A stretch of 64,000 nt of DNA from Acidimicrobiia bacterium (GTDB taxonomy: Bacteria; Actinomycetota; Acidimicrobiia; Acidimicrobiales; Poriferisodalaceae), in contig JAJDZE010000165.1 in NCBI GenBank assembly GCA_022824805.1, positions 1-64,000 on the forward strand, in the 5' to 3' direction. Position 1 is the stretch's first letter; each line of letters begins with the position of its first letter. Positions 1 through 64,000 of the stretch are shown here, one piece after another. The notes beneath the pieces were generated by a model, which saw only the letters and a program-made list of their open reading frames with translations, was not told the DNA's origin and ran no database searches. The position numbers were made by a program, and so were the translations under genes.

Positions 1-1622
1 GGCCAGACCTCGGTGTCGGGGTGCAGGCCGTACCAGGCGAACCAGAACGACTGCGACGACACGATGCGCGGGAGCTTGACGTCGATTCGGTTGCCGCCGT
101 CCACGCCGTTGACGCGCAGCTCGTCGTGCAGCACTCCCCCGGGCGCCACCTCCACGGGGGCGCCGTGGCGCCATGCCTCGGGGGGCACGCCGGCCACCTC
201 GGCGACGCTGTACACCCTGGCGCCGCCTTGGTTCGGCACGATCACCAGCGGCTCGCCGCCCAGCACGTAGACGAACGGGTTCTCGGCCTCAAGTTCAGCC
301 AGTCCCAATGCCAGGGCGTGGCCGCCACGATCCACCGTCACCACCTCCTCCTTCAGCTCGAACACGTCGGGCGTCTCGAAGGTGGGGAACCACAGGTCCT
401 CGCTGGCGTAGTACGGGCGGTACGCAGCGCCCGGCGTGTAGTCGTAGCTGATCGGCGGACGCTCGGGCATCTCGGGGAAGTACGTCGGCGGGGGTACCTC
501 GAGCGTGAACGTGTCGGGGTGGTCGTCCAGCCAGTCCGACCAGCGCGTCGTGGCCACCGGGAACTGATCCAGCTTCGTGCCGGCCAGCGGGCCGGCGAAT
601 GCGGTGCCCGAGAGGTGGTTCCACAGGCTCTCGGTCTCGTTGTCGATCATGATCTTGTTCGAGTCCATCAGCAGGCCCGACGTCTGGAACGACAGCACAT
701 CGCCGTTAGGCAGCCGCCGGTCGAACATGAGCGCCGTGAGACACAGCGTGCAGTAGCCGAGCGCCACCGGCACGCCGCCCACCACGTCGTTCGCCAGCTC
801 GTGTCGTGCCAGGAACCGCACCGGGTACGCCCCGGCCTCGCCGCCGATCACCACGCCGAGCACCAGTTCCTCCTCGGTCATGAACTCGGCTTGGGCAGGG
901 GTGAGCCGTTCGGGGTTGTTCAGCTCCGGGATGCCGCCCCGGCGCACCCCGCCGAACTGGATCGCACCCAGCGTGACCCGGTCGGCGACCCCGGCGAGCA
1001 TGTCCCCGAAGCGAAAGTCGAGGTAGGCGTACAGCTCGCTCTTGAAGATCTTGTAACCCTCGCCGGGATCGACGCCGTGGGTGCGGTACCACGAGCCATA
1101 GCGCACGTAGTCGGTGTTGAATTCGCCTGAGCTCTCGATACCCGTCAGGCGCTCCAGCGCTCCCATCGACGTGTCGGACACGTTGCGGGCACCGGCGGTG
1201 CGCATGATGTCCATGACCCACGGCACCCACCGCTGGTCGCCGGTGAGGCCCATCTCGCCGGCGATGTTCGCAGCGAATGCGGTGTTCGGCAGCTCCAGGA
1301 ACTCATCGATCTTCTCGGTCAGCGTCAGGTCCAGGAACGGCCGACCGTCCTCGGTGCCCGGAAAGAACGGCTGGGTGGTCGGCGGCGGTGCGTCGGATCG
1401 TGTGGTGTCGTCGGGAGTGGTGTCGGACGGCGTGGTGTCGGGTGGCCCTATGTCGTCGGCGGCAGCCTCGGTGGTCGCTGCGCTGCCAGCCGAACCGGCC
1501 CCGAGGGACGAGGGGGTCGCGGGGCGCTCGGTCGCTGCGGCGACCTCGTCATCGGCCGACGAGGTCGAGCAAGCGGCGGCAAGCACACTCGCCGCCACGG
1601 CTGCGCAGATCAGCTTTCGCAT
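1..1622 (-). CDS. DUF3179 domain-containing lipoprotein, partial (runs off window start)
   Basis: Minus-strand reading from ATG at 1622 gives MRKLICAAVAASVLAAACSTSS (lipobox) and later ...VPVALGYCTLCLTALMFDRRLPNGDVLSFQTSGLLMDSNKIMIDNETESLWNHLSG, matching the DUF3179 signature. No stop inside the window, so it is absent from the ORF track. Confidence 0.8.
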   Translation of the reverse strand, partial: MRKLICAAVAASVLAAACSTSSADDEVAAATERPATPSSLGAGSAGSAATTEAAADDIGPPDTTPSDTTPDDTTRSDAPPPTTQPFFPGTEDGRPFLDLTLTEKIDEFLELPNTAFAANIAGEMGLTGDQRWVPWVMDIMRTAGARNVSDTSMGALERLTGIESSGEFNTDYVRYGSWYRTHGVDPGEGYKIFKSELYAYLDFRFGDMLAGVADRVTLGAIQFGGVRRGGIPELNNPERLTPAQAEFMTEEELVLGVVIGGEAGAYPVRFLARHELANDVVGGVPVALGYCTLCLTALMFDRRLPNGDVLSFQTSGLLMDSNKIMIDNETESLWNHLSGTAFAGPLAGTKLDQFPVATTRWSDWLDDHPDTFTLEVPPPTYFPEMPERPPISYDYTPGAAYRPYYASEDLWFPTFETPDVFELKEEVVTVDRGGHALALGLAELEAENPFVYVLGGEPLVIVPNQGGARVYSVAEVAGVPPEAWRHGAPVEVAPGGVLHDELRVNGVDGGNRIDVKLPRIVSSQSFWFAWYGLHPDTEVW

Positions 1623-1731
1623 ACGGCGGCCGAGCCTATGACAGCCTCCTGCTGCGCCATGGTCGGCCCTTTGGACTAGAACGGCAAGCGTGAGCGGCCG
1701 CTGCAGCGGCACCACGAAGGGGGAATGAGCA

Positions 1732-2622
1732 ATGGCCACCGAGACGAGCGTGCTGCCCAGCAGCGAGGCGATACCTGACAATCCGGCGGGCTATGTCTGC
1801 CTGACCTTCGACTTCGACGGACCTTCGTTGTGGATAGCCCGCCGCCAGACCACCCCCACGCCCATCTCACGCGGCGAATTCGGCGCCGTGGCCGTGCCGC
1901 GGATCCTCAAGCTGCTCGCCCGCCACGACATCCCGAGCACGTTCTTCATCCCCGGCCACTCCATCGACACCTACCCGGACGCCGCCCGCATGGTGGTCGA
2001 CGCCGGCTGCGAGGTGGGGCTGCACGGCTACGCCCACGAGTACAACCCCCGGCTCAGCGAGGCCGAGGAGCGAGCCATCCTCGAGCGCACCTTCGCGCAG
2101 ATCGAGTCGCTCACCGGCGCCCCGCCGAAGGGCTACAGGGCGCCCTCGGGCGACATCAACCCGTGGACCATCGACCTGCTGATGGAATACGGCCTCAGCT
2201 ACGACTCGTCGCTCATGGGCCACGACTACGCGCCCTACTGGCTGCGCACCGGCGACCAGTTCCCGCTCCACGGGCCCATGGAGTTCGGAGAGCAGGTCGA
2301 CCTGGTGGAACTGCCGTTCAGCTGGCACCTCGACGACTACGTGCACCTCGAGTTCGTGACGTTCAAGAACACCATCCTGACCGGCCTCGAGAACCCCGGC
2401 ACCATGTTCGACACCTTCCTGTCGGATGTGAAATGGATGGCGAGCGAGGTGCAGCACGGCGTGTGCACGGTCACGTTCCACCCTCAGGCGATCGGGCGAG
2501 GCGGGCGCCTGTACGAGATGGAGCGCTGGATCGACCAGATGACCGACCTGGGCGTGAGCTACACCCGCATGTGCGATGTGGCCGACGCCTGGCGGGCCGG
2601 GCGCCAGCTCGGCATCGAGTAG
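1732..2622 (+). CDS. polysaccharide deacetylase family protein
   Basis: TFDFDGPS, HDIPSTFFIPGHSIDTYPDAARMVVDAGCEVGLHGYAHE, GYRAPSGD are NodB-homology motifs. Confidence 0.85.
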   Translation: MATETSVLPSSEAIPDNPAGYVCLTFDFDGPSLWIARRQTTPTPISRGEFGAVAVPRILKLLARHDIPSTFFIPGHSIDTYPDAARMVVDAGCEVGLHGYAHEYNPRLSEAEERAILERTFAQIESLTGAPPKGYRAPSGDINPWTIDLLMEYGLSYDSSLMGHDYAPYWLRTGDQFPLHGPMEFGEQVDLVELPFSWHLDDYVHLEFVTFKNTILTGLENPGTMFDTFLSDVKWMASEVQHGVCTVTFHPQAIGRGGRLYEMERWIDQMTDLGVSYTRMCDVADAWRAGRQLGIE

Positions 2623-2630
2623 CGACCGGC

Positions 2631-2706
2631 CCCGGGCCGCTCGGGCCCGGGCTTCCCGCTCTTGTTCGCTGCGCTCACGGGCCGCTCGGACCCGTGCTCA
2701 GCCTCT
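2631..2706 (-). repeat. dispersed structured repeat, copy 1 (subtype A)
   Basis: Reverse complement contains CGAGCGGCCCGTGAGCGCAGCGAACAAGAGCGGGAA, shared with four other sites. Adjacent perfect hairpin CCCGGGCC-GCTCG-GGCCCGGG at 2631-2651. Sits between convergent genes. Confidence 0.8.
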
Positions 2707-3847
2707 AGCCCTCGACGCCGTCGAGCATGCGGCTGATCAGCAGCTTCTGGACCTCCGAGGTGCCCTCGTAGATCTGGTACACCCGCACGTCGCGGTAGAT
2801 CTTCTCCACCGGGTAGTCGTTGAGGAAGCCGTACCCGCCGTGGATCTGGATGGCCTTCGACGCCACCCGCTCGGCCATCTCCGACGCGAACAGCTTCGCC
2901 ATCGAGGCCTCTCGGGCGCATTCGAGCCCTTGGTCGCGCATCTGCGCTGCGTGCAGGTAGAGCTGGCGGGCCGCTTCGATCTGGGTGGCCATCTCGGCGA
3001 GCGTGAACGAGATCACCTGATGCTCGACGATCAGGCGCCCGAAGGTCTCACGCTCCTGGGCATAGGAGTGGGCGGCTTTCAGCGCAGCCCGTGCCCCGCC
3101 CGTGGCTTGGGCCGCGACGCCGATGCGGCCCAGAGACAGGTTGCCCAGCGCGATGCCGAGCCCCCGCCCGATCTCGCCGAGGACGTCGCCGGCGGGCACC
3201 CGCATGTCCTCGAAGACCACCTGACAGGTGTCGTTGGTGCGGTGACCGAGCTTGTCCTCCTTGGCGATCACGCGGTAGCCGGGGTTGTCGGTGGGCGTGA
3301 TGAACGTGGTCATTCCCCGCTTGCCGGCACCCGGATCGGTGACTGCCACGATCATCGCCACATCGGCGGTCGAGCCGGCGGTGATGAACGCCTTGTGACC
3401 GCTCAGGACGTACTCGTCGCCGTCGCGGGTGGCCCGGGTGCGGATGGCCGCAGCATCGGAGCCGGTGTGGGGCTCGGTGAGGTGGATGCAGCCCAGCCAC
3501 TCGCCGCTGGTCAGCTTGGTGAGGTAGTCACGCTTCTGCCGGTCGGTGCCCGACTGCTGGATCGCCGCGGCGACCGGCGAGTTGTTCGCCGCCATCATGT
3601 TGCTGATGCCGCCGTCGGCAGCGGATATCTCCTCGATGGCCAGCGCATACGACACGAAGTCGGCACCCGCGCCGCCCCAGCACGGGTCTACCATCATGCC
3701 CATGAGTCCGACGTCGGCCATCTTGGCGTAGAGCTCGCGGGGCGCTCCGCCGGCGCGGTCCCACTCTGCGGCGAACGGCGCTATCTCGCGCTGCGCGAAC
3801 ACCCTGGCAACGTCGCGTATCTGCTGCTGCTCGTCGGTCAACTGCAC
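2705..3847 (-). CDS. acyl-CoA dehydrogenase family protein
   Basis: LTDEQQQIRDVARVFAQREIAPFAAEWDRAG, GCIHLTEPHTGSDAAAIRTRA, IQIHGGYGFLNDYPVEKIYRDVRVYQIYEGTSEVQKLLISR. GTG at 3847 preferred over the longer ORF to 3985. Confidence 0.9.
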   Translation of the reverse strand: MQLTDEQQQIRDVARVFAQREIAPFAAEWDRAGGAPRELYAKMADVGLMGMMVDPCWGGAGADFVSYALAIEEISAADGGISNMMAANNSPVAAAIQQSGTDRQKRDYLTKLTSGEWLGCIHLTEPHTGSDAAAIRTRATRDGDEYVLSGHKAFITAGSTADVAMIVAVTDPGAGKRGMTTFITPTDNPGYRVIAKEDKLGHRTNDTCQVVFEDMRVPAGDVLGEIGRGLGIALGNLSLGRIGVAAQATGGARAALKAAHSYAQERETFGRLIVEHQVISFTLAEMATQIEAARQLYLHAAQMRDQGLECAREASMAKLFASEMAERVASKAIQIHGGYGFLNDYPVEKIYRDVRVYQIYEGTSEVQKLLISRMLDGVEG

Positions 3848-4001
3848 TGCGCCATCCTCGGGTTCGGCCACGGGATTGCGGGGCTCGGCACCGCCGTGCA
3901 GCGGCGATTCAGGGTACCGAAATGCAGAATTCTGATTCCGGGGAACGCATCGAAGCGGGCACCATCGTCTCTGTCCGGCGAACACCTGCCCCGTTCGCTC
4001 G

Positions 4002-4027
4002 AGTCACTCGGTGAAGTTCGAGTGATT
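4002..4027. promoter_or_regulatory. candidate operator: inverted repeat AGTCACTCG-N8-CGAGTGATT upstream of the AbiE-like operon
   Basis: 9-bp arms with one mismatch, 8-nt spacer, about 46 nt upstream of the GTG start at 4074. Confidence 0.45.
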
Positions 4028-4073
4028 ATTCGCATCAGAAAGCAAACTGCCCAGTTGACGGTATCGTCATGCT

Positions 4074-5063
4074 GTGGGAGTCGCAGGACCTGACGGGGCC
4101 GAGGAACTGCTGATCGAGACCAGGTGGCAAGGCAACCCGGCTTGTCCTCGCTGTGGCGATGGGCGAGCTTCGTCTCAGAAGGACCGGCCAGGGGCAGATT
4201 GGACCGTTTGGCGCTGTCGCACATGCCGCACCCGGTTCAGGGTGACGACGGGAACAATGCTGCATTCCACGAAGTTGACCCCCTCCGACTGGTTGGCCGT
4301 GGCACAGGGGCAGGACACGGCAGCGGCGACCATCGCAGAACTCATCGGTGTCTCGTTGGTCACCGCACGCAAGATCGCTGCGCTCATGGCGCCAGTGTGC
4401 GATGGCTCACCATCGGAGCGGCTGCGGCACATGATGAGCCCAAGGCACCAATGTCAGCCGGCACCCGACCCATGGCAGATCGAACCCCTTCCGGCAACGC
4501 TGCGCATCGAAGGCAGCCCGCTCAGGTCGCTGAGCAACGGCGTGAAGGCCGTTCTGAATGCACTGAGGGCACGGCCGTTCGGAGCGACGCCAGTCAAGCT
4601 CGCCGAGCTGTCCGGCGTGTCGTATTCGCAGACTCTGCGGTGTCTCGCCAGTCTCGAACGACGCGGCTGGGCCGAACCCGCACAGACAGCCATCCATCAC
4701 GGATACGAACTGCGCCGCGCGACAGTGTGGTCGCTGTCATGGTCGGATGGTTGCATGCATGCCCTCTCATGCCTTCGCGACCGGCCGACACGGCGGATCG
4801 AGAACGTGGAAGACGGCGTGCCGCTCCGCTTTTGGCGGGGCTTCTGGTCTGGTGCTGCCGCTGATTCGCTGCGGATATCCGAGCACGGCCTGCATATCGC
4901 AGAAACGCTGATCGGCGGACATGATGTCTGCGCGAGGGCGTGGGCGCTTGCAACACTGCCGACACGCATACTGCTCGAGTGCCGCTCATTGCGGGGATTC
5001 GATTCTGGTTGGCGAGCAGATCTGCTCGATCGTGAGATCGCCCGGCGAGCGGCTGCAGCATGA
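4074..5063 (+). CDS. putative AbiEi-like antitoxin/regulator with IS1595-type transposase zinc ribbon
   Basis: N-terminus CPRCGDGRASSQKDRPGADWTVWRCRTCRTRFRVTTGTMLHSTKLTPSDWL resembles the IS1595-family zinc ribbon (CxxC...CxxC...F.vttGT..h.tkl....Wl). Middle VLNALRARPFGATPVKLAELSGVSYSQTLRCLASLERRGWAE is winged-helix-like. Overlaps the AbiEii-like gene by 4 nt. Confidence 0.65.
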   Translation: MGVAGPDGAEELLIETRWQGNPACPRCGDGRASSQKDRPGADWTVWRCRTCRTRFRVTTGTMLHSTKLTPSDWLAVAQGQDTAAATIAELIGVSLVTARKIAALMAPVCDGSPSERLRHMMSPRHQCQPAPDPWQIEPLPATLRIEGSPLRSLSNGVKAVLNALRARPFGATPVKLAELSGVSYSQTLRCLASLERRGWAEPAQTAIHHGYELRRATVWSLSWSDGCMHALSCLRDRPTRRIENVEDGVPLRFWRGFWSGAAADSLRISEHGLHIAETLIGGHDVCARAWALATLPTRILLECRSLRGFDSGWRADLLDREIARRAAAA

Positions 5064-5752
5064 GCGAGATCGACGCGTGGGCCGATGTCTTGCCTGAGCG
5101 GCTGCGACGGGTGTGGCCTTACGTCGCGGACTGCGCCGGCCGTATCGGCGGCGTGTTGATGGGAGGTACGGCGGTCGCCATCCACCTGCGGCACAGAGTC
5201 TCTGAGGATCTCGACGTGGTCACGCTGCAGCAGTTCTCCGGAAGAGCACTGCAAGAGCGATTGCGACGAGCAGCCGCGCATGTGGAGACCGATGAAGTGT
5301 CCGACAACATGTTCCACGGCTACGTCGACGGCGTCCGGGTGGACATCTTCCGGGCACTGCCGTCCGATGATGTGCAGCCGTCCAATATGCGATGGGTCGC
5401 TCCGAGCACCACGATCGGAGACATGAAGATCGGCGCCATCGCAGATCTCATGGCCGCCAAGCTTGACGTGATCAGATTCCGTCCCAAGCTGCGCGACTAC
5501 CTGGACCTCGCCGCGATGGACCAGTCAGGCGCCTGCAGCCTCGAAGCTGGATTGGGCTACTACTGCCGACGGTTCGGGCACAGTTCCCCGCCGCGGGCGC
5601 TTGAACAGATCACTCACCTGCTCGACGGCCCCGGCACGCTGCCGAGCGACCCCGACTACGAAGACCGCCGTGACGATGCGCTGCGCCACCTGCAGATGCG
5701 GGTACCAGCACTCCGCAACCGAATCGCCGAAATGCGCGACGCCGTCCCGTAG
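5060..5752 (+). CDS. nucleotidyltransferase, AbiEii/AbiGii toxin family-like
   Basis: GGVLMGGTAVAIHLRHRVSEDLDVVT (GG(T/S)...R.SeDlD nucleotidyltransferase motif) and KIGAIADLMAAKLDVIRFRPKLRDYLDLAAM, typical of AbiEii-like proteins. Confidence 0.8.
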   Translation: MSEIDAWADVLPERLRRVWPYVADCAGRIGGVLMGGTAVAIHLRHRVSEDLDVVTLQQFSGRALQERLRRAAAHVETDEVSDNMFHGYVDGVRVDIFRALPSDDVQPSNMRWVAPSTTIGDMKIGAIADLMAAKLDVIRFRPKLRDYLDLAAMDQSGACSLEAGLGYYCRRFGHSSPPRALEQITHLLDGPGTLPSDPDYEDRRDDALRHLQMRVPALRNRIAEMRDAVP

Positions 5753-5870
5753 CTACGCCGAGACCACAGACCCATTCCCCGCCGCGTGTCCGCTCACCTC
5801 GCTCAACGCAGCCCAGCACTGATTGGCGGTCACCATCGAATGAGTCAGGCACATGCGGAACGAACGCGGG

Positions 5871-5902
5871 AGGGCCGGCGGGACGCAATGCCCGCCGGCC
5901 CT
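5871..5902 (-). terminator. strong hairpin 3' of SBP paralogue 1
   Basis: AGGGCCGGCGGG-ACGCAATG-CCCGCCGGCCCT: perfect 12-bp stem, 8-nt loop. Identical to the hairpin at 7862-7893. No clear T-tract. Confidence 0.6.
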
Positions 5903-5967
5903 CTGCGTTGACCGTTTGGTCGGTCAGGAATCAGACGCTGGGCGTCTGACCTCCTGGTGGCGTTTGC

Positions 5968-7680
5968 CTAGCGGCAGCCGCCCTCATCCTTGTCCCAGGC
6001 GCAGTTCGTCGACTTGCCGTTGACGTCCACGACGTCGCCGACCTGGGTCCAGGTCTGCTCGTTCGCGTTGAACTGGCTGAAGTCTGAACCCTCAACGAAG
6101 TACGCGTCAGCGTTGCCGTTGAACTGGGTGATGATGCCGTCGAGGATCATCGGGTGGTAGATGTCGATCGACCGCACCGCCAGGATGAAGTTCGTCCTGG
6201 TCAGGCCGCCCGGCAGGTCTGCAGCAACACGCAGCGCCTCGCCGTAGGGGTAGCCGTAGGTGTAGCCGATGGCGTACAGCGACACAGCCGGATCCAGGCC
6301 TGCGGCCTCCAGGTTGGAGTTCGCGAAGGCGATGAACGGCTCATCGATGAACTTCGGGTCGGTGGAGTCCTTCGACCCGCCGCCGATGATCCACCAGTCG
6401 TGGGCGAAGTCGCCCGCCGGCTTCATGTAGGCCTCGATGCCCTTGCACACCGACGGCGTGAACAGCGCGCCGCCCTTGGCGTTGATGTCGTCGTACAGGC
6501 CGCTCTGGCCGGCTTCCTGAATGGCCAGCAAGCACGGGTTGCCCGCCGTCATCGAGATGAACACATCAGGCTCGAAGGCCAGAATGGTGGTCATCTCGTT
6601 GGTCAGCGTGGGCGCCGCGGGGTCGTGACGCACTGGCAGGTACTCGCTCACCACATCGGAGTTGGCGTGTGCCCACTCTTCGAAGCCGAGCTCGTAGGCC
6701 AGACCGAAGTCGTTGTCCATCACCAGGCCGGCAACCTTCACAGGCAGCAGATCAGCCAGGTTCTCCCTGATCCAAGCGCCCCACAGGATCGACTCGGTCG
6801 AGTACGACATCTGCATGATGCTGGTCCACGGGTGGTTCACCGGGTCGCCCCAGGCGGGGTGGCCGGTCATCACGAACGGATGCGGGATGCACTCCTCGTT
6901 GATCTTGTCGTACACCGCGAGGGTGTTCGGCGAGCCCAAGGTCAGGATCGAGAACACGTTCTCCGCCTCGATCAGCTCGTCCACGAACTCGATCGTCTGA
7001 GCGGCGACGTAGGCGTCGTCCTTGATGATCAGCGTCAGGTCACGCGGCGAACCGCCGACCATGATCGGGTCGTTGTCGTTGATCCAGTTGAAGTAGTTCT
7101 CCCAGCCGTAGGCAATGTTGCCGTATGCGGCAAGGTTGCCCGACTGAGCCGTGGTGTGACCGATGCGCACCTCCGAGTCGGTGATGCCCGTCGTGTCCGA
7201 CCAGTCGTCGGGGCACGCACTGATGTCGATCTCGAAGCCGGCAGGGCCACGCAGGATGCCGTCGTCGCCGACGCCGTACTCGCCCGACTCGATCTTCTCG
7301 GTCAGCTCCGCGACGGACTTGGCGCGACGAGCAGCGGCCTCTTCGAAGATGCCGTCGAGGGTGGAGCGATCGAACATCATCTCCTCCTCTTCCATCATCT
7401 CCTCATCGGCGTCGTCATCGTCGTCCTCGCCCGCGACGGCGGCTTCGATGTCTTCCTCAGCAGCGGCACCGCCGAGAGCACCAGTGGCGCCCTCGTCTTC
7501 TTCCTCTGCCATCTCCTCTTCCTCGGCCATCTCCTCGTCTTCACTCGGCGCGGCCGTGGTTTCGGTCTCTGTCTCGCCAGCGTCAGCGTCTGCGTCGTCA
7601 TCGCCGCCGCCGCATGCAGCGGCCACGAGCGAGAACGCGAAGAGCAGAGCCAGCAAGCGCCACATTCGACGCTTCGTCAT
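5968..7680 (-). CDS. branched-chain amino-acid type ABC transporter substrate-binding lipoprotein (paralogue 1)
   Basis: MTKRRMWRLLALLFAFSLVAAACGGG lipoprotein signal, acidic linker, Peripla_BP_6-like core (VRIGHTTAQSGNLAAYGNIAYGWENYFNWIND). In an operon-like cluster with LivHMGF homologues. Confidence 0.85.
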   Translation of the reverse strand: MTKRRMWRLLALLFAFSLVAAACGGGDDDADADAGETETETTAAPSEDEEMAEEEEMAEEEDEGATGALGGAAAEEDIEAAVAGEDDDDDADEEMMEEEEMMFDRSTLDGIFEEAAARRAKSVAELTEKIESGEYGVGDDGILRGPAGFEIDISACPDDWSDTTGITDSEVRIGHTTAQSGNLAAYGNIAYGWENYFNWINDNDPIMVGGSPRDLTLIIKDDAYVAAQTIEFVDELIEAENVFSILTLGSPNTLAVYDKINEECIPHPFVMTGHPAWGDPVNHPWTSIMQMSYSTESILWGAWIRENLADLLPVKVAGLVMDNDFGLAYELGFEEWAHANSDVVSEYLPVRHDPAAPTLTNEMTTILAFEPDVFISMTAGNPCLLAIQEAGQSGLYDDINAKGGALFTPSVCKGIEAYMKPAGDFAHDWWIIGGGSKDSTDPKFIDEPFIAFANSNLEAAGLDPAVSLYAIGYTYGYPYGEALRVAADLPGGLTRTNFILAVRSIDIYHPMILDGIITQFNGNADAYFVEGSDFSQFNANEQTWTQVGDVVDVNGKSTNCAWDKDEGGCR

Positions 7681-7861
7681 GTTGTGTCTCCCCCCATTGG
7701 GTTGCAATAGCACGAACCGGCAGCGGAATCGCACAGATGCCCCAACCGGTTCATCGAGACACTAGTTCGCGTCCCGGGACTGGTCACCGGGCGGGTTATG
7801 TCAATTCTGCAACGATTTCGATTCTGCACCCGGGCCGCGACTGCGCCTCACCGGGCGCGCA

Positions 7862-7893
7862 AGGGCCGGCGGGACGCAATGCCCGCCGGCCCT
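7862..7893 (-). terminator. strong hairpin 3' of SBP paralogue 2
   Basis: Same 32-nt hairpin as at 5871-5902. Confidence 0.6.
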
Positions 7894-7968
7894 GTTGCGC
7901 TGACTCGGGGTCAGCAGTGTGGTCTCAGGTGCAACGAACGCAGCCGCTGCGCCTGAGGAGGCGATTGC

Positions 7969-9678
7969 CTAGCGGCAGCCTCCGTTGTCCTTGTCCCAGG
8001 CGCAGTTCGTGGACAGCCCGTTGACGTCGACGATCTCGCCGATGATGTTCCACGTCTGCTCGTTGGCGTCGAACTGGCTGAAGTCGGAACCCTCGATGAA
8101 GTAGCCGTCGGCTGCACCGTTGAGCTGGGCATTGATGCCATCGAGGTGCAGCGGGCTGTAGATGTCGATCGACCGCACAGCCAGGATGAAGTTGGTGCGG
8201 TTCAGGCCGCCCGGCAGGTCAGCAGCAACACGCAGCGCCTCGCCGAACGGATACCCGAACGTGTAGCCGATGCCGTACAGCGACACAGCCGGGTCGAGAC
8301 CCGCAGCCTCCAGGTTGTCGTTGACGAAGGCGATGAACGGCTCGTCGACATGCTTGGGATCGGTGGTGTCCTTGGAGCCGCCGCCGACAATCCACCAGTC
8401 ATGGGCGAAGTCGCCCGCCGGGGCCATGTACGCCTCGATGCCCTTGCACACCGACGGTGCGAACAGGGCGCCGCCCTTGGCATTGATGTCGTCGTACAGA
8501 CCGCTCTGGCCGGCCTCCTGAATCGCCAGCAAGCACGGATTGCCCGCCGTCATCGAGATGAACACGTCCGGCTCGAACGCCGCAACCGTGGTCATCTCAT
8601 TGGTCAGCGTGGGCGCCGCGGGGTCGTGACGCACCGGCAGGTACTCGCTCACCACATCGGAGTTGGCGTGTGCCCACTCCTCGAAACCGAGCTCGTAGGC
8701 CAGACCGAAGTCGTTGTCCATCACCAGGCCGGCAACCTTCACCGGCAGCAGGTCAGCCAGGTTCTCCTTGATCCAGGCGCCCCACAGGATCGACTCAGTC
8801 GAGTACGACATCTGCATGCCGGTGGTCCACGGGTGGTTCACCGGGTCGCCCCAGGCGGGGTGGCCGGTCATCACGAACGGCTGCGGGATGCACTCCTCGT
8901 TCAGCTTGTCGTACACCGCGAGGGTGTTCGGCGAGCCCAGCGTGAGAATCGAGAACACGTTCTCCGCCTCGATCAGCTCGTCCACGAACTCGATCGTCTG
9001 AGCGGCGACGTAGGCGTCGTCCTTGATGATCAGCGTCAGATCACGCGGAGCACCGCCGACCATGATCGGGTCGTTGTCGTTGATCCAGTCGAAGTAGTTC
9101 TCCCAGCCGTACGCGATGTTGCCGTACGCAGCCAGGTTGCCTGACTGGGCCGTGGTATGGCCGATGCGCACCTGGCTGTCGGTGATGCCTGTGGTGTTCG
9201 ACCAGTCGGTCGGGCACGCACTGATGTCGATCTCGAAGCCGGCCGGGCCGCGCAGGATGCCGTCGTCACCGACGCCGTACTCACCCGACTCGATCTTCTC
9301 GGTCAACTCGGCAACGGTCTTGGCGCGGCGAGCAGCGGCCTCTTCGAAGATGCCTTCGAGGGTGGAGCGATCAAACATCATCTCCTCCTCTTCCATCATC
9401 TCGTCGTCTGACATCTCGTCGTCGGTCTCGCCCGCGACAGCGGCTTCGATGTCTTCCTCAGCAGCGGCGCCGCCGAGAGCACCGGTGGCACCCTCGTCGT
9501 CGTCTTCCTCTGCCATCTCCTCGTCCATCTCCTCGTCCTCGCTGGGCGCGGCGGTGGTCTCGGTTTCTGTCTCGCCAGCGTCTGCATCCGCGTCGTCATC
9601 GCCGCCGCCGCACGCAGCAGCGGCAAGCGAGAACGCGAACAACAACGCCAGCAAACGCCACAGTCGACGTTTGGTCAT
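7969..9678 (-). CDS. branched-chain amino-acid type ABC transporter substrate-binding lipoprotein (paralogue 2)
   Basis: MTKRRLWRLLALLFAFSLAAAACGGG; near-identical along its length to the 5968-7680 product. Confidence 0.85.
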   Translation of the reverse strand: MTKRRLWRLLALLFAFSLAAAACGGGDDDADADAGETETETTAAPSEDEEMDEEMAEEDDDEGATGALGGAAAEEDIEAAVAGETDDEMSDDEMMEEEEMMFDRSTLEGIFEEAAARRAKTVAELTEKIESGEYGVGDDGILRGPAGFEIDISACPTDWSNTTGITDSQVRIGHTTAQSGNLAAYGNIAYGWENYFDWINDNDPIMVGGAPRDLTLIIKDDAYVAAQTIEFVDELIEAENVFSILTLGSPNTLAVYDKLNEECIPQPFVMTGHPAWGDPVNHPWTTGMQMSYSTESILWGAWIKENLADLLPVKVAGLVMDNDFGLAYELGFEEWAHANSDVVSEYLPVRHDPAAPTLTNEMTTVAAFEPDVFISMTAGNPCLLAIQEAGQSGLYDDINAKGGALFAPSVCKGIEAYMAPAGDFAHDWWIVGGGSKDTTDPKHVDEPFIAFVNDNLEAAGLDPAVSLYGIGYTFGYPFGEALRVAADLPGGLNRTNFILAVRSIDIYSPLHLDGINAQLNGAADGYFIEGSDFSQFDANEQTWNIIGEIVDVNGLSTNCAWDKDNGGCR

Positions 9679-9808
9679 GGTGTTCCTCCCATGTGGGTGA
9701 ATGTGGTCATGCCGACCCCCGGAAGACCCGAAGGCAGCATCGCCAAGCAAAGCTATGTCGCACGCTTTCGGCGATGCCCTGAGGGCGTATGTCAATCGAG
9801 CGACAATT

Positions 9809-11176
9809 TCAAGCTCGTTTTAGATTTTGGTCGGACGGGGGTGCTGGAGCGTCCCGGCGGCGGTTGAACAGCCCGATGAGGCCCCGGGGAAACACGAACG
9901 TGAGCGCTACCAGCAGCACACCGAAGACGAACTGCTCCTCGTCGAGCAGGCGCAGGAATTCGCCGAGTGGGCCCAGCCCGCTCACGCCGCCGAGCAGTTC
10001 GCCGATCCGCGAGAAGACCTCCCGGATCGCGACGCCGAGCACGGAGCCCCACAGCGAGCCCAACCCGCCGAGCACCGCTGTGGCATACAGCACCAGCGAC
10101 TCCTGGAACGGGTACGACTCCTGCGAGGTGAACGGCACGAGCACGATGCCGAGAGCGCCTGCGAGGCCGGCCAGCGACGCACTCATTGCGAACGTGCTGA
10201 CCCTGGACGCCACCAGGTTCACCCCGTACACGGCCGACGCGGTGTCATTGTCACGCACCGCACGCATGGCACGGCCGGGCCGACTGTTGATGAGATTGTG
10301 CGTCAGCCACATCGCTAGCGCCACCACCGCCAGGCAGATCAGGTAGCGGTACAGCCCTTCGGCCCAGCGGCTGGTGCCGAACCACGACGGCGGCACCAAC
10401 TCGGCGCCCACCGCCCTGCCGCTGACGCCGCCGGAGAACGCCGGCACTCGCTTGGCGAGCGGCTGAAACACGATGGCCAGCCCGAGCGTCACCAGCGCGA
10501 GGTGGATGCCCTTGATGCGGAGCGCAGGAAGGCCGACCAATGCGCCGATCACGCCCGCGAACGCGGCCCCCGCCAGGATCGAGATGGCCCACGGCAGCGC
10601 CAGGTCGTCGACTGCGTAGGCGGCTGCGAACGCGCCGACGGCCACGAAGACCCCATGGCCGAGGCTGATCATGCCGCCGTAGCCCGTGGCGATATTGACG
10701 CCCAGCACGGCGAGGACCATGACGATGATCTGGGTGTTCTGCCGCATCTCGGTCACCGAGCTGGTCAGCGGCATCGCCACCAGCCACACGCCCAGCAGCA
10801 CAGCGCCGATCCAGCTGAGCGGGCCGATCCGCCGGCGCGAACCCACCACACGATCTGCGCCGCCGTCGCCGATCAAAGCTGTGCCAACGCCGGATGCCGC
10901 TGGCGGGCCGCTGCGCACGCTGAGCCCAGCGCCGGACGGCTCGGCGCCCAGCGCCCCCGTATCAGACGGCTCGTCAGGCTCGGATGTCGCGGCAGCCTCG
11001 GATGGCTCGTCAGTCGCAGACGCCGCGGCAGCCTCGGAAGGCTCGTCCGTCTCGAGCGGCGCGGCGGCCGGTGGGTCGTCGGGCGGGGCGAAGACAGCGA
11101 ACACGCCGGCTTCGGTACCCGGGTCGTCATCGTCGCCTGGGCGCGGCAGCGGCGTGGGCCAGTTGTCGTCGCTCAC
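9809..11176 (-). CDS. livM: branched-chain amino-acid ABC transporter permease (LivM-like) with repetitive acidic/Pro/Ala/Ser N-terminus
   Basis: GYGGMISLGHGVFVAVGAFAAAYAV, LPALRIKGIHLALVTLGLAIVFQPLA, SRPGRAMRAVRDNDTASAVYGVNL. GTG start at 11176 overlaps the stop of the upstream gene. Confidence 0.85.
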   Translation of the reverse strand: MSDDNWPTPLPRPGDDDDPGTEAGVFAVFAPPDDPPAAAPLETDEPSEAAAASATDEPSEAAATSEPDEPSDTGALGAEPSGAGLSVRSGPPAASGVGTALIGDGGADRVVGSRRRIGPLSWIGAVLLGVWLVAMPLTSSVTEMRQNTQIIVMVLAVLGVNIATGYGGMISLGHGVFVAVGAFAAAYAVDDLALPWAISILAGAAFAGVIGALVGLPALRIKGIHLALVTLGLAIVFQPLAKRVPAFSGGVSGRAVGAELVPPSWFGTSRWAEGLYRYLICLAVVALAMWLTHNLINSRPGRAMRAVRDNDTASAVYGVNLVASRVSTFAMSASLAGLAGALGIVLVPFTSQESYPFQESLVLYATAVLGGLGSLWGSVLGVAIREVFSRIGELLGGVSGLGPLGEFLRLLDEEQFVFGVLLVALTFVFPRGLIGLFNRRRDAPAPPSDQNLKRA

Positions 11177-12117
11177 ACCCGCTCGATCCGCTGAGTGCCG
11201 AACAGGCCGGCCGGGCGCACGATCAGCACCACCACCATGGCGACGAGCGCAGGCAGCACACTGAGCTCGAAGCCGATGAACGGGACATAGGCCGGGATCA
11301 GTGTCTGGCTGAGACCGATGATCACGCCGCCCACCAGCGCTCCCTTGGGCGAGTCGAGCCCGCCGAGCGTGGCCGCAGCAAAGGCGTACACCAGTACCCG
11401 CACCATCATGGTGGGCTCGAGGAGCACCGAGTTCGCGCTCATGTTCGCCGCTATGGCCCCCAGGCCCGCCGCCAGCGCCCAGCCGTACATCAGCGTCGGA
11501 CCCACGCGGATGCCGTTCAAGGCGGCCGATTCGGGATCGATGGACACTGCCCGGAAGGCGAGACCGGCTCTCGTGTAGCGCAGCAACATGGCCAGCGCGG
11601 TCAGCAGCGCGAACAGCACCAGCCACGCCCCGACCGTGGAGAAGCGCAGGCGGGCGCCCGCGATCGCGAAGTGATCACCGGGATCCGACGGGAAGAACGG
11701 CGGGAAGACACGCGGTCCGGTGCCCCACCATTGGCCCATCAACGAGTTCAGCGCCAGCAAGATGCCGATCGTCACGTTGACGAGCGCTAGCTCCGGCGCG
11801 TTTCGCAATGGCCGGATCAGCACGCGTTCGGTGGCAGCACCTGCCGCGATGCCGATGACGACCGCGCCTCCGATCGCCAGTGGCGTCACGAGCGGCGCTC
11901 CGATCCATGACGCCAGCCCGCCGCCGGTGACACCTGGTGCCGCACCGGCGAGCAGGACGAAGGCGATGTAGGCCGAGAAGGTGGCCATCTCGCCCTGGGC
12001 GAAGTTCAGCAGCCCGGTGGATCGAAAGATGATGACCAGCGCCAGCGCCAGCGAGGAGTAGATGGCGCTGTTGAACAGTGCATCGAAGATTCGCTGCAGC
12101 AGCAGTACTACATCCAT
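11173..12117 (-). CDS. livH: branched-chain amino-acid ABC transporter permease (LivH-like)
   Basis: LALVIIFRSTGLLNFAQGEMATFSAYIAF, AGLAFRAVSIDPESAALNGIRVGPTLMYGWALAAGLGAIA. Confidence 0.85.
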   Translation of the reverse strand: MDVVLLLQRIFDALFNSAIYSSLALALVIIFRSTGLLNFAQGEMATFSAYIAFVLLAGAAPGVTGGGLASWIGAPLVTPLAIGGAVVIGIAAGAATERVLIRPLRNAPELALVNVTIGILLALNSLMGQWWGTGPRVFPPFFPSDPGDHFAIAGARLRFSTVGAWLVLFALLTALAMLLRYTRAGLAFRAVSIDPESAALNGIRVGPTLMYGWALAAGLGAIAANMSANSVLLEPTMMVRVLVYAFAAATLGGLDSPKGALVGGVIIGLSQTLIPAYVPFIGFELSVLPALVAMVVVLIVRPAGLFGTQRIERV

Positions 12118-12196
12118 CGCTACTGCTCAGCCTTCAGCAATGTCGGCCGCGCCCCGGCGCCCCGATCGAGGCGGGAGGCTCGGCGTCGCTCTACAT

Positions 12197-14023
12197 CTAC
12201 GCAGAGGCGCCGACGTCTTCAGACGCTGGCTCGGGCGCCGTCTCGGCCTTCTCCTCGGCGAACACGAAGTAGCGCAGGCCGACGAAGATCGTCCCCACGA
12301 TGACGATGATGCTCAACACCAGCGACAGCATGCTCTGTGTCGGCCAGCCGATGAGCCAGAAGCCCACCGGTGTCTCGGAGGCATCGATGGCATCGGATGC
12401 CACGTTGCACAGCTGGCTGACCGACATGTCGCTGATCTCGCCATCCGGTGAGGTGGCGCAGAATTCGCCAGACGTCCCCGTGAAGTCCTTTGCTTTTGCA
12501 GCTTCATTGACCAGTGGGATCGCCGGAACCGTCTTGCCGTCGGGGTCGACAGCGACCGACTCGCGTGCAAGGTGCCCGACATGGTGAGCCCGCAGTGCGA
12601 GGTTGAGGGCGAAGGCCTTGATGTAGGCGAAGCTGAGCACGCCGAGAACGCCGGCCGCTTTCGCTTGTGACGTCACCGTGTCGGCATTGTCGCCGCGCAG
12701 ACCCGCCTTGGCCGCTCGGAGCTCGTTCATCGACACAAATACCACGATCGGCGCGAGCACCACGATGGCGAAGCGCAACGCGAACGCCAGCGTGCCGACG
12801 ATGAGGTTGTCGACGTTCATCAGCACCCAGCCGATCACCAGCAGCACCGGCCCCATGACGGCGAACCTCATGGCCCACGTGGCGCGGGTGGACGAGGGAC
12901 CCGGATCGAGAGCCGACAGCGGGGTGATGGCGTCGCCGTCTGGCGTGAGCGGCACGACCTGGATGATCTTCTTCTGCACGGCTGTCACCATCGAAGCGAT
13001 GCCGCCGGGGGCGAAGAACGTGAAGAGGATCAGGATGAGGCCGAAGATGGCCGCCGACAGCGGCCCGTCGCCGTCGAGGGTGTAGAAGCCCAGCGGGATG
13101 GAGATCCGCTTCGTGAGGTCTCGGGCCCATACCACGAACAGGCCGCCGAAGATCGAGCCCTGCAACGTGCCGACCCCGCCGATCACCAAGCCGATGATGA
13201 GGTCGACCGCCAGCAGGAAGGTGAAGTCCTGGCCGGCCACGAAACCCTTGTCGAGGCACCACATGAGGCCCGCCAGCGAGCCCAGCGAGGCGCTCAGTGC
13301 GAAGTTCACGGTCTTATACAGCGGCAGGTTGACGCCGTAGACCGCAGCGCCGGCCTCGCTGTCGCGGATCGCCAGCACTGCACGCCCCGGTCGGCTTCGC
13401 ATGATGTTGCGCACCAGCGCGATCACCAGCACCGTGATCAGCAGCAGGATCCAGTAGCGATAGGCGTTGGCGCCTCGTGCCCCGTCGACGCCCGGCAGCC
13501 ACTCGAAGAAACTCGAAAAGCCGCTTTCCTGGCGGTCGACTTCCTCGATGACATCCCGCCCGTTGGGTCCGCCTGTGCGCCGCGCGATGCCGAGTTCGTC
13601 GATATTCACCAGCGTCGGGAACACCGCCGCTTGCGCTATGGTGACCAAGGCGAGGTACAGGCCCTTGACCCGCAGCGCCGGCAGGCCCACGATGACGCCG
13701 ATGGCGAATCCGACGATCACGACCACCGGGATGACCATCCAGTAGTCCCAGAGTTCGTCCTGGACCATCGACGCGGCTACGAATGCGCCGATGCCCATGA
13801 ACGCCGAATGGCCCAAGGCAAGCATGCCGTTGAAGCCCACGACCAGATTGACGGCCAGCACGGCGACCATCAAGACCAGCGCGCGGTTCATCTTGCCGAT
13901 CTCGAACGGCTGCAGGACCAGCGGCACCAAGACAGCCAGCGCCAAGGCGTAGCCCCAGCTCAGGAATCGCCACTGGCGATGCTGTGTGCTGCCCTTGGAA
14001 ACGATGAGCAGTGGTGAACTCAT
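12197..14023 (-). CDS. livM: branched-chain amino-acid ABC transporter permease (LivM-like) with ~240-aa C-terminal membrane extension
   Basis: LivM motifs (GFNGMLALGHSAFMGIGAFVAAS, LPALRVKGLYLALVTIAQAAVF, RSRPGRAVLAIRDSEAGAAVYGVNL) followed by an extension with several hydrophobic segments. Confidence 0.85.
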   Translation of the reverse strand: MSSPLLIVSKGSTQHRQWRFLSWGYALALAVLVPLVLQPFEIGKMNRALVLMVAVLAVNLVVGFNGMLALGHSAFMGIGAFVAASMVQDELWDYWMVIPVVVIVGFAIGVIVGLPALRVKGLYLALVTIAQAAVFPTLVNIDELGIARRTGGPNGRDVIEEVDRQESGFSSFFEWLPGVDGARGANAYRYWILLLITVLVIALVRNIMRSRPGRAVLAIRDSEAGAAVYGVNLPLYKTVNFALSASLGSLAGLMWCLDKGFVAGQDFTFLLAVDLIIGLVIGGVGTLQGSIFGGLFVVWARDLTKRISIPLGFYTLDGDGPLSAAIFGLILILFTFFAPGGIASMVTAVQKKIIQVVPLTPDGDAITPLSALDPGPSSTRATWAMRFAVMGPVLLVIGWVLMNVDNLIVGTLAFALRFAIVVLAPIVVFVSMNELRAAKAGLRGDNADTVTSQAKAAGVLGVLSFAYIKAFALNLALRAHHVGHLARESVAVDPDGKTVPAIPLVNEAAKAKDFTGTSGEFCATSPDGEISDMSVSQLCNVASDAIDASETPVGFWLIGWPTQSMLSLVLSIIVIVGTIFVGLRYFVFAEEKAETAPEPASEDVGASA

Positions 14024-14052
14024 ACCTCAGCAACTCCCCTTGGGTCGTTGAG

Positions 14053-15111
14053 CTAGACGCGCTCGATGCGGCGGGTTCCGAAGAGACCCGCTGGACGGAA
14101 CAGCAGCACGATCAGGATCAGCAGGAACGCCATGGCCAGCTGCAAGATCGAGAAATAGGCCTGGCCCAGCACGACAACGCCGAACCACGACACGAGCACC
14201 GACTTGATCAACCCCACGACGAGCCCGCCGATGACGGCGCCGCCCAGGCTGTCGAGCCCGCCCAAGGCGGCTGCGGCCAGTGCATAGATCAGGATGGTCA
14301 GCATCATGTTGGGGTTGACGCCGCCGAGTGCCGGCGCCACCAGCGCTGCGCCGAGCGTGCCGAACACCGATGCGAGCGCCCAGCCGAAGCCCAGCGTTCG
14401 GCCTGTGTTGACGCCGACCAGCCGTGCCGATTCGGCATTGGACGACACGGCACGGAAGGCCAAGCCGGCCTTCGTCTTGCCCAAGATGATCGCCAGCGCA
14501 ATCAGCGCCAGCGCAAGGCCGATCCAGGTGCCGATGGTGCGGTAGTGGAGCCGTGCGCCGACGACTTCGAAGAAGGTGCGGCCCACCATCTCGCACATCT
14601 CGGCATCGGCGGTGCCGCGTGCGACCTCGACGAGGTCGCCGTCGGCATTCTTGAGGCAGGCAATAGTGCCGTCGCTCGATGTCTTCAGCTCGCTGCCGTT
14701 GGGCACCCAGCTCGGGAAGTGCCCGAATGGATCGTTGACCCGGCGCACCTGGTAGTTCCATATGTCGCCGGCGACGGCATTGATGATGAGGAATAAGCCC
14801 AGCGTGATCAGCACGACCGGTAGGTGGTCGTCGGGGTCGAAGGGTCTGACGAGCGCTCGCTCCACGGCCGCTCCGATGACCGCGCTGACCGCCATGGCCA
14901 CAGCTATGGAGAGCCAGAGCCACCAGCCCTGCTCCACGTTCAGCACGTACACGAAGAACGCACCGAGCATGGCCAACTCGCCCGTGGCGAAGTTGATCAA
15001 TGTGGTGGCCTTGAAGATCAGCACCAGCGCCAAGGCGACGGTGCCATAGACGGCGCCGTCGCGTAGGCCGTTGAAAATGAAATCCGGGAGGATCTCGAAG
15101 TTCCAGTTCAC
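14053..15111 (-). CDS. livH: branched-chain amino-acid ABC transporter permease (LivH-like) with polar insertion
   Basis: LALVLIFKATTLINFATGELAMLGAFFVYV, AGLAFRAVSSNAESARLVGVNTGRTLGFGWALAS. Insertion RRVNDPFGHFPSWVPNGSELKTSSDGTIACLKNADGDLVEVARGTADAEMCEMVG between membrane segments. Confidence 0.85.
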   Translation of the reverse strand: MNWNFEILPDFIFNGLRDGAVYGTVALALVLIFKATTLINFATGELAMLGAFFVYVLNVEQGWWLWLSIAVAMAVSAVIGAAVERALVRPFDPDDHLPVVLITLGLFLIINAVAGDIWNYQVRRVNDPFGHFPSWVPNGSELKTSSDGTIACLKNADGDLVEVARGTADAEMCEMVGRTFFEVVGARLHYRTIGTWIGLALALIALAIILGKTKAGLAFRAVSSNAESARLVGVNTGRTLGFGWALASVFGTLGAALVAPALGGVNPNMMLTILIYALAAAALGGLDSLGGAVIGGLVVGLIKSVLVSWFGVVVLGQAYFSILQLAMAFLLILIVLLFRPAGLFGTRRIERV

Positions 15112-15133
15112 GGTCTGCCCCCGTACCTGCGGA

Positions 15134-15843
<710 letters not shown>

Positions 15844-15847
<4 letters not shown>

Positions 15848-16605
15848 GAAGAACTCCCCAGGTACGCCTCGATGACCTCCGGGTCGTTGCGCACGACATC
15901 GGGGTGACCGTCGGCGATCTTGCGGCCGAAATTGAGCACCACGAGGTGCTCGCTGATGTTGAGCACCATGCGCATGTGGTGCTCCACCAGCAGGACCGAC
16001 AGGTTGTGCCGGTCGCGGAGGTCTTTGACATCTTGGGCGAGCGAGTCGACCTCGGCGTGGGTGAGGCCCGACGCCGGCTCATCCATCATGATGAGGCGCG
16101 GGTTGGAGATGAGAGCCCGGGCGAGCTCGATGCGCTTCAGCGTGCCGAACGGCAGACCGGCGGCGGGGTGGTAGGCGTGCTCCTCGAGGCCGAGTTCCTC
16201 GAGCGCTTCCCATGCCCTGCGCCGCAGGTCCTTCTCTTCGTTGCGGGTGCCGAGCCGGAACGCAGCTGTGAAGAAGTTGGCCTTCGTGTTGGTGTGATCC
16301 CCCACCATCACGTTCTCGATCACCGTCATGCCCTGCCAGAGGGCCAGGTTCTGGAACGTGCGGTAGACGCCGACGCGGCTGATCTGGTGGGCCGGCATGG
16401 CCAGCAGATCGTGCCCGTCGAATGTCACCGCGCCGGCCGTCGGATCGTAGATCCGGCTGACCACGTTGAACAGCGTGGTCTTGCCCGCACCGTTCGGACC
16501 GATGAGTCCGAGGATCTGTCCCTCATCGAGGTTGAAGGACAAATCGTCGAGCGCACGGATGCCGCCGAACTGCACGGAGATGTCTTGGACTTCGAGCAAC
16601 GCCAC
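15844..16605 (-). CDS. livG: branched-chain amino-acid ABC transporter ATP-binding protein
   Basis: [61 protein letters not shown]. Confidence 0.92.
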
Positions 16606-16693
16606 GCGCTGAACCCCCTCCGGTCCTCGCCGGTCAGGTGACCGGCCGCAGGCAAGTTATCAGGTCGGCCCGGCAGCGTAGCGTTCAACTGCC

Positions 16694-16768
16694 TGGTTCG
16701 GGGAGGAGGACTCGAACCCCCAATGACTGGACCAGAACCAGTTGTGTTGCCAATTACACCATCCCCGA
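16694..16768 (-). tRNA. tRNA-Gln (anticodon CTG), encoded 3' CCA
   Basis: Hand-folded cloverleaf: acceptor TCGGGGA/TCCCCGA, D-arm GTGTAATTGGCAACAC, anticodon arm ACTGG-TTCTGGT-CCAGT, T-arm GGGGG-TTCGAGT-CCTCC (one G-T wobble), discriminator A then CCA. Confidence 0.92.
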
Positions 16769-16781
16769 GGGCGGGAACAGG

Positions 16782-18128
16782 CTAGCGCTGCGGCTCTTGG
16801 GGCAGTCCTGAATATTCCCTGGAGTCTGCTGCGTTCGTGAGCATCGCCAGCGCGGAGTCGAGGCGCGCGAGCGTGGTTTCGCGGCCGAGCAGCGCGAGCG
16901 ATTCGAACAGCGGGGGGCCGACGGCGCGGCCCGTGGTGACAACGCGAACCGGTGCTTGCGCCTTGCCCAGCTTCAAGCCGAAGCTCTCGCCGATTGCGCG
17001 CAGCAGCGCGTGCAGCGTCGCGGCATTCCACTCCGCCTCGGCGAACGCAGTGCGCGCGCGATCGAGGATGTCGCCTGCCGGTGCGGCCATCGCGGCGGCC
17101 CAGTCGTCTGGGTCGATCTGGGGTTCGGCGAAGAGGAAGGCGATGCGGTCGGGAGCGTCGCCGAGCAGGCGGGTGCGCTCGCGGATGAGCGGCGCGACCG
17201 TGCTCAGGGTCGCTGCGTCGAGCTCGGCGCCCCACGGTTCCGCGCGCACCCACGGCTCGACCGCGGCGGCGAAGCCGGCATCGTCGAGCGCGCGCACGTA
17301 GCTGCCGTTGATCGCGGTGAGCTTGTCCATGTCGAACATGGCGGGCGCCGCATTCACGTCGGCAAGATCGAAGAGGTCAACGATCTCGCTGAGCGGTCGC
17401 ACCTCGATGTCGTCGGGAGGTCCCCACCCCAGCAGTGCCAAGTAATTCACCATGGCCGCCGGCAGCACACCTTGGTCGCGATAGCTGATGAGCGACACAT
17501 CGTCGCGCCGCTTGGAGAGCTTCTTTCGCTGCTTGTTGACGATGAGCGGCAGGTGGGCGAAGGTCGGCATATCGGTCGCGCCGAGCGCAGCCCGCAGCAG
17601 CACCACCTTCGGCGTCGTATTCAGCAGGTCTTCGCCTCGCACGACGTGCGTGATGCCCAGGTCGAGATCGTCGACAGCGTTCGCGACGAAGAAGGTCGCG
17701 CTGCCGTCGCTGCGGCGGACCACGAAGTCGTCGATCGACGCATTCGGGAACTCGACGCGGCCCCGCACGATGTCGTCGAAGGCCGTCACGCCGTCGTCGG
17801 GAACAGCGAACCGCACCGCCCCGTCGTCGACATAGGCACGTCCCTCGTCGAGCCATCTGTCGACCGCAGCGCCGTAGAGGGCGCCGCGCTGGCTCTGGAA
17901 GACGGGGTCGCCGTCGAAGTCGAGCCCGAGCCATTCGAGCGTCTCGAGGATCTGATTGATGTGCGCGGTTGTGGCGAGTGTCGCGTCGGTGTCCTCGATG
18001 CGCAGCACCATCTCCCCGCCGCAGTGGCGGGCATACAGCCAGTTGTACAGCGCCGTGCGCGCCGTGCCGAGGTGCGGCAGCCCGGTGGGGGCAGGAGCGA
18101 ATCGCAGCCGGGGGGCGTCGCTCAGCAC
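16782..18128 (-). CDS. gltX: glutamyl-tRNA synthetase
   Basis: RFAPAPTGLPHLGTARTALYNWLYAR (HIGH-type region), VLRIEDTD, KLSKRRDDVSLISYRDQG (KLSKR motif). Confidence 0.93.
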   Translation of the reverse strand: MLSDAPRLRFAPAPTGLPHLGTARTALYNWLYARHCGGEMVLRIEDTDATLATTAHINQILETLEWLGLDFDGDPVFQSQRGALYGAAVDRWLDEGRAYVDDGAVRFAVPDDGVTAFDDIVRGRVEFPNASIDDFVVRRSDGSATFFVANAVDDLDLGITHVVRGEDLLNTTPKVVLLRAALGATDMPTFAHLPLIVNKQRKKLSKRRDDVSLISYRDQGVLPAAMVNYLALLGWGPPDDIEVRPLSEIVDLFDLADVNAAPAMFDMDKLTAINGSYVRALDDAGFAAAVEPWVRAEPWGAELDAATLSTVAPLIRERTRLLGDAPDRIAFLFAEPQIDPDDWAAAMAAPAGDILDRARTAFAEAEWNAATLHALLRAIGESFGLKLGKAQAPVRVVTTGRAVGPPLFESLALLGRETTLARLDSALAMLTNAADSREYSGLPQEPQR

Positions 18129-18820
18129 TGACCGGTGCTGCAGTTCGGGTCGCTCGCATCGACCCAGCGGCCCACCGGCCTGCCGGCCATCGCCAGCAGC
18201 CGTTGCAGGGGCGGGGTGGACAGGTCGACCCCGAGCACCCCCAGGCCCGGCCAGACCACCACGGCGGGGGCCGCGGCGAGTATGCGATCCACGAGGAGCT
18301 CGTCGAGGCCCGCGCCGGCACTGATGGCCTGCTGCAAGTCATATCCCAGGACTGTCAGTTCGGTGACGCGCGTCCACAAGAGGTCGCGCAGCCTGGGGCT
18401 GAATCCGGCGCCTGCATCCAGACTGGCTGCCATCGACAGCACCGTGCGGACGCTCTCGACGACGGGCTGGGTGGGATCGGGGCGATTCTGCGCACCGGTG
18501 CCGAAGCCCAGGCCGATGCCGCCTGCGGGCGTCGGGATCCGGACCGGCGGGGGCGCCGGCTGTCCGCCCATCTCGGCCGCAGCCGCGAGATTGCCGTTGA
18601 CTGCTCGCTCCAGCAGGTCGACCACGGTGTAGTCGCCGAGCGGCGGGGCCAGCCCCATGCCCATGTGCTCCCAGGCAGGCAGCCGCATCCGGGCGGCGAA
18701 ATCGGTGCACGCTCGGCGATGCAGCCGCAACAGCTCGCGGTCGGGCTGCATCGCGGCGGTCGCAGCGGGCGACGACGCGATCTCCTGGGCGGCCGTCGGG
18801 ACGTTGGTCATCTGGGCCAT
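18122..18820 (-). CDS. DinB/MDMPI (TIGR03086-like) metal-binding family protein, tentative
   Basis: Order of motifs RRACTDFAARM...GDYTVVDLLERAVNGN...LLWTRVTELTVLGYDLQQAISAG...LDELLVDRIL resembles mycothiol-dependent maleylpyruvate isomerase-like N-terminal proteins. Confidence 0.45.
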   Translation of the reverse strand: MAQMTNVPTAAQEIASSPAATAAMQPDRELLRLHRRACTDFAARMRLPAWEHMGMGLAPPLGDYTVVDLLERAVNGNLAAAAEMGGQPAPPPVRIPTPAGGIGLGFGTGAQNRPDPTQPVVESVRTVLSMAASLDAGAGFSPRLRDLLWTRVTELTVLGYDLQQAISAGAGLDELLVDRILAAAPAVVVWPGLGVLGVDLSTPPLQRLLAMAGRPVGRWVDASDPNCSTGQC

Positions 18821-18827
18821 GGGTTTC

Positions 18828-19349
18828 TCAGTCTCGCGTCAGCGACAGGGGATCTGCTTCGTACCGACGCCTGATCGCCGACGGGGCAAGGGAGAGCACT
18901 TCGGTCGGGACGCGGGCGACCAGCTCGCGCACATGCTTGTAATGGTGTGCCTCCGCAGCGCCCTCGAACAGCGGCATGCGGCGCGCCACCAGCTCCGAAG
19001 GCGGCTGCTGGTCGAGGAAGCCGAACGCCAGGTACCCCGCTTCGAGGTCCCACACCACCGGCGCACGTCCGAAGATCGACGCCCGCTTGAGCGCTACGGC
19101 CACGCAGCCCGCGTCGACGTCGTCACGATCCTCGTTCTCGGTGAGGTACACCCGGTCGTCGAAGAGATGGACCAGTCCGTAGGCGTAGCCCTGGTCGGGT
19201 CCCTGGTGTCCCCTCAGCGCACCTGTGGGCTGACCCCCGGCCAGATCGCCTGGACGTGCGGCCTTCCAGCGGCGAGGGGTGACCTCGGGCGAGGAGTATG
19301 AACGCACCACCGAGAGCGGTTCGACCCGGACGTGTCGTGGCGCAGCCAT
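18828..19349 (-). CDS. hypothetical protein
   Basis: Open reading frame compatible with neighbouring genes (MAAPRHVRVEPLSVVRSYSSPEVTPRRWKAARPGDL...). No recognised domain. Confidence 0.55.
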   Translation of the reverse strand: MAAPRHVRVEPLSVVRSYSSPEVTPRRWKAARPGDLAGGQPTGALRGHQGPDQGYAYGLVHLFDDRVYLTENEDRDDVDAGCVAVALKRASIFGRAPVVWDLEAGYLAFGFLDQQPPSELVARRMPLFEGAAEAHHYKHVRELVARVPTEVLSLAPSAIRRRYEADPLSLTRD

Positions 19350-19361
19350 TGCCGCGCAGCC

Positions 19362-19450
19362 TAGAGCCTGAGCCCCGGGCCAGAGCGGCCCGTGAGCGCA
19401 GCGAACAAGAGCGGGAAGCGCCGGGCCAGAACGGCCCGTGAGCGCAGGCG
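19362..19450 (+). repeat. dispersed structured repeat, copy 2 (subtype A, with duplicated half-unit)
   Basis: CCGGGCCAGAGCGGCCCGTGAGCGCAGCGAACAAGAGCGGGAAGCGCCGGGCCAGAACGGCCCGTGAGCGCAGG; two CGGGCC-N5-GGCCCG hairpins flanking the shared core. Confidence 0.8.
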
Positions 19451-19451
19451 G

Positions 19452-21137
19452 TTACTGGCTCTGGCTGTCGCTGAGGCGATGACGCATGAGCGCGTAGATG
19501 ACCGAATCGCGCAGTGCGAGCCACGACGACTCGATGATGTTCTCCGAGACGCCGATGGTGGTCCAGGTGGTCTCGCCGTCGGTGGAGTCGATGAGCACCC
19601 TGGTGACCGCCTCGGTGCCCCGGTCGGCATCGAGCACCCGGACCTTGTAGTCGGTCAGGCGAACTGCATCGAGCTCGGGGTAATCGTCGCGCACGGCTTG
19701 GCGGAACGCGTTGTCGAGCGCGTTCACCGGACCGTCGCCCTCGCCCACCGTCACCCGCCGGTCACCGTCGACGACGATGCGCAGCGTCGCCTCGGTGTCG
19801 AATTCGGCCTCCCGGCCGCGCTCCACCAGCACCTTGAACGATTCGACCTTGAAGAAGTCGAAGACCTGGCCGGCGGCACGGCGCAGCAGCATCTCCAGCG
19901 AGGCGTCGGCTACCTCGAAGTGATATCCGGCGTGCTCGAGCCGCTTCAGCTCATCGACCACGTCGGCCATGGCGGCCTTGTCGATCTCGATGCCGAGCTC
20001 GGCCGCCTTCAGCTCCACTGACGCACGTCCCGACAGGTCGCCGAGCAGGAAGCGCGTGCTGTTGCCGACTGCCGCCGGATCGACATGCTCGTAGCTGTCT
20101 GGACGGCGCGCGATGGCGCTGGTGTGCAGGCCCGCCTTGTGGGCAAACGCCGAGGCGCCCACATACGGCTGCTGGTTCTGAGGCGGCATATTCACCAACT
20201 CAGCCACGTGATGGGCCACCGAGGTGAACCGAGACAGGCACTCGCGCGGCACCGTCTCGATGCCCATCTTGAGCGTCAGGTTCGGCACCAGCACGGTGTT
20301 GTCGCAGTTGCCCGTGCGCTCCCCGTAGCCGTTGACGGTTCCCTGCACGTGCGTCGCGCCGGCGATGACACCCGCAACGGCATTCGCGACGGCGCAGCCA
20401 GTGTCGTTCTGAGTGTGCATACCGATCTGGACGCCTTCGAAGTGCGCGACCACGTCGCGCACGATCGTCTCCACCTCATGGGGCAGCGAGCCGCCGTTGG
20501 TGTCGCACAGCACCAGGCAGTCGGCGCCGTTGACCGCGGCTGCTTCGAGCACCGACAGCGCGAACTCCGGATTGCGCTTGTAGCCGTCGAAGAAATGCTC
20601 CGCGTCGAAGAAGACGCGCAGCCCTTCGCCCTTGAGGAACTCGACCGAGTCGCCGACCATCGCAACGCCTTCGCTGAGCGGCTGCCGGAGCGCCTCGGTG
20701 ACGTGGTAGTCCCACGACTTGCCCACGATGCACACGGTGGAGGTGCCGGCCGCAACGAGTGCCGCGAGGGTCTGGTCGTCGTCGACGCGGCCACGGGGCC
20801 GGCGTGTGGAGCCGAAGGCCACCAGCGTGGCGTGCTGGAACTGCAGTTCGGTAGCCGCCCGGGCGAAGAACGCTTCGTCCTTGGGGTTCGAACCGGGCCA
20901 GCCGCCTTCGATCCAACCGATGCCGAGCGCATCGAGCTGGCGGGCCACTTTGAGCTTGTCGTCGGGCGACACCGAGATGCCCTCGAACTGGACGCCGTCG
21001 CGCAGCGTCGTGTCGAAAATCTCGACTCGCTCGGGCCACGCGGGGTCACGCACCCCTTCGCGGATGAGCGGCGCCGATGACCCGGGTTCAGTGCCTGCGC
21101 CCGCTGGGTCGGAGGTGCTCATGCCTGTATTGCCCAT
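19452..21137 (-). CDS. cimA: (R)-citramalate synthase
   Basis: VEIFDTTLRDGVQFEGISVSPDDKLKVARQLDALGIGWIEGGWPGSNPKDEAFFARA, GYGERTGNCD, HKAGLHTSAI; C-terminal LeuA-dimer-like domain. Confidence 0.9.
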   Translation of the reverse strand: MGNTGMSTSDPAGAGTEPGSSAPLIREGVRDPAWPERVEIFDTTLRDGVQFEGISVSPDDKLKVARQLDALGIGWIEGGWPGSNPKDEAFFARAATELQFQHATLVAFGSTRRPRGRVDDDQTLAALVAAGTSTVCIVGKSWDYHVTEALRQPLSEGVAMVGDSVEFLKGEGLRVFFDAEHFFDGYKRNPEFALSVLEAAAVNGADCLVLCDTNGGSLPHEVETIVRDVVAHFEGVQIGMHTQNDTGCAVANAVAGVIAGATHVQGTVNGYGERTGNCDNTVLVPNLTLKMGIETVPRECLSRFTSVAHHVAELVNMPPQNQQPYVGASAFAHKAGLHTSAIARRPDSYEHVDPAAVGNSTRFLLGDLSGRASVELKAAELGIEIDKAAMADVVDELKRLEHAGYHFEVADASLEMLLRRAAGQVFDFFKVESFKVLVERGREAEFDTEATLRIVVDGDRRVTVGEGDGPVNALDNAFRQAVRDDYPELDAVRLTDYKVRVLDADRGTEAVTRVLIDSTDGETTWTTIGVSENIIESSWLALRDSVIYALMRHRLSDSQSQ

Positions 21138-21144
21138 GCTCGGA

Positions 21145-22143
21145 TCACCTCTGCTCGACGCCGGACAGGATCGCCTTGGCGATCTCGTCGGTGCCCACAT
21201 CGGGCACGGCGTCGTCGGCAATGACGGCTTCGCACGCTGCTCGCACGCGCTCAGCGCACTCGGCTTCCCCCAGGAACTCCAGCATGAGCACCGCCGACAG
21301 CACCGCAGCGGTGGGGTTGGCGAGGCCCTTGCCGGCGATGTCGGGTGCCGACCCGTGCACCGGCTCGAACAGGGACGGCCCCGTGCGGTCGGGGTTGAGG
21401 TTGGCTGAAGCGGCGAGCCCGATGCCGCCCGCCACGGCGCCGCCGAGGTCGGTGAGGATGTCGCCGAAGAGATTGTCGGTGACGATCACCTCGTAGCGAT
21501 GCGGATCGGTGACGAAGTGGATGCAGGCCGCGTCGACGTGGTTGTAGGCAGTCTCGACGTCGGGGTACTCCCCAGCCACCTCGTTGAACGTGCGCTCCCA
21601 CAAGTCGCCCGAGAACGTCAGCACGTTGGTCTTGTGGACCAGCGTCAGGTGACGGCGCTCGCGTGTGCGGGCCAGCTCGAAGCCGTACCGGATGGCGCGC
21701 TCGGCGCCCATGCGGGTATTGACCGAGCCTTGGGTGGCGATCTCGTGCGGCGTGCCCTTGCGCAGAAACCCGCCCTCGCCCGCATAGGTGCCTTCGGTGT
21801 TCTCGCGTATCACCGTGAAGCTGTGGCCGTCGGGCAGGGTGAACGGGCGCAGGTTCACGTACAGGTCCAGCTCGAAGCGGGCCTTCAGCAGCAGGCCGCG
21901 CTCGATGACGCCCGGGGGCACCTCGGGCGTGCCCACGGCGCCGAGCAGGATGGCGTCGAACGTGCGCAGCTCTTCGAGCGTCTCGTCGTCGAGCACGGTG
22001 CCGTCGCGCAGGTAGCGATGCCCGCCCAGTTCGAATTCGGTTGTCGAGATGCCGGCGCCGGCGGCTGCAATCACATCGAGTGCGACCGAGATCACCTCTG
22101 GTCCGATTCCGTCTCCGCCGACGACGGCGATGCGATGCGTCAC
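21145..22143 (-). CDS. leuB: 3-isopropylmalate dehydrogenase
   Basis: IAVVGGDGIGPEV, REN TEG-type motif (VIRENTEGTYAGEGGF), VTDNLFGDILTDLGGAVAGGIGLAASANLNP, FEPVHGSAPDIAGKGLANP. Confidence 0.93.
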   Translation of the reverse strand: MTHRIAVVGGDGIGPEVISVALDVIAAAGAGISTTEFELGGHRYLRDGTVLDDETLEELRTFDAILLGAVGTPEVPPGVIERGLLLKARFELDLYVNLRPFTLPDGHSFTVIRENTEGTYAGEGGFLRKGTPHEIATQGSVNTRMGAERAIRYGFELARTRERRHLTLVHKTNVLTFSGDLWERTFNEVAGEYPDVETAYNHVDAACIHFVTDPHRYEVIVTDNLFGDILTDLGGAVAGGIGLAASANLNPDRTGPSLFEPVHGSAPDIAGKGLANPTAAVLSAVLMLEFLGEAECAERVRAACEAVIADDAVPDVGTDEIAKAILSGVEQR

Positions 22144-22149
22144 TGTGAT

Positions 22150-22302
22150 ATCCCCTCGCTCGAGGCTGCGCCGATAGGTGATCCGTCTCGCTGTCGCACC
22201 TGTCGTTTCCCGCTCTTGTTCCTGATTCTCATGTGATTGGGCTCACGGGCCGCTCGGGCCACGGCTTCGCCTATCGGCTCAGCCTCTTGCAGCACAGAGA
22301 GT
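22150..22302 (-). repeat. dispersed structured repeat, copy 3 (subtype B, with ~20-nt replacement in the core)
   Basis: Reverse complement AGGCTGAGCCGATAGGCGAAGCCGTGGCCCGAGCGGCCCGTGAGCCCAATCACATGAGAATCAGGAACAAGAGCGGGAAACGACAGGTGCGACA...GGATCACC; ends immediately upstream of the leuB GTG start. Confidence 0.8.
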
Positions 22303-22334
22303 GTGCCAACAGAAGCCCTCGGTAACCTCGCGGG

Positions 22335-22814
22335 GTGCCCGAGATCCACCACATCTCAGCGGAGACCCGCGATCGGCTCCAGGCCGAGCTCACCGATCTG
22401 ACCGGGCGGGGCCGCATCGATATCGCAGCACAGATAGAGGCTGCGCGGCTGCTGGGAGACCTCTCGGAGAACGGCGACTACCACGCCGCCAAGGAAGAGC
22501 AGGGAAAGATGGAAGGCCGCATCATGCGGCTGAAGTCGATCCTGGAGAACTGCGCGATCGTTGCCGATGCGGAAGACAGATCGGGCGACAGCGCGGTGGC
22601 GCCGGGTCTCGTGGTGTCGATCCGCTTCCAGGGCGACGACGAGGTCGAGCAGTACCTGTTCGGCTCGATCGAGGAACGCCGGAGCGGCATCGAAGTGGTG
22701 TCGCCGGGCTCGCCGATGGGCCGGGCGCTCGAGGGCGCGCGGGCGGGCGAGACGGTCTCCTACGAGGCGAACGGCAACCAGCTCAGCATCGAAGTCGTCG
22801 CCGTCGAAGCCTGA
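22335..22814 (+). CDS. greA: transcription elongation factor GreA family
   Basis: RLQAELTDLTGRGRIDIAAQIEAARLLGDLSENGDYHAAKEEQGKMEGRIMRLKSILENC and C-terminal SPMGRALEGARAGETVSYEA. Confidence 0.9.
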   Translation: MPEIHHISAETRDRLQAELTDLTGRGRIDIAAQIEAARLLGDLSENGDYHAAKEEQGKMEGRIMRLKSILENCAIVADAEDRSGDSAVAPGLVVSIRFQGDDEVEQYLFGSIEERRSGIEVVSPGSPMGRALEGARAGETVSYEANGNQLSIEVVAVEA

Positions 22815-22876
22815 GCGCCGGGGCCCTGCTCACCGTTGCGTTGGAATGACGGGCCTGCAGGGTCCATAGTGAGGAT

Positions 22877-24298
22877 GTGACAAGTTCCGCCGCGACGGGT
22901 GCGCGCACCCTCAGCGAGAAGGTCTGGGACCGCCATGTCGTCCGCACCGGCGGCGGGCAGCCCGATCTGCTCTATATCGACCTGCACCTCATCCACGAGG
23001 TGACTTCCCCGCAGGCCTTCGACGGCCTGCGCCTGTCGGGGCGCACCGTGCGCCGCCCCGACCTGACCGTGGCCACCGAGGACCACAACGTCCCCACCGC
23101 CGATCTGCACCTGCCCATCGCCGACCCGATCTCGGCCAAGCAGGTGGAGGTGCTGCGGGCGAACTGCGACGAGTTCGACATCACGCTGTACCCGATGGGC
23201 GATCCGGGCCAGGGCATCGTGCACGTCATCGGCCCCGAGCAGGGCCTCACGCTGCCCGGCATGACCGTGGTCTGCGGAGACAGCCACACCTCGACGCACG
23301 GCGCATTCGGCGCGCTGGCCTTCGGCATCGGCACCTCGGAGGTGGAGCACGTGCTGGCGAGCCAGACGCTTCCGCAGGCACGGCCCTCCACCATGGAAGT
23401 CCGCGTCGACGGCGATGCGCCTGCGGGCGTGACCGCCAAGGACATCGTGCTGGCGATCATCGGACGCATCGGCACCGGCGGCGGCATCGGCCACATCATC
23501 GAGTACCGCGGCTCGGCCATCGAGGCGCTGTCGATGGAAGGGCGGATGACCGTCTGCAACATGTCCATCGAGGCGGGCGCCAAGGCGGGCATGGTGGCGC
23601 CCGACGAGACCACCTTCGACTACCTGGCAGGCCGCGCCCACGCCCCGGCCGGCGCCGAGTGGGAGGCCGCAGTAGCCGACTGGCGCTCGCTGGTCACCGA
23701 CGAGGGGGCGGCGTTCGACCGCTCGGTGACCATCGACGGCGCCTCGCTGCGCCCGCACGTCACATGGGGCACCAACCCCGCGCACGTCATTCCCATCGAC
23801 GGCGCCGTGCCGGGCCCGAGCGACTTCGACGACCCGGTCGAGGCGACGACCGCCCAGCGGGCGCTGGACTACATGGGGCTCGCGGCGGGCACCCGGTTGT
23901 CTGACGTGCCGGTCGACACGGTGTTCATCGGCAGCTGCACGAACTCTCGGATCGAGGATCTGCGGGCTGCGGCGGCGGTGGCCCGTGGCCGCACGGTGGC
24001 GGACGGCGTCCGCACGCTGGTGGTGCCCGGCTCGTTCGCCGTCAAAGCACAGGCCGAGGCCGAGGGGCTCGATGCGGTCTTCGTCGAGGCCGGGTTCGAC
24101 TGGCGGGAGCCCGGCTGCTCGATGTGCCTGGCGATGAACCCCGACAAGCTCTCGCCCGGTGAGCGCTCGGCGTCTACGTCGAATCGAAATTTCGAGGGCC
24201 GGCAGGGACGCGGCGGTCGCACGCACTTGTGCTCGCCGGAGGTGGCCGCGGCAACAGCCATCGCGGGTCGCTTCGTCACACCCGACGACCTGGGCTGA
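22877..24298 (+). CDS. leuC: 3-isopropylmalate dehydratase large subunit
   Basis: [72 protein letters not shown]. Confidence 0.95.
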
Positions 24299-24317
24299 TC
24301 CAGAGAGGAAGAAGCCG

Positions 24318-24908
24318 ATGGAACCAGTGCGAGTCCATGAGGGGCGGGCAGTGCCCCTCGACCGCTCCGACGTGGACACCGACCAGATCATCCCCAGCGA
24401 CTGGCTGAAGCGCGTCGAGCGCACCGGCTTCGGCAAAGGGCTGTTCAGCGAGTGGCGCGACGAGCGCGACTTCGTGCTGAACGACGAGCGCTTTGCGGGC
24501 GCCACGGTGCTGGTCGCCGGGTCGAACTTCGGCACGGGGTCGTCGCGCGAGCACGCCGTGTGGGCACTGATGGACTACGGCTTCGTGGCGGTGGTGTCGC
24601 CCCGCTTCGGCGACATCTTCCGCAACAACTCCACCAAGAACGGGCTGGTGCCGGTGCAGGTGTCCGAAGAGGCCGCAGCCCGGCTGCGGGCCGCCGTGGC
24701 CGCCGACCCCGACCTGGTGGTGACGGTCGACGTCGAGCGGCGCCTGCTCAGCGCACCCGCTGCGGGCATCGAGGAACCGTTCCCGATGGACGATGCGACA
24801 CAGGAGCGCTTCCTCGAGGGTCTCGACGACATCGGCATAACGCTGCGCAGCGCATCGGAGATCGACAGCTACGAGCAGTCCCGGCCTGGGTGGCTGCCCA
24901 CGGCCTAG
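24318..24908 (+). CDS. leuD: 3-isopropylmalate dehydratase small subunit
   Basis: DVDTDQIIPSDWLKRVERTGFG, LVAGSNFGTGSSREHAVWALMDYGFVAVVSPRFGDIFRNN. ATG at 24318 follows AGAGAGGAAG. Confidence 0.93.
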   Translation: MEPVRVHEGRAVPLDRSDVDTDQIIPSDWLKRVERTGFGKGLFSEWRDERDFVLNDERFAGATVLVAGSNFGTGSSREHAVWALMDYGFVAVVSPRFGDIFRNNSTKNGLVPVQVSEEAAARLRAAVAADPDLVVTVDVERRLLSAPAAGIEEPFPMDDATQERFLEGLDDIGITLRSASEIDSYEQSRPGWLPTA

Positions 24909-24938
24909 CCCGGGTTGCAGTCCGACAAGGATGCAGCC

Positions 24939-25703
24939 TTAGAAATCGGCGAAGAAGCGCAGCATCCAGCCGGCGACGAGTTCCTGGTTGCACGGTGCTG
25001 CCAGGCTGGCCTTGGCTTCGGCGACGGCATCGGCGCCCAGCAGCTCAGTGCGGCTCTCATACAGCGGGCCCACGAACTCGGGCTGGAATTCGGGGTGGCC
25101 CTGCAGCCCGACGAGGTGCTCCCCCACCGCCAGCATCGCGATCGGGCACCGATCGGCGCCCGCCAGCACCACCCCACCCGGGGGCAGCCTCAGCACTTGG
25201 TCCTGGTGGCTGTGAATGAGCCGGAGCTCATCGGCGGGCGGGTCCATCCACGGGCGGCGCTCATGGATCTTCCAGACGTTGGCGCCCACCGTCCAGCCGT
25301 GCGAAGCCCGCTGCACCGTGCCGCCCAGCGCGTGGGCGATCATCTGGTGCCCGAAGCAGACACCGAACATCTTGCGGCCCTCGGCGTGCAGCTGCCGCAC
25401 GAAATCGGCGAACCGGCTGATCCACGGCACATCGTCGTAGACCGAGGCGCGGGTTCCCGTGGTCATCCAGCCGTCGTAGGCGTCGAGGTCGTCAGGCCAT
25501 TCGTCATCGGGGAGGCTGAACGTGTCCATCTGCACGCTGGGATCGACCCGCGCGATCACGTCGGCGAACATGTCCGAATAGGTGCCGCATATCGATCTCA
25601 GCTCGGGGACCGGATCGTCGCAGCGAAGCAGGCCCAAGCGCAGCGGACGGCGCTCGCCTGACGCGCCGGTGTCCCGTCTTTCTCGTGGCGGGCTGTCTGG
25701 CAT
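24939..25703 (-). CDS. type 1 glutamine amidotransferase
   Basis: KMFGVCFGHQMIAHALGG (nucleophile elbow) and LQGHPEFQPEF (catalytic His/Glu). Confidence 0.85.
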   Translation of the reverse strand: MPDSPPRERRDTGASGERRPLRLGLLRCDDPVPELRSICGTYSDMFADVIARVDPSVQMDTFSLPDDEWPDDLDAYDGWMTTGTRASVYDDVPWISRFADFVRQLHAEGRKMFGVCFGHQMIAHALGGTVQRASHGWTVGANVWKIHERRPWMDPPADELRLIHSHQDQVLRLPPGGVVLAGADRCPIAMLAVGEHLVGLQGHPEFQPEFVGPLYESRTELLGADAVAEAKASLAAPCNQELVAGWMLRFFADF

Positions 25704-25710
25704 CTGCAGC

Positions 25711-26823
25711 TCAGCGGAACGACGAGACCAGGGCGCTCTCGGCACCGTGCGCGAGCGGTTCGAGCAGACCGCGTTCACGCAGGATCGGCATGACGCCCTC
25801 GCCGAACCAGTACGCCTCTTCGAGGTGCGGGTAGCCCGACAGGATGAACTCGTCGAAGCCCAGCGCGTGGTACTCGGCAATGCGATCCGCCACCTCGCTG
25901 TAGCTGCCGACCAGCGCAGTCCCGGCGCCGCCGCGGACGAGTCCGATGCCCGACCACACATTGGGGTGGATCTCGAGCCGGCCAGTGCCCTCGGCGTGCA
26001 GCTGGGCCATGCGGCGCTGGCCTTCCGACATCGTCGTGGCGAAGTCGGCCTGGGCAGCGGCGATGGCCTCGGGGCTCATGTGCGCCAGCATGTCGTCGGC
26101 CACGGCCCAGGCGTCGGCCGCGTCGGGCCGGGTGATGACGTGGAAGCGGATGCCGAAGCGCAGCGTGCGATCTTGGTCAGCGGCTCGCGCACGCATGCGG
26201 TCGAGCCGTTCGGTCACCATGTCGGGAGGCTCGCCCCACGCTAGGTAGACGTCGACGTGCTGGGCCGCGATCTGCTCTGCCGCGGGCGATGCCCCGCCGA
26301 AGTAGATCGCCGGGAGCGGATCGGGCGCCTCGCGGGTGGTGGCGGCGGCGACCTTGTAGAAGTCGCCCTCGAAATCGAACGGCTCGCCCGACCACGCCTC
26401 TCGCACGATGCGCAGGAACTCGCCGGTGCGGGCATAGCGGGTGTCTTTGTCGAGCCAGTCGCCGAAGCGGTTCAGCTCGCGGGGCTCGGCCCCGGTGACG
26501 ATGTTGATGAGCAGCCGACCGCCCGACAGCCGCTGGTAGGTCGAGGCCATCTGTGCAGCCAGCGTGGGCGACAGGAAGCCCGGCCGGAATGCGACGAGGA
26601 ACTTGAGGCGCTTGGTCAGCGGGGCCAGCGCAATGGTGGAGAGCCACGCGTCCTCGCACATCGTGCCGCACGGGGTGAGCATTCCCTCGTAGCCGAGCTG
26701 ATCGCACGCAGTCGCAATCTGGGCGAGATAGTCCATCGACGGCGCCCGCCAGTGCGCGCCCGGCTCGTCGGGCAGCACATCGCGAGAGTCGCCGCCCGTT
26801 GGCAGGAACCAGTGGACCTTCAT
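25711..26823 (-). CDS. LLM class flavin-dependent oxidoreductase (alkanesulfonate monooxygenase-like)
   Basis: MKVHWFLPTGGDSRD, STIALAPLTKRLKFLVAFRPGFLSPTLAAQMASTYQRLSGGRLLINIVTGAEPRELNRFGD: SsuD/LLM motifs. Confidence 0.88.
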   Translation of the reverse strand: MKVHWFLPTGGDSRDVLPDEPGAHWRAPSMDYLAQIATACDQLGYEGMLTPCGTMCEDAWLSTIALAPLTKRLKFLVAFRPGFLSPTLAAQMASTYQRLSGGRLLINIVTGAEPRELNRFGDWLDKDTRYARTGEFLRIVREAWSGEPFDFEGDFYKVAAATTREAPDPLPAIYFGGASPAAEQIAAQHVDVYLAWGEPPDMVTERLDRMRARAADQDRTLRFGIRFHVITRPDAADAWAVADDMLAHMSPEAIAAAQADFATTMSEGQRRMAQLHAEGTGRLEIHPNVWSGIGLVRGGAGTALVGSYSEVADRIAEYHALGFDEFILSGYPHLEEAYWFGEGVMPILRERGLLEPLAHGAESALVSSFR

Positions 26824-26994
26824 CGGCCGACCACCTTGCTGAGGTCACAATGCAGCAAACCAAGGACTGCGTCCGCCATTGTCGATGACGACGACATCGT
26901 GGGTTACGGTAGCGCAGGGTCCGATGGGGCCTTGCCAACAATCGCACCCGTCGCCGACTGACAGGTGGGTGCCTCCGGAGAGGGAGATGACCTC

Positions 26995-28791
26995 ATGAGG
27001 ATCACGACGACGCGCAGCGCGCAGCGGCGTCTCGGGCGGATGCTGATCGCTTTGCTCGCAGTGTTCGCGCTGATCGCCGCAGCGTGCGGCAGCGACGACG
27101 ACGGTGACGGCGCCGCGCCGGCGACCACCGCGGCGGCGGATTCGGGCGGCGATGGCGACGACATGGCTGACGACGACGATGGCATGGCCGGCGACGACGG
27201 CGATGGCATGGCCGACGACGACGACGGCCACGACCAGGATGACGACGACGGCGATGGCATGGCCGACGACGACATGGCTGCAGGCCCCGATGCGTGCAAC
27301 GGCGGGGCCAACGTGGGCGGGACGCTCATCATCGGCAGCACACAGGTGCCGCGGCACCTGAACGGCACCGTGCAGTCGGGTTATGCGACCGCCGTGCCCG
27401 GCACGCAGCTCAATGCGAGCCCCCTGCTCTACGACGACGAGTACAACCCCATGCCGTACCTGGCCGAGAGCTGGGACGTCGCCGACGACGGCCTGTCGGT
27501 GACGCTGCACCTGGTGGAGGACGCGGTGTTCCACGACGGCATGCCGATCACTTCCGCCGACGTGGCATTCTCGATCCAGACGGTGCAGGCCAACCACCCG
27601 TTCAAGCCGATGTACGCACCGGTGACGAGCGTGGACACACCAGACGAGCACACCGCGGTCATCAACCTCAGCCAACCCCACCCGGCGATCCTGCTGGCGA
27701 TGTCGCCCGGCCTGCTGCCGATCATCCCCAAGCACATCTTCGATGACGGCCAGGACATGCCGACCCACCCGCGCAACACCGAGAACTTCGTGGGCTCGGG
27801 ACCGTTCCGGCTGGCCGAGTACGAGCCGGGCACGATCATCCGCATGGAGCGCTTCGACGACTTCTTCATCGAGGGCACGCCGTGCCTCGACGAGATCGTG
27901 ATGGAGATCACGCCCGATTCGACGGCCATCGTGCTGAGCCTCGAGAACGGCACGACGCACCTGTCGTCCACTCTCGGCCCGGCAGCGAACGTGCTGCGCC
28001 TGATGGACAATCCCGATGTGGAGGTGACCTCTCAAGGCCATGAGGCGATCGGGCAGATCAACTGGCTGGAGTTCAACTTGGCCGACCCCGCCCTGTCTGA
28101 CGTGCGAGTGCGCCAAGCCATCGGGTACGCGATCGACCGCCAGTTCCTCTCCGAGGTCATCGAGCAGGGGCTCACTTTCCCCGTGCCGACCGGCATCGCC
28201 GCCGCCAGCCCGTTCCACAACGCGGATGTGAACCACTACGACAAGGACATCGACCGGGCCAAGCAGCTGCTGGCAGAGGCGGGCTACGGCGAAGGCGAGC
28301 TGGAGCTCACCATCGACTACATCCCGCCGGCGTTCGTGGTGCACGCCGAGTATGTGGTGCAGGCGCTGGAAGAAGCGGGCATCAATGTCGAGCTGAGCGT
28401 GTCGCCAGACTTCCCGACCTGGGCACAGCGAGTCTCCGGTGGCGACTACCAGATGACCATCAACCAGGTCTGGAACTGGGGCGATCCGGTCATCGGCGTC
28501 CACCGCACGTACCTGTGCGACAACCGGGTGGGCGTTATCTGGACCAACAACACGGGCTACTGCAATCCTGACGTCGACGCGCTGCTTGCTGCGGCGGGAC
28601 AGGAGCTCGACCCGGTGGCACGAGCCGGCCTGTACGCCGAGTTCCAGGAGATCGTGGCCGACGAGGTGCCGATCTTCTTCCTGAACACACCGTCGTTCTG
28701 GCAGGCCTACAACCCGTCGGTCATGAACCCGCCCACCAACAACATCTGGGGGCAGATGTCGCCGATGCACCAGGTCTGGCTGGACGAGTAG
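26995..28791 (+). CDS. peptide/oligopeptide ABC transporter substrate-binding lipoprotein
   Basis: Lipobox LIALLAVFALIAAACGSDDD, acidic Asp/Met/Gly linker, SBP_bac_5-like core (YLAESWDVADDGLSVTLHLVEDAVFHDGMPITSADVAFSIQ). Confidence 0.9.
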   Translation: MRITTTRSAQRRLGRMLIALLAVFALIAAACGSDDDGDGAAPATTAAADSGGDGDDMADDDDGMAGDDGDGMADDDDGHDQDDDDGDGMADDDMAAGPDACNGGANVGGTLIIGSTQVPRHLNGTVQSGYATAVPGTQLNASPLLYDDEYNPMPYLAESWDVADDGLSVTLHLVEDAVFHDGMPITSADVAFSIQTVQANHPFKPMYAPVTSVDTPDEHTAVINLSQPHPAILLAMSPGLLPIIPKHIFDDGQDMPTHPRNTENFVGSGPFRLAEYEPGTIIRMERFDDFFIEGTPCLDEIVMEITPDSTAIVLSLENGTTHLSSTLGPAANVLRLMDNPDVEVTSQGHEAIGQINWLEFNLADPALSDVRVRQAIGYAIDRQFLSEVIEQGLTFPVPTGIAAASPFHNADVNHYDKDIDRAKQLLAEAGYGEGELELTIDYIPPAFVVHAEYVVQALEEAGINVELSVSPDFPTWAQRVSGGDYQMTINQVWNWGDPVIGVHRTYLCDNRVGVIWTNNTGYCNPDVDALLAAAGQELDPVARAGLYAEFQEIVADEVPIFFLNTPSFWQAYNPSVMNPPTNNIWGQMSPMHQVWLDE

Positions 28792-28874
28792 CGGCAGCCG
28801 AGCCCCGTTCGGGCTGACGCTGACGTGACCGCCGGACCGGCGCCCAACGAGCACTGGCTCAACAAGGACAGACC

Positions 28875-29858
28875 ATGTTGAGGTCCATCGCTGCCAGGAT
28901 CGCCCAAGCACTCGGGCTGATCCTGGCAGTGATGTGCCTCAACTTCTTGCTGATCCACATCACGCCCGGCGATCCCGCCACGGTGATCGTGGGCGAGAGC
29001 GGCGCCGGAGACCCCGAGCTGCTCGACGAGATCCGGGCCCAGTACGGCCTGGACCGGCCGTTCATCGTGCAGCTGCTGTCCTACGTGGGCAGGGTTGCCA
29101 CCGGCGATCTGGGCGACTCGTACTTCTTCAACGAGCCGGTGACCTCGCTCATCGCCGAGCGTCTCTGGCCCACCGTCTTGCTGGTGGGCACTGCGCTGGC
29201 CTTCGCCGTCGCGGCCGGCACCATGGTCGGCGTCGCGACGGCGCGCCGCCCGGAGAGTCCGCTCAGCCATGGGGCCACGGTGCTGGCGCTCGTGGGCTTC
29301 TCGATGCCGGTGTTCTGGACCGGGATCATGCTGGTGATCCTGTTCGCCTCGACGTGGGAGCTGCTGCCGATCCAGGGCTGGCACGACGTGAGCTACGGCG
29401 AGGGCTTGCTCGCGAATGTGCTCGATGTCGGCGAGCACTTGGTGCTGCCCGCGCTCACGCTGGGGCTCATCTACCTGGCGCAGTACAGCCGCCTGTCGCG
29501 GGCATCGATGCTGGAAGTGCTGGAGTCGGACTATGTGCGCACAGCGCGGGCCAAGGGCCTGAACGAGCGTCGAGTGGTGTACAAGCACGCGCTGCGCAAC
29601 GCCGTCATCCCGGTGGTGACGGTGATCGGCCTGCAGTTCGGGGCGCTGCTGTCGGGTGCGTTGCTCGTCGAGACCGTGTTCAACTGGCCGGGGCTGGGCC
29701 GATTGGCGTTCGACTCGATCCTGCGCCGGGACACCTCGGTGCTGCTCGGCGTGCTGATGGTGTCGTCGGTGATGGTGATCGTGGCGAACCTGCTGACCGA
29801 CCTGCTGTACACGATCATCGACCCGCGCATCCGGCTGCGGGAGCGTTCCAATGTCTGA
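28875..29858 (+). CDS. dppB: peptide ABC transporter permease (DppB-like)
   Basis: [70 protein letters not shown]. Confidence 0.9.
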
Positions 29859-30810
29859 CGCGATGGGACGCGGCGAGATGGCCGCCGCTGATCTGCCCGT
29901 CGCACCCGGCCCGGTGGCCGGTGACGAAGGCGGATCGGGAGGCCCAGGCCAGCAGAACGCCGGGGCGGTCAGACCCGGGCGAGAAACACTGCGGCTGTTC
30001 ATGCGCAACAAGGCAGCGGTGGCGGGCGTGGTGATGCTCGTCGGGATCATCTTCATGACGGTCGCCGGCCCGCGGATCTACGACAACGATCCCAAGGACA
30101 TCGTGGCGATCCCGCTCACTGGCCCAGGAGAGCTGGAAGAGGCGCGCCTGGGCACCGACTATCTGGGACGTGATGTTCTGGCCGGCGTGATCGGGGGCGG
30201 CACGACCAGCCTGACGGTGGCTGCCATGGCGGCTGCGATGGTGCTGGTGATCGGCATCAGCATCGGCGCACTCGCGGGCTACTACGGCGGCTGGCTCGAC
30301 AGCGCGCTCATGCGCTTCACCGAGTTCTTCCAAGTGCTGCCCGCGCTGCTGTTCGCGATGGTGCTGGTGGCCTTGTTCGAGCCGTCGATGTGGACGATCT
30401 CGTTCGCCATCGGCGTGGTCGCGTGGCCGGGGATCGCTCGTATCACCCGTGCGGAGTTCCTGAGGCTGAGGAACCTGGAGTTCGTGCGGGCAGCCCGAGC
30501 CGTGGGAGCGACCGACTGGCGCATCATTCGCAAGGTGGTGTTCCCCAATGCGCTGCCGCCGCTCATCGTGTCGGCCACGCTCATCATGGGCACGGCGATC
30601 CTGTTCGAGGCGGGGCTGGCGTTTTTGGGCCTTGGCGATCCCAACACCACGAGCTGGGGCTTGATGATCGGGCTGAACCGCGGGAACTTCCTGACTGCCT
30701 GGTGGTCGGTGACCTTCCCTGGCCTGGCGATCTTCTTCACCGTGCTGAGCTTCAGCCTCATCGGCGACGGGCTGCAGGATGCCTACAACCCCAAGCTGCG
30801 AGGACGCTGA
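29851..30810 (+). CDS. dppC: peptide ABC transporter permease (DppC-like)
   Basis: [90 protein letters not shown]. Confidence 0.9.
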
Positions 30811-30813
30811 GCG

Positions 30814-31785
30814 ATGAGCGACCTGCCGAACGACAGCGGTACGCCCGGCGAGGGCGCAGCCGCGAACGGCACCCACGACACCGGGGCGTCGCCGAGACTG
30901 CAGGTTCGAGGCCTCACCGTCGCCTTCGACGAGTTCATCGCCGTGAACGACGTGTCGTTCGACCTGCACGACGGCGGGACGCTGGCGGTGGTCGGCGAGT
31001 CGGGCTCGGGCAAGTCGGTGACTGCGCTGTCGATCATGCGCCTCATCGAGATCGGCACCCGGGCACAGATCCGCAGCGGCGAGGTGCTGTTCCGCCACGA
31101 CGACGGCAGCGTCGACGACCTGCTGCAGCTGCCCGAGCCGCAGATGCGATCGATCCGGGGCGACCGCATCTCGATGATCTTTCAAGAACCGCTGACCAGC
31201 CTCAACCCCGTCTACACCGTCGGCAGCCAGATCAGCGAGGCGCTGCGGCTGCACCGCGGCATGAACCGCAGCGAGGCGCGCGAGCGCACCTTGGAGATGC
31301 TCAACCGGGTGCGCATCCCCGACGCTGCGCGGCGGATCGACCAGTACCCCCACGAGATGTCGGGCGGGATGCGCCAGCGGGTGATGATCGCCATGGCGCT
31401 CGCCTGCGACCCGGCGATCCTCATCGCGGACGAGCCCACCACCGCTCTGGACGTGACGATCCAGGCGCAGATCCTCGCCCTGATCGCCGAGATGCAGCGC
31501 GAGACCGGCGCCGCCGTGCTGATCATCACCCACGACATGGGCGTGGTTGCCGAGATCGCCGACGAGGTGGTGGTGATGCAGCAGTCGCGCCTGGTCGAGC
31601 GCGGCAACGTCTCGGACATCTTCGACCGGCCCAGCGAGCCCTACACGCAGTCGCTGCTGGCGGCGGTGCCGCGCCTGGGGTCGATGGCCGGCGTTGATGC
31701 CCCGCAGCGTTTCAACCTGATCGATCCCGATGCGCTGGCGGCTGCGGGCGCCGGGGCGGACAGCGAGGGGAGCTCGGACTCGTGA
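30814..31785 (+). CDS. dppD: peptide ABC transporter ATP-binding protein (DppD-like)
   Basis: [85 protein letters not shown]. Confidence 0.93.
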
Positions 31786-31796
31786 CGCAGCAAGAT

Positions 31797-31880
31797 CCCC
31801 CAGAGGCTGAGCCGAATGGCGAAGCCGTGGCCCGAGCGGCCCGTGAGCGCAGCGAACAAGAGCGGGAGGCAACAGCTGAC
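31797..31880 (+). repeat. dispersed structured repeat, copy 4 (subtype B)
   Basis: AGAGGCTGAGCCGAATGGCGAAGCCGTGGCCCGAGCGGCCCGTGAGCGCAGCGAACAAGAGCGGGAGGCAAC between dppD and the probable dppF start. Confidence 0.85.
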
Positions 31881-31898
31881 GCAACGGGACGTTCCGCC

Positions 31899-32822
31899 AT
31901 GTCGCGCCCGTCCCGTGAGCCGATCGTCGAGGTCGAAGCGCTCACCAAGCATTTCGGGGCCAGTCATGGCGCCCGTGTGCACGCCGTGGAGCAGGTCAGC
32001 CTGCACATCGACCGCGGCGAGACGCTGGCGGTGGTCGGCGAGAGCGGCTGCGGCAAGTCGACGCTGGCGTACCTGATCATGCGCCTGTTGAATCCGACCA
32101 GCGGCACCATCCGGCTCGACGGCGCCGACATCACGAACCTGGGGGCGCGGGCGCTGCGACCCCACCGGCGCAAGGCACAGATCGTCTTCCAGGACCCCTT
32201 CGCCAGCCTCGATCCTCGCCGCTCGGTGGGCAAGGCGATTGCCGAGCCGCTCGAGATCCATCGTGCGGTGCCCAAGCGGGAGATCAACGAGGTGGTCGCC
32301 GAGCTGCTGCGGCGAGTCGGCATGTCGCCCGACGACATGCGGCAGTACCCGCACCAGTTCTCCGGGGGTCAGCGCCAGCGCATCTGCATTGCCCGGGCGC
32401 TGGCGCTGCGGCCCGAGCTGGTGATCGCCGACGAAGCGGTGTCCGCGCTGGACGTCTCGATCCAGGCGCAAGTCGTCAACCTGATGATGGACTTGCAGGA
32501 CGAGATGGGCCTGTCGTACCTGTTCATCAGCCACGACCTCGCCGTCGTGGAGCGGATCGCTCACCGGGTGGGCGTGATGTACCTCGGACAGATCGTCGAG
32601 CTGGGTCCGCGCCGGGCCATCTTCGAGAACCCCACGCACGACTACACCAAGCGGTTGCTCGATGCGGTGCCGATCGCCGATCCGGCTCGTCGCCGCACTG
32701 ACAGATCGGTGCAGACCGACGAGGTGCCCAGTCCGGTCTTCGAAGCCGGTACTGCCCCCGAACCTGTGACGCTGGTCGAGGTGGCGCCAGGGCACCTCGT
32801 GGCGCAACAGGCGCCCGCCTGA
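31899..32822 (+). CDS. dppF: peptide ABC transporter ATP-binding protein (DppF-like)
   Basis: [91 protein letters not shown] is open from GTG 31782 through the repeat; ATG 31899 preferred because family homology starts there. Confidence 0.88.
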
Positions 32823-34501
32823 TGGGGACGAACGAACCGTTCGTGATCTACCCGGCTCGGCGGGTCATCACCATCAACCCCGCGTTTCCCTTCGGCGACG
32901 CCGTGGCAGTGGCCGGCGACCGCATCCTGGGTGTCGGCAGCACCGACGAGCTGGCGTCGTGGGGCGAGCACCGGATCGACGATTGCTTTGCAGAGCACGT
33001 GATCATGCCCGGGTTCATCGAGGCGCACTGCCACGTCATGTCGGGCGGGCTGTGGAATTCCACCTACGTCGGCTTCTTCGACCGGCGCGATCCACAGGGG
33101 CTGCTGTGGCCGGGCTGTACGTCGATCGACGATGTGCTCGAACGGCTGGCCAAGGCCGCGGCGGACATGACCGACGATTCCCAGACCCTGCTGGCCTGGG
33201 GCCTCGACCCCATCTACTTCCCAGGCGAGCGGCTCGTGGCCAGCCACTTGGACACGGTGACCGGCGACCGGCCGACGCTGATACTGCATGCCAGCGGGCA
33301 CCTGGCCACGATCAACTCGGCGCTCATGGACCGTTGCGGCATCGACGAGACGGCGACCAGCCCGGGTGTCGCCCGCGGCGCTGACGGCCTGCCCAACGGC
33401 GAGCTGCATGAGCCCGCCGGGATGATGCTGGCCGGCGAAGCGTTCGCCGACATGATGAAGGCCAACCGCACCGAGCAATCTCGCTGGCGCTATGCGAGCG
33501 AAGCTCGCAACGCGGGGCACACCTTGCTGACCGACTTGGGCACCACGCAGCTCTGGGACCCTGACCAGCTCAGCAACTGGAAGAAGGTGACCAGCGATCC
33601 GGCCTATCCGGCGCGGGTGATGGTGGCGATGTCGAACCTCTTCGGTGGCACAGCCGACCCGGCTGAGCTGGCCGAGCTGTGCGTGCAGTTGAAGAGCGAG
33701 CAGACCGACAAGCTGCGCTTCGGCATCGTCAAGCTGATCTTGGACGGCTCGATCCAAGGCTTCACCGCGCGCATCAGCTGGCCGCACTACTACAAGCCGC
33801 CGCCTGGGCACATCGGCAACGGCATGTGGCTGACGGCGCCCGACCAGATGGCCGACCTGGTCGATCCGTACCACCGAGCCGGTCTGACCGTGCACTGTCA
33901 CTGCAATGGCGACGAGGCCACGGAGGCATTCGTGGAAGCCGTCGAGCAGGTGCTCGAGCGCTGTCCCCGCTGGGATCACCGCCACACCGTGCAGCACTGC
34001 CAGCTCACCACGCCCGACCAGTACCGCCGCATGGCAGCGCTCGGCATGTGCGCCAACATCTTCTCGAACCACATCTACTACTGGGGCGACCAGCACCGGG
34101 ACGTGACCGTGGGGCCCGAGCGTGCGGCGCGGATGGATGCCTGCGCCACGGCGCTGGCCAGCGGCGTCAGCTTCTCGATCCACTCCGATTCGCCGATCAC
34201 GCCGCTGGGGCACCTGCAGACGGCGTGGTGCGCAGTCAACCGGGTCACGGCATCGGGCCAGGTGCTGGGACCCGACGAGCGAATCGGCGTGCCGGACGCG
34301 CTGCGGGCCATCACCATCGAGGCGGCCCGGCAGATCAAGATGGACGGCGAGATCGGCAGCATCGAGGCCGGCAAGCTGGCCGACTTCGCCGTGCTCGAGG
34401 ACGACCCGCTCGCCGTCGACCCGATGGCGCTGCGTGACATCGGTGTGTGGGGCACGGTGCTGGGCGGCGTCCCCCAGCCTGCGCAGATCAGCGACTCCTA
34501 A
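32822..34501 (+). CDS. amidohydrolase family protein (amidohydrolase_3/YtcJ-like)
   Basis: HVIMPGFIEAHCHVMSGG, ...IHSDSPITPLGHLQTAWCAVNR..., IGSIEAGKLADFAVLEDDPLAVDP. Start overlaps the dppF stop (TGATG). Confidence 0.87.
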   Translation: MGTNEPFVIYPARRVITINPAFPFGDAVAVAGDRILGVGSTDELASWGEHRIDDCFAEHVIMPGFIEAHCHVMSGGLWNSTYVGFFDRRDPQGLLWPGCTSIDDVLERLAKAAADMTDDSQTLLAWGLDPIYFPGERLVASHLDTVTGDRPTLILHASGHLATINSALMDRCGIDETATSPGVARGADGLPNGELHEPAGMMLAGEAFADMMKANRTEQSRWRYASEARNAGHTLLTDLGTTQLWDPDQLSNWKKVTSDPAYPARVMVAMSNLFGGTADPAELAELCVQLKSEQTDKLRFGIVKLILDGSIQGFTARISWPHYYKPPPGHIGNGMWLTAPDQMADLVDPYHRAGLTVHCHCNGDEATEAFVEAVEQVLERCPRWDHRHTVQHCQLTTPDQYRRMAALGMCANIFSNHIYYWGDQHRDVTVGPERAARMDACATALASGVSFSIHSDSPITPLGHLQTAWCAVNRVTASGQVLGPDERIGVPDALRAITIEAARQIKMDGEIGSIEAGKLADFAVLEDDPLAVDPMALRDIGVWGTVLGGVPQPAQISDS

Positions 34502-34570
34502 GGGCCGCTCCGGCGGCGGGCGCACGCCATTAAGCGGCGATGTCGCGGGCGCAGGCAAGATGAGCAGCAG

Positions 34571-35566
34571 ATGAGCACTCCGCGCCTTCCCGTAACCGTC
34601 GTAGGCGGCTACCTCGGCGCGGGCAAGACGACGCTGGTGAACCATGTGCTGCGTTCGTCCGACGAGCGCATCGCGGTGATCGTCAACGACTTCGGCGAGA
34701 TCTCCATCGACGAAGACCTGATCGTGGCCGCCGACAGCGACAAGCTGACGTTGGCCAACGGCTGCATCTGCTGCACGCTCGCCGACGGGTTCGCCGCCGC
34801 TCTCATGCAGATCCGCTCAGCGGGCACGCTCCCGCAGCGCCTGCTCATCGAGGCCAGCGGTGTCGCCGACCCGACCCAGATTGCGGCCTACGGGCACACG
34901 CCCGGGCTGCGACTGGACGCCGTGGTGGTCATGGCAGATGCCGAGCAGGTGCGACGCCAAGCCGACGACCGCTGGGTGGCCGACACCGTGCGGATGCAGC
35001 TTGCAGCCGCAGACCTGCTGGTGGTCAACAAGATCGACTTGCTCGACGATGCCAGAAAGGCCGACGACCTGTGCGACTGGCTGGCCGGGCTCTCGGCCGG
35101 CGCCACTGTCGTGCGCGCGAGTCGAGCTGCGGTGCCCATCGATGTGCTGCTCGGCCCCCGATCGGCCCGCGACACAGCCAGCGCCCGTGAACGACCGGCA
35201 CCCGAGGGGGCCGCTGCTCCCGGATGGCACGCGGTAGAGGATCTCTTCGAATCGCAGACCGTCGTCCTCAAAGCGCCGATTGGGATGCCCGTCATCGAGG
35301 CATTGCTCGCCAATCTGCCCGACGCCGTCGTCCGCCTCAAGGGCTTGGTGCAAGCAGTGCCACCCGCCAGCGAGAGCGATGCGAACGCCAGAGAAACCGC
35401 CGACGCGACCGCCTACCTGATCGAAGCCGTCGGAAAGCGCACCTCGATGACCCCCCACGCCACGGACCCCACCCAGCCGCCACCCCGCTGGGCCATCAGC
35501 CTCATATCCCACAAGGGCGCCCTCCCCCCCAACTGGCTCCAAGCGAGGCTGCGCCCTGATCGCTGA
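34571..35566 (+). CDS. CobW/HypB/UreG (G3E) family GTP-binding protein
   Basis: PVTVVGGYLGAGKTTLVNHVL (P-loop), VIVNDFGEISIDEDL, LTLANGCICCTLADGF (CxCC), VVNKIDLLD. Confidence 0.92.
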   Translation: MSTPRLPVTVVGGYLGAGKTTLVNHVLRSSDERIAVIVNDFGEISIDEDLIVAADSDKLTLANGCICCTLADGFAAALMQIRSAGTLPQRLLIEASGVADPTQIAAYGHTPGLRLDAVVVMADAEQVRRQADDRWVADTVRMQLAAADLLVVNKIDLLDDARKADDLCDWLAGLSAGATVVRASRAAVPIDVLLGPRSARDTASARERPAPEGAAAPGWHAVEDLFESQTVVLKAPIGMPVIEALLANLPDAVVRLKGLVQAVPPASESDANARETADATAYLIEAVGKRTSMTPHATDPTQPPPRWAISLISHKGALPPNWLQARLRPDR

Positions 35567-35650
35567 GTCGTCCCGGTGCGCGGCCTGCGGCGCGGGCTTG
35601 GTCGGCGCCCGAGGCAGGGGACTCTGAACCGATTGCGCCGGCAATTGGGG

Positions 35651-36928
35651 TCAGATCTCCCAGAGGTACGACAGGGGAAGTGCCACGATGCGATCTGCCA
35701 CGGGCAGCGGTGCTGAGCCTGTGTAGAGAACGAGGCCGATCTCGAACCTGTCTCCGATGAGGTCCCTGAGCCATGTCAGCCACTTGGCGTCGGTGGGCCG
35801 CACCGTCGCACCGGCCTTGATCTCGACCGCGATCACCCGACCGTCCGGTCGCTCGATGAGCAGATCCACCTCGCGTCCGCGGGAGTCGCGGTAGTGACAG
35901 AAGTTGAGAGGCTGGCCCATCGCCGCGGCTTGGCGACGCAGCTCGTTGACCGCGAAAGTCTCGTGCAGCGGTCCGCGCTGCTCGCTGGCCGGACCATCCA
36001 GCGACTTCGCGGTGAGCCCCAGCAGCGCCGTCGCTAGTCCGGTGTCGTTGACATGGACCTTCGGGCGGCGCTTGGCGCGTGTGGCCGCGCCGGTAGCCCA
36101 ACCGGACATGCGGGTAACGAGGTGAGTCATCTCCAGGTACGACAGGTAGTCGGCAGTGGTGTCGATGCTGCCCAACTCCAGGTCGCGATGGATGTCGCGC
36201 ATCACGAGTTCTGAGGCCGTCCTGGCCGCGGCCGCTCGGAGCAGGCGCGCCAGCTCGGTGGACCGTCGAGCCCCAGTTACCTCGACGATGTCGCGAGTCA
36301 CAGCGGTATGCACATATGCGTCGAACCACAGTCGGCGATCTGATTCCCCCAAGCTGATCGCTTCGGGGTAGCCGCCACGACAGATGCGGTCGGCATAGTC
36401 GGCCCGGGTCGCTGCTGACGGTGCGGCATGCAAGAACTCGTGGATTGCGGTCGCGGGGGCGCGAGCGTTGTCAAGCAAGTAAGGCAACAAACCGTCGCCG
36501 ATGCCTTCCATTTCGACCTGTGAGAACGGCGCTAGGTCGAAGAACACTGCTCGGCCCGCCAGCGACTCCGAGAACACCGGAACCGTCAGGAAGTTCGTCG
36601 AGCCGGTCAGCAGGTAGCCACCCGGCGTCGGATCGGCATCGACCGCCAGCTTGACGGAGCGGATGAGGTCGTCGCCGCCCCGCTGCACCTCGTCGATCAC
36701 GATCGGCCGGGGGCGGCCGGCTATGAAGCCTGTCGGATCGTCGAGCGCGAATGAGCGAACTGTCGGATCGTCGAGATTGAGGTAGGTGCCACTGCCCACG
36801 ATCCGGTGCGCCAAGGTCGTCTTGCCCGACTGCCGTGGCCCCCCGAGCACGACGACTCGAAAGGTGTCCAGCGAATGCCGCAACCTGGGCTCAATGCGAC
36901 GTTGGACTTCCCCGTGCCCCCTCAACAC
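35651..36928 (-). CDS. AAA ATPase (AAA_14) with C-terminal DUF4143 domain
   Basis: VVVLGGPRQSGKTTLAHRIVGSGTYLNLDDPTVRSFALDDPTGFI, PIVIDEVQRGGDDLIRSVKLAVD, GYLLTGSTNFLT, VHVNDTGLATALLG, NELRRQAAAMGQPLNFCHYRDSRGREVDLLIERPDGRVIAVEIKAG. Confidence 0.92.
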   Translation of the reverse strand: MLRGHGEVQRRIEPRLRHSLDTFRVVVLGGPRQSGKTTLAHRIVGSGTYLNLDDPTVRSFALDDPTGFIAGRPRPIVIDEVQRGGDDLIRSVKLAVDADPTPGGYLLTGSTNFLTVPVFSESLAGRAVFFDLAPFSQVEMEGIGDGLLPYLLDNARAPATAIHEFLHAAPSAATRADYADRICRGGYPEAISLGESDRRLWFDAYVHTAVTRDIVEVTGARRSTELARLLRAAAARTASELVMRDIHRDLELGSIDTTADYLSYLEMTHLVTRMSGWATGAATRAKRRPKVHVNDTGLATALLGLTAKSLDGPASEQRGPLHETFAVNELRRQAAAMGQPLNFCHYRDSRGREVDLLIERPDGRVIAVEIKAGATVRPTDAKWLTWLRDLIGDRFEIGLVLYTGSAPLPVADRIVALPLSYLWEI

Positions 36929-37021
36929 CGATATGCCTCCTTGCCCTCATCCCGGCTCGAAATGTCGGACCCGGCAAATGCGCCGGTTTGCGTCCTCACT
37001 TTCTCTGGCTATGTCAGCCTA

Positions 37022-37058
37022 CTAGGCGTTTTACCGCATGGCTAGTAGGTGTTTTACC
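37022..37058. promoter_or_regulatory. pair of direct repeats upstream of the AAA_14/DUF4143 gene
   Basis: On the minus strand GGTAAAACACCTACTAG and GGTAAAACGCCTAGTAG (2 mismatches), spaced 23 bp start to start, about 100 bp upstream of the GTG at 36928. Confidence 0.4.
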
Positions 37059-37369
37059 AACCTGTAACAGCGGTCATTTCCAGAGGGCGCAGATCGGGAT
37101 GGCCTCGATGCGGTCGCCGAGGGTGTACCGATCCGAGGCCTGTATCGGCCGGAATGTCCCTATTGCGCATGTCTTGATGTATGTATTGCGCATCTCGTAA
37201 TGCACCCTTTTCGCATACGCCAGTGTCGCTGCAGCGCAATCCGACGACATTGAGTGTGCCGCTGGCACAGGTGCTCGGGTCGCCGGGGGCGGTTGCGTGC
37301 CAGACTCATCGGGCGGGCAGCCGACTGCGCCGAAGCCCTGATCCTGAGTTCTGAGCCTGGAGTGCTGAC

Positions 37370-38701
37370 GTGGCGATCACGATTCCTGAACCTGATGTCA
37401 ACAATGTGTGGCGACTCGAGACGCCGGGCAACGAGGGGTGGGTGCGCTCGGCACGGCCAGATGCCGACGACAAGTTCTTCATGTGCTCGGCGGACGGTCA
37501 TGTGCAGGAGCCGAACACGTTTCTGTACGACCGCATCGACCCGGCGTATCACCACCGGCTGCCGACCATCGCTGTGACCAAGGCGATGGACGTGCACGGC
37601 AAGGGTGCCAAAGGCAACGGCGCCAAAGGGGAGGGCAGCGGTGCCACTGGCGCGGCCAGCGGTGGTGCGACCGAGGAGCAGTTCTTCCAGAAGGCTGAGG
37701 GGTTCCGGCCCGCCAAGCTCAACTGGACGAAGCCTTTCGAAGGGCACGAGAAGCTGCGCAACCAGTCCGGGCGCAGCCCCGAGGCCCGCTTGGCTGATCT
37801 GGCGCTGGACGGCTGCGACGCGGAGATCCTGTTTCCGAACAAGGGCTTGAGCATCTGGGCCACGCCCGATGCCGACTTCAGCCACGCCATGTGCCGGGCC
37901 TACAACGAATGGGCCTGGGAAGAGTTCGCCGACCACAACGACCGGCTGGCCCCGATGGCCTGCATCGCGCCCGCGGCGCTCGACAAGGCCATCGCGGAGA
38001 TCCAGCGTTGCGCGGCGCTCGGGTTCAAGGGCCTGAGCCTGCCCGCCAAACCCGTCTTCGGCCCGCCCGACGTGGACGACCTCAACTACAACCTGCGCGA
38101 GATGGAGCCGCTGTGGGACTGCATCGACGAGGTCGCGCTGCCGGTCACGTTCCACGTCTCGACCGGGCGAGACCCGCGCACCTCGCGCAGCCAGGGCGGC
38201 GCCGTCATCAACTACGCCGTGCACTCGCTGGCGCCCACCATGGAGCCGCTGGTCAACATCTGCGCCTCGGGCGTTGCCGAGCGGCACCCGGAGCTGCAGT
38301 TCGGCTCGATCGAGGCCGGCATCGGCTGGGTGCCGTGGATGCTCACCGCCATGGACGAGGCCTACCTCAAGCACCACATGTGGGTGCGGCCCAAGCTCGA
38401 GATGCTGCCCAGCGAGTACTTCAAGCGGCAGGGCTTCGCCAGCTTCCAGGAAGATGCCGCCGGCCTGGACCTGGCCCGCGAGCACGGCTTGGTCGACAAC
38501 TTCCTGTGGGCGAACGACTTCCCGCACCACGAGGGCTCGTGGCCCTATTCGGCCCAGGCCATCGAGCGCACCATGAGCCACCTCGACGACGGCGAACGGG
38601 CCAAGATCCTGGGCCTCAACAGCGCCCGCATCTTCCGCTTCGACATCCCCGAGCGCTACCTGCACCACCCCGACGCTGCCGCAGTCGCGACCCTGCGCTG
38701 A
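37370..38701 (+). CDS. amidohydrolase family (amidohydrolase_2, ACMSD-like metal-dependent hydrolase)
   Basis: SADGHVQEPNTFLYDRI, AEILFPNKGLSIWA, CRAYNEWAWEEFADHNDRLAPMACI, NDFPHHEGSWPYS. Confidence 0.85.
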   Translation: MAITIPEPDVNNVWRLETPGNEGWVRSARPDADDKFFMCSADGHVQEPNTFLYDRIDPAYHHRLPTIAVTKAMDVHGKGAKGNGAKGEGSGATGAASGGATEEQFFQKAEGFRPAKLNWTKPFEGHEKLRNQSGRSPEARLADLALDGCDAEILFPNKGLSIWATPDADFSHAMCRAYNEWAWEEFADHNDRLAPMACIAPAALDKAIAEIQRCAALGFKGLSLPAKPVFGPPDVDDLNYNLREMEPLWDCIDEVALPVTFHVSTGRDPRTSRSQGGAVINYAVHSLAPTMEPLVNICASGVAERHPELQFGSIEAGIGWVPWMLTAMDEAYLKHHMWVRPKLEMLPSEYFKRQGFASFQEDAAGLDLAREHGLVDNFLWANDFPHHEGSWPYSAQAIERTMSHLDDGERAKILGLNSARIFRFDIPERYLHHPDAAAVATLR

Positions 38702-38740
38702 AACCAGCGCGAACACGTCGCCGCAGCGGCCGCTGGATTG

Positions 38741-39682
38741 CTAGGCGTTGACGGCGTAGGGCACGGGGTCGCCGGCTAGGGCCAGGTTGACCTGCTCGGC
38801 GATCTGGGTGCCGGCGCGGTCTTGCGCCTCGGTGGTGCTGGCGCCGAGGTGCGGGGTGGCCACCACATCGGGTCGGCCGAACAGCGGCGACTCGGTTGCC
38901 GGCTCGGTTTCGTAAACATCCACTGCGATGCCGCCGAGCCGGCCGGCGTTCAATGCAGCGGCAGCCGCCGCCTCGTCGAGGATGCCCCCACGGGCGGTGT
39001 TGACGATTAACGCGTGCGGGCGGCACTTGGCCAGGTTCTCGGCGCCCAGCAGCCCCGCCGTCTCGGGCGAGCTGGGCATGTGCAGCGTGATGATGTCCGA
39101 TCGCTCCAGCAGTTCGGGGAGTTCCACCATCTCGACGTCGGCGGCTCGGCCGGACTCCGCGCTCACATAGGGGTCGTAGGAGATGAGCGCTACGTCGAAC
39201 GGTGCGATCCGCTGCGCGACCAAGCGGCCGACTCGGCCGAGGCCCACGATCCCGATCGTCTTGCGGTAGATCTCCATGCCGCCCCAGCGGCTGCGCTCCC
39301 AGCGGCCGTCGGCGAGCGCCTGGTGTGCTTGGGGCACGTGGCGAGCCAACGCCAGCATGAGCGCCACGGTCATCTCCGCCGCAGACACCACGTTGCTGGA
39401 CGGCGCGTTGCACACGAGCACGCCGCGCTCGGTCGCTGCAGCGACATCGACGTTGTCGAGCCCTACGCCGGCGCGCCCGACAACGACGAGCGAGTCGCCG
39501 GCTGCCAGAAGATCAGCATCGACGTGAGTGGCCGAGCGGATGACCAGCGCCTGTGCCCCGGCGACGGCGTCGCGCAGCTCGTCGGGGCTGAGCCCCGTAC
39601 GGACATCGACGTCATGATCGGCCGCGCGCAGCAATTCGAGGCCGGCGTCGGCCAACTTCTCGGCAACCAGGACCCGTGCCAT
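38741..39682 (-). CDS. serA: D-3-phosphoglycerate dehydrogenase, short form without regulatory domains
   Basis: VLVAEKLADAGLELLRAADHDVDVRTGLSPDEL, GRAGVGLDNVDVAAATERGVLVCNAPSSNVVSAAE, IGIVGLGRVGRLVAQR. Stops at ...LALAGDPVPYAVNA, where longer SerA proteins continue into ASB/ACT domains. Confidence 0.85.
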   Translation of the reverse strand: MARVLVAEKLADAGLELLRAADHDVDVRTGLSPDELRDAVAGAQALVIRSATHVDADLLAAGDSLVVVGRAGVGLDNVDVAAATERGVLVCNAPSSNVVSAAEMTVALMLALARHVPQAHQALADGRWERSRWGGMEIYRKTIGIVGLGRVGRLVAQRIAPFDVALISYDPYVSAESGRAADVEMVELPELLERSDIITLHMPSSPETAGLLGAENLAKCRPHALIVNTARGGILDEAAAAAALNAGRLGGIAVDVYETEPATESPLFGRPDVVATPHLGASTTEAQDRAGTQIAEQVNLALAGDPVPYAVNA

Positions 39683-39779
39683 GTGTGTCGCCTCTAGCCC
39701 TCGGTCCACGCGACGCCGTCGTAGGGGCCGGATCTCAGAGCCACGGCGGCCAGACGAGTCCGACACCTGCTCACGAGGT

Positions 39780-40976
39780 TCATGGCGCGACCAGGTCTGC
39801 GAGGCGGCTGATGCCTTCGGCCAGGTCGTCGAGGCCGAGGGCGAACGAGAAGCGCGCATAGCCGGGGGCGCCGAAGGCCTCGCCGGGCACGAACGCCACC
39901 TTGGCGTGCTCGAGCACGGCCGTCGCCAACTCGAGCGTGGTCGTGACTTCCGTGCCGCCGTAGCGGTGTCCCAGCAGCCCTTCCATGTTGGGGAATGCGT
40001 AGAAGGCGCCTTCGGGCTCGGGGCAGTCGACGCCCTCGATCGAGTTGAGCATCTCGGTGATGCGTTGGCGCCGCGTATCGAACGCTGATCGCATCATCGA
40101 CACCGCCTCGAGATCTCCCGATACGGCAGCGAGCGCAGCCGCCTGGGCCACGTTGCAGACGTTGGAGGTCGCGTGGCTCTGCAGGTTGGTGGCCGCCGCG
40201 ATCACGTCTGACGGTCCGGCCATCCAGCCGACCCGCCAGCCGGTCATGGCGTAGGTCTTGGCCACGCCGTTCAGCACGACGCAGCGGTCGGCAATCTCGG
40301 GCACCAGTACGGGGAGCGAGTGGTGCTCGGCGTCGCCGTAGGTCAGGTGCTCGTAGATCTCGTCGGTGATGACCCACAAGCCGTGCTCGAGCGCCCACTG
40401 GCCGATCGCCACGATCTCGTCGCGCGGGTAGACGGCGCCGGTCGGGTTCGACGGCGACACGAACAACAGGGCCTTGGTGCGGTCGGTTCGCGCCGCCTCG
40501 AGCTGTTCGACGCTGACCCTGAAGCCCGACTCGATGCCGGCGAACACCTCGGTCGGCACGCCTCCGAACACCCGGATCGCCTCGGGATAGGTCGTCCAGT
40601 AGGGCGCAGGCAGCAGCACTTCGTCGCCGGGGTCCACCAGCGCGGCCATGGTGTTGTACACGGCCTGCTTGCCGCCGTTGGTGACCAGGAACTGGCTGGC
40701 TTCCCAGTCGAGACCGCTGTCTCGCTTGGTCTTGGCTGCCAGAGCGGCTTTCAGCGCGGGCTGCCCCCCTGCGGGCGAATAGCGGTGATTGGCAGCGTCG
40801 CGGCACGCGGCTACCGCTGCGTCCACGATGTGGGGAGGAGTCGGGAAGTCGGGTTCGCCGGCACCGAAGCCGATCACGTTCTCACCCGCTGCCCGCAGCG
40901 CCTTGGCCTTGGCATCCACCGCCAAGGTTGCCGACGGCGCGATGGCTGCCAGCGCTGTAGATACTCGATTGCTCAT
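39780..40976 (-). CDS. aspC: aspartate aminotransferase (class I/II PLP aminotransferase)
   Basis: [61 protein letters not shown] (PLP-Lys motif). Confidence 0.92.
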
Positions 40977-41162
40977 TGGGCGTCTCCCGTCTGCTCGACG
41001 CGCTGCCACGAACGCCCGACAGTCTCGCCGCCCAGCGGCCGCATCAGGCGCGGAGAACCCTCCTCGGCGGCGTCAGGCGTGAAGTCACTGTCGAACTTCG
41101 TCGGCGACTTGTAGCGAAAATGTGGTTGTCGGCAGCACGGCCGGGCGCAATAGTTGCAGCCA

Positions 41163-42311
41163 ATGGCTGGCACACCCTCATCGATTTCGATTCCCGCCGA
41201 GCTGCGACCTGCCGATGGGCGCTTCGGCTCGGGGCCGTCCAAGGTTCGGCCCGAGGCCGTCCAGGCACTCGAAGCTCGTGCGCTCGACTACATGGGCACA
41301 TCGCATCGTCGCACCGGGGTGCGATCTGTGGTGGGCCGGCTGCGTGCAGCCATGACCGAGCTGTTCGGACTCAGCGACGGCTGGGAGGTGGTGCTGGGCA
41401 ACGGCGGCAGCACCGGCTTCTGGGACGCAGCGGCCTTCTCGCTGATCGAGCGGCGCGCCCAGCACCTGACCTTCGGCGAGTTCTCCGAGAAGTTCTCGGC
41501 CGTCACTGCAGCCGCCCCGCACCTCGACGACCCGGTGGTGATCACGGCGCCGTACGGCAGCCACCCCGTGCCCGAAGCCGCAGATCCCGCGGAGATCGAC
41601 GTGTACGCGCTCACGCACAACGAGACGTCGACCGGCGTGGCGATGCCGCTGGCGCAGCCGCAACTGAACCCGTGCCGGCAAGGCGCTGCACCGGCACTCG
41701 TCTTGGCCGACGCCACCTCGGCGGCCGGCGCGATCGCGTGGGATCCCCGCTATGTCGACTGTTACTACTTCGCCCCGCAGAAGGCGTTTGCGGCCGATGG
41801 CGGGCTGTTCATCGCGCTGTGCTCGCCGGCTGCCGTCGAGCGGATTGAGCGGATCGATGCTTCGGGTCGCTACAAGCCCGCCACGCTCGACCTGGCGATC
41901 GCCGCCCGCAATTCTCGCCAGGACCAGACCTACAACACGCCGGCGCTGGCCACCATTCTGCTGACGCTCGAGACCGCAGAGTGGATGCTCGACGGCGGCG
42001 GGCTCGGCTGGGCTGCGTCCCGCTCGGCGGCATCCAGCGGTGCCGTGTACGGCTGGGCGGCAGAACGCGACTTCGCAGCGCCGTTCGTTGCAGACGAGGC
42101 CATGCGCTCCCCCGTCGTGTGCACCATCGACTTCGAAGGCGTCAGCGCAGACGACATCGCGGCGGCACTGCGGGCCAACGACATCGTCGACACCGAGGGC
42201 TACCGCAAGCTAGGCCGCAACCAGCTGCGCATCGCCGCCTTCCCTGCGATCGATCCGGCCGACGCAGAGGCCCTCACCGCCTGCATCGACTACCTCGTCG
42301 AACGCCTCTGA
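41163..42311 (+). CDS. serC: phosphoserine aminotransferase
   Basis: RFGSGPSKVRPEAVQAL, LGNGGSTGFWDAAAFSLIE, DATSAAGAIAWDPRYVDCYYFAPQKAFAADGGLF. Confidence 0.9.
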   Translation: MAGTPSSISIPAELRPADGRFGSGPSKVRPEAVQALEARALDYMGTSHRRTGVRSVVGRLRAAMTELFGLSDGWEVVLGNGGSTGFWDAAAFSLIERRAQHLTFGEFSEKFSAVTAAAPHLDDPVVITAPYGSHPVPEAADPAEIDVYALTHNETSTGVAMPLAQPQLNPCRQGAAPALVLADATSAAGAIAWDPRYVDCYYFAPQKAFAADGGLFIALCSPAAVERIERIDASGRYKPATLDLAIAARNSRQDQTYNTPALATILLTLETAEWMLDGGGLGWAASRSAASSGAVYGWAAERDFAAPFVADEAMRSPVVCTIDFEGVSADDIAAALRANDIVDTEGYRKLGRNQLRIAAFPAIDPADAEALTACIDYLVERL

Positions 42312-42354
42312 CGCGCCAGCAAGCAACCCAACCGAAAGCCCCTAGGGCCGTTGC

Positions 42355-42867
42355 TCAGGTGCGGACGACCAAGGTGCCTGCCGCCTTGTCGTGCCAGCCT
42401 TGGTAGACGCGATCCCAAGTGAGGCTGATGTAGCACAGCAGTGCCGCGAGCGGTCCGACTATGGGAATGAGATAAACCAGTCCAGGAATGGCCCAACGGC
42501 CGACCGCCTTGCCCCAACCGGGCACGCCACCGTGCGCAGCGTTGACCACCTTGATGCCGACCATTCGCTTGCCGAGCGTCCGGCCCCAGAGTGCGACTTG
42601 CACGACTTCATACACGAGGAACAGCACGGAACTCCACAGGAATACCCCGGTGAGGCGATCCGCGATCTGCTCAGCGTCATCCGATTCGCCCAGAACGATG
42701 AAGAGCGCCACGGCGACATCGAACACGCTGACGATGATGAAGTCGAGTATCCGGGCGGCACATCGCTGACCGGACCTCGCTAATTCGACAGTTTCACCAC
42801 TTGCCAATTCGGCCCAGCCTGTTCGGCGCCCTCCGTCTGACATGGGTGGTTCGCTGGAATCGCTCAA
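42355..42867 (-). CDS. RDD family membrane protein
   Basis: RCAARILDFIIVSVFDVAVALFIV...LFLVYEVVQVALWGRTLGKRMVGIKVVNA: RDD-domain pattern. Confidence 0.85.
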   Translation of the reverse strand: MSDSSEPPMSDGGRRTGWAELASGETVELARSGQRCAARILDFIIVSVFDVAVALFIVLGESDDAEQIADRLTGVFLWSSVLFLVYEVVQVALWGRTLGKRMVGIKVVNAAHGGVPGWGKAVGRWAIPGLVYLIPIVGPLAALLCYISLTWDRVYQGWHDKAAGTLVVRT

Positions 42868-42909
42868 GGGTCGCCTCCGTAGTGATCGTGTTCAGCTGGC
42901 CCGCGCATG

Positions 42910-43533
42910 CTAATTCTGCGCCGGATCGTCTGGGTAGTGGGCAAGCAGCCGGGCGGGCGGTGACTGGCGCGCCAGCACGTCGTACCAGAGCGTGGTGGCC
43001 TCGGCAGTCAGATCGCCGGGCATCGAGTCGAACACCCACCAGCAGCCAGACTGCAGCTCGCTTCGCAACTGGCCGGGCCCCCAGCCCGCGTGCCCGCCAT
43101 AGATCCGGACGGCAACGACTGCGGAGTCCAGTTCGGCCGGATCGGCAGTGAGATCGACCAGCCCGACCGTCCTGTTGACGGTGCGCCACACGCCGCCGAC
43201 CTCGGACGGCTCGGATCCCGAGCCTTGGGGCGACAGTGACTCGCCGGCGCGCGTTTCTGCTGTTGCCCCGAGCGCGAGCAGACCCTGCGGCTCGACCGGC
43301 CCGCCGAGCCCCACTGCGGCCTCCTCAGCGAAGCGTGACGCCCAGCGTGGAACCGCGGCAGCGCACGAGATGTCCGACACGCGGTTGATGACCACGCCCA
43401 GCGTGCCCGCTTCCTGATGTTCGATGACGAACACGACGGTGCGATCGAAGTTGGGATCCACCAAGCGTGGCGTCGCCACCAGCAGGTCACCCGCAGCGGG
43501 CACCCGCACCGGCGTCACGACTACCTCGACCAC
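42910..43533 (-). CDS. YqgE/AlgH (UPF0301) family protein
   Basis: GDLLVATPRLVDPNFDRTVVFVIEHQEAGTLGVVINRVSD, GGPVEPQGLLALG, IYGGHAGWGPGQLRSELQSGCWWV. GTG start at 43533 preferred. Confidence 0.88.
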   Translation of the reverse strand: MVEVVVTPVRVPAAGDLLVATPRLVDPNFDRTVVFVIEHQEAGTLGVVINRVSDISCAAAVPRWASRFAEEAAVGLGGPVEPQGLLALGATAETRAGESLSPQGSGSEPSEVGGVWRTVNRTVGLVDLTADPAELDSAVVAVRIYGGHAGWGPGQLRSELQSGCWWVFDSMPGDLTAEATTLWYDVLARQSPPARLLAHYPDDPAQN

Positions 43534-43612
43534 GCCCCGATTCTGCCACCACGCTGCAACATCGCAGGCGCCCCGAACCGGGTGCGCCGCCAAGTGCGAA
43601 GCGCTCAAAGCT

Positions 43613-44650
43613 TCAGGAAACGGCGCCGCCTGAGGCTGCGGTGACGTCTTGGCGGCCGGCGGTGATCCACGGCATCATCGCCCGCAGCTCCGCGCCGACC
43701 TGCTCGATGGGGTGCTGCTTGCCTTCCTCGACCATCCGGCGGTAGTTGGGCAGCCCGTTGCGGTTCTCGTCGATCCACTCCCGGGCGAAGCTGCCGTCCT
43801 GGATCTCGGCCAGGATGCGCTTCATCTCGGCTCGGGTCTCGTCGGTGATGATGCGTGCGCCGCGGGTCATGTCGCCGTACTCGGCCGTGGTCGAGATGGA
43901 GTAGCGCATGCCCGAGATGCCGGCCTCGTAGATGAAGTCGACGATCAGCTTCACCTCGTGCAACGTCTCGAAGTAGGCCGACTCGGGCTGGTAGCCAGCC
44001 TCCACCAGCGTCTCGTAACCGGCCCGGATCAGCTCGGTGAGGCCGCCGCAGAGCACCACCTGCTCGCCGAACAGGTCGGTCTCGGTTTCCTCAGCAAACG
44101 TGGTGGTGAGCACGCCGCCCCGTGTGCCGCCGATGCCCTTGGCGTAGGCCAAGGCGTCGGCCAGCGCACGGCCGCTGGCGTCTTGGTGAATCGCCACGAG
44201 CGCAGGGACGCCGCCGCCCTCGACGTAGGTGCGCCGGACGTTGTGGCCCGGCCCCTTGGGGGCGATCATCCACACATCGACCTCGTCGGGCGGGCTGATC
44301 TGACCGAAGTGAATGTTGAAACCATGCGAGAAAGCAATCGCGTTGCCCGGCTGCAGGTTCGGCGCGATCGAATCCTCGTAGATGGCGGCCTGGTCGGTAT
44401 CGGGCAGCGCCATCATGATGATGTCGGCCTCGGCAGCGGCACCCGCCACATCGGCGACGCGCAGGCCCTCGGCCTCGGCCTTGGCACGAGACGACGAGCC
44501 GGCCCGCAGCCCCACCACGACGTCCACGCCGCTGTCACGCAAGTTCAGGGCGTGAGCATGGCCCTGGGAGCCATAGCCCATCACCGCCACCGTGCGGCCA
44601 GACAGCTGGCCGAGGTCGGCGTCTTCCTCGTAATAGATCGTGGCGGGCAT
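43613..44650 (-). CDS. ilvC: ketol-acid reductoisomerase
   Basis: [80 protein letters not shown]. Confidence 0.95.
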
Positions 44651-44706
44651 CGCTATCGCTCCTCGAAGTAATTGAGATCGCCGGAGTCTGCCGGGACCGG
44701 GCGGAC

Positions 44707-45255
44707 TTAGCTCGCCATGCCGACTGCGGGTTCGCTGGCATCGAGCGCTCGCAGTGCGATGCGCCCGGTGCGCTGCAGCACATGCAGGCCGAATGGGCGC
44801 AATTGGCGCTCGCAGCGGTCGAGCCGATCGGGATGGGCGCTGACGCTCACGATCGCCTCGTCGTCGGTGTGATCGAGCACCTCACCGCCATATTCAGAGA
44901 TGACATCGACAACCGCCGCGAGATCCACCGCCCCGACGCGGGCCAGCATCAGCTCGCGTTCGACCGAGTCGGACGGGTGGAGCTCGCTGATGTTGATCAC
45001 GTTGATCAGCTTGTCGAGCTGCTTCGCGATCTGGGTGACGTCGGTGTTGTGAACGTCGACGACGATGGTGATGCGGCTGTAGGCGGGATCGTCGGTGGGT
45101 GCGACCGCCAGGGAGAAGATGTTGAAGCCTCGACGGCTGAACAGCCCGGCGATACGCGCCAGCACGCCGAACTTGTTCTCCACGATGGCCGCGAAGATGT
45201 GGAGATCGGGCTCCCGGGGGCTGCTCGCGCCGGCACCGTCGACCTGGCCGCTCAC
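44707..45255 (-). CDS. ilvN: acetolactate synthase small (regulatory) subunit
   Basis: [51 protein letters not shown] domain. Confidence 0.93.
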
Positions 45256-47006
45256 GACGGCGCCGAACCCTTGAGGACAGCGTCGGCGTCACCCTCGGGA
45301 CCCAGGATGATGTCGTCGTTGGAGCCGCCGGCGGGCACCATCGGGTACACCTTCTCCTCGGTGTCAACCCGGAAGTCGATCACCACGGGGCGGTCGTCGA
45401 TCGAGTTCGCCTTCGTGATCGCGGGCACCACTTCCTCAGCCGATTCGACGCGGATGCCGGCGCATCCCATGGCCTCGGCCCAGCCCACGTAGTCGGGATG
45501 ATCGGCGCTGAGGTACACCTCGCTGTAGCGCTCTGCGTAGAACAGCTCCTGCCACTGTCGCACCATGCCGAGGTACGCGTTGTTCAGGATGGCCACCTTG
45601 ACTGGGATGTTCTCGGCACTCGCCGAGATCAGCTCCTGCGCCGTCATCTGGAAGCAACCGTCGCCGTCGACGGCCCACACGGTCCGGTCCGGCTGGCCCA
45701 CCTTGGCGCCGATGGCTGCAGGCACGGCGAAGCCCATGGTGCCGAGGCCGCCTGAGTTGACCCAAGTGTAGGGGTAGTCGAACTTCCAGTACTGGCTGGC
45801 CCACATCTGGTGCTGACCCACGCCGGCCACCACGATCGTGTCATCGGGCGTGTGATCACGCAGCTGCTCCACCACGTATTGCGGCTTGAGCGGATGGCCG
45901 CCCGACGGCTGGTCGTATTGCAGCGGGTACTGCTCCTGCCAGCCAGAAATGGTCGACTTCCATGCCGACCGATCCGCCATCGCAGCCGTGGTGTCGCTGC
46001 CGTCAGCCGGTCGCAGCGCTGCAATCAGCGCCTCGACCGCCAACCGGGCGTCGCCGGCGATCGCCACATCGGGTACGCGCACCTTGCCGTGCTCGGCCGG
46101 GTCGATGTCGACATGGATGACCTTGGCGCCGGGGGCGAAATGTGCAGGATTGCCGGTGACCCTGTCGTCAAAGCGTGCGCCGAGGTTGATGAGCAGGTCT
46201 GCCTGCTGCATCGCCGTCACCGCCGAGTAGTTGCCGTGCATGCCCGGCATGCCGAGGCAGAGCGGGTGCCGGTCGGGGAACACGCCCCGGGCCATCAGCG
46301 TGGTGACCACATGAATGTCGCACATCTCGGCGAGCTCGCGCAGCGCCTCTGCAGCGCGCGCCTTCAGCAGGCCGCCGCCCGCGTAGATCACCGGCCGCTG
46401 GGCAGTGCGGATGAGCGCAGCCGCCTCGGCGATGGCGGCCGGATCGACCGAGCTGCGGGGCTGGTAGCCGGGCAGCTCCACGCCGTCGGGCCAGTACCAG
46501 GTCATCATCTCGTTGCTGATGTCCTTGGGCAGGTCGATCAGCACGGGGCCGGGGCGGCCCGTGGTGGCGATGTGAAACGCCTCGGCCACGATGCGCGGGA
46601 TGTCGGCAGCATCGGTGACCAGGTAGTTGTGCTTGGTGACCGCCATGGTGATGCCAGTGGTGTCGCACTCCTGGAAGGCATCCGAGCCGATGGCCGACAT
46701 GGCCACCTGACCGGTGACCACCACCAGGGGGATCGAGTCCATGAAGGCATCGCACAGCGGCGTCACGATGTTGGTGGCCGCCGGACCGCTGGTGACCATC
46801 GCCACGCCGGGCTTGCCGGTGACGTGGGCATAACCCTGCGCCATGTGGCCGGCGCCTTGTTCATGGCGCACGAGGACATGGCGGATCGGCGAGTCCAGAA
46901 CGGGGTCGTAGACCGGGAGGATTGCCCCGCCGGGCAGGCCGAACATCACCTCGACACCGCTCATCTCGAGGCTTCGCATCAAGGCCTGAGCGCCGGTCAG
47001 CTCCAT
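45252..47006 (-). CDS. ilvB: acetolactate synthase large (catalytic) subunit
   Basis: [75 protein letters not shown]-binding motif. Confidence 0.95.
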
Positions 47007-47023
47007 GAAGATTCTCCTGAAAC

Positions 47024-47047
47024 AAAAAAGCCCCCCGAGCGGGAGGC
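47024..47047 (-). terminator. intrinsic terminator in the ilvB leader (candidate attenuator)
   Basis: Minus strand GCCTCCC-GCTC-GGGGGGC followed by TTTTTT, ending 17 nt before the ilvB ATG. Confidence 0.75.
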
Positions 47048-47074
47048 AGGGCGAGCGCGGACGAAGCGGCTCGC

Positions 47075-47173
47075 CTAGATGAGTACCCCTCCTGTCGCGC
47101 CGCGCCTCGCAGGCTCGGCCGGGCAGCCGGTTCGGCGTGCTGACGCGCTCACCGGCACATTCTGTCGTGCCAT
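47075..47173 (-). CDS. candidate ilvB leader peptide [32 protein letters not shown]
   Basis: Manual reading of the minus strand: the ORF ends GTA CTC ATC TAG (Val-Leu-Ile-stop) directly upstream of a GCGAGC...GCTCGC hairpin and the intrinsic terminator. Exact start uncertain (an internal GTG is possible). Confidence 0.5.
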
Positions 47174-47259
47174 TCCGGCGTCCACAACCTCACGGGCGCG
47201 AGCGCAGCGCCAGATCGTGTGCCTGCTGTGGAGGCGGCAGGCGGGCGTACATTGGCCGC

Positions 47260-48669
47260 GTGCGGGGTGGACGGCTGTTCAGCATCGCAACCTGTGCTGC
47301 GGCCATCACTGCCGGGGCGCTGGCGGCGGGGTGTTCTGACATCGGGATCGGCGACGGCGACGGCCCTGCCGTCAGCGGCCTAGGCGACAAAGGCAGCACG
47401 GCGACCAGCGAGCCTGCGACCACCTTGCCGCTGACGCAGACTCCCGAGTACGTGGCGTCCAACACACCCTGCCCGGCCGGGCTTCCCGAACTCGGCGCCA
47501 TCCCGATCAGTGCTGTGCCCATCGACGACGGGACGCCGGGTCGCGCGGTGGCGCTCGCGCCATACATCGATCTGCCCGAAGCGACCGTGATGGTCTTCGA
47601 CAGCGACAGCGGGGATGTCCCCGACTCCAGCGTCAGCAGCCCAGGAGTCGGCAGATCGGGCGGCGGGTTCGTGGGCGATCGCCAGGGTCGCATCTGGCGA
47701 TTCGAGCCCAACCTCGCTGCGCAAGCCGGCCGCGACTTCGGTGCGGTCATCAGCGCGGAACCAGTTGCCGATTTCTCTTCGAACACGGCGGCCGAGCACG
47801 ACCAAGGCCTCGTGGGCATGACGCTGGGACCCGACGGGCGGCTGTGGATCAACCGCACCGACCGCCACGGGTCCAGCGTGCTCACCGTGCTCACGCCGAC
47901 TGCCGACCGCAGTGCTCTGCTGGGCACGTACGCCGATGTGCTGGAAGTGCCGCAGACCAACGCGCAGCACAACGGCGGCGACTTGCTGTTCGATGCGGAT
48001 GGGCTGCTCTACGTGTCGTTCGGTGACGGGGGCGGCCTCGGCGACCCGCGCCATCACGGCCAGAATCTCGCCACCCTCCTCGGAGCTGTGCTGCGGTTCG
48101 CCGTCGAGGGCGGCGGCAGCGCCGATCCCGGCGACTGGCGATTGATACCGGCGCCGGGCAACCCCGATCTCGGACCCGGCAGCGACCCGCACATCTGGGC
48201 CTACGGGGCGCGCAATCCGTTCCGCATGTCGCTCGACGGGGCGACCGGCACCTTGTGGGTCTCCGATGTCGGCCAGCAGTGCATGGAAGAGGTCACGGTG
48301 CTCGGCCTCGACGAGGGCGGCGCCAACTTGGGCTGGAATGCCTACGAAGGCAGCCGGCGCTTCGTGGGCGAAGAGCTCGCCAACCACCGGGTGCCGGATT
48401 TCGAGTACCGGCACGGTCGGGGCCTGTGTGCCGTCATCGGGGGCCACGTCTACCGGGGCAGCGAGCTGGAATGGCTGGCCGGCCGCTATGTCTTCGCGGA
48501 TCTGTGCGGGGGCGACATCTACGCGGCGGCGGTGGCGCCCGGCACGCAGCCCGACGAGGTCTGGCACCTCGGCGTGAGCACAGCGCGGCCGGTCGGGTTC
48601 GCAGTCGACGCAGAGGGCGAGCTCTACGTCATCGACATGGAAATCGGCGTGTGGCGCCTGACCGGGTGA
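47260..48669 (+). CDS. PQQ-dependent sugar dehydrogenase family (glucose/sorbosone dehydrogenase-like) lipoprotein
   Basis: Lipoprotein signal LFSIATCAAAITAGALAAGC; HNGGDLLFDADGLLYVSFGDGGG, IWAYGARNPFRMSLD, WVSDVGQQCMEEVTVL, NLGWNAYEGSRRF. Confidence 0.88.
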   Translation: MRGGRLFSIATCAAAITAGALAAGCSDIGIGDGDGPAVSGLGDKGSTATSEPATTLPLTQTPEYVASNTPCPAGLPELGAIPISAVPIDDGTPGRAVALAPYIDLPEATVMVFDSDSGDVPDSSVSSPGVGRSGGGFVGDRQGRIWRFEPNLAAQAGRDFGAVISAEPVADFSSNTAAEHDQGLVGMTLGPDGRLWINRTDRHGSSVLTVLTPTADRSALLGTYADVLEVPQTNAQHNGGDLLFDADGLLYVSFGDGGGLGDPRHHGQNLATLLGAVLRFAVEGGGSADPGDWRLIPAPGNPDLGPGSDPHIWAYGARNPFRMSLDGATGTLWVSDVGQQCMEEVTVLGLDEGGANLGWNAYEGSRRFVGEELANHRVPDFEYRHGRGLCAVIGGHVYRGSELEWLAGRYVFADLCGGDIYAAAVAPGTQPDEVWHLGVSTARPVGFAVDAEGELYVIDMEIGVWRLTG

Positions 48670-48688
48670 CGCACGCAGCACCTTCCGG

Positions 48689-50014
48689 GTGCGGGACGTA
48701 GCCGTGTTTCGACGCACGGTCTACGACCGTGAGATCCTGCTGCTCGCAGTGCCGGCGTTCGGCGCGCTGATCGCCGAGCCGCTGTATGTGCTCACCGACA
48801 GGGCGATCGTCGGGCGACTCGGCACGCCCGAACTCGCCGGTCTCGCCATCGCCTCGGCCATCCTGCTCAGTGCTCACGCAATTCTGATCTTCCTCGCCTA
48901 CGGCACGACCGGTCTCGTCGGCCGGCTGGTGGGGGCCGGATCGCTGCGTCGAGCAGCCGAACAGGGCATCGCCGGCATGTGGCTGTCGATCGGGTTGGGC
49001 GTGGTGTTCAGCTTGGGCATGTGGGCCGGCTCGAGCGCCCTCGTCGGCGTGTTCGACCCGACCCCTGACGTCGCTGATCACGCGCTCACGTACCTGAGGA
49101 TCAGCCTCATCGGCTTCACGGCGTTGCTGGCGGCCATGGCGGCCACGGGCTACCTGCGGGGCACCCAGGACACGGTCACCCCCCTCGTGATCGCCGTGGC
49201 TTCAGCGGCGGGGAATCTGGGTATCGAGCTCGTGCTGGTGTTCGAGCTCGACATGGGCATCGCCGGCGCGGCATGGTCGACGGTCATCGCCCAGTGGGGT
49301 GCCGCCGTGGCGTTCGCCATCGCCGTCCATCGCCACGTTCGGGCGGTTGGCGCGCGGCTGCGGCTGGTCGCTGCCGCGGCCTGGCGTTACGCCCGTGTCG
49401 GCGCCCAGATGTTCGTGCGCACGGCATCGCTGCGGGGCGCTTTCGTGCTGGCCGCAGTGTTCGCTGCCCGAATCGGCACCACCGAGGTGGCATCGCACGA
49501 GATCGGCGTGCAGATCTGGTCGTTCTTCTCGCTCGCCCTCGACGCAGTGGCGATTGCGGGCCAGGCCATGGTCGCAAAGGAACTCGGCGCCAGCCGACCC
49601 GACGTGGCTCGCGCGGCCAGCGTCCGCATGATCGGCATGAGCATCCAGCTCAGCGCAGTGTTCGGGCTGGCTCTCGTGCTGCTGCGCGGACCGCTGGCGT
49701 CAATCTTCAGCAACGACCCTGATGTCGTCGCGCTCAGCGGCTTCATCCTGCTGTTCGTGGCCGTCGCGCAGCCCATCAATGCCGCCGCCTTCGCCTTCGA
49801 CGGCATCTTCATCGGCGCCGGCGACTTGGGCTTTCTGGCACGGGCGATGGCCGGTGCAGCGGCGGGTTTCGCGATAGTCGGCGGCGCGGTGCGCATCTTC
49901 GATCTCGGCATCGGCTGGCTGTGGGTTGCGCTCACCCTGTTCATGTTCTTTCGCGCTGCGCCGCAGTGGATGCGCTTCCGCGGCGACGCCTGGCTCCGCA
50001 CCGGCGAGGACTGA
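48689..50014 (+). CDS. MATE family efflux transporter
   Basis: EILLLAVPAFGALIAEPLYVLTDRAIVGRLGTPELAGLAIA; DinF-like MATE with about 12 hydrophobic segments. Confidence 0.9.
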   Translation: MRDVAVFRRTVYDREILLLAVPAFGALIAEPLYVLTDRAIVGRLGTPELAGLAIASAILLSAHAILIFLAYGTTGLVGRLVGAGSLRRAAEQGIAGMWLSIGLGVVFSLGMWAGSSALVGVFDPTPDVADHALTYLRISLIGFTALLAAMAATGYLRGTQDTVTPLVIAVASAAGNLGIELVLVFELDMGIAGAAWSTVIAQWGAAVAFAIAVHRHVRAVGARLRLVAAAAWRYARVGAQMFVRTASLRGAFVLAAVFAARIGTTEVASHEIGVQIWSFFSLALDAVAIAGQAMVAKELGASRPDVARAASVRMIGMSIQLSAVFGLALVLLRGPLASIFSNDPDVVALSGFILLFVAVAQPINAAAFAFDGIFIGAGDLGFLARAMAGAAAGFAIVGGAVRIFDLGIGWLWVALTLFMFFRAAPQWMRFRGDAWLRTGED

Positions 50015-50022
50015 GCGCCGCG

Positions 50023-51243
50023 CTACTTCCAGAGACACACTGTGAATCGGTGCTCTTCGTCGATCAGATCCGGCTCGGAGCCGTTGTGCGATGCCATGAC
50101 GGGCATGACCTTGTTACGTATCCCCATGCCGCGGGCATCGACGTAGCGGTAGTCGCGCATGAAGTTCACGAGTACTTGATTGCGCGCGTAGCGTGCGCCC
50201 GCCCGCATGCCGCTGACAGTCACTGTGTTCGGAAGCCGGCCAGGGCTCTGGACTTCGAGACGGTCAGAAAAAATGCTCAACATAGTGTCCGTGCCCAAGA
50301 TGCTGTAGTCGCGGTGAACCACGGAATTCACGAGAATCTCACGAAGTGCTGACTCCGGGTAGTCCCACCGCTGGACACTCTGGGCACCCTGCAGTGCTGC
50401 CGAGACCTCAGTGTTTCGTCGTACAAAGTCCCATGCGCGGTCGACGACGCCGGTCTCAACAAGTGTTCCGTCATCGCTCCGCAGAGGAACTAGCGCACCT
50501 GAGATCTTCTCGTCTGCTCGAACCGCGTAGTCAGGTGCGGGCCCGCTGTAGCACACTGCCCGAATTCCGGAATGAGGAAGAAACCGGCCGACACGTAGCC
50601 CGAAAAGCAGCATGCCGTCGACAGTCGCGAGGATCTGCCCGTGTGACTCAGTGGCCAACTCAAGGTTGCAAAGCAATTGTGCCCACGGCTCTGAGCCGGG
50701 TACCGGATAGTCACTATCGGACAGAACACGAACGAAGTAGTCCCGCAGCCGTCGAGTGTCGAGATCTTCGAGCGAGGTTCCTGGTACCGGCTTCAGGCCG
50801 TACCGCAAACCACCGGACTGCTGGTACAAGCGCTGTTCTTCTTCTCGCGTCGCGTCGCGCGTTGTCGTTCCGACACGAACCTTGGTAACCCAATGGGAGC
50901 CTTGTTTGGCCTTGTATGGCTTGTCGGGCGCATTGGCTGGCACGGTCATGATGCCCACGGCGACGCCGCTCTGGGACTCCACAACTTCCCAGGCCGGAAT
51001 GATCGAGGGTTGAAGATGATCGCGTGCCACCTGCATGACCCACTCTTCTGCCTTGTCGGTCGCGCGAGACAGTCCTGAGATTGAACTGTCGTCCTCTATC
51101 CCCAGAAGAACATAGCCACCATCGAGATTCAGGAGTCCCGCGAGCCTTGAGGCCATTCGCTCAGGCGGGATGTCGTCGCGCTTGAACTCGACACGTGAGT
51201 TCTCACCGCCCGCAACCAGCTGTAGCAAGTCAGTCCGGTTCAT
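50023..51243 (-). CDS. AlbA_2/Schlafen-type domain protein with RecG-like C-terminal ATPase (HATPase_c_4-like)
   Basis: SRVEFKRDDIPPERMASRLAGLLNLDGGYVLLGIEDDSSISG (AlbA_2) and ALREILVNSVVHRDYSILGTDTMLSIFSDRLEVQSPGRLPNTVT. Starts 9 nt after the upstream TrlF-like stop (or GTG 51252). Confidence 0.85.
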   Translation of the reverse strand: MNRTDLLQLVAGGENSRVEFKRDDIPPERMASRLAGLLNLDGGYVLLGIEDDSSISGLSRATDKAEEWVMQVARDHLQPSIIPAWEVVESQSGVAVGIMTVPANAPDKPYKAKQGSHWVTKVRVGTTTRDATREEEQRLYQQSGGLRYGLKPVPGTSLEDLDTRRLRDYFVRVLSDSDYPVPGSEPWAQLLCNLELATESHGQILATVDGMLLFGLRVGRFLPHSGIRAVCYSGPAPDYAVRADEKISGALVPLRSDDGTLVETGVVDRAWDFVRRNTEVSAALQGAQSVQRWDYPESALREILVNSVVHRDYSILGTDTMLSIFSDRLEVQSPGRLPNTVTVSGMRAGARYARNQVLVNFMRDYRYVDARGMGIRNKVMPVMASHNGSEPDLIDEEHRFTVCLWK

Positions 51244-51252
51244 GATCCACAC

Positions 51253-53970
51253 TCAAAAGCCGTACTTGCGACGACGGCGCTCGAAGGCGTCCTTGCCTCC
51301 CTCAAGGACCTCCTCAACCAGCGCCCGAACCGGCAGAGAGTCAATGGATCCCATGTGATCGGGGTCGATGAAGGCGTGACCAACATCTTCCGCCTCATCG
51401 GCCTCTCCAGTTGCATCGAGGCCCAGAATGAGTTCTGCGTCGCCGAGCACTGGGATATTCGCATTGTGAGTGGAGAAGACGAATTGGCGCCGTCGCTTGC
51501 TCTCTCGCATTTTTTCGACGATCACCTCGCTGATGAAGCGGTTGTCGAGGTCATCCTCGGGCTGATCGATAATCAGCGGGGCATCGGAATCCAGCAGCAA
51601 CAACAGCAGGACTGCAGTGGCCTTTTGACCTTTCGACAGCTGATCAAGCGATTGCCAGACATCGTCTCGCTGATCACCGGACGTGTTCAGAAAGAGATCC
51701 GTCGTCGGCGGTAACTCGAGTTCCTCAATTTTCATGAGGGTGCTCTCGCCAGCGCCGGCCAAGTTCTCGGCTTGCGTCTTCGTTAGGCCATAGCGCTTGA
51801 CCAATTCTGCAGCGCCATTTCGGCAGCGCAAAACGAAGTCAGGCAACGACAACTGATCCATTGACTCAAGCTGCCTGATCGCCTCCGTCAATCGGCCACC
51901 GACCTCATCCCTGAGCAGATCCGCCAGAGGACCTCGGTCACCCGCCGCCCTGACCTCTACTTTGACGTAGCCGCGCAGCTTCTTGTTCACGCGCTTTGCC
52001 GCACGGGACAACTCACGGAACTGGCTGGCCTTAACGCCTTCCCACTCGTCGAGCAGGTTGCGCCGACGTTGACGCGCTTCAGTATGCAACTTCGATAGGG
52101 CAGCCTGCCGATCCTCGAGTGGTCGCAGGCCTTCGATGTTGCCCCGCAGCCGGATGAACTCTTCGCCGTCGATCGCGGACTTTTGCAGGTCGCGCAATAT
52201 CGCCTGATACTCCGCATCTATCACGGACTTGTGCTCCAACCAACTCGACGAGATCGCCGCGATGCGGCTGTCCGCTGTAGTCAGGGCACTCTCGATGCAG
52301 CGGGTCGCATCTTCGAGAGCATCGCTCAGCTCCTGCAACACCTCGTTGGCGCCATCGAGAATCGAACCACCGGGCAGATCAGCCAACGCTTTCTTAGAGA
52401 GGAAGGCACGGTCCAACGGAAGTTCTTGACGTAGTGTCTCCACTGAATCGCGCAGTGGTTGCAGACGCTCTGGTATTGACTCAACTATCTGTGACTCTCG
52501 AACCAGCAGACTCTGGTCGCGAAGGCGTTCTTCGAGACCAGCCTCTTGAAAGCGCTCCAGCGTCTCTTGGAGCTGAGGTAGTGCCGCTAGGCGTTCTTGG
52601 ATCTCTTCGATGTCGGCCTGCGTGTCGAGCAGGGACTTACGGGAGGACTGAAGCTCGCGCAGAATGTCCGTCTTGTGTGCGTCCGCATCAGCATCGGTGC
52701 GCACGAAGCGGTGAAGAAGACGCGTCAGCTTGGGACGGCTCCGGGTGAGCTCGGATATCTCGTGCTGCCCATAGACCTCAGCACGAGGCAAAACGTCTAC
52801 GGGGAGAAGGTTCGAAACCTCCCCGAGCTCATTCCGAACAACGGCGGGATTGGGCACTGTTCGTTCAATGCGGTAGCTGCGCTCGGCAGGGTGCAACGAA
52901 CGCACCACGAGAGTGACCTTGGTACCACTCCGGAGAACCTGGCGCACAATGTCGCGATGCGCATTGCGCGCCTCATCACCCACCGGCTCCAGATCCAGCA
53001 CGTAGCGGATGCTCTCGATCACTGTGGACTTGCCGGTGCCCCGTCCCCCGATGAGGACATTGAGATTCGGGTTGAAGTGAATGGCACCGCCATCCAGGAA
53101 CCCTCCCCCCTCCCAAGTGATGGCCACCAACTCCGAATGCTCTTCTGGTTGCTCATCCGTGTTAAGGCGAATCCGCGAGTCAGGGTCGAGAAAAGCCTGG
53201 CGAAGACCCTCCACCCCTGGCCGACCGGAGAACTTGATCAGAGTCGTAGTGCCCGGGTCGTTCAGGTCCTCGATGCGGGCGACACCCTTCGCGTTGACTA
53301 CGGCGATCGCTTGTTGCTTGCCTGCCATGTAGGCCCGTTGGTATTCCGGCACATGGTTTCGAACGATCGCGCGTGGCCCTTCTTGGAGTTCATCAATGGA
53401 TGATGGAATCTGTATCGCAAGCAGATGCTCGTTTCTCCACGCCAATGCTCGGGCGTTCTTTTGGAGCGCCTGAAAGAGACCCTTCGAGCCGATGGCATGC
53501 GCCGCCACAGCGATTCCACCTTGGCTCGGCACTGTGGCCAGGATTGCTGCAAAGTCCTTGCTGCACGGCTCGCTCGAAGGCTCCGTTTCGCGTATGCCGA
53601 ACTCGCCCAAGAAGCGTTCAAGTTGGGCAGCGTCCGTGTCTGCGTCATAGATGCAAAGGACGTGGATGCCGTCTGTCGACTCGATCTCGAATCCGGGGAG
53701 CACTGTCAGGCCGGATCCAACGGCAGCTGCTTGGAATGTTGCTACATCTCGGACACTGTTGTGATCTGTAATTGCGATCACGTCAATCTCAAGCTCGATT
53801 GCGCTGGCGATGAGCTTCGACGCATAGCTCGCTGAGTCGCCGTCGCTAGGTGCGCTGCGGTAGCTCGCGCCGTAGTGGTGCGGGTTTACCTGCAGCGCGC
53901 ATCGGATGAACTGAGCGCCGCTCGGCAGCTCGCTCGCAGCGGCAATTTCGTCGGTAGCGATGTCAACCAT
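51253..53970 (-). CDS. PHP-domain + SMC/AAA-like ATPase (TrlF family-like)
   Basis: N-terminal PHP motifs (VIAITDHNSVRD, LPGFEIESTDGIHVLCIYD), Walker A VLIGGRGTGKSTVIESIRY, long coiled-coil, Walker B LIIDQPEDDLDNRFISEVIVEKMRESKRRRQFVFSTHNANIPVLGDAELIL. Confidence 0.85.
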   Translation of the reverse strand: MVDIATDEIAAASELPSGAQFIRCALQVNPHHYGASYRSAPSDGDSASYASKLIASAIELEIDVIAITDHNSVRDVATFQAAAVGSGLTVLPGFEIESTDGIHVLCIYDADTDAAQLERFLGEFGIRETEPSSEPCSKDFAAILATVPSQGGIAVAAHAIGSKGLFQALQKNARALAWRNEHLLAIQIPSSIDELQEGPRAIVRNHVPEYQRAYMAGKQQAIAVVNAKGVARIEDLNDPGTTTLIKFSGRPGVEGLRQAFLDPDSRIRLNTDEQPEEHSELVAITWEGGGFLDGGAIHFNPNLNVLIGGRGTGKSTVIESIRYVLDLEPVGDEARNAHRDIVRQVLRSGTKVTLVVRSLHPAERSYRIERTVPNPAVVRNELGEVSNLLPVDVLPRAEVYGQHEISELTRSRPKLTRLLHRFVRTDADADAHKTDILRELQSSRKSLLDTQADIEEIQERLAALPQLQETLERFQEAGLEERLRDQSLLVRESQIVESIPERLQPLRDSVETLRQELPLDRAFLSKKALADLPGGSILDGANEVLQELSDALEDATRCIESALTTADSRIAAISSSWLEHKSVIDAEYQAILRDLQKSAIDGEEFIRLRGNIEGLRPLEDRQAALSKLHTEARQRRRNLLDEWEGVKASQFRELSRAAKRVNKKLRGYVKVEVRAAGDRGPLADLLRDEVGGRLTEAIRQLESMDQLSLPDFVLRCRNGAAELVKRYGLTKTQAENLAGAGESTLMKIEELELPPTTDLFLNTSGDQRDDVWQSLDQLSKGQKATAVLLLLLLDSDAPLIIDQPEDDLDNRFISEVIVEKMRESKRRRQFVFSTHNANIPVLGDAELILGLDATGEADEAEDVGHAFIDPDHMGSIDSLPVRALVEEVLEGGKDAFERRRRKYGF

Positions 53971-54069
53971 TTGTGTCCTCAGGTCACCGAGACTCCGCTG
54001 GCGAAGACTGCGCGCGAGGATACGACCGCCGTGGACAACTCGACGGCCCACCGCTCGCGCACGAACCAA

Positions 54070-54270
54070 GCATGGCACCGCTGCGCGAGCATCTGTGTGC
54101 CAGCTTGGCCGCGGGCGGCATCCACCACCGCTCCCATGGAGAGGCCAGCGGCACTGGGTACGCCGGAGCAGAGTGTCGTCCGGGAATCGGGGTTGTCAGC
54201 GACCGAGCGATCGGCCGGTGCCTCAAGTTCACAGCTGCCTATGGCCTCGTAGCCCATCTCGGCCAAGGAG
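54070..54270 (-). pseudogene. decayed copy of the gatB 3' end
   Basis: Minus-strand frame LAEMGYEAIGSCELEAPADRSVADNPDSRTTLCSGVPSAAGLSMGAVVDAARGQAG--TQMLAQR aligns with the GatB C-terminus AAELGFEAMADDELEALVDQAIADNPEAWAKFCAGEAKVAGVFVGAVMKATRGQADGQAVTQILVQR. Shared DNA blocks GCTTGGCCGCGGG, TCGGGGTTGTC, ATGGCCTCG. Confidence 0.8.
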
Positions 54271-54394
54271 GCGGTGTTCCTCGGCAGCCTGCGACTACGC
54301 CCGCATCGAGGTCGCCCATTCGTGAACGCTAGCTGTCTGCACCTATCTGGGCTAGACACAGGCCAGCCTGCAGGGCGCGGAAGGAGGAGGACAC

Positions 54395-56005
54395 TTGCAC
54401 ATCGGTCAAGCTGCCATGACTGCTGCTCTCGAAGACCTGCGGGAACTCGGGTGGAGCACAAAATTCGTCTCGCTGTACGAGTCGTTCCTCGTGGCGAAGT
54501 GGTTCGAGCGCCACGGCCGGTACTCGGGCCAGCCGACAATCGACGATGCCAACCGAGCCGTGACGGAACTGTTCGTCTTCGATCCCGACCATGAGAACGG
54601 GCGGCTGAGCGCCTTCCGGTACGACTGGAAGGTCACGGCTGCATCCGGACGCAAGACTGTCTGGAACAACACCACTCGCGCCCCGAAAGTTGCCACCTCG
54701 ATATTTCGTGGCGACGACATCCGCATGGGCCTCCGCCCAGAAGCGGCGGCTGTCGTACAACAGCACCTCGACGGCTTGGACTTGCCGAGCATTCAGGCGC
54801 TGGCCTGTCTCGTTCTCAGAGATCAGGATTTTCCTCCGAACGCGCGGTGGGACGATGCAGTGGGCCGTCTTCATGCCGCTCTCGACATCACGGAGGCGGA
54901 ACTCGCACGGATCACGGCGCCACGCACGCTGGGTCCCGCCTTGCTGACGGATCCAGAGTGGTCGATGACGGGACTGCCCGAGCACTTGGCCCCGCCTGCG
55001 CTTGTAGCAGCTGCGCCACCATCAAAGGGAGGTGCGGTCGGAAGCGACGTGATCGTCAGTTCCCGGACAGAACGGATGCTTCGAAGGGCTGTGACGAACT
55101 TCACGTCGATCTTGCTGGTCGGCCCACCTGGGACAGGCAAGGGTCAACTGGTGCGGTGGATCGCCGAGGAGGTCCGCGACAACCCGGTGAACTTCGGGTT
55201 TCCCGAAGGGACCGATCCCAATCCGATGTGGAGGACGCCTGATGAGAGCTGGTCGGCGTTTGAGGTGATCGGGGGTCTCGCACCGAGAGAGGGCGAGCTG
55301 GCATGGTCGAACGGGATCCTCCTGAACAGCCTGGCGGAGCAGCGCTGGATTGTCCTCGACGAGACGAACCGTGCCGATATGGACAAGATCATGGGGCCAT
55401 CGCTCACGTGGCTCGCAGGGCAGGACGTGGAGGTCGGTCGGACGGCAGCGCACGATGGGCATCCAGTCATGCTCGGCTGGAGTCACGAAGCCGCAAGTGC
55501 TGCGACGGACCCATCCGGCGTCGGGCAGCCAACCACTTTCGTCGCTGGCACCAATTGGCGGCTGCTCGGCACCTACAACCCTCAGGACGCGCAGCGCGTC
55601 TTCCGTTTCGGTCAGGCGCTGTCGCGTCGGTTCACCACAGTGCCGGTTCCAGCCCTGAGCCCAGGCGAGTTCGAGTCGCTGCTCAACTCCCGGTGCCCGG
55701 CGATGGACGACGACGCCAAGGCGTCGATCGTCGGCCTGTACTCGGCCCACTACGCCAGCGTTGAGACGGTCTTGGGTCCTGCCGTGTTTCTTCGGGCGGG
55801 GGCATACCTCGATCATGCCGAACAGCCAGAGAGCACAGAAGAACTCGTCGCTGAGGCCTACGTACTGTCACTCGGGAAATACCTCAGCTCGTTCGATGAC
55901 CATGTCTTCGAGAGCCTCGGCCGCCGCGTCGTGGAGGACGAGGACGCAGCGCTCAGCGAAACGCAATGGACTTGGGTGGCCCAGCAGAGGGAGATTCTGG
56001 GTTGA
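54395..56005 (+). CDS. AAA ATPase, McrB-like (LlaJI.R1-type) restriction component
   Basis: ILLVGPPGTGKGQLVRWIAEEV (Walker A), WIVLDETNRADMDKIMGPSLTWLAG (McrB-type DE.NRA), NPQDAQRVFRFGQALSRRFTTVPV. TTG start or ATG 54416. Confidence 0.82.
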   Translation: MHIGQAAMTAALEDLRELGWSTKFVSLYESFLVAKWFERHGRYSGQPTIDDANRAVTELFVFDPDHENGRLSAFRYDWKVTAASGRKTVWNNTTRAPKVATSIFRGDDIRMGLRPEAAAVVQQHLDGLDLPSIQALACLVLRDQDFPPNARWDDAVGRLHAALDITEAELARITAPRTLGPALLTDPEWSMTGLPEHLAPPALVAAAPPSKGGAVGSDVIVSSRTERMLRRAVTNFTSILLVGPPGTGKGQLVRWIAEEVRDNPVNFGFPEGTDPNPMWRTPDESWSAFEVIGGLAPREGELAWSNGILLNSLAEQRWIVLDETNRADMDKIMGPSLTWLAGQDVEVGRTAAHDGHPVMLGWSHEAASAATDPSGVGQPTTFVAGTNWRLLGTYNPQDAQRVFRFGQALSRRFTTVPVPALSPGEFESLLNSRCPAMDDDAKASIVGLYSAHYASVETVLGPAVFLRAGAYLDHAEQPESTEELVAEAYVLSLGKYLSSFDDHVFESLGRRVVEDEDAALSETQWTWVAQQREILG

Positions 56006-57213
56006 GCGCGCCGGTCCTTCCACGCTCGGGACTCGATGAGTTGCTGCAGGGTTGGATCGGCGATGGAGAACTGCTTCGCGCCGTCGCGGCGAGCCGAACC
56101 GATGATCACCGTTGGAGCGAACGCGATATTCGTCAGCGCGGCTACCGCAACGCATTGGCCCGAGTCGCCGAAGATCTACGCCGATTGCCGCGGAGCGAAC
56201 GCGACTGGGCAAGCGCTCTGCTCGCAGCGTCACGTTCGGCCGCAGGAATCTCCAAGTCGCCGTCGTCAGGCACCAGGTGGTCCGAAACGGTTCGTCGCCA
56301 CGGCTGGCCCCCTACGGCTTACGCCACGCGACACCGGAACCGCACGACCGACGAGACGGCGCTGACGGTGCTGGCGTGGCTAGCGCGGAAGTTGGACGAA
56401 TACAGACGCGCCTGCCAAAGCAGCCCCGCCCTGCTCAAGCGAATCGGACCACCGATCTGCGTGATGCATCGAGCGGTGGCGCGTTTGGAGGATCCGAATC
56501 CGGTGAAGCCGGACAGAACCGACCTGCGGTCACTGCGCTCCTCGGGACAACCGTGGTCAGTGGTGTCGCGGATCGCCGAACTCGTCACCCGTGTCGACGA
56601 CGACCCTGCATTCGTCGCCTTCGAACTCCTCTATCCCCAGCCAGACTTGGCACCCCGTCTCTTCCACCTCAACGCCTTCGGCGTTGTACTACGGACGCTC
56701 CGCCGGGCTGGGTTCCGGTGTACGTGGCAGTCTCCGATCGGAGGTACGCGCGGCGGGCCGAGACTCCAGTGCGCCGATTCCCACGGCCTCGTCTTGGACC
56801 TCTGGTATGAGGCTGCGGCGTCGCGAAGGCACTACGCGCTTAACGAAGGTGCCTACGCACGCTCCACCCGCAGCATCAACGGCGCAGGCGGTCCGATCGG
56901 CGCCGATATTGCACTGGTATCTGCAGCCCGCAACGCCGCGCTGCTCCTCGAGTGCAAGTGGTCACCTGACCCTTCGTACGTCGCGCGTGACGGATTTCAT
57001 CAGGCGGCGGGCTACGCGCTGGACGCTCGCGACGGTCTCGCCGAGAGAGTGTGGTCATTCGTGGTCGGTCCCGCCGAGATCATCCTCGAGCCGAATCTGG
57101 CAACTGGGCTAGAGAGCGGCAACTCAATCGTCTTGGGATCAGTCTCTTGCGATCACCTGCCGGCCTTGGTCAGCGCATTCGGCTCACTCGATCCGCGGGC
57201 CTTGTCGCCGTGA
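56002..57213 (+). CDS. PD-(D/E)xK-type nuclease, McrC-like partner of the McrB-like ATPase
   Basis: GADIALVSAARNAALLLECKWSPDPSYVARDGFHQAAGYALD (D...ExK core). TTG start at 56002 overlaps the upstream stop (TTGA). Confidence 0.7.
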   Translation: MSAPVLPRSGLDELLQGWIGDGELLRAVAASRTDDHRWSERDIRQRGYRNALARVAEDLRRLPRSERDWASALLAASRSAAGISKSPSSGTRWSETVRRHGWPPTAYATRHRNRTTDETALTVLAWLARKLDEYRRACQSSPALLKRIGPPICVMHRAVARLEDPNPVKPDRTDLRSLRSSGQPWSVVSRIAELVTRVDDDPAFVAFELLYPQPDLAPRLFHLNAFGVVLRTLRRAGFRCTWQSPIGGTRGGPRLQCADSHGLVLDLWYEAAASRRHYALNEGAYARSTRSINGAGGPIGADIALVSAARNAALLLECKWSPDPSYVARDGFHQAAGYALDARDGLAERVWSFVVGPAEIILEPNLATGLESGNSIVLGSVSCDHLPALVSAFGSLDPRALSP

Positions 57214-58576
57214 TGTTCGAGAGCCTCTCCTTGGCCGCCGAGACGTAGGTCTGCGAGATGTCGAGGCCAATGAAGCGACATCCGTGGTGAAGCGCTGCGA
57301 CGCCACTAGTACCCGCGCCTACGAACGGATCAAGCACGAGGTCGCCGACGCTCGTCGTGAGAGCGATGCAGCGACCTGGCAGTGCCATCGGAAACTGAGC
57401 GCCATGCCCGCCGCGACCGTGCGACGTGCTGAGCATCCATACATCAGACAGCTTCTCGGATTCCCACTCGTGGTTGCGCCCGCCGAATCTGGGCTCTGCC
57501 GTCCGATACGGAGATCGAGAGAATTTGGGTGTTCGCTGGCGCGCGAGGTGGATAACGTTTTCGAGATTCCGGCTCACCCGTGAGTTCTGCGGCTCCGGCA
57601 GCGTCGCCCGCTTCGCCCAAGTGATCATTGTCTTCACCCAGAGACCGGCTCGACTGGCTCGTTCCGCGATCCGTGCGGGGATCATGCACTGCTCTCCGTC
57701 CTTGAGGTAGGCGTGGCCCGCCGAATATCGCCGAGCGGCGTGATCCGCCCACGCTCGGTTGTCCAGTCCCTGCATCGCTCGGAGCGCCTCGGCCGCATTG
57801 CCTCGGATCTGAGTGCGGGTGTTGAACGAGTCCATCACGTTCCACCAGATCGAACCGTCTACCGCGACCTTCGGTGCCAATGCGACCAAGATCTCGACCG
57901 TGTGCCTGATGAAGCCCTCAGGCGTCTGCTCGTGGCCGTAGGCGCAGATCTCGCCATCGGCCCACGGGACCTGGATGGAATCTTCGTACATGCGAAGACC
58001 CCAGTAGGGCGTCGAGGTGACGACGCAGTTCACCGATTGGTCAGGTATCTGGAGTAGCAGATCCAGCACGTGGCCCACGCGGAGGTCGTAGCCGTCGGGA
58101 TTAGGCAGCTCCGAAATATCGCGCGGGGCCTCGGAACGCTGCGTCAGATAGTCGATCACCCGGCTTCGAGGCACAAATGTTTCGCAGAACGCATCTTGGT
58201 CGAGAAGCTTGATGACGTCGTCAGCCGAGAACTGATCGCGTTTGCCTGTAACTCGCTGAGCGAACGCAGCGGAAAAGCCCACAGATGGCAGAACGAGGTG
58301 CGCACCAAAGGATAACCGGCTGCCCGCGTGCGCGCCGCGGTCAAGTGCTCGAACTGGTGTCCGAGGTTTGATGTCTGGAAGCTGCCGCGGTGCCGTATCG
58401 ACGGGCGACCCCCAGAGGCCACTGCTTTGGTCGCGACTCCCCCCGTGCACAGCTGGCTCGACGGGCGCGCTCAGTCCAACCGCCGCCGTCAGCTCGGTTT
58501 CGAACAGTCGGCCTTCGTTGACCGAGTCGTTCGGGCAATCTGCCAGAGGCGCTTCCATGCCGAGCAGTTCACTCAT
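57170..58576 (-). CDS. DNA methyltransferase, N4-cytosine/N6-adenine class
   Basis: CVVTSTPYWGLRMYEDS (motif IV variant of TSPPYWG), LVLDPFVGAGTSGVAALHHGCRFIGLDIS (motif I). Converges on and overlaps the 3' end of the nuclease gene by 44 bp. Confidence 0.88.
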   Translation of the reverse strand: MSELLGMEAPLADCPNDSVNEGRLFETELTAAVGLSAPVEPAVHGGSRDQSSGLWGSPVDTAPRQLPDIKPRTPVRALDRGAHAGSRLSFGAHLVLPSVGFSAAFAQRVTGKRDQFSADDVIKLLDQDAFCETFVPRSRVIDYLTQRSEAPRDISELPNPDGYDLRVGHVLDLLLQIPDQSVNCVVTSTPYWGLRMYEDSIQVPWADGEICAYGHEQTPEGFIRHTVEILVALAPKVAVDGSIWWNVMDSFNTRTQIRGNAAEALRAMQGLDNRAWADHAARRYSAGHAYLKDGEQCMIPARIAERASRAGLWVKTMITWAKRATLPEPQNSRVSRNLENVIHLARQRTPKFSRSPYRTAEPRFGGRNHEWESEKLSDVWMLSTSHGRGGHGAQFPMALPGRCIALTTSVGDLVLDPFVGAGTSGVAALHHGCRFIGLDISQTYVSAAKERLSNITATRPADRVSRMR

Positions 58577-58694
58577 TCCGCAGCCTCCTGCACGTCATCG
58601 CGAGCACCAATGACTCCGATCACACCGTAACGAGCAACTGTGACACGCTCGCGGATCACCCGATGGCGGCCCGGAAAGCGGAAGGTCCAATCTG

Positions 58695-60179
58695 TCAGGC
58701 GTTGCGTCGTTGTACGAGGATTTGGGTGACGGCTTGGCCGTCGGCTTGGCCGCGGGTGGCCTTCATCACTGCCCCCACGAACACGCCTGCCACCTTGGCT
58801 TCACCGGCGCAGAACTTCGCCCAGGCTTCGGGGTTGTCGGCGATGGCCTGGTCGACCAGTGCTTCCAGCTCATCGTCGGCCATGGCCTCGAAGCCCAGTT
58901 CCGCTGCTATGGCAGCCGGGTCGAAGGCGCGAGCGCCAGCGCTGGCCGAACCGGATGGACCGTCAGCCTCGGCCGGGGCCGCGCGCACCGCTGCGACTGC
59001 GCGGGCGCACATCTCCACCAGGACGGTCTTGGCCTGGGTGGCGGTGAGCTGGCCCGAGGTCTCCAGGTGGACCAGCGAGGCCAGCCCGTCGGGATCGAGC
59101 AGCTCAGCGCCGTCGAGCGCCAGGTTCTGCACTGCGTGGGTGACCGTCCGTCGTGCGTCGGCACCGGCGGCGACGGCGCCCAGCACCACCGGCGCCAGGC
59201 CGCGACCCACGATGACTTGGGCATCTTCGGCCCCTGCGCCGCATTCGTGCAGGCGTGCGCGCTGGGATGCGGGCAGTTCGGGCATGGCGGCGCGGACCTG
59301 GGCGATCCATTCGTCGTCGGGCACCAGCGGCACGAGGTCGGGCTCGGGGAAGTAGCGGTAGTCGTCGGCCTCTTCCTTCGAGCGCAGCGAGTGCGTGCGA
59401 CCGTCTTCGGACCAGTGGCGCGTTTCCTGGACAGGGGCCTCGCCTGCGGCGTACAGCTCGATGTGGCGCTGGGCCTCGTAGTCGATGGCGTTTCGCAGCG
59501 ACCGCAGCGAGTTGAGGTTCTTGACCTCGCAGCGGGTGCGCAGCTCGTCCGAGCCGGCGGGCCGCACGCTGATGTTCGCGTCGACGCGCATCGAGCCCTC
59601 TTCCAGCCGTGCATCGGATGCGCCGAGCGCCAGCAGTATCGCCCGCAGCTCCTCGACGTACGCGCTGGCCTCGGCCGCCGAGTCGATGTCGGGCCGCGAG
59701 ACGATCTCCAGCAGCGGTGTGCCTGCCCGGTTGTAGTCAACGAGCGCGCCCACCGCCCCGTGGATGCGGCCGTCCGCGCCTCCCAGATGCGTCGTCTTGC
59801 CGGCGTCTTCCTCCAGGTGCGCCCGCTCGATTCCGATGCGGCTGCCGCCCGGCACGTCGAGCCAGCCGTCGGAGCAGATCGGCTGGTCATACTGGCTGAC
59901 TTGGTAGTCCTTCGGCATGTCGGGGTAGAAGTAGTTCTTGCGGTGAAACACCGACGGACGGATATCGCAGTTGAGCGCGAGACCCACCGCCATGGCCAGT
60001 TCGACGGCGCGGCGATTCAGCACGGGCAGCGAACCGGGCAGGCCCAGGCAGACCGGTGTGACATTGGTGTTCGGCTCGTCGCCGAAGCGGCTGGGCGCAG
60101 CCGAGAACAGCTTCGTGTCGGTCGCCAGCTCGACGTGGACTTCGAGCCCGACCACGGTCTCCCAACCCGCCGCCATCAC
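58695..60179 (-). CDS. gatB: Asp-tRNA(Asn)/Glu-tRNA(Gln) amidotransferase subunit B
   Basis: WETVVGLEVHVELATDTKLFSAAPSRFGDEPNTNVTPVCLGLPGSLPVLNRRAVE, HRKNYFYPDMPKDYQVSQYDQPIC. Confidence 0.95.
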   Translation of the reverse strand: MMAAGWETVVGLEVHVELATDTKLFSAAPSRFGDEPNTNVTPVCLGLPGSLPVLNRRAVELAMAVGLALNCDIRPSVFHRKNYFYPDMPKDYQVSQYDQPICSDGWLDVPGGSRIGIERAHLEEDAGKTTHLGGADGRIHGAVGALVDYNRAGTPLLEIVSRPDIDSAAEASAYVEELRAILLALGASDARLEEGSMRVDANISVRPAGSDELRTRCEVKNLNSLRSLRNAIDYEAQRHIELYAAGEAPVQETRHWSEDGRTHSLRSKEEADDYRYFPEPDLVPLVPDDEWIAQVRAAMPELPASQRARLHECGAGAEDAQVIVGRGLAPVVLGAVAAGADARRTVTHAVQNLALDGAELLDPDGLASLVHLETSGQLTATQAKTVLVEMCARAVAAVRAAPAEADGPSGSASAGARAFDPAAIAAELGFEAMADDELEALVDQAIADNPEAWAKFCAGEAKVAGVFVGAVMKATRGQADGQAVTQILVQRRNA

Positions 60180-60243
60180 GCGACCCCCGTATCGAGCTGG
60201 GCCGGTCGCGAGCGCCGGGCCTCACCGAGCGCACGCCGGGCCA

Positions 60244-61845
60244 TCAGGTCTGCGCCCCTGTCGAGCCGGCAACTCCAGCCAGCAGCGGCTTCGACAGCGG
60301 CGGCGCGGCACGCTCTAGCGCGGCGGCCACCGTCAGCATCGTCTCCTCGCCCAGCGCGGGGGCCATGACCTGCACGCCCACCGGCAGGCCCTCTGCGCCG
60401 GTTCCGAACGGCACCGACATGGCCGGGTCGCCCGAGAGATTGGACGGGATGGTGCAGGTGTCGCAGCGGTACATGGTCATGGGGTCGGCGCGCTCGCCGA
60501 AGCGGAATGCCACGCACGGCGAGGTGGGCGACAGCAGCACGTCGAAATCGGCGTAGGCGGCGTCGAAGTCTCGCCGGGTGAGCATGCGGACCCGCTGGGC
60601 CTTGCCGTAGTAGGCGTCGTAATAGCCGGCGCTGAGGGCGAACGTGCCCAGCATGATGCGGGCCTTGACCTCGTCGCCGAAGCCGGCCCGGCGAGTCAGC
60701 CGGTTCATCTCGGTGACGTCAGCGCCCTCCACCCGCAGCCCGTAACGAGTGCCGTCGTAACGCGCCAAGTTGCTCGATGCCTCCGCAGGCGCGATGAGGT
60801 AGTACGCGGTGAGGCCGTACGCGACCGCCGGCACCGACACATGGTCCACCGTTGCCCCAGCCGCCGCGAGCGCGTCGGCGGCCCCGTAGAGCCGTTCCAC
60901 CACCTCGGGATCGAAACCGTCCCGCAGCCACGCAGCCTCGGCGCTGATGTCGTAGCCGCTCGGCGTGTTCCCGCCATCGCCCCATGACGTGCCGGCCGCC
61001 GGGTGACACCCCCCAGAACGAGCGCGTGCAGCCTGACCTTCGGCCGAGGCGACGGCCAGCTCGCTCACGATGCCTACCCGCAACCCTTCGACACCGCGGT
61101 CGAGCGCCGACGTGTAGTCGGGCACGGCTGCGGGGATCGACGTGCTGTCGGCGGGGTCGTGGCCGCTGATCACCCCGAGTGCGAGCGCAGCATCGGCGAC
61201 GTCGGTGGCGAACGGGCCGATCTGGTCGAATGAGCTGGCGAAGGCCACGAGCCCGTAGCGGCTGACGCGGCCGTAGGTGGGCTTGATGCCCACGATGCCG
61301 CACAGCGATGCGGGCTGGCGGATAGAGCCTCCGGTATCGGAGCCCAGCGCCAGGGGCGCGAAGCCAGCGGCCACCGCTGCAGCCGAGCCGCCGCTGGAGC
61401 CTCCCGGCACCCGGGTGAGGTCGTAGGGATTGCGCGTGGGGCCGAAGGCAGAGTGCTCGGTGGAGCTGCCCATCGCGAACTCGTCGAGGTTGGTCTTGCC
61501 GATCATCACGGCACCGGCGGCCGTCATGGCCTGCACGACCGTGGCGTCGTAGGGAGGCTGCCAGCCTTCGAGCATCCGCGACGAGCAGGTGGTAGCGACG
61601 CCGCGCGTGCACAGGTTGTCCTTGAAGGCGACGGGGACGCCCGCCAGCAGTCCCGGGTCGCGGCCCTCGTCGACCGCTGCATCGATGGCCGCTGCAGCGG
61701 CGCGAGCCTGCTCGGCCGTCACCGTGTTGAAGGCGTGTACGTCGCCGTCGTGGGCTTCGACGCGGCTGAGGAAGTCTTGGAGCACGTCGGTGGCGCGCCG
61801 GGCACCGGTCCGCACGTCGTGCGCAATGAGAGATGCGCCCTTCAT
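60244..61845 (-). CDS. gatA: Asp-tRNA(Asn)/Glu-tRNA(Gln) amidotransferase subunit A
   Basis: [74 protein letters not shown]: amidase signature. ATG at 61845 ([14 protein letters not shown]). Confidence 0.95.
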
Positions 61846-61978
61846 CAGCGGACCGACCCGTGCCGAGGCACTCTGGAGAACCACTGACCCGCAGCAGCGC
61901 GGACGCGGCCGACGCATGACAGGCGCGTAGCGCGCGCCGCGTGCCGCTCGACGCCTCGCGCTGCCCCGCCCTGCGCCG

Positions 61979-62359
61979 TCATGAGGGATCGCCGAGCACC
62001 GGCGGCACTTCGAACTGCCCGTCGGACGCGGCGGGCGCCTGGGACAGCACCTCGTCCCGATCCACCGGCGAGCCCGCGACATCGTCACGGAACACATTGC
62101 GCAGCGGGTAGGGGTGCGCAAGCGGCGGCACATCAGCGAGATCCAGATCGTCCAGCTCACGGGCATGCTCGAGCACCCGTCCCAAGTGGCCCGTGTAGTG
62201 CTCGATCTCGTCGGCGGTGAGCTCGATCCGGGCCAAGCGCGCCACATGCGCCACCTGGTCCGTGCTGATCGCCGTCGCATCTTCTCGAGAGGCCGCGTGC
62301 GTAGGTGAACCTTCTTCTTGTCGCACCTGTCGTTTCCCGCTCTTGTTCGCTCCGCTCAC
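61979..62359 (-). CDS. gatC: Asp-tRNA(Asn)/Glu-tRNA(Gln) amidotransferase subunit C
   Basis: [63 protein letters not shown]. The ORF's N-terminal ~28 aa are encoded by repeat copy 5; true start uncertain (GTG within the repeat is possible). Confidence 0.85.
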
Positions 62360-62402
62360 GGGCCGCTCGGGCCGCGGCTTCGCCTCACGGCTCAGCCTCA
62401 GA
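62295..62402 (-). repeat. dispersed structured repeat, copy 5 (subtype B)
   Basis: Reverse complement GAGGCTGAGCCGTGAGGCGAAGCCGCGGCCCGAGCGGCCCGTGAGCGGAGCGAACAAGAGCGGGAAACGACAGGTGCGACAAGAAGAAGGTTCACC, running into gatC. Confidence 0.85.
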
Positions 62403-62429
62403 TCAGCCGCCGAGGGTAGCGGCGCGGTC

Positions 62430-63338
62430 TCAGCGGGGAATTCGCCGCCGGGCGGCTTCTGCCAGCATCTCGCCGGGACGAGTCGGGCTGAACAGCACCC
62501 GTGACACCGACAGCACTTGTGCGGTGCCGGTGGTACGCGGCACCACCTCGACCTGGCCGTTCACGGCCACGAGCAACACCGGTCCGAGGGCATTGCCGCT
62601 GATGTCCACCAGGTCGTCGGCGGCGAGATCGATGTCGGCGGGCGCAGCACCGAGCGACGCAATGTCGGCCCGCCGCAGCAGGAACGGCTCGCGGGTCGCC
62701 ATGCGGTCGTGCAGCACGAATCCGTTGGGAACGAATACCACCCAGCGGTGTGCCAGCTGATGCAGGGAGCGGAAACCCAAGACGGCCGCGGTGAGCCCGG
62801 TGGCCGTGGCAACGGCGGCCCAGATCCACTGCTCGATGGCCCACAGCACCGCCGGCGCCGCAATGCCGGCAACCACGGCCGCCCACACCAGCGGGACGGG
62901 AGCGATCACCAGCAGGAACGGCGTGCGCAGCAGCATGCGTCGCTCGTTGCCGTAGCTGAGGCCGTCGACGACGGAGTTGCCAGTCTCGGGAACCAGTGCG
63001 ACGGCGGTCGCGATGGCGGCGCCCGCGATGGCAGCGGCGGCACGCGGGGCGGCGAGGTCGGCATCCCACGCAGATGCGGCCACGACGGCGCCGATGGCCA
63101 CACCGACCGAAGCAGGCACGGCAACGCGCACGACAGTGAGCGCCCATGGCCGGCGCACCAGAGTTGCCGTGAGCACCAACGCCCAGGCAGCCCAGAGTTC
63201 GGCGCTCAGCATGCGCGCCGAGGATTCCGAGCAGGCGTCGAGCGCATCCGCGGCTGCGGTGCCCACGCTCCACGGCATCGCCAGCCACAGCAGCCGCAGC
63301 AACCACAGGGTCGGGTGCGCTCGCAATGCCTCTCGCAC
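62430..63338 (-). CDS. hypothetical membrane protein
   Basis: MREALRAHPTLWLLRLLWLAMPWSVGTAAADAL... several hydrophobic segments and a C-terminal ~100-aa soluble part (WVVFVPNGFVLHDRMATREPFLLRRADIASLG). Confidence 0.7.
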   Translation of the reverse strand: MREALRAHPTLWLLRLLWLAMPWSVGTAAADALDACSESSARMLSAELWAAWALVLTATLVRRPWALTVVRVAVPASVGVAIGAVVAASAWDADLAAPRAAAAIAGAAIATAVALVPETGNSVVDGLSYGNERRMLLRTPFLLVIAPVPLVWAAVVAGIAAPAVLWAIEQWIWAAVATATGLTAAVLGFRSLHQLAHRWVVFVPNGFVLHDRMATREPFLLRRADIASLGAAPADIDLAADDLVDISGNALGPVLLVAVNGQVEVVPRTTGTAQVLSVSRVLFSPTRPGEMLAEAARRRIPR

Positions 63339-63543
63339 AGCATGAGTGTGGCCGCACGGAGCGACCGAGCGGGGCTTCGATCTGACGGACGCCCACGCCT
63401 AGCTCGGCATGCGGGCACGCAGCGGGCGCTCGGGGATTCGATGCGCCACCCTCGCCGCGTGCCTCGACGACTGGCTGTGCCGACGACGCGAGACCCGATG
63501 ACACGAGTCATTGGCGTCGCACCCGCTCAGTAGCGTCGCGCTC

Positions 63544-64000
63544 GTGGAAACAACGGCTGCCGGTGGCTCCGAGGCTGGCGAAAACGCTGCTGTCGATGGT
63601 GGCGATGATGCGACCGAACGCCGGCAGCGCGATCTCGACCGCATGCGGCAACTGGCGAACCTGATCAACCGCTACGACGTGGAGTACCACCGGGACGATG
63701 CGCCGTCGGTGCCCGACGCGGAGTACGACGCCCGCAAACGCGAGCTCCTCGAACTCGAAGCGCGCTATCCCGACTTTGCGGATCCGAATTCACCCAGCCA
63801 GCGGGTCGGTGCCGAACTGTCGGCGCTGTTCAGCGAGGTCGTCCATGCCAGGCCGATGATGTCGCTCGACAACGCCATGAGCTTCGACGAGCTGCGAGCG
63901 TGGCACGGCCGTGTCATGCGCGGCCTCGCTGCGTCACAGCAAACGCTGTTCGACGACCCAGACGCCGACGAAGCCAGCGACGACGGCAACGGCAGCGGCA
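63544..64000 (+). CDS. ligA: NAD-dependent DNA ligase, 5' part (truncated by window end)
   Basis: LANLINRYDVEYHRDDAPSVPDAEYDARKRELLELEARYPDFADPNSPSQRVGAELSALFSEVVHARPMMSLDNAMSFDELRAWHGRV. GTG start. Confidence 0.93.
   Translation, partial: METTAAGGSEAGENAAVDGGDDATERRQRDLDRMRQLANLINRYDVEYHRDDAPSVPDAEYDARKRELLELEARYPDFADPNSPSQRVGAELSALFSEVVHARPMMSLDNAMSFDELRAWHGRVMRGLAASQQTLFDDPDADEASDDGNGSG

Follow-up and report, generated by a model that had tools for sequence, protein, structure and literature searches.

Organization of the two-gene locus

The locus lies in the window, the whole stretch of 64,000 nucleotides that was analysed, and comprises two genes in ATGA overlap, recovered at the positions reported in an earlier note made from the sequence alone (Table 1). 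Gene 1 encodes a predicted antitoxin/repressor with an N-terminal zinc ribbon, and gene 2 encodes a nucleotidyltransferase that is the predicted toxin; each occurs in one copy in the genome, as represented by an assembly of 211 contigs. Close relatives of the locus come from metagenome-assembled Acidimicrobiia. In support of the GTG start assigned to gene 1, relatives have a TAnnnT −10-like hexamer at a comparable short spacing; lying immediately ahead of the start codon, this hexamer points to a leaderless transcript. No Rfam family matched the locus. Just downstream are tandem, very similar substrate-binding protein genes (5968–7734 and 7969–9795), the first belonging to Peripla_BP_6, followed by apparent branched-chain amino-acid-type permease genes.

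Table 1. Features of the locus, with positions in the window
Feature	Position	Strand	Remarks
Antitoxin/repressor gene (gene 1)	4074..5063	+	329 aa; GTG start; ATGA overlap with toxin gene
AbiEii/DUF1814 nucleotidyltransferase gene (gene 2; predicted toxin)	5060..5752	+	230 aa; ATG start; PF08843
Promoter-overlapping conserved box, candidate operator	4029..4052	+	TTCGCATcaGAAAGcAAACTGCCC; same box in most subgroup orthologues
Candidate −10 hexamer TATCGT, putative leaderless-type promoter	4062..4067	+	TAnnnT similarly placed in relatives
IS1595-type zinc ribbon, residues ~8–53 (C24/C27/C48/C51)	4095..4232	+	PF12760 above cut-off
HTH-like segment, residues ~68–109, collinear with transposase HTH	4275..4400	+	Model helices; transposase alignment
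IclR/MarR-like winged helix, residues ~151–235	4524..4778	+	PF09339 above cut-off; structure search
C-terminal helical domain, residues 245–329, DUF6922-like, presumed toxin-neutralising	4806..5060	+	Profile links

Upstream of gene 1, a box of about 24 nt, TTCGCATNNGAARGNAAA, recurs exactly or nearly so 45–51 nt ahead of the start in most members of the subgroup, within flanks that have diverged; the start assignments of two members (L055 and L057) are uncertain. The core of the box is a palindrome in L056 and L058, while in the window promoter, where a simple inverted-repeat search reported no inverted repeat, it forms an imperfect palindrome. The core pattern occurs once each in four of the 11 genus genomes, always before this antitoxin gene; 30 other genomes lacked it, and the reversed-pattern control also gave zero. 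More distant ribbon antitoxins lack the box and have other upstream sequences instead, and such subgroup-specific sequences would fit a co-evolving operator.

Domains of the predicted toxin and antitoxin

Gene 2 matches PF08843 (AbiEii) in Pfam at 39.7 bits, against a cut-off of 22.5, and carries the motifs G35 G36, R46, D50-L-D52, K134...R141 and R145 D146 YL D149. These motifs (hGGx13DhD with R46, K134–R141 and RDYLD), together with S48, are conserved with few exceptions in 33 toxins. Motifs I–IV of AbiEii have been defined and are essential (PMC3985639); the spacing in motif I is x13 in gene 2 versus the x15 given in that work. The AlphaFold model of gene 2 (pLDDT 96) was compared with the PDB using Foldseek, yielding matches to H. 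pylori JHP933 (1.2e-5) and M. tuberculosis MenT1 (1.1e-4), and a toxin profile search also found AbiGII. The earlier assignment of the second gene as AbiEii-like is therefore borne out by the Pfam score, the retained motifs I–IV and the MenT/JHP933 fold of the predicted structure.

S48 is located two residues ahead of the first Asp of the DxD, as are MenT1 T39 and MenT3 S78, both of which become phosphorylated through the action of the antitoxin (PMC11375011). Gene 2 shares its predicted fold, its active site and the Ser/Thr before the DxD with the toxins of MenAT1, MenAT3 and MenAT4 of M. tuberculosis, for which three independent families of MenA antitoxin have been described (PMC10435456, PMC11375011). 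Gene 1, in contrast, carries a zinc ribbon, and the word zinc is absent from the text of PMC11375011. Five toxins (L010, L011, L012, L017 and L064) bear an extra C-terminal tail with a CGxWMPRAR...C...H-type pattern that is absent from the window's toxin and is possibly metal-binding.

Turning to the antitoxin, residues 9–53 match PF12760 (Zn_ribbon_IS1595; 28.0 bits, cut-off 25.4) and residues 159–201 match HTH_IclR (PF09339; 29.8 bits, cut-off 22), and the predicted model places helices at residues 70–78, 84–91 and 95–108 in the HTH segment. The four ribbon cysteines C24, C27, C48 and C51 are invariant in an alignment of ten homologues, and PF12760 also scored above its cut-off in the homologues scanned, except L069, which fell just below. 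Most hits of a structure search with the whole antitoxin model were MarR-type winged helices, the best with an E value of 3e-3, and nothing was reported for the ribbon or the C-terminal domain. No DDE family was matched in gene 1 by the Pfam scan; the ribbon is followed instead by the winged helix and the C-terminal domain. The CxxC/CxxC ribbon of IS1595 type, the HTH-like and winged-helix-like regions and the missing DDE catalytic domain thus agree with what had been read from the sequence beforehand.

The same cannot be said of the identification of gene 1 as an AbiEi antitoxin. No AbiEi model from Pfam, NCBIfam or PADLOC matches gene 1 at E ≤ 1, and NCBIfam provided nothing useful; one distant homologue has an AbiEi_4 match below threshold (E 0.064). 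The C-terminal domain belongs with DUF6922 by way of intermediate profiles. The window protein itself gave no direct Pfam match to PF21956 (DUF6922); L096, L097 and L099, all above the PF21956 cut-off and all adjoining AbiEii homologues, give matches of 1e-10, 8e-5 and 4e-18, respectively, to the C-terminal profile, and L073 and L075 match it strongly with weak PF21956 matches at the same place. The pair nevertheless resembles AbiE (AbiEi–AbiEii) of the Streptococcus agalactiae type (PMC3985639) in that the antitoxin gene comes first and overlaps or adjoins a DUF1814 nucleotidyltransferase with motifs I–IV. The AbiE antitoxin likewise combines a winged helix with a C-terminal domain and is likely autoregulatory, as gene 1 may be too. 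Unlike AbiE, gene 1 lacks an AbiEi match, ends in a DUF6922-like domain and has the extra N-terminal IS1595 zinc ribbon and HTH.

The C-terminal domain occurs in several contexts. It stands alone in proteins of about 90–120 aa (L082, L083 and L086), follows a MerR/Xis-like HTH and winged helix in L072, L073, L075, L080 and L104, and follows a ribbon-helix-helix (RHH)-like segment and winged helix in L089 and L091—the MerR/Xis-like and RHH-like names reflecting our own reading of the sequences and sub-threshold matches. Two ribbon-less relatives, L065 and L066, have the winged helix and C-terminal domain beside a toxin. The constant partner of the toxin is the C-terminal domain, while the front end varies (ribbon, RHH-like, MerR/Xis-like HTH or none), so the C-terminal domain is probably the neutralising part of the antitoxin; in AbiEi, the C-terminal domain has been shown to neutralise (PMC3985639). 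DUF6922 (PF21956) proteins beside AbiEii-like genes in other Actinobacteriota have a homologous C-terminal domain, by intermediate profiles, and the same toxin partner; unlike gene 1, they either begin with a MerR/Xis-like HTH and winged helix or are without a DNA-binding domain, and they lack the ribbon. The proteins of L091 (G003:C22, 694–1443) and L092 (G007:C23), each with an RHH-like segment, a winged helix and a DUF6922-like domain, have no toxin seen adjacent and could be solitary antitoxins; L092 reaches the contig end, and the G002 relative L089 does have an adjoining toxin.

Conservation of the pairing and probable origin of the ribbon

A class-wide search of 395 Acidimicrobiia genomes found the same two-gene arrangement in many species belonging to several families of the class; the fusion is thus not an accident. 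Genus relatives of gene 1 show 63–72% identity over the full length and diverged paralogues 31–35%; all of them retain the winged helix and the C-terminal domain as well as the ribbon, with an AbiEii gene next. The earlier note had proposed looking for the same fusion beside AbiEii-like genes, and in the Acidimicrobiia sample an AbiEii toxin is directly downstream in 23 of 24 ribbon-antitoxin loci, which include a few near-copies from closely related genomes and are not all independent; in most cases the genes overlap or abut. The corresponding count for IS1595 transposase loci is 0 of 15. In the sole exception among the antitoxins, L069, the toxin has been lost along with the winged helix and one ribbon cysteine. 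Outside the class, no full-length ribbon antitoxin turned up in 397 genomes sampled from the phylum. Searches of plasmids and IMG/VR found no relatives of gene 1; for the toxin, plasmids held no relative and phages one weak match (28% identity). In some species a frameshift or stop splits the toxin or the antitoxin, as in the split toxins of L061 and L062 and the frameshifted L067; these point to decaying modules.

Compared with 15 IS1595 transposases from the same class, the ribbon profile matched with 99.8% probability, and the alignment of antitoxin to transposase continues collinearly from the ribbon through the HTH; the HTH segment taken alone gave a weak match to the transposase HTH (22% probability in the profile comparison). 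Gene 1 has the zinc ribbon in common with IS1595-family transposases (PF12760), as well as the HTH behind it, though the likeness there is weaker. Whereas the transposases carry a DDE domain, gene 1 has a winged helix and an antitoxin domain instead, in an operon with a toxin.

In the ribbon tree, 19 antitoxins grouped together (98/93), with L068 and L070 between them and the transposases, and a single branch (95/97) had all antitoxins to one side. Ribbon systems clustered in the toxin tree with the ribbon-less L066 among them, which suggests one gain of the ribbon and a later loss. The placement of L068 and L070 between the other antitoxins and the transposases would also fit two ribbon captures instead of one. 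The ribbons are homologous, and we infer that the direction of transfer was from an IS1595-family transposase to the antitoxin within Acidimicrobiia. The proposal that a transposase-derived DNA-binding module serves as the antitoxin N-terminus, made in the earlier note, accordingly stands in part: the ribbon is of IS1595 type, the HTH probably is as well, and the pairing with an AbiEii-type toxin is conserved. It has to be amended in that the ribbon is a module added before an existing winged-helix and DUF6922-like antitoxin, and hence is not its sole DNA-binding part.

Proposed function and alternative readings

We consider it likely that the locus is a chromosomal toxin–antitoxin module of the AbiEii/MenT type, with a modular antitoxin that both neutralises and represses and a ribbon captured from a transposase. 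By analogy with MenT and AbiEii, the toxin, a nucleotidyltransferase of pol-beta fold, would probably stop growth by attaching nucleotides to tRNA or a different target. The DUF6922-like C-terminal domain of the antitoxin would neutralise the toxin by complex formation and/or by inducing autophosphorylation of S48, the equivalent of MenT1 T39, and the module may be of type IV or type II. The ribbon and HTH, together with the winged helix, could bind the promoter-overlapping box and thereby repress the leaderless operon, and the ribbon, once captured, would have been kept by selection.

The kind of toxin is already known; the transposase-ribbon antitoxin arrangement, conserved across one class of Actinobacteria, is absent from the papers searched. 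Within the open-access PMC literature covered, we found no paper joining PF12760 with antitoxins or AbiEi with a zinc ribbon, and none naming the DUF6922 family. The arrangement would represent exaptation of a transposase DNA-binding module into a bacterial antitoxin/repressor. DUF6922-type antitoxins, in which one toxin-facing domain appears to stay constant as N-terminal modules are swapped, form a ready-made set in which neutralisation could be told apart from autoregulation in AbiEii/MenT systems, whose diversity of antitoxins still calls for explanation, and give DUF6922 a testable function.

The most probable alternative concerns the ribbon, which might face the toxin or tRNA, or sense zinc or redox state, and in this way set the stability of the antitoxin while the winged helix alone binds the operator. 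On its own, the winged helix already makes a full DNA-binding domain, and it stands without a ribbon beside the toxin in L065 and L066, and a diverged antitoxin subgroup has lost the HTH after the ribbon with its four cysteines kept. Other antitoxins of the family, however, appear to place DNA-binding modules (RHH-like or MerR/Xis-like HTH) at this position, and the N-terminal ribbon/HTH of IS1595-family transposases probably recognises transposon ends; we regard a stability element as unlikely.

Some species of the genus have the module between genes for an acyl-CoA dehydrogenase and a substrate-binding protein. It is absent from the same site in G003 and G007, and a different gene occupies the site in G010, G005 and, through a match to L142, G004. 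Presence at the site in some species and absence in others show that the module has been gained and lost within the genus. Such patchiness at one chromosomal site is typical of toxin–antitoxin modules and, with all motifs needed for AbiEii toxicity kept, argues against a regulatory operon in which the nucleotidyltransferase would act on one particular target, either a housekeeping RNA or a protein, and would not be a toxin. That reading, to which the chromosomal setting beside metabolic and transport genes, the lack of plasmid matches and the single weak toxin match in phages lend some weight, seems to us quite improbable. The proposed toxin–antitoxin module is also favoured by selection: omega was below 1 for every domain in every computable comparison, and all domains are thus under purifying selection, with the ribbon/HTH least constrained by omega. 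Several points count against the module as proposed: in close pairs the ribbon changes more rapidly than the remaining domains, the HTH taken alone is weakly linked to that of the transposases and is lost in a diverged subgroup, and the box is an imperfect repeat in the window and is missing from more distant ribbon antitoxins.

Chance fusion of a decaying transposase to some unrelated regulator, without toxin–antitoxin function, would account for a transposase domain (PF12760) and for the broken relatives (L067, L061/L062 and the orphan L069), but this already disfavoured explanation is very improbable given that 23 of 24 loci conserve the operon order and overlap, and given the invariant cysteines and catalytic residues maintained under purifying selection in several families of the class. 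Least credible of all is that the ribbon still recognises IS1595 ends, so that the antitoxin senses active elements and its titration off the promoter or toxin, by many IS ends or by a related element on entry into the cell, triggers the toxin; if true, it would be an anti-transposon or anti-mobile-element sentinel. The surroundings of six transposases showed no clear terminal repeats with which the promoter box could be compared.

One further observation concerns recombination within the gene pair. The antitoxins of L007 (G009) and L008 (G008) are nearly identical (dS about 0.03), while their toxins have diverged (dS 0.32). Between L007 and the window, the toxin dS is 0.32 and the antitoxin dS about 0.8–1.0. 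These contrasts in dS point to mosaic recombination within the antitoxin–toxin pair.
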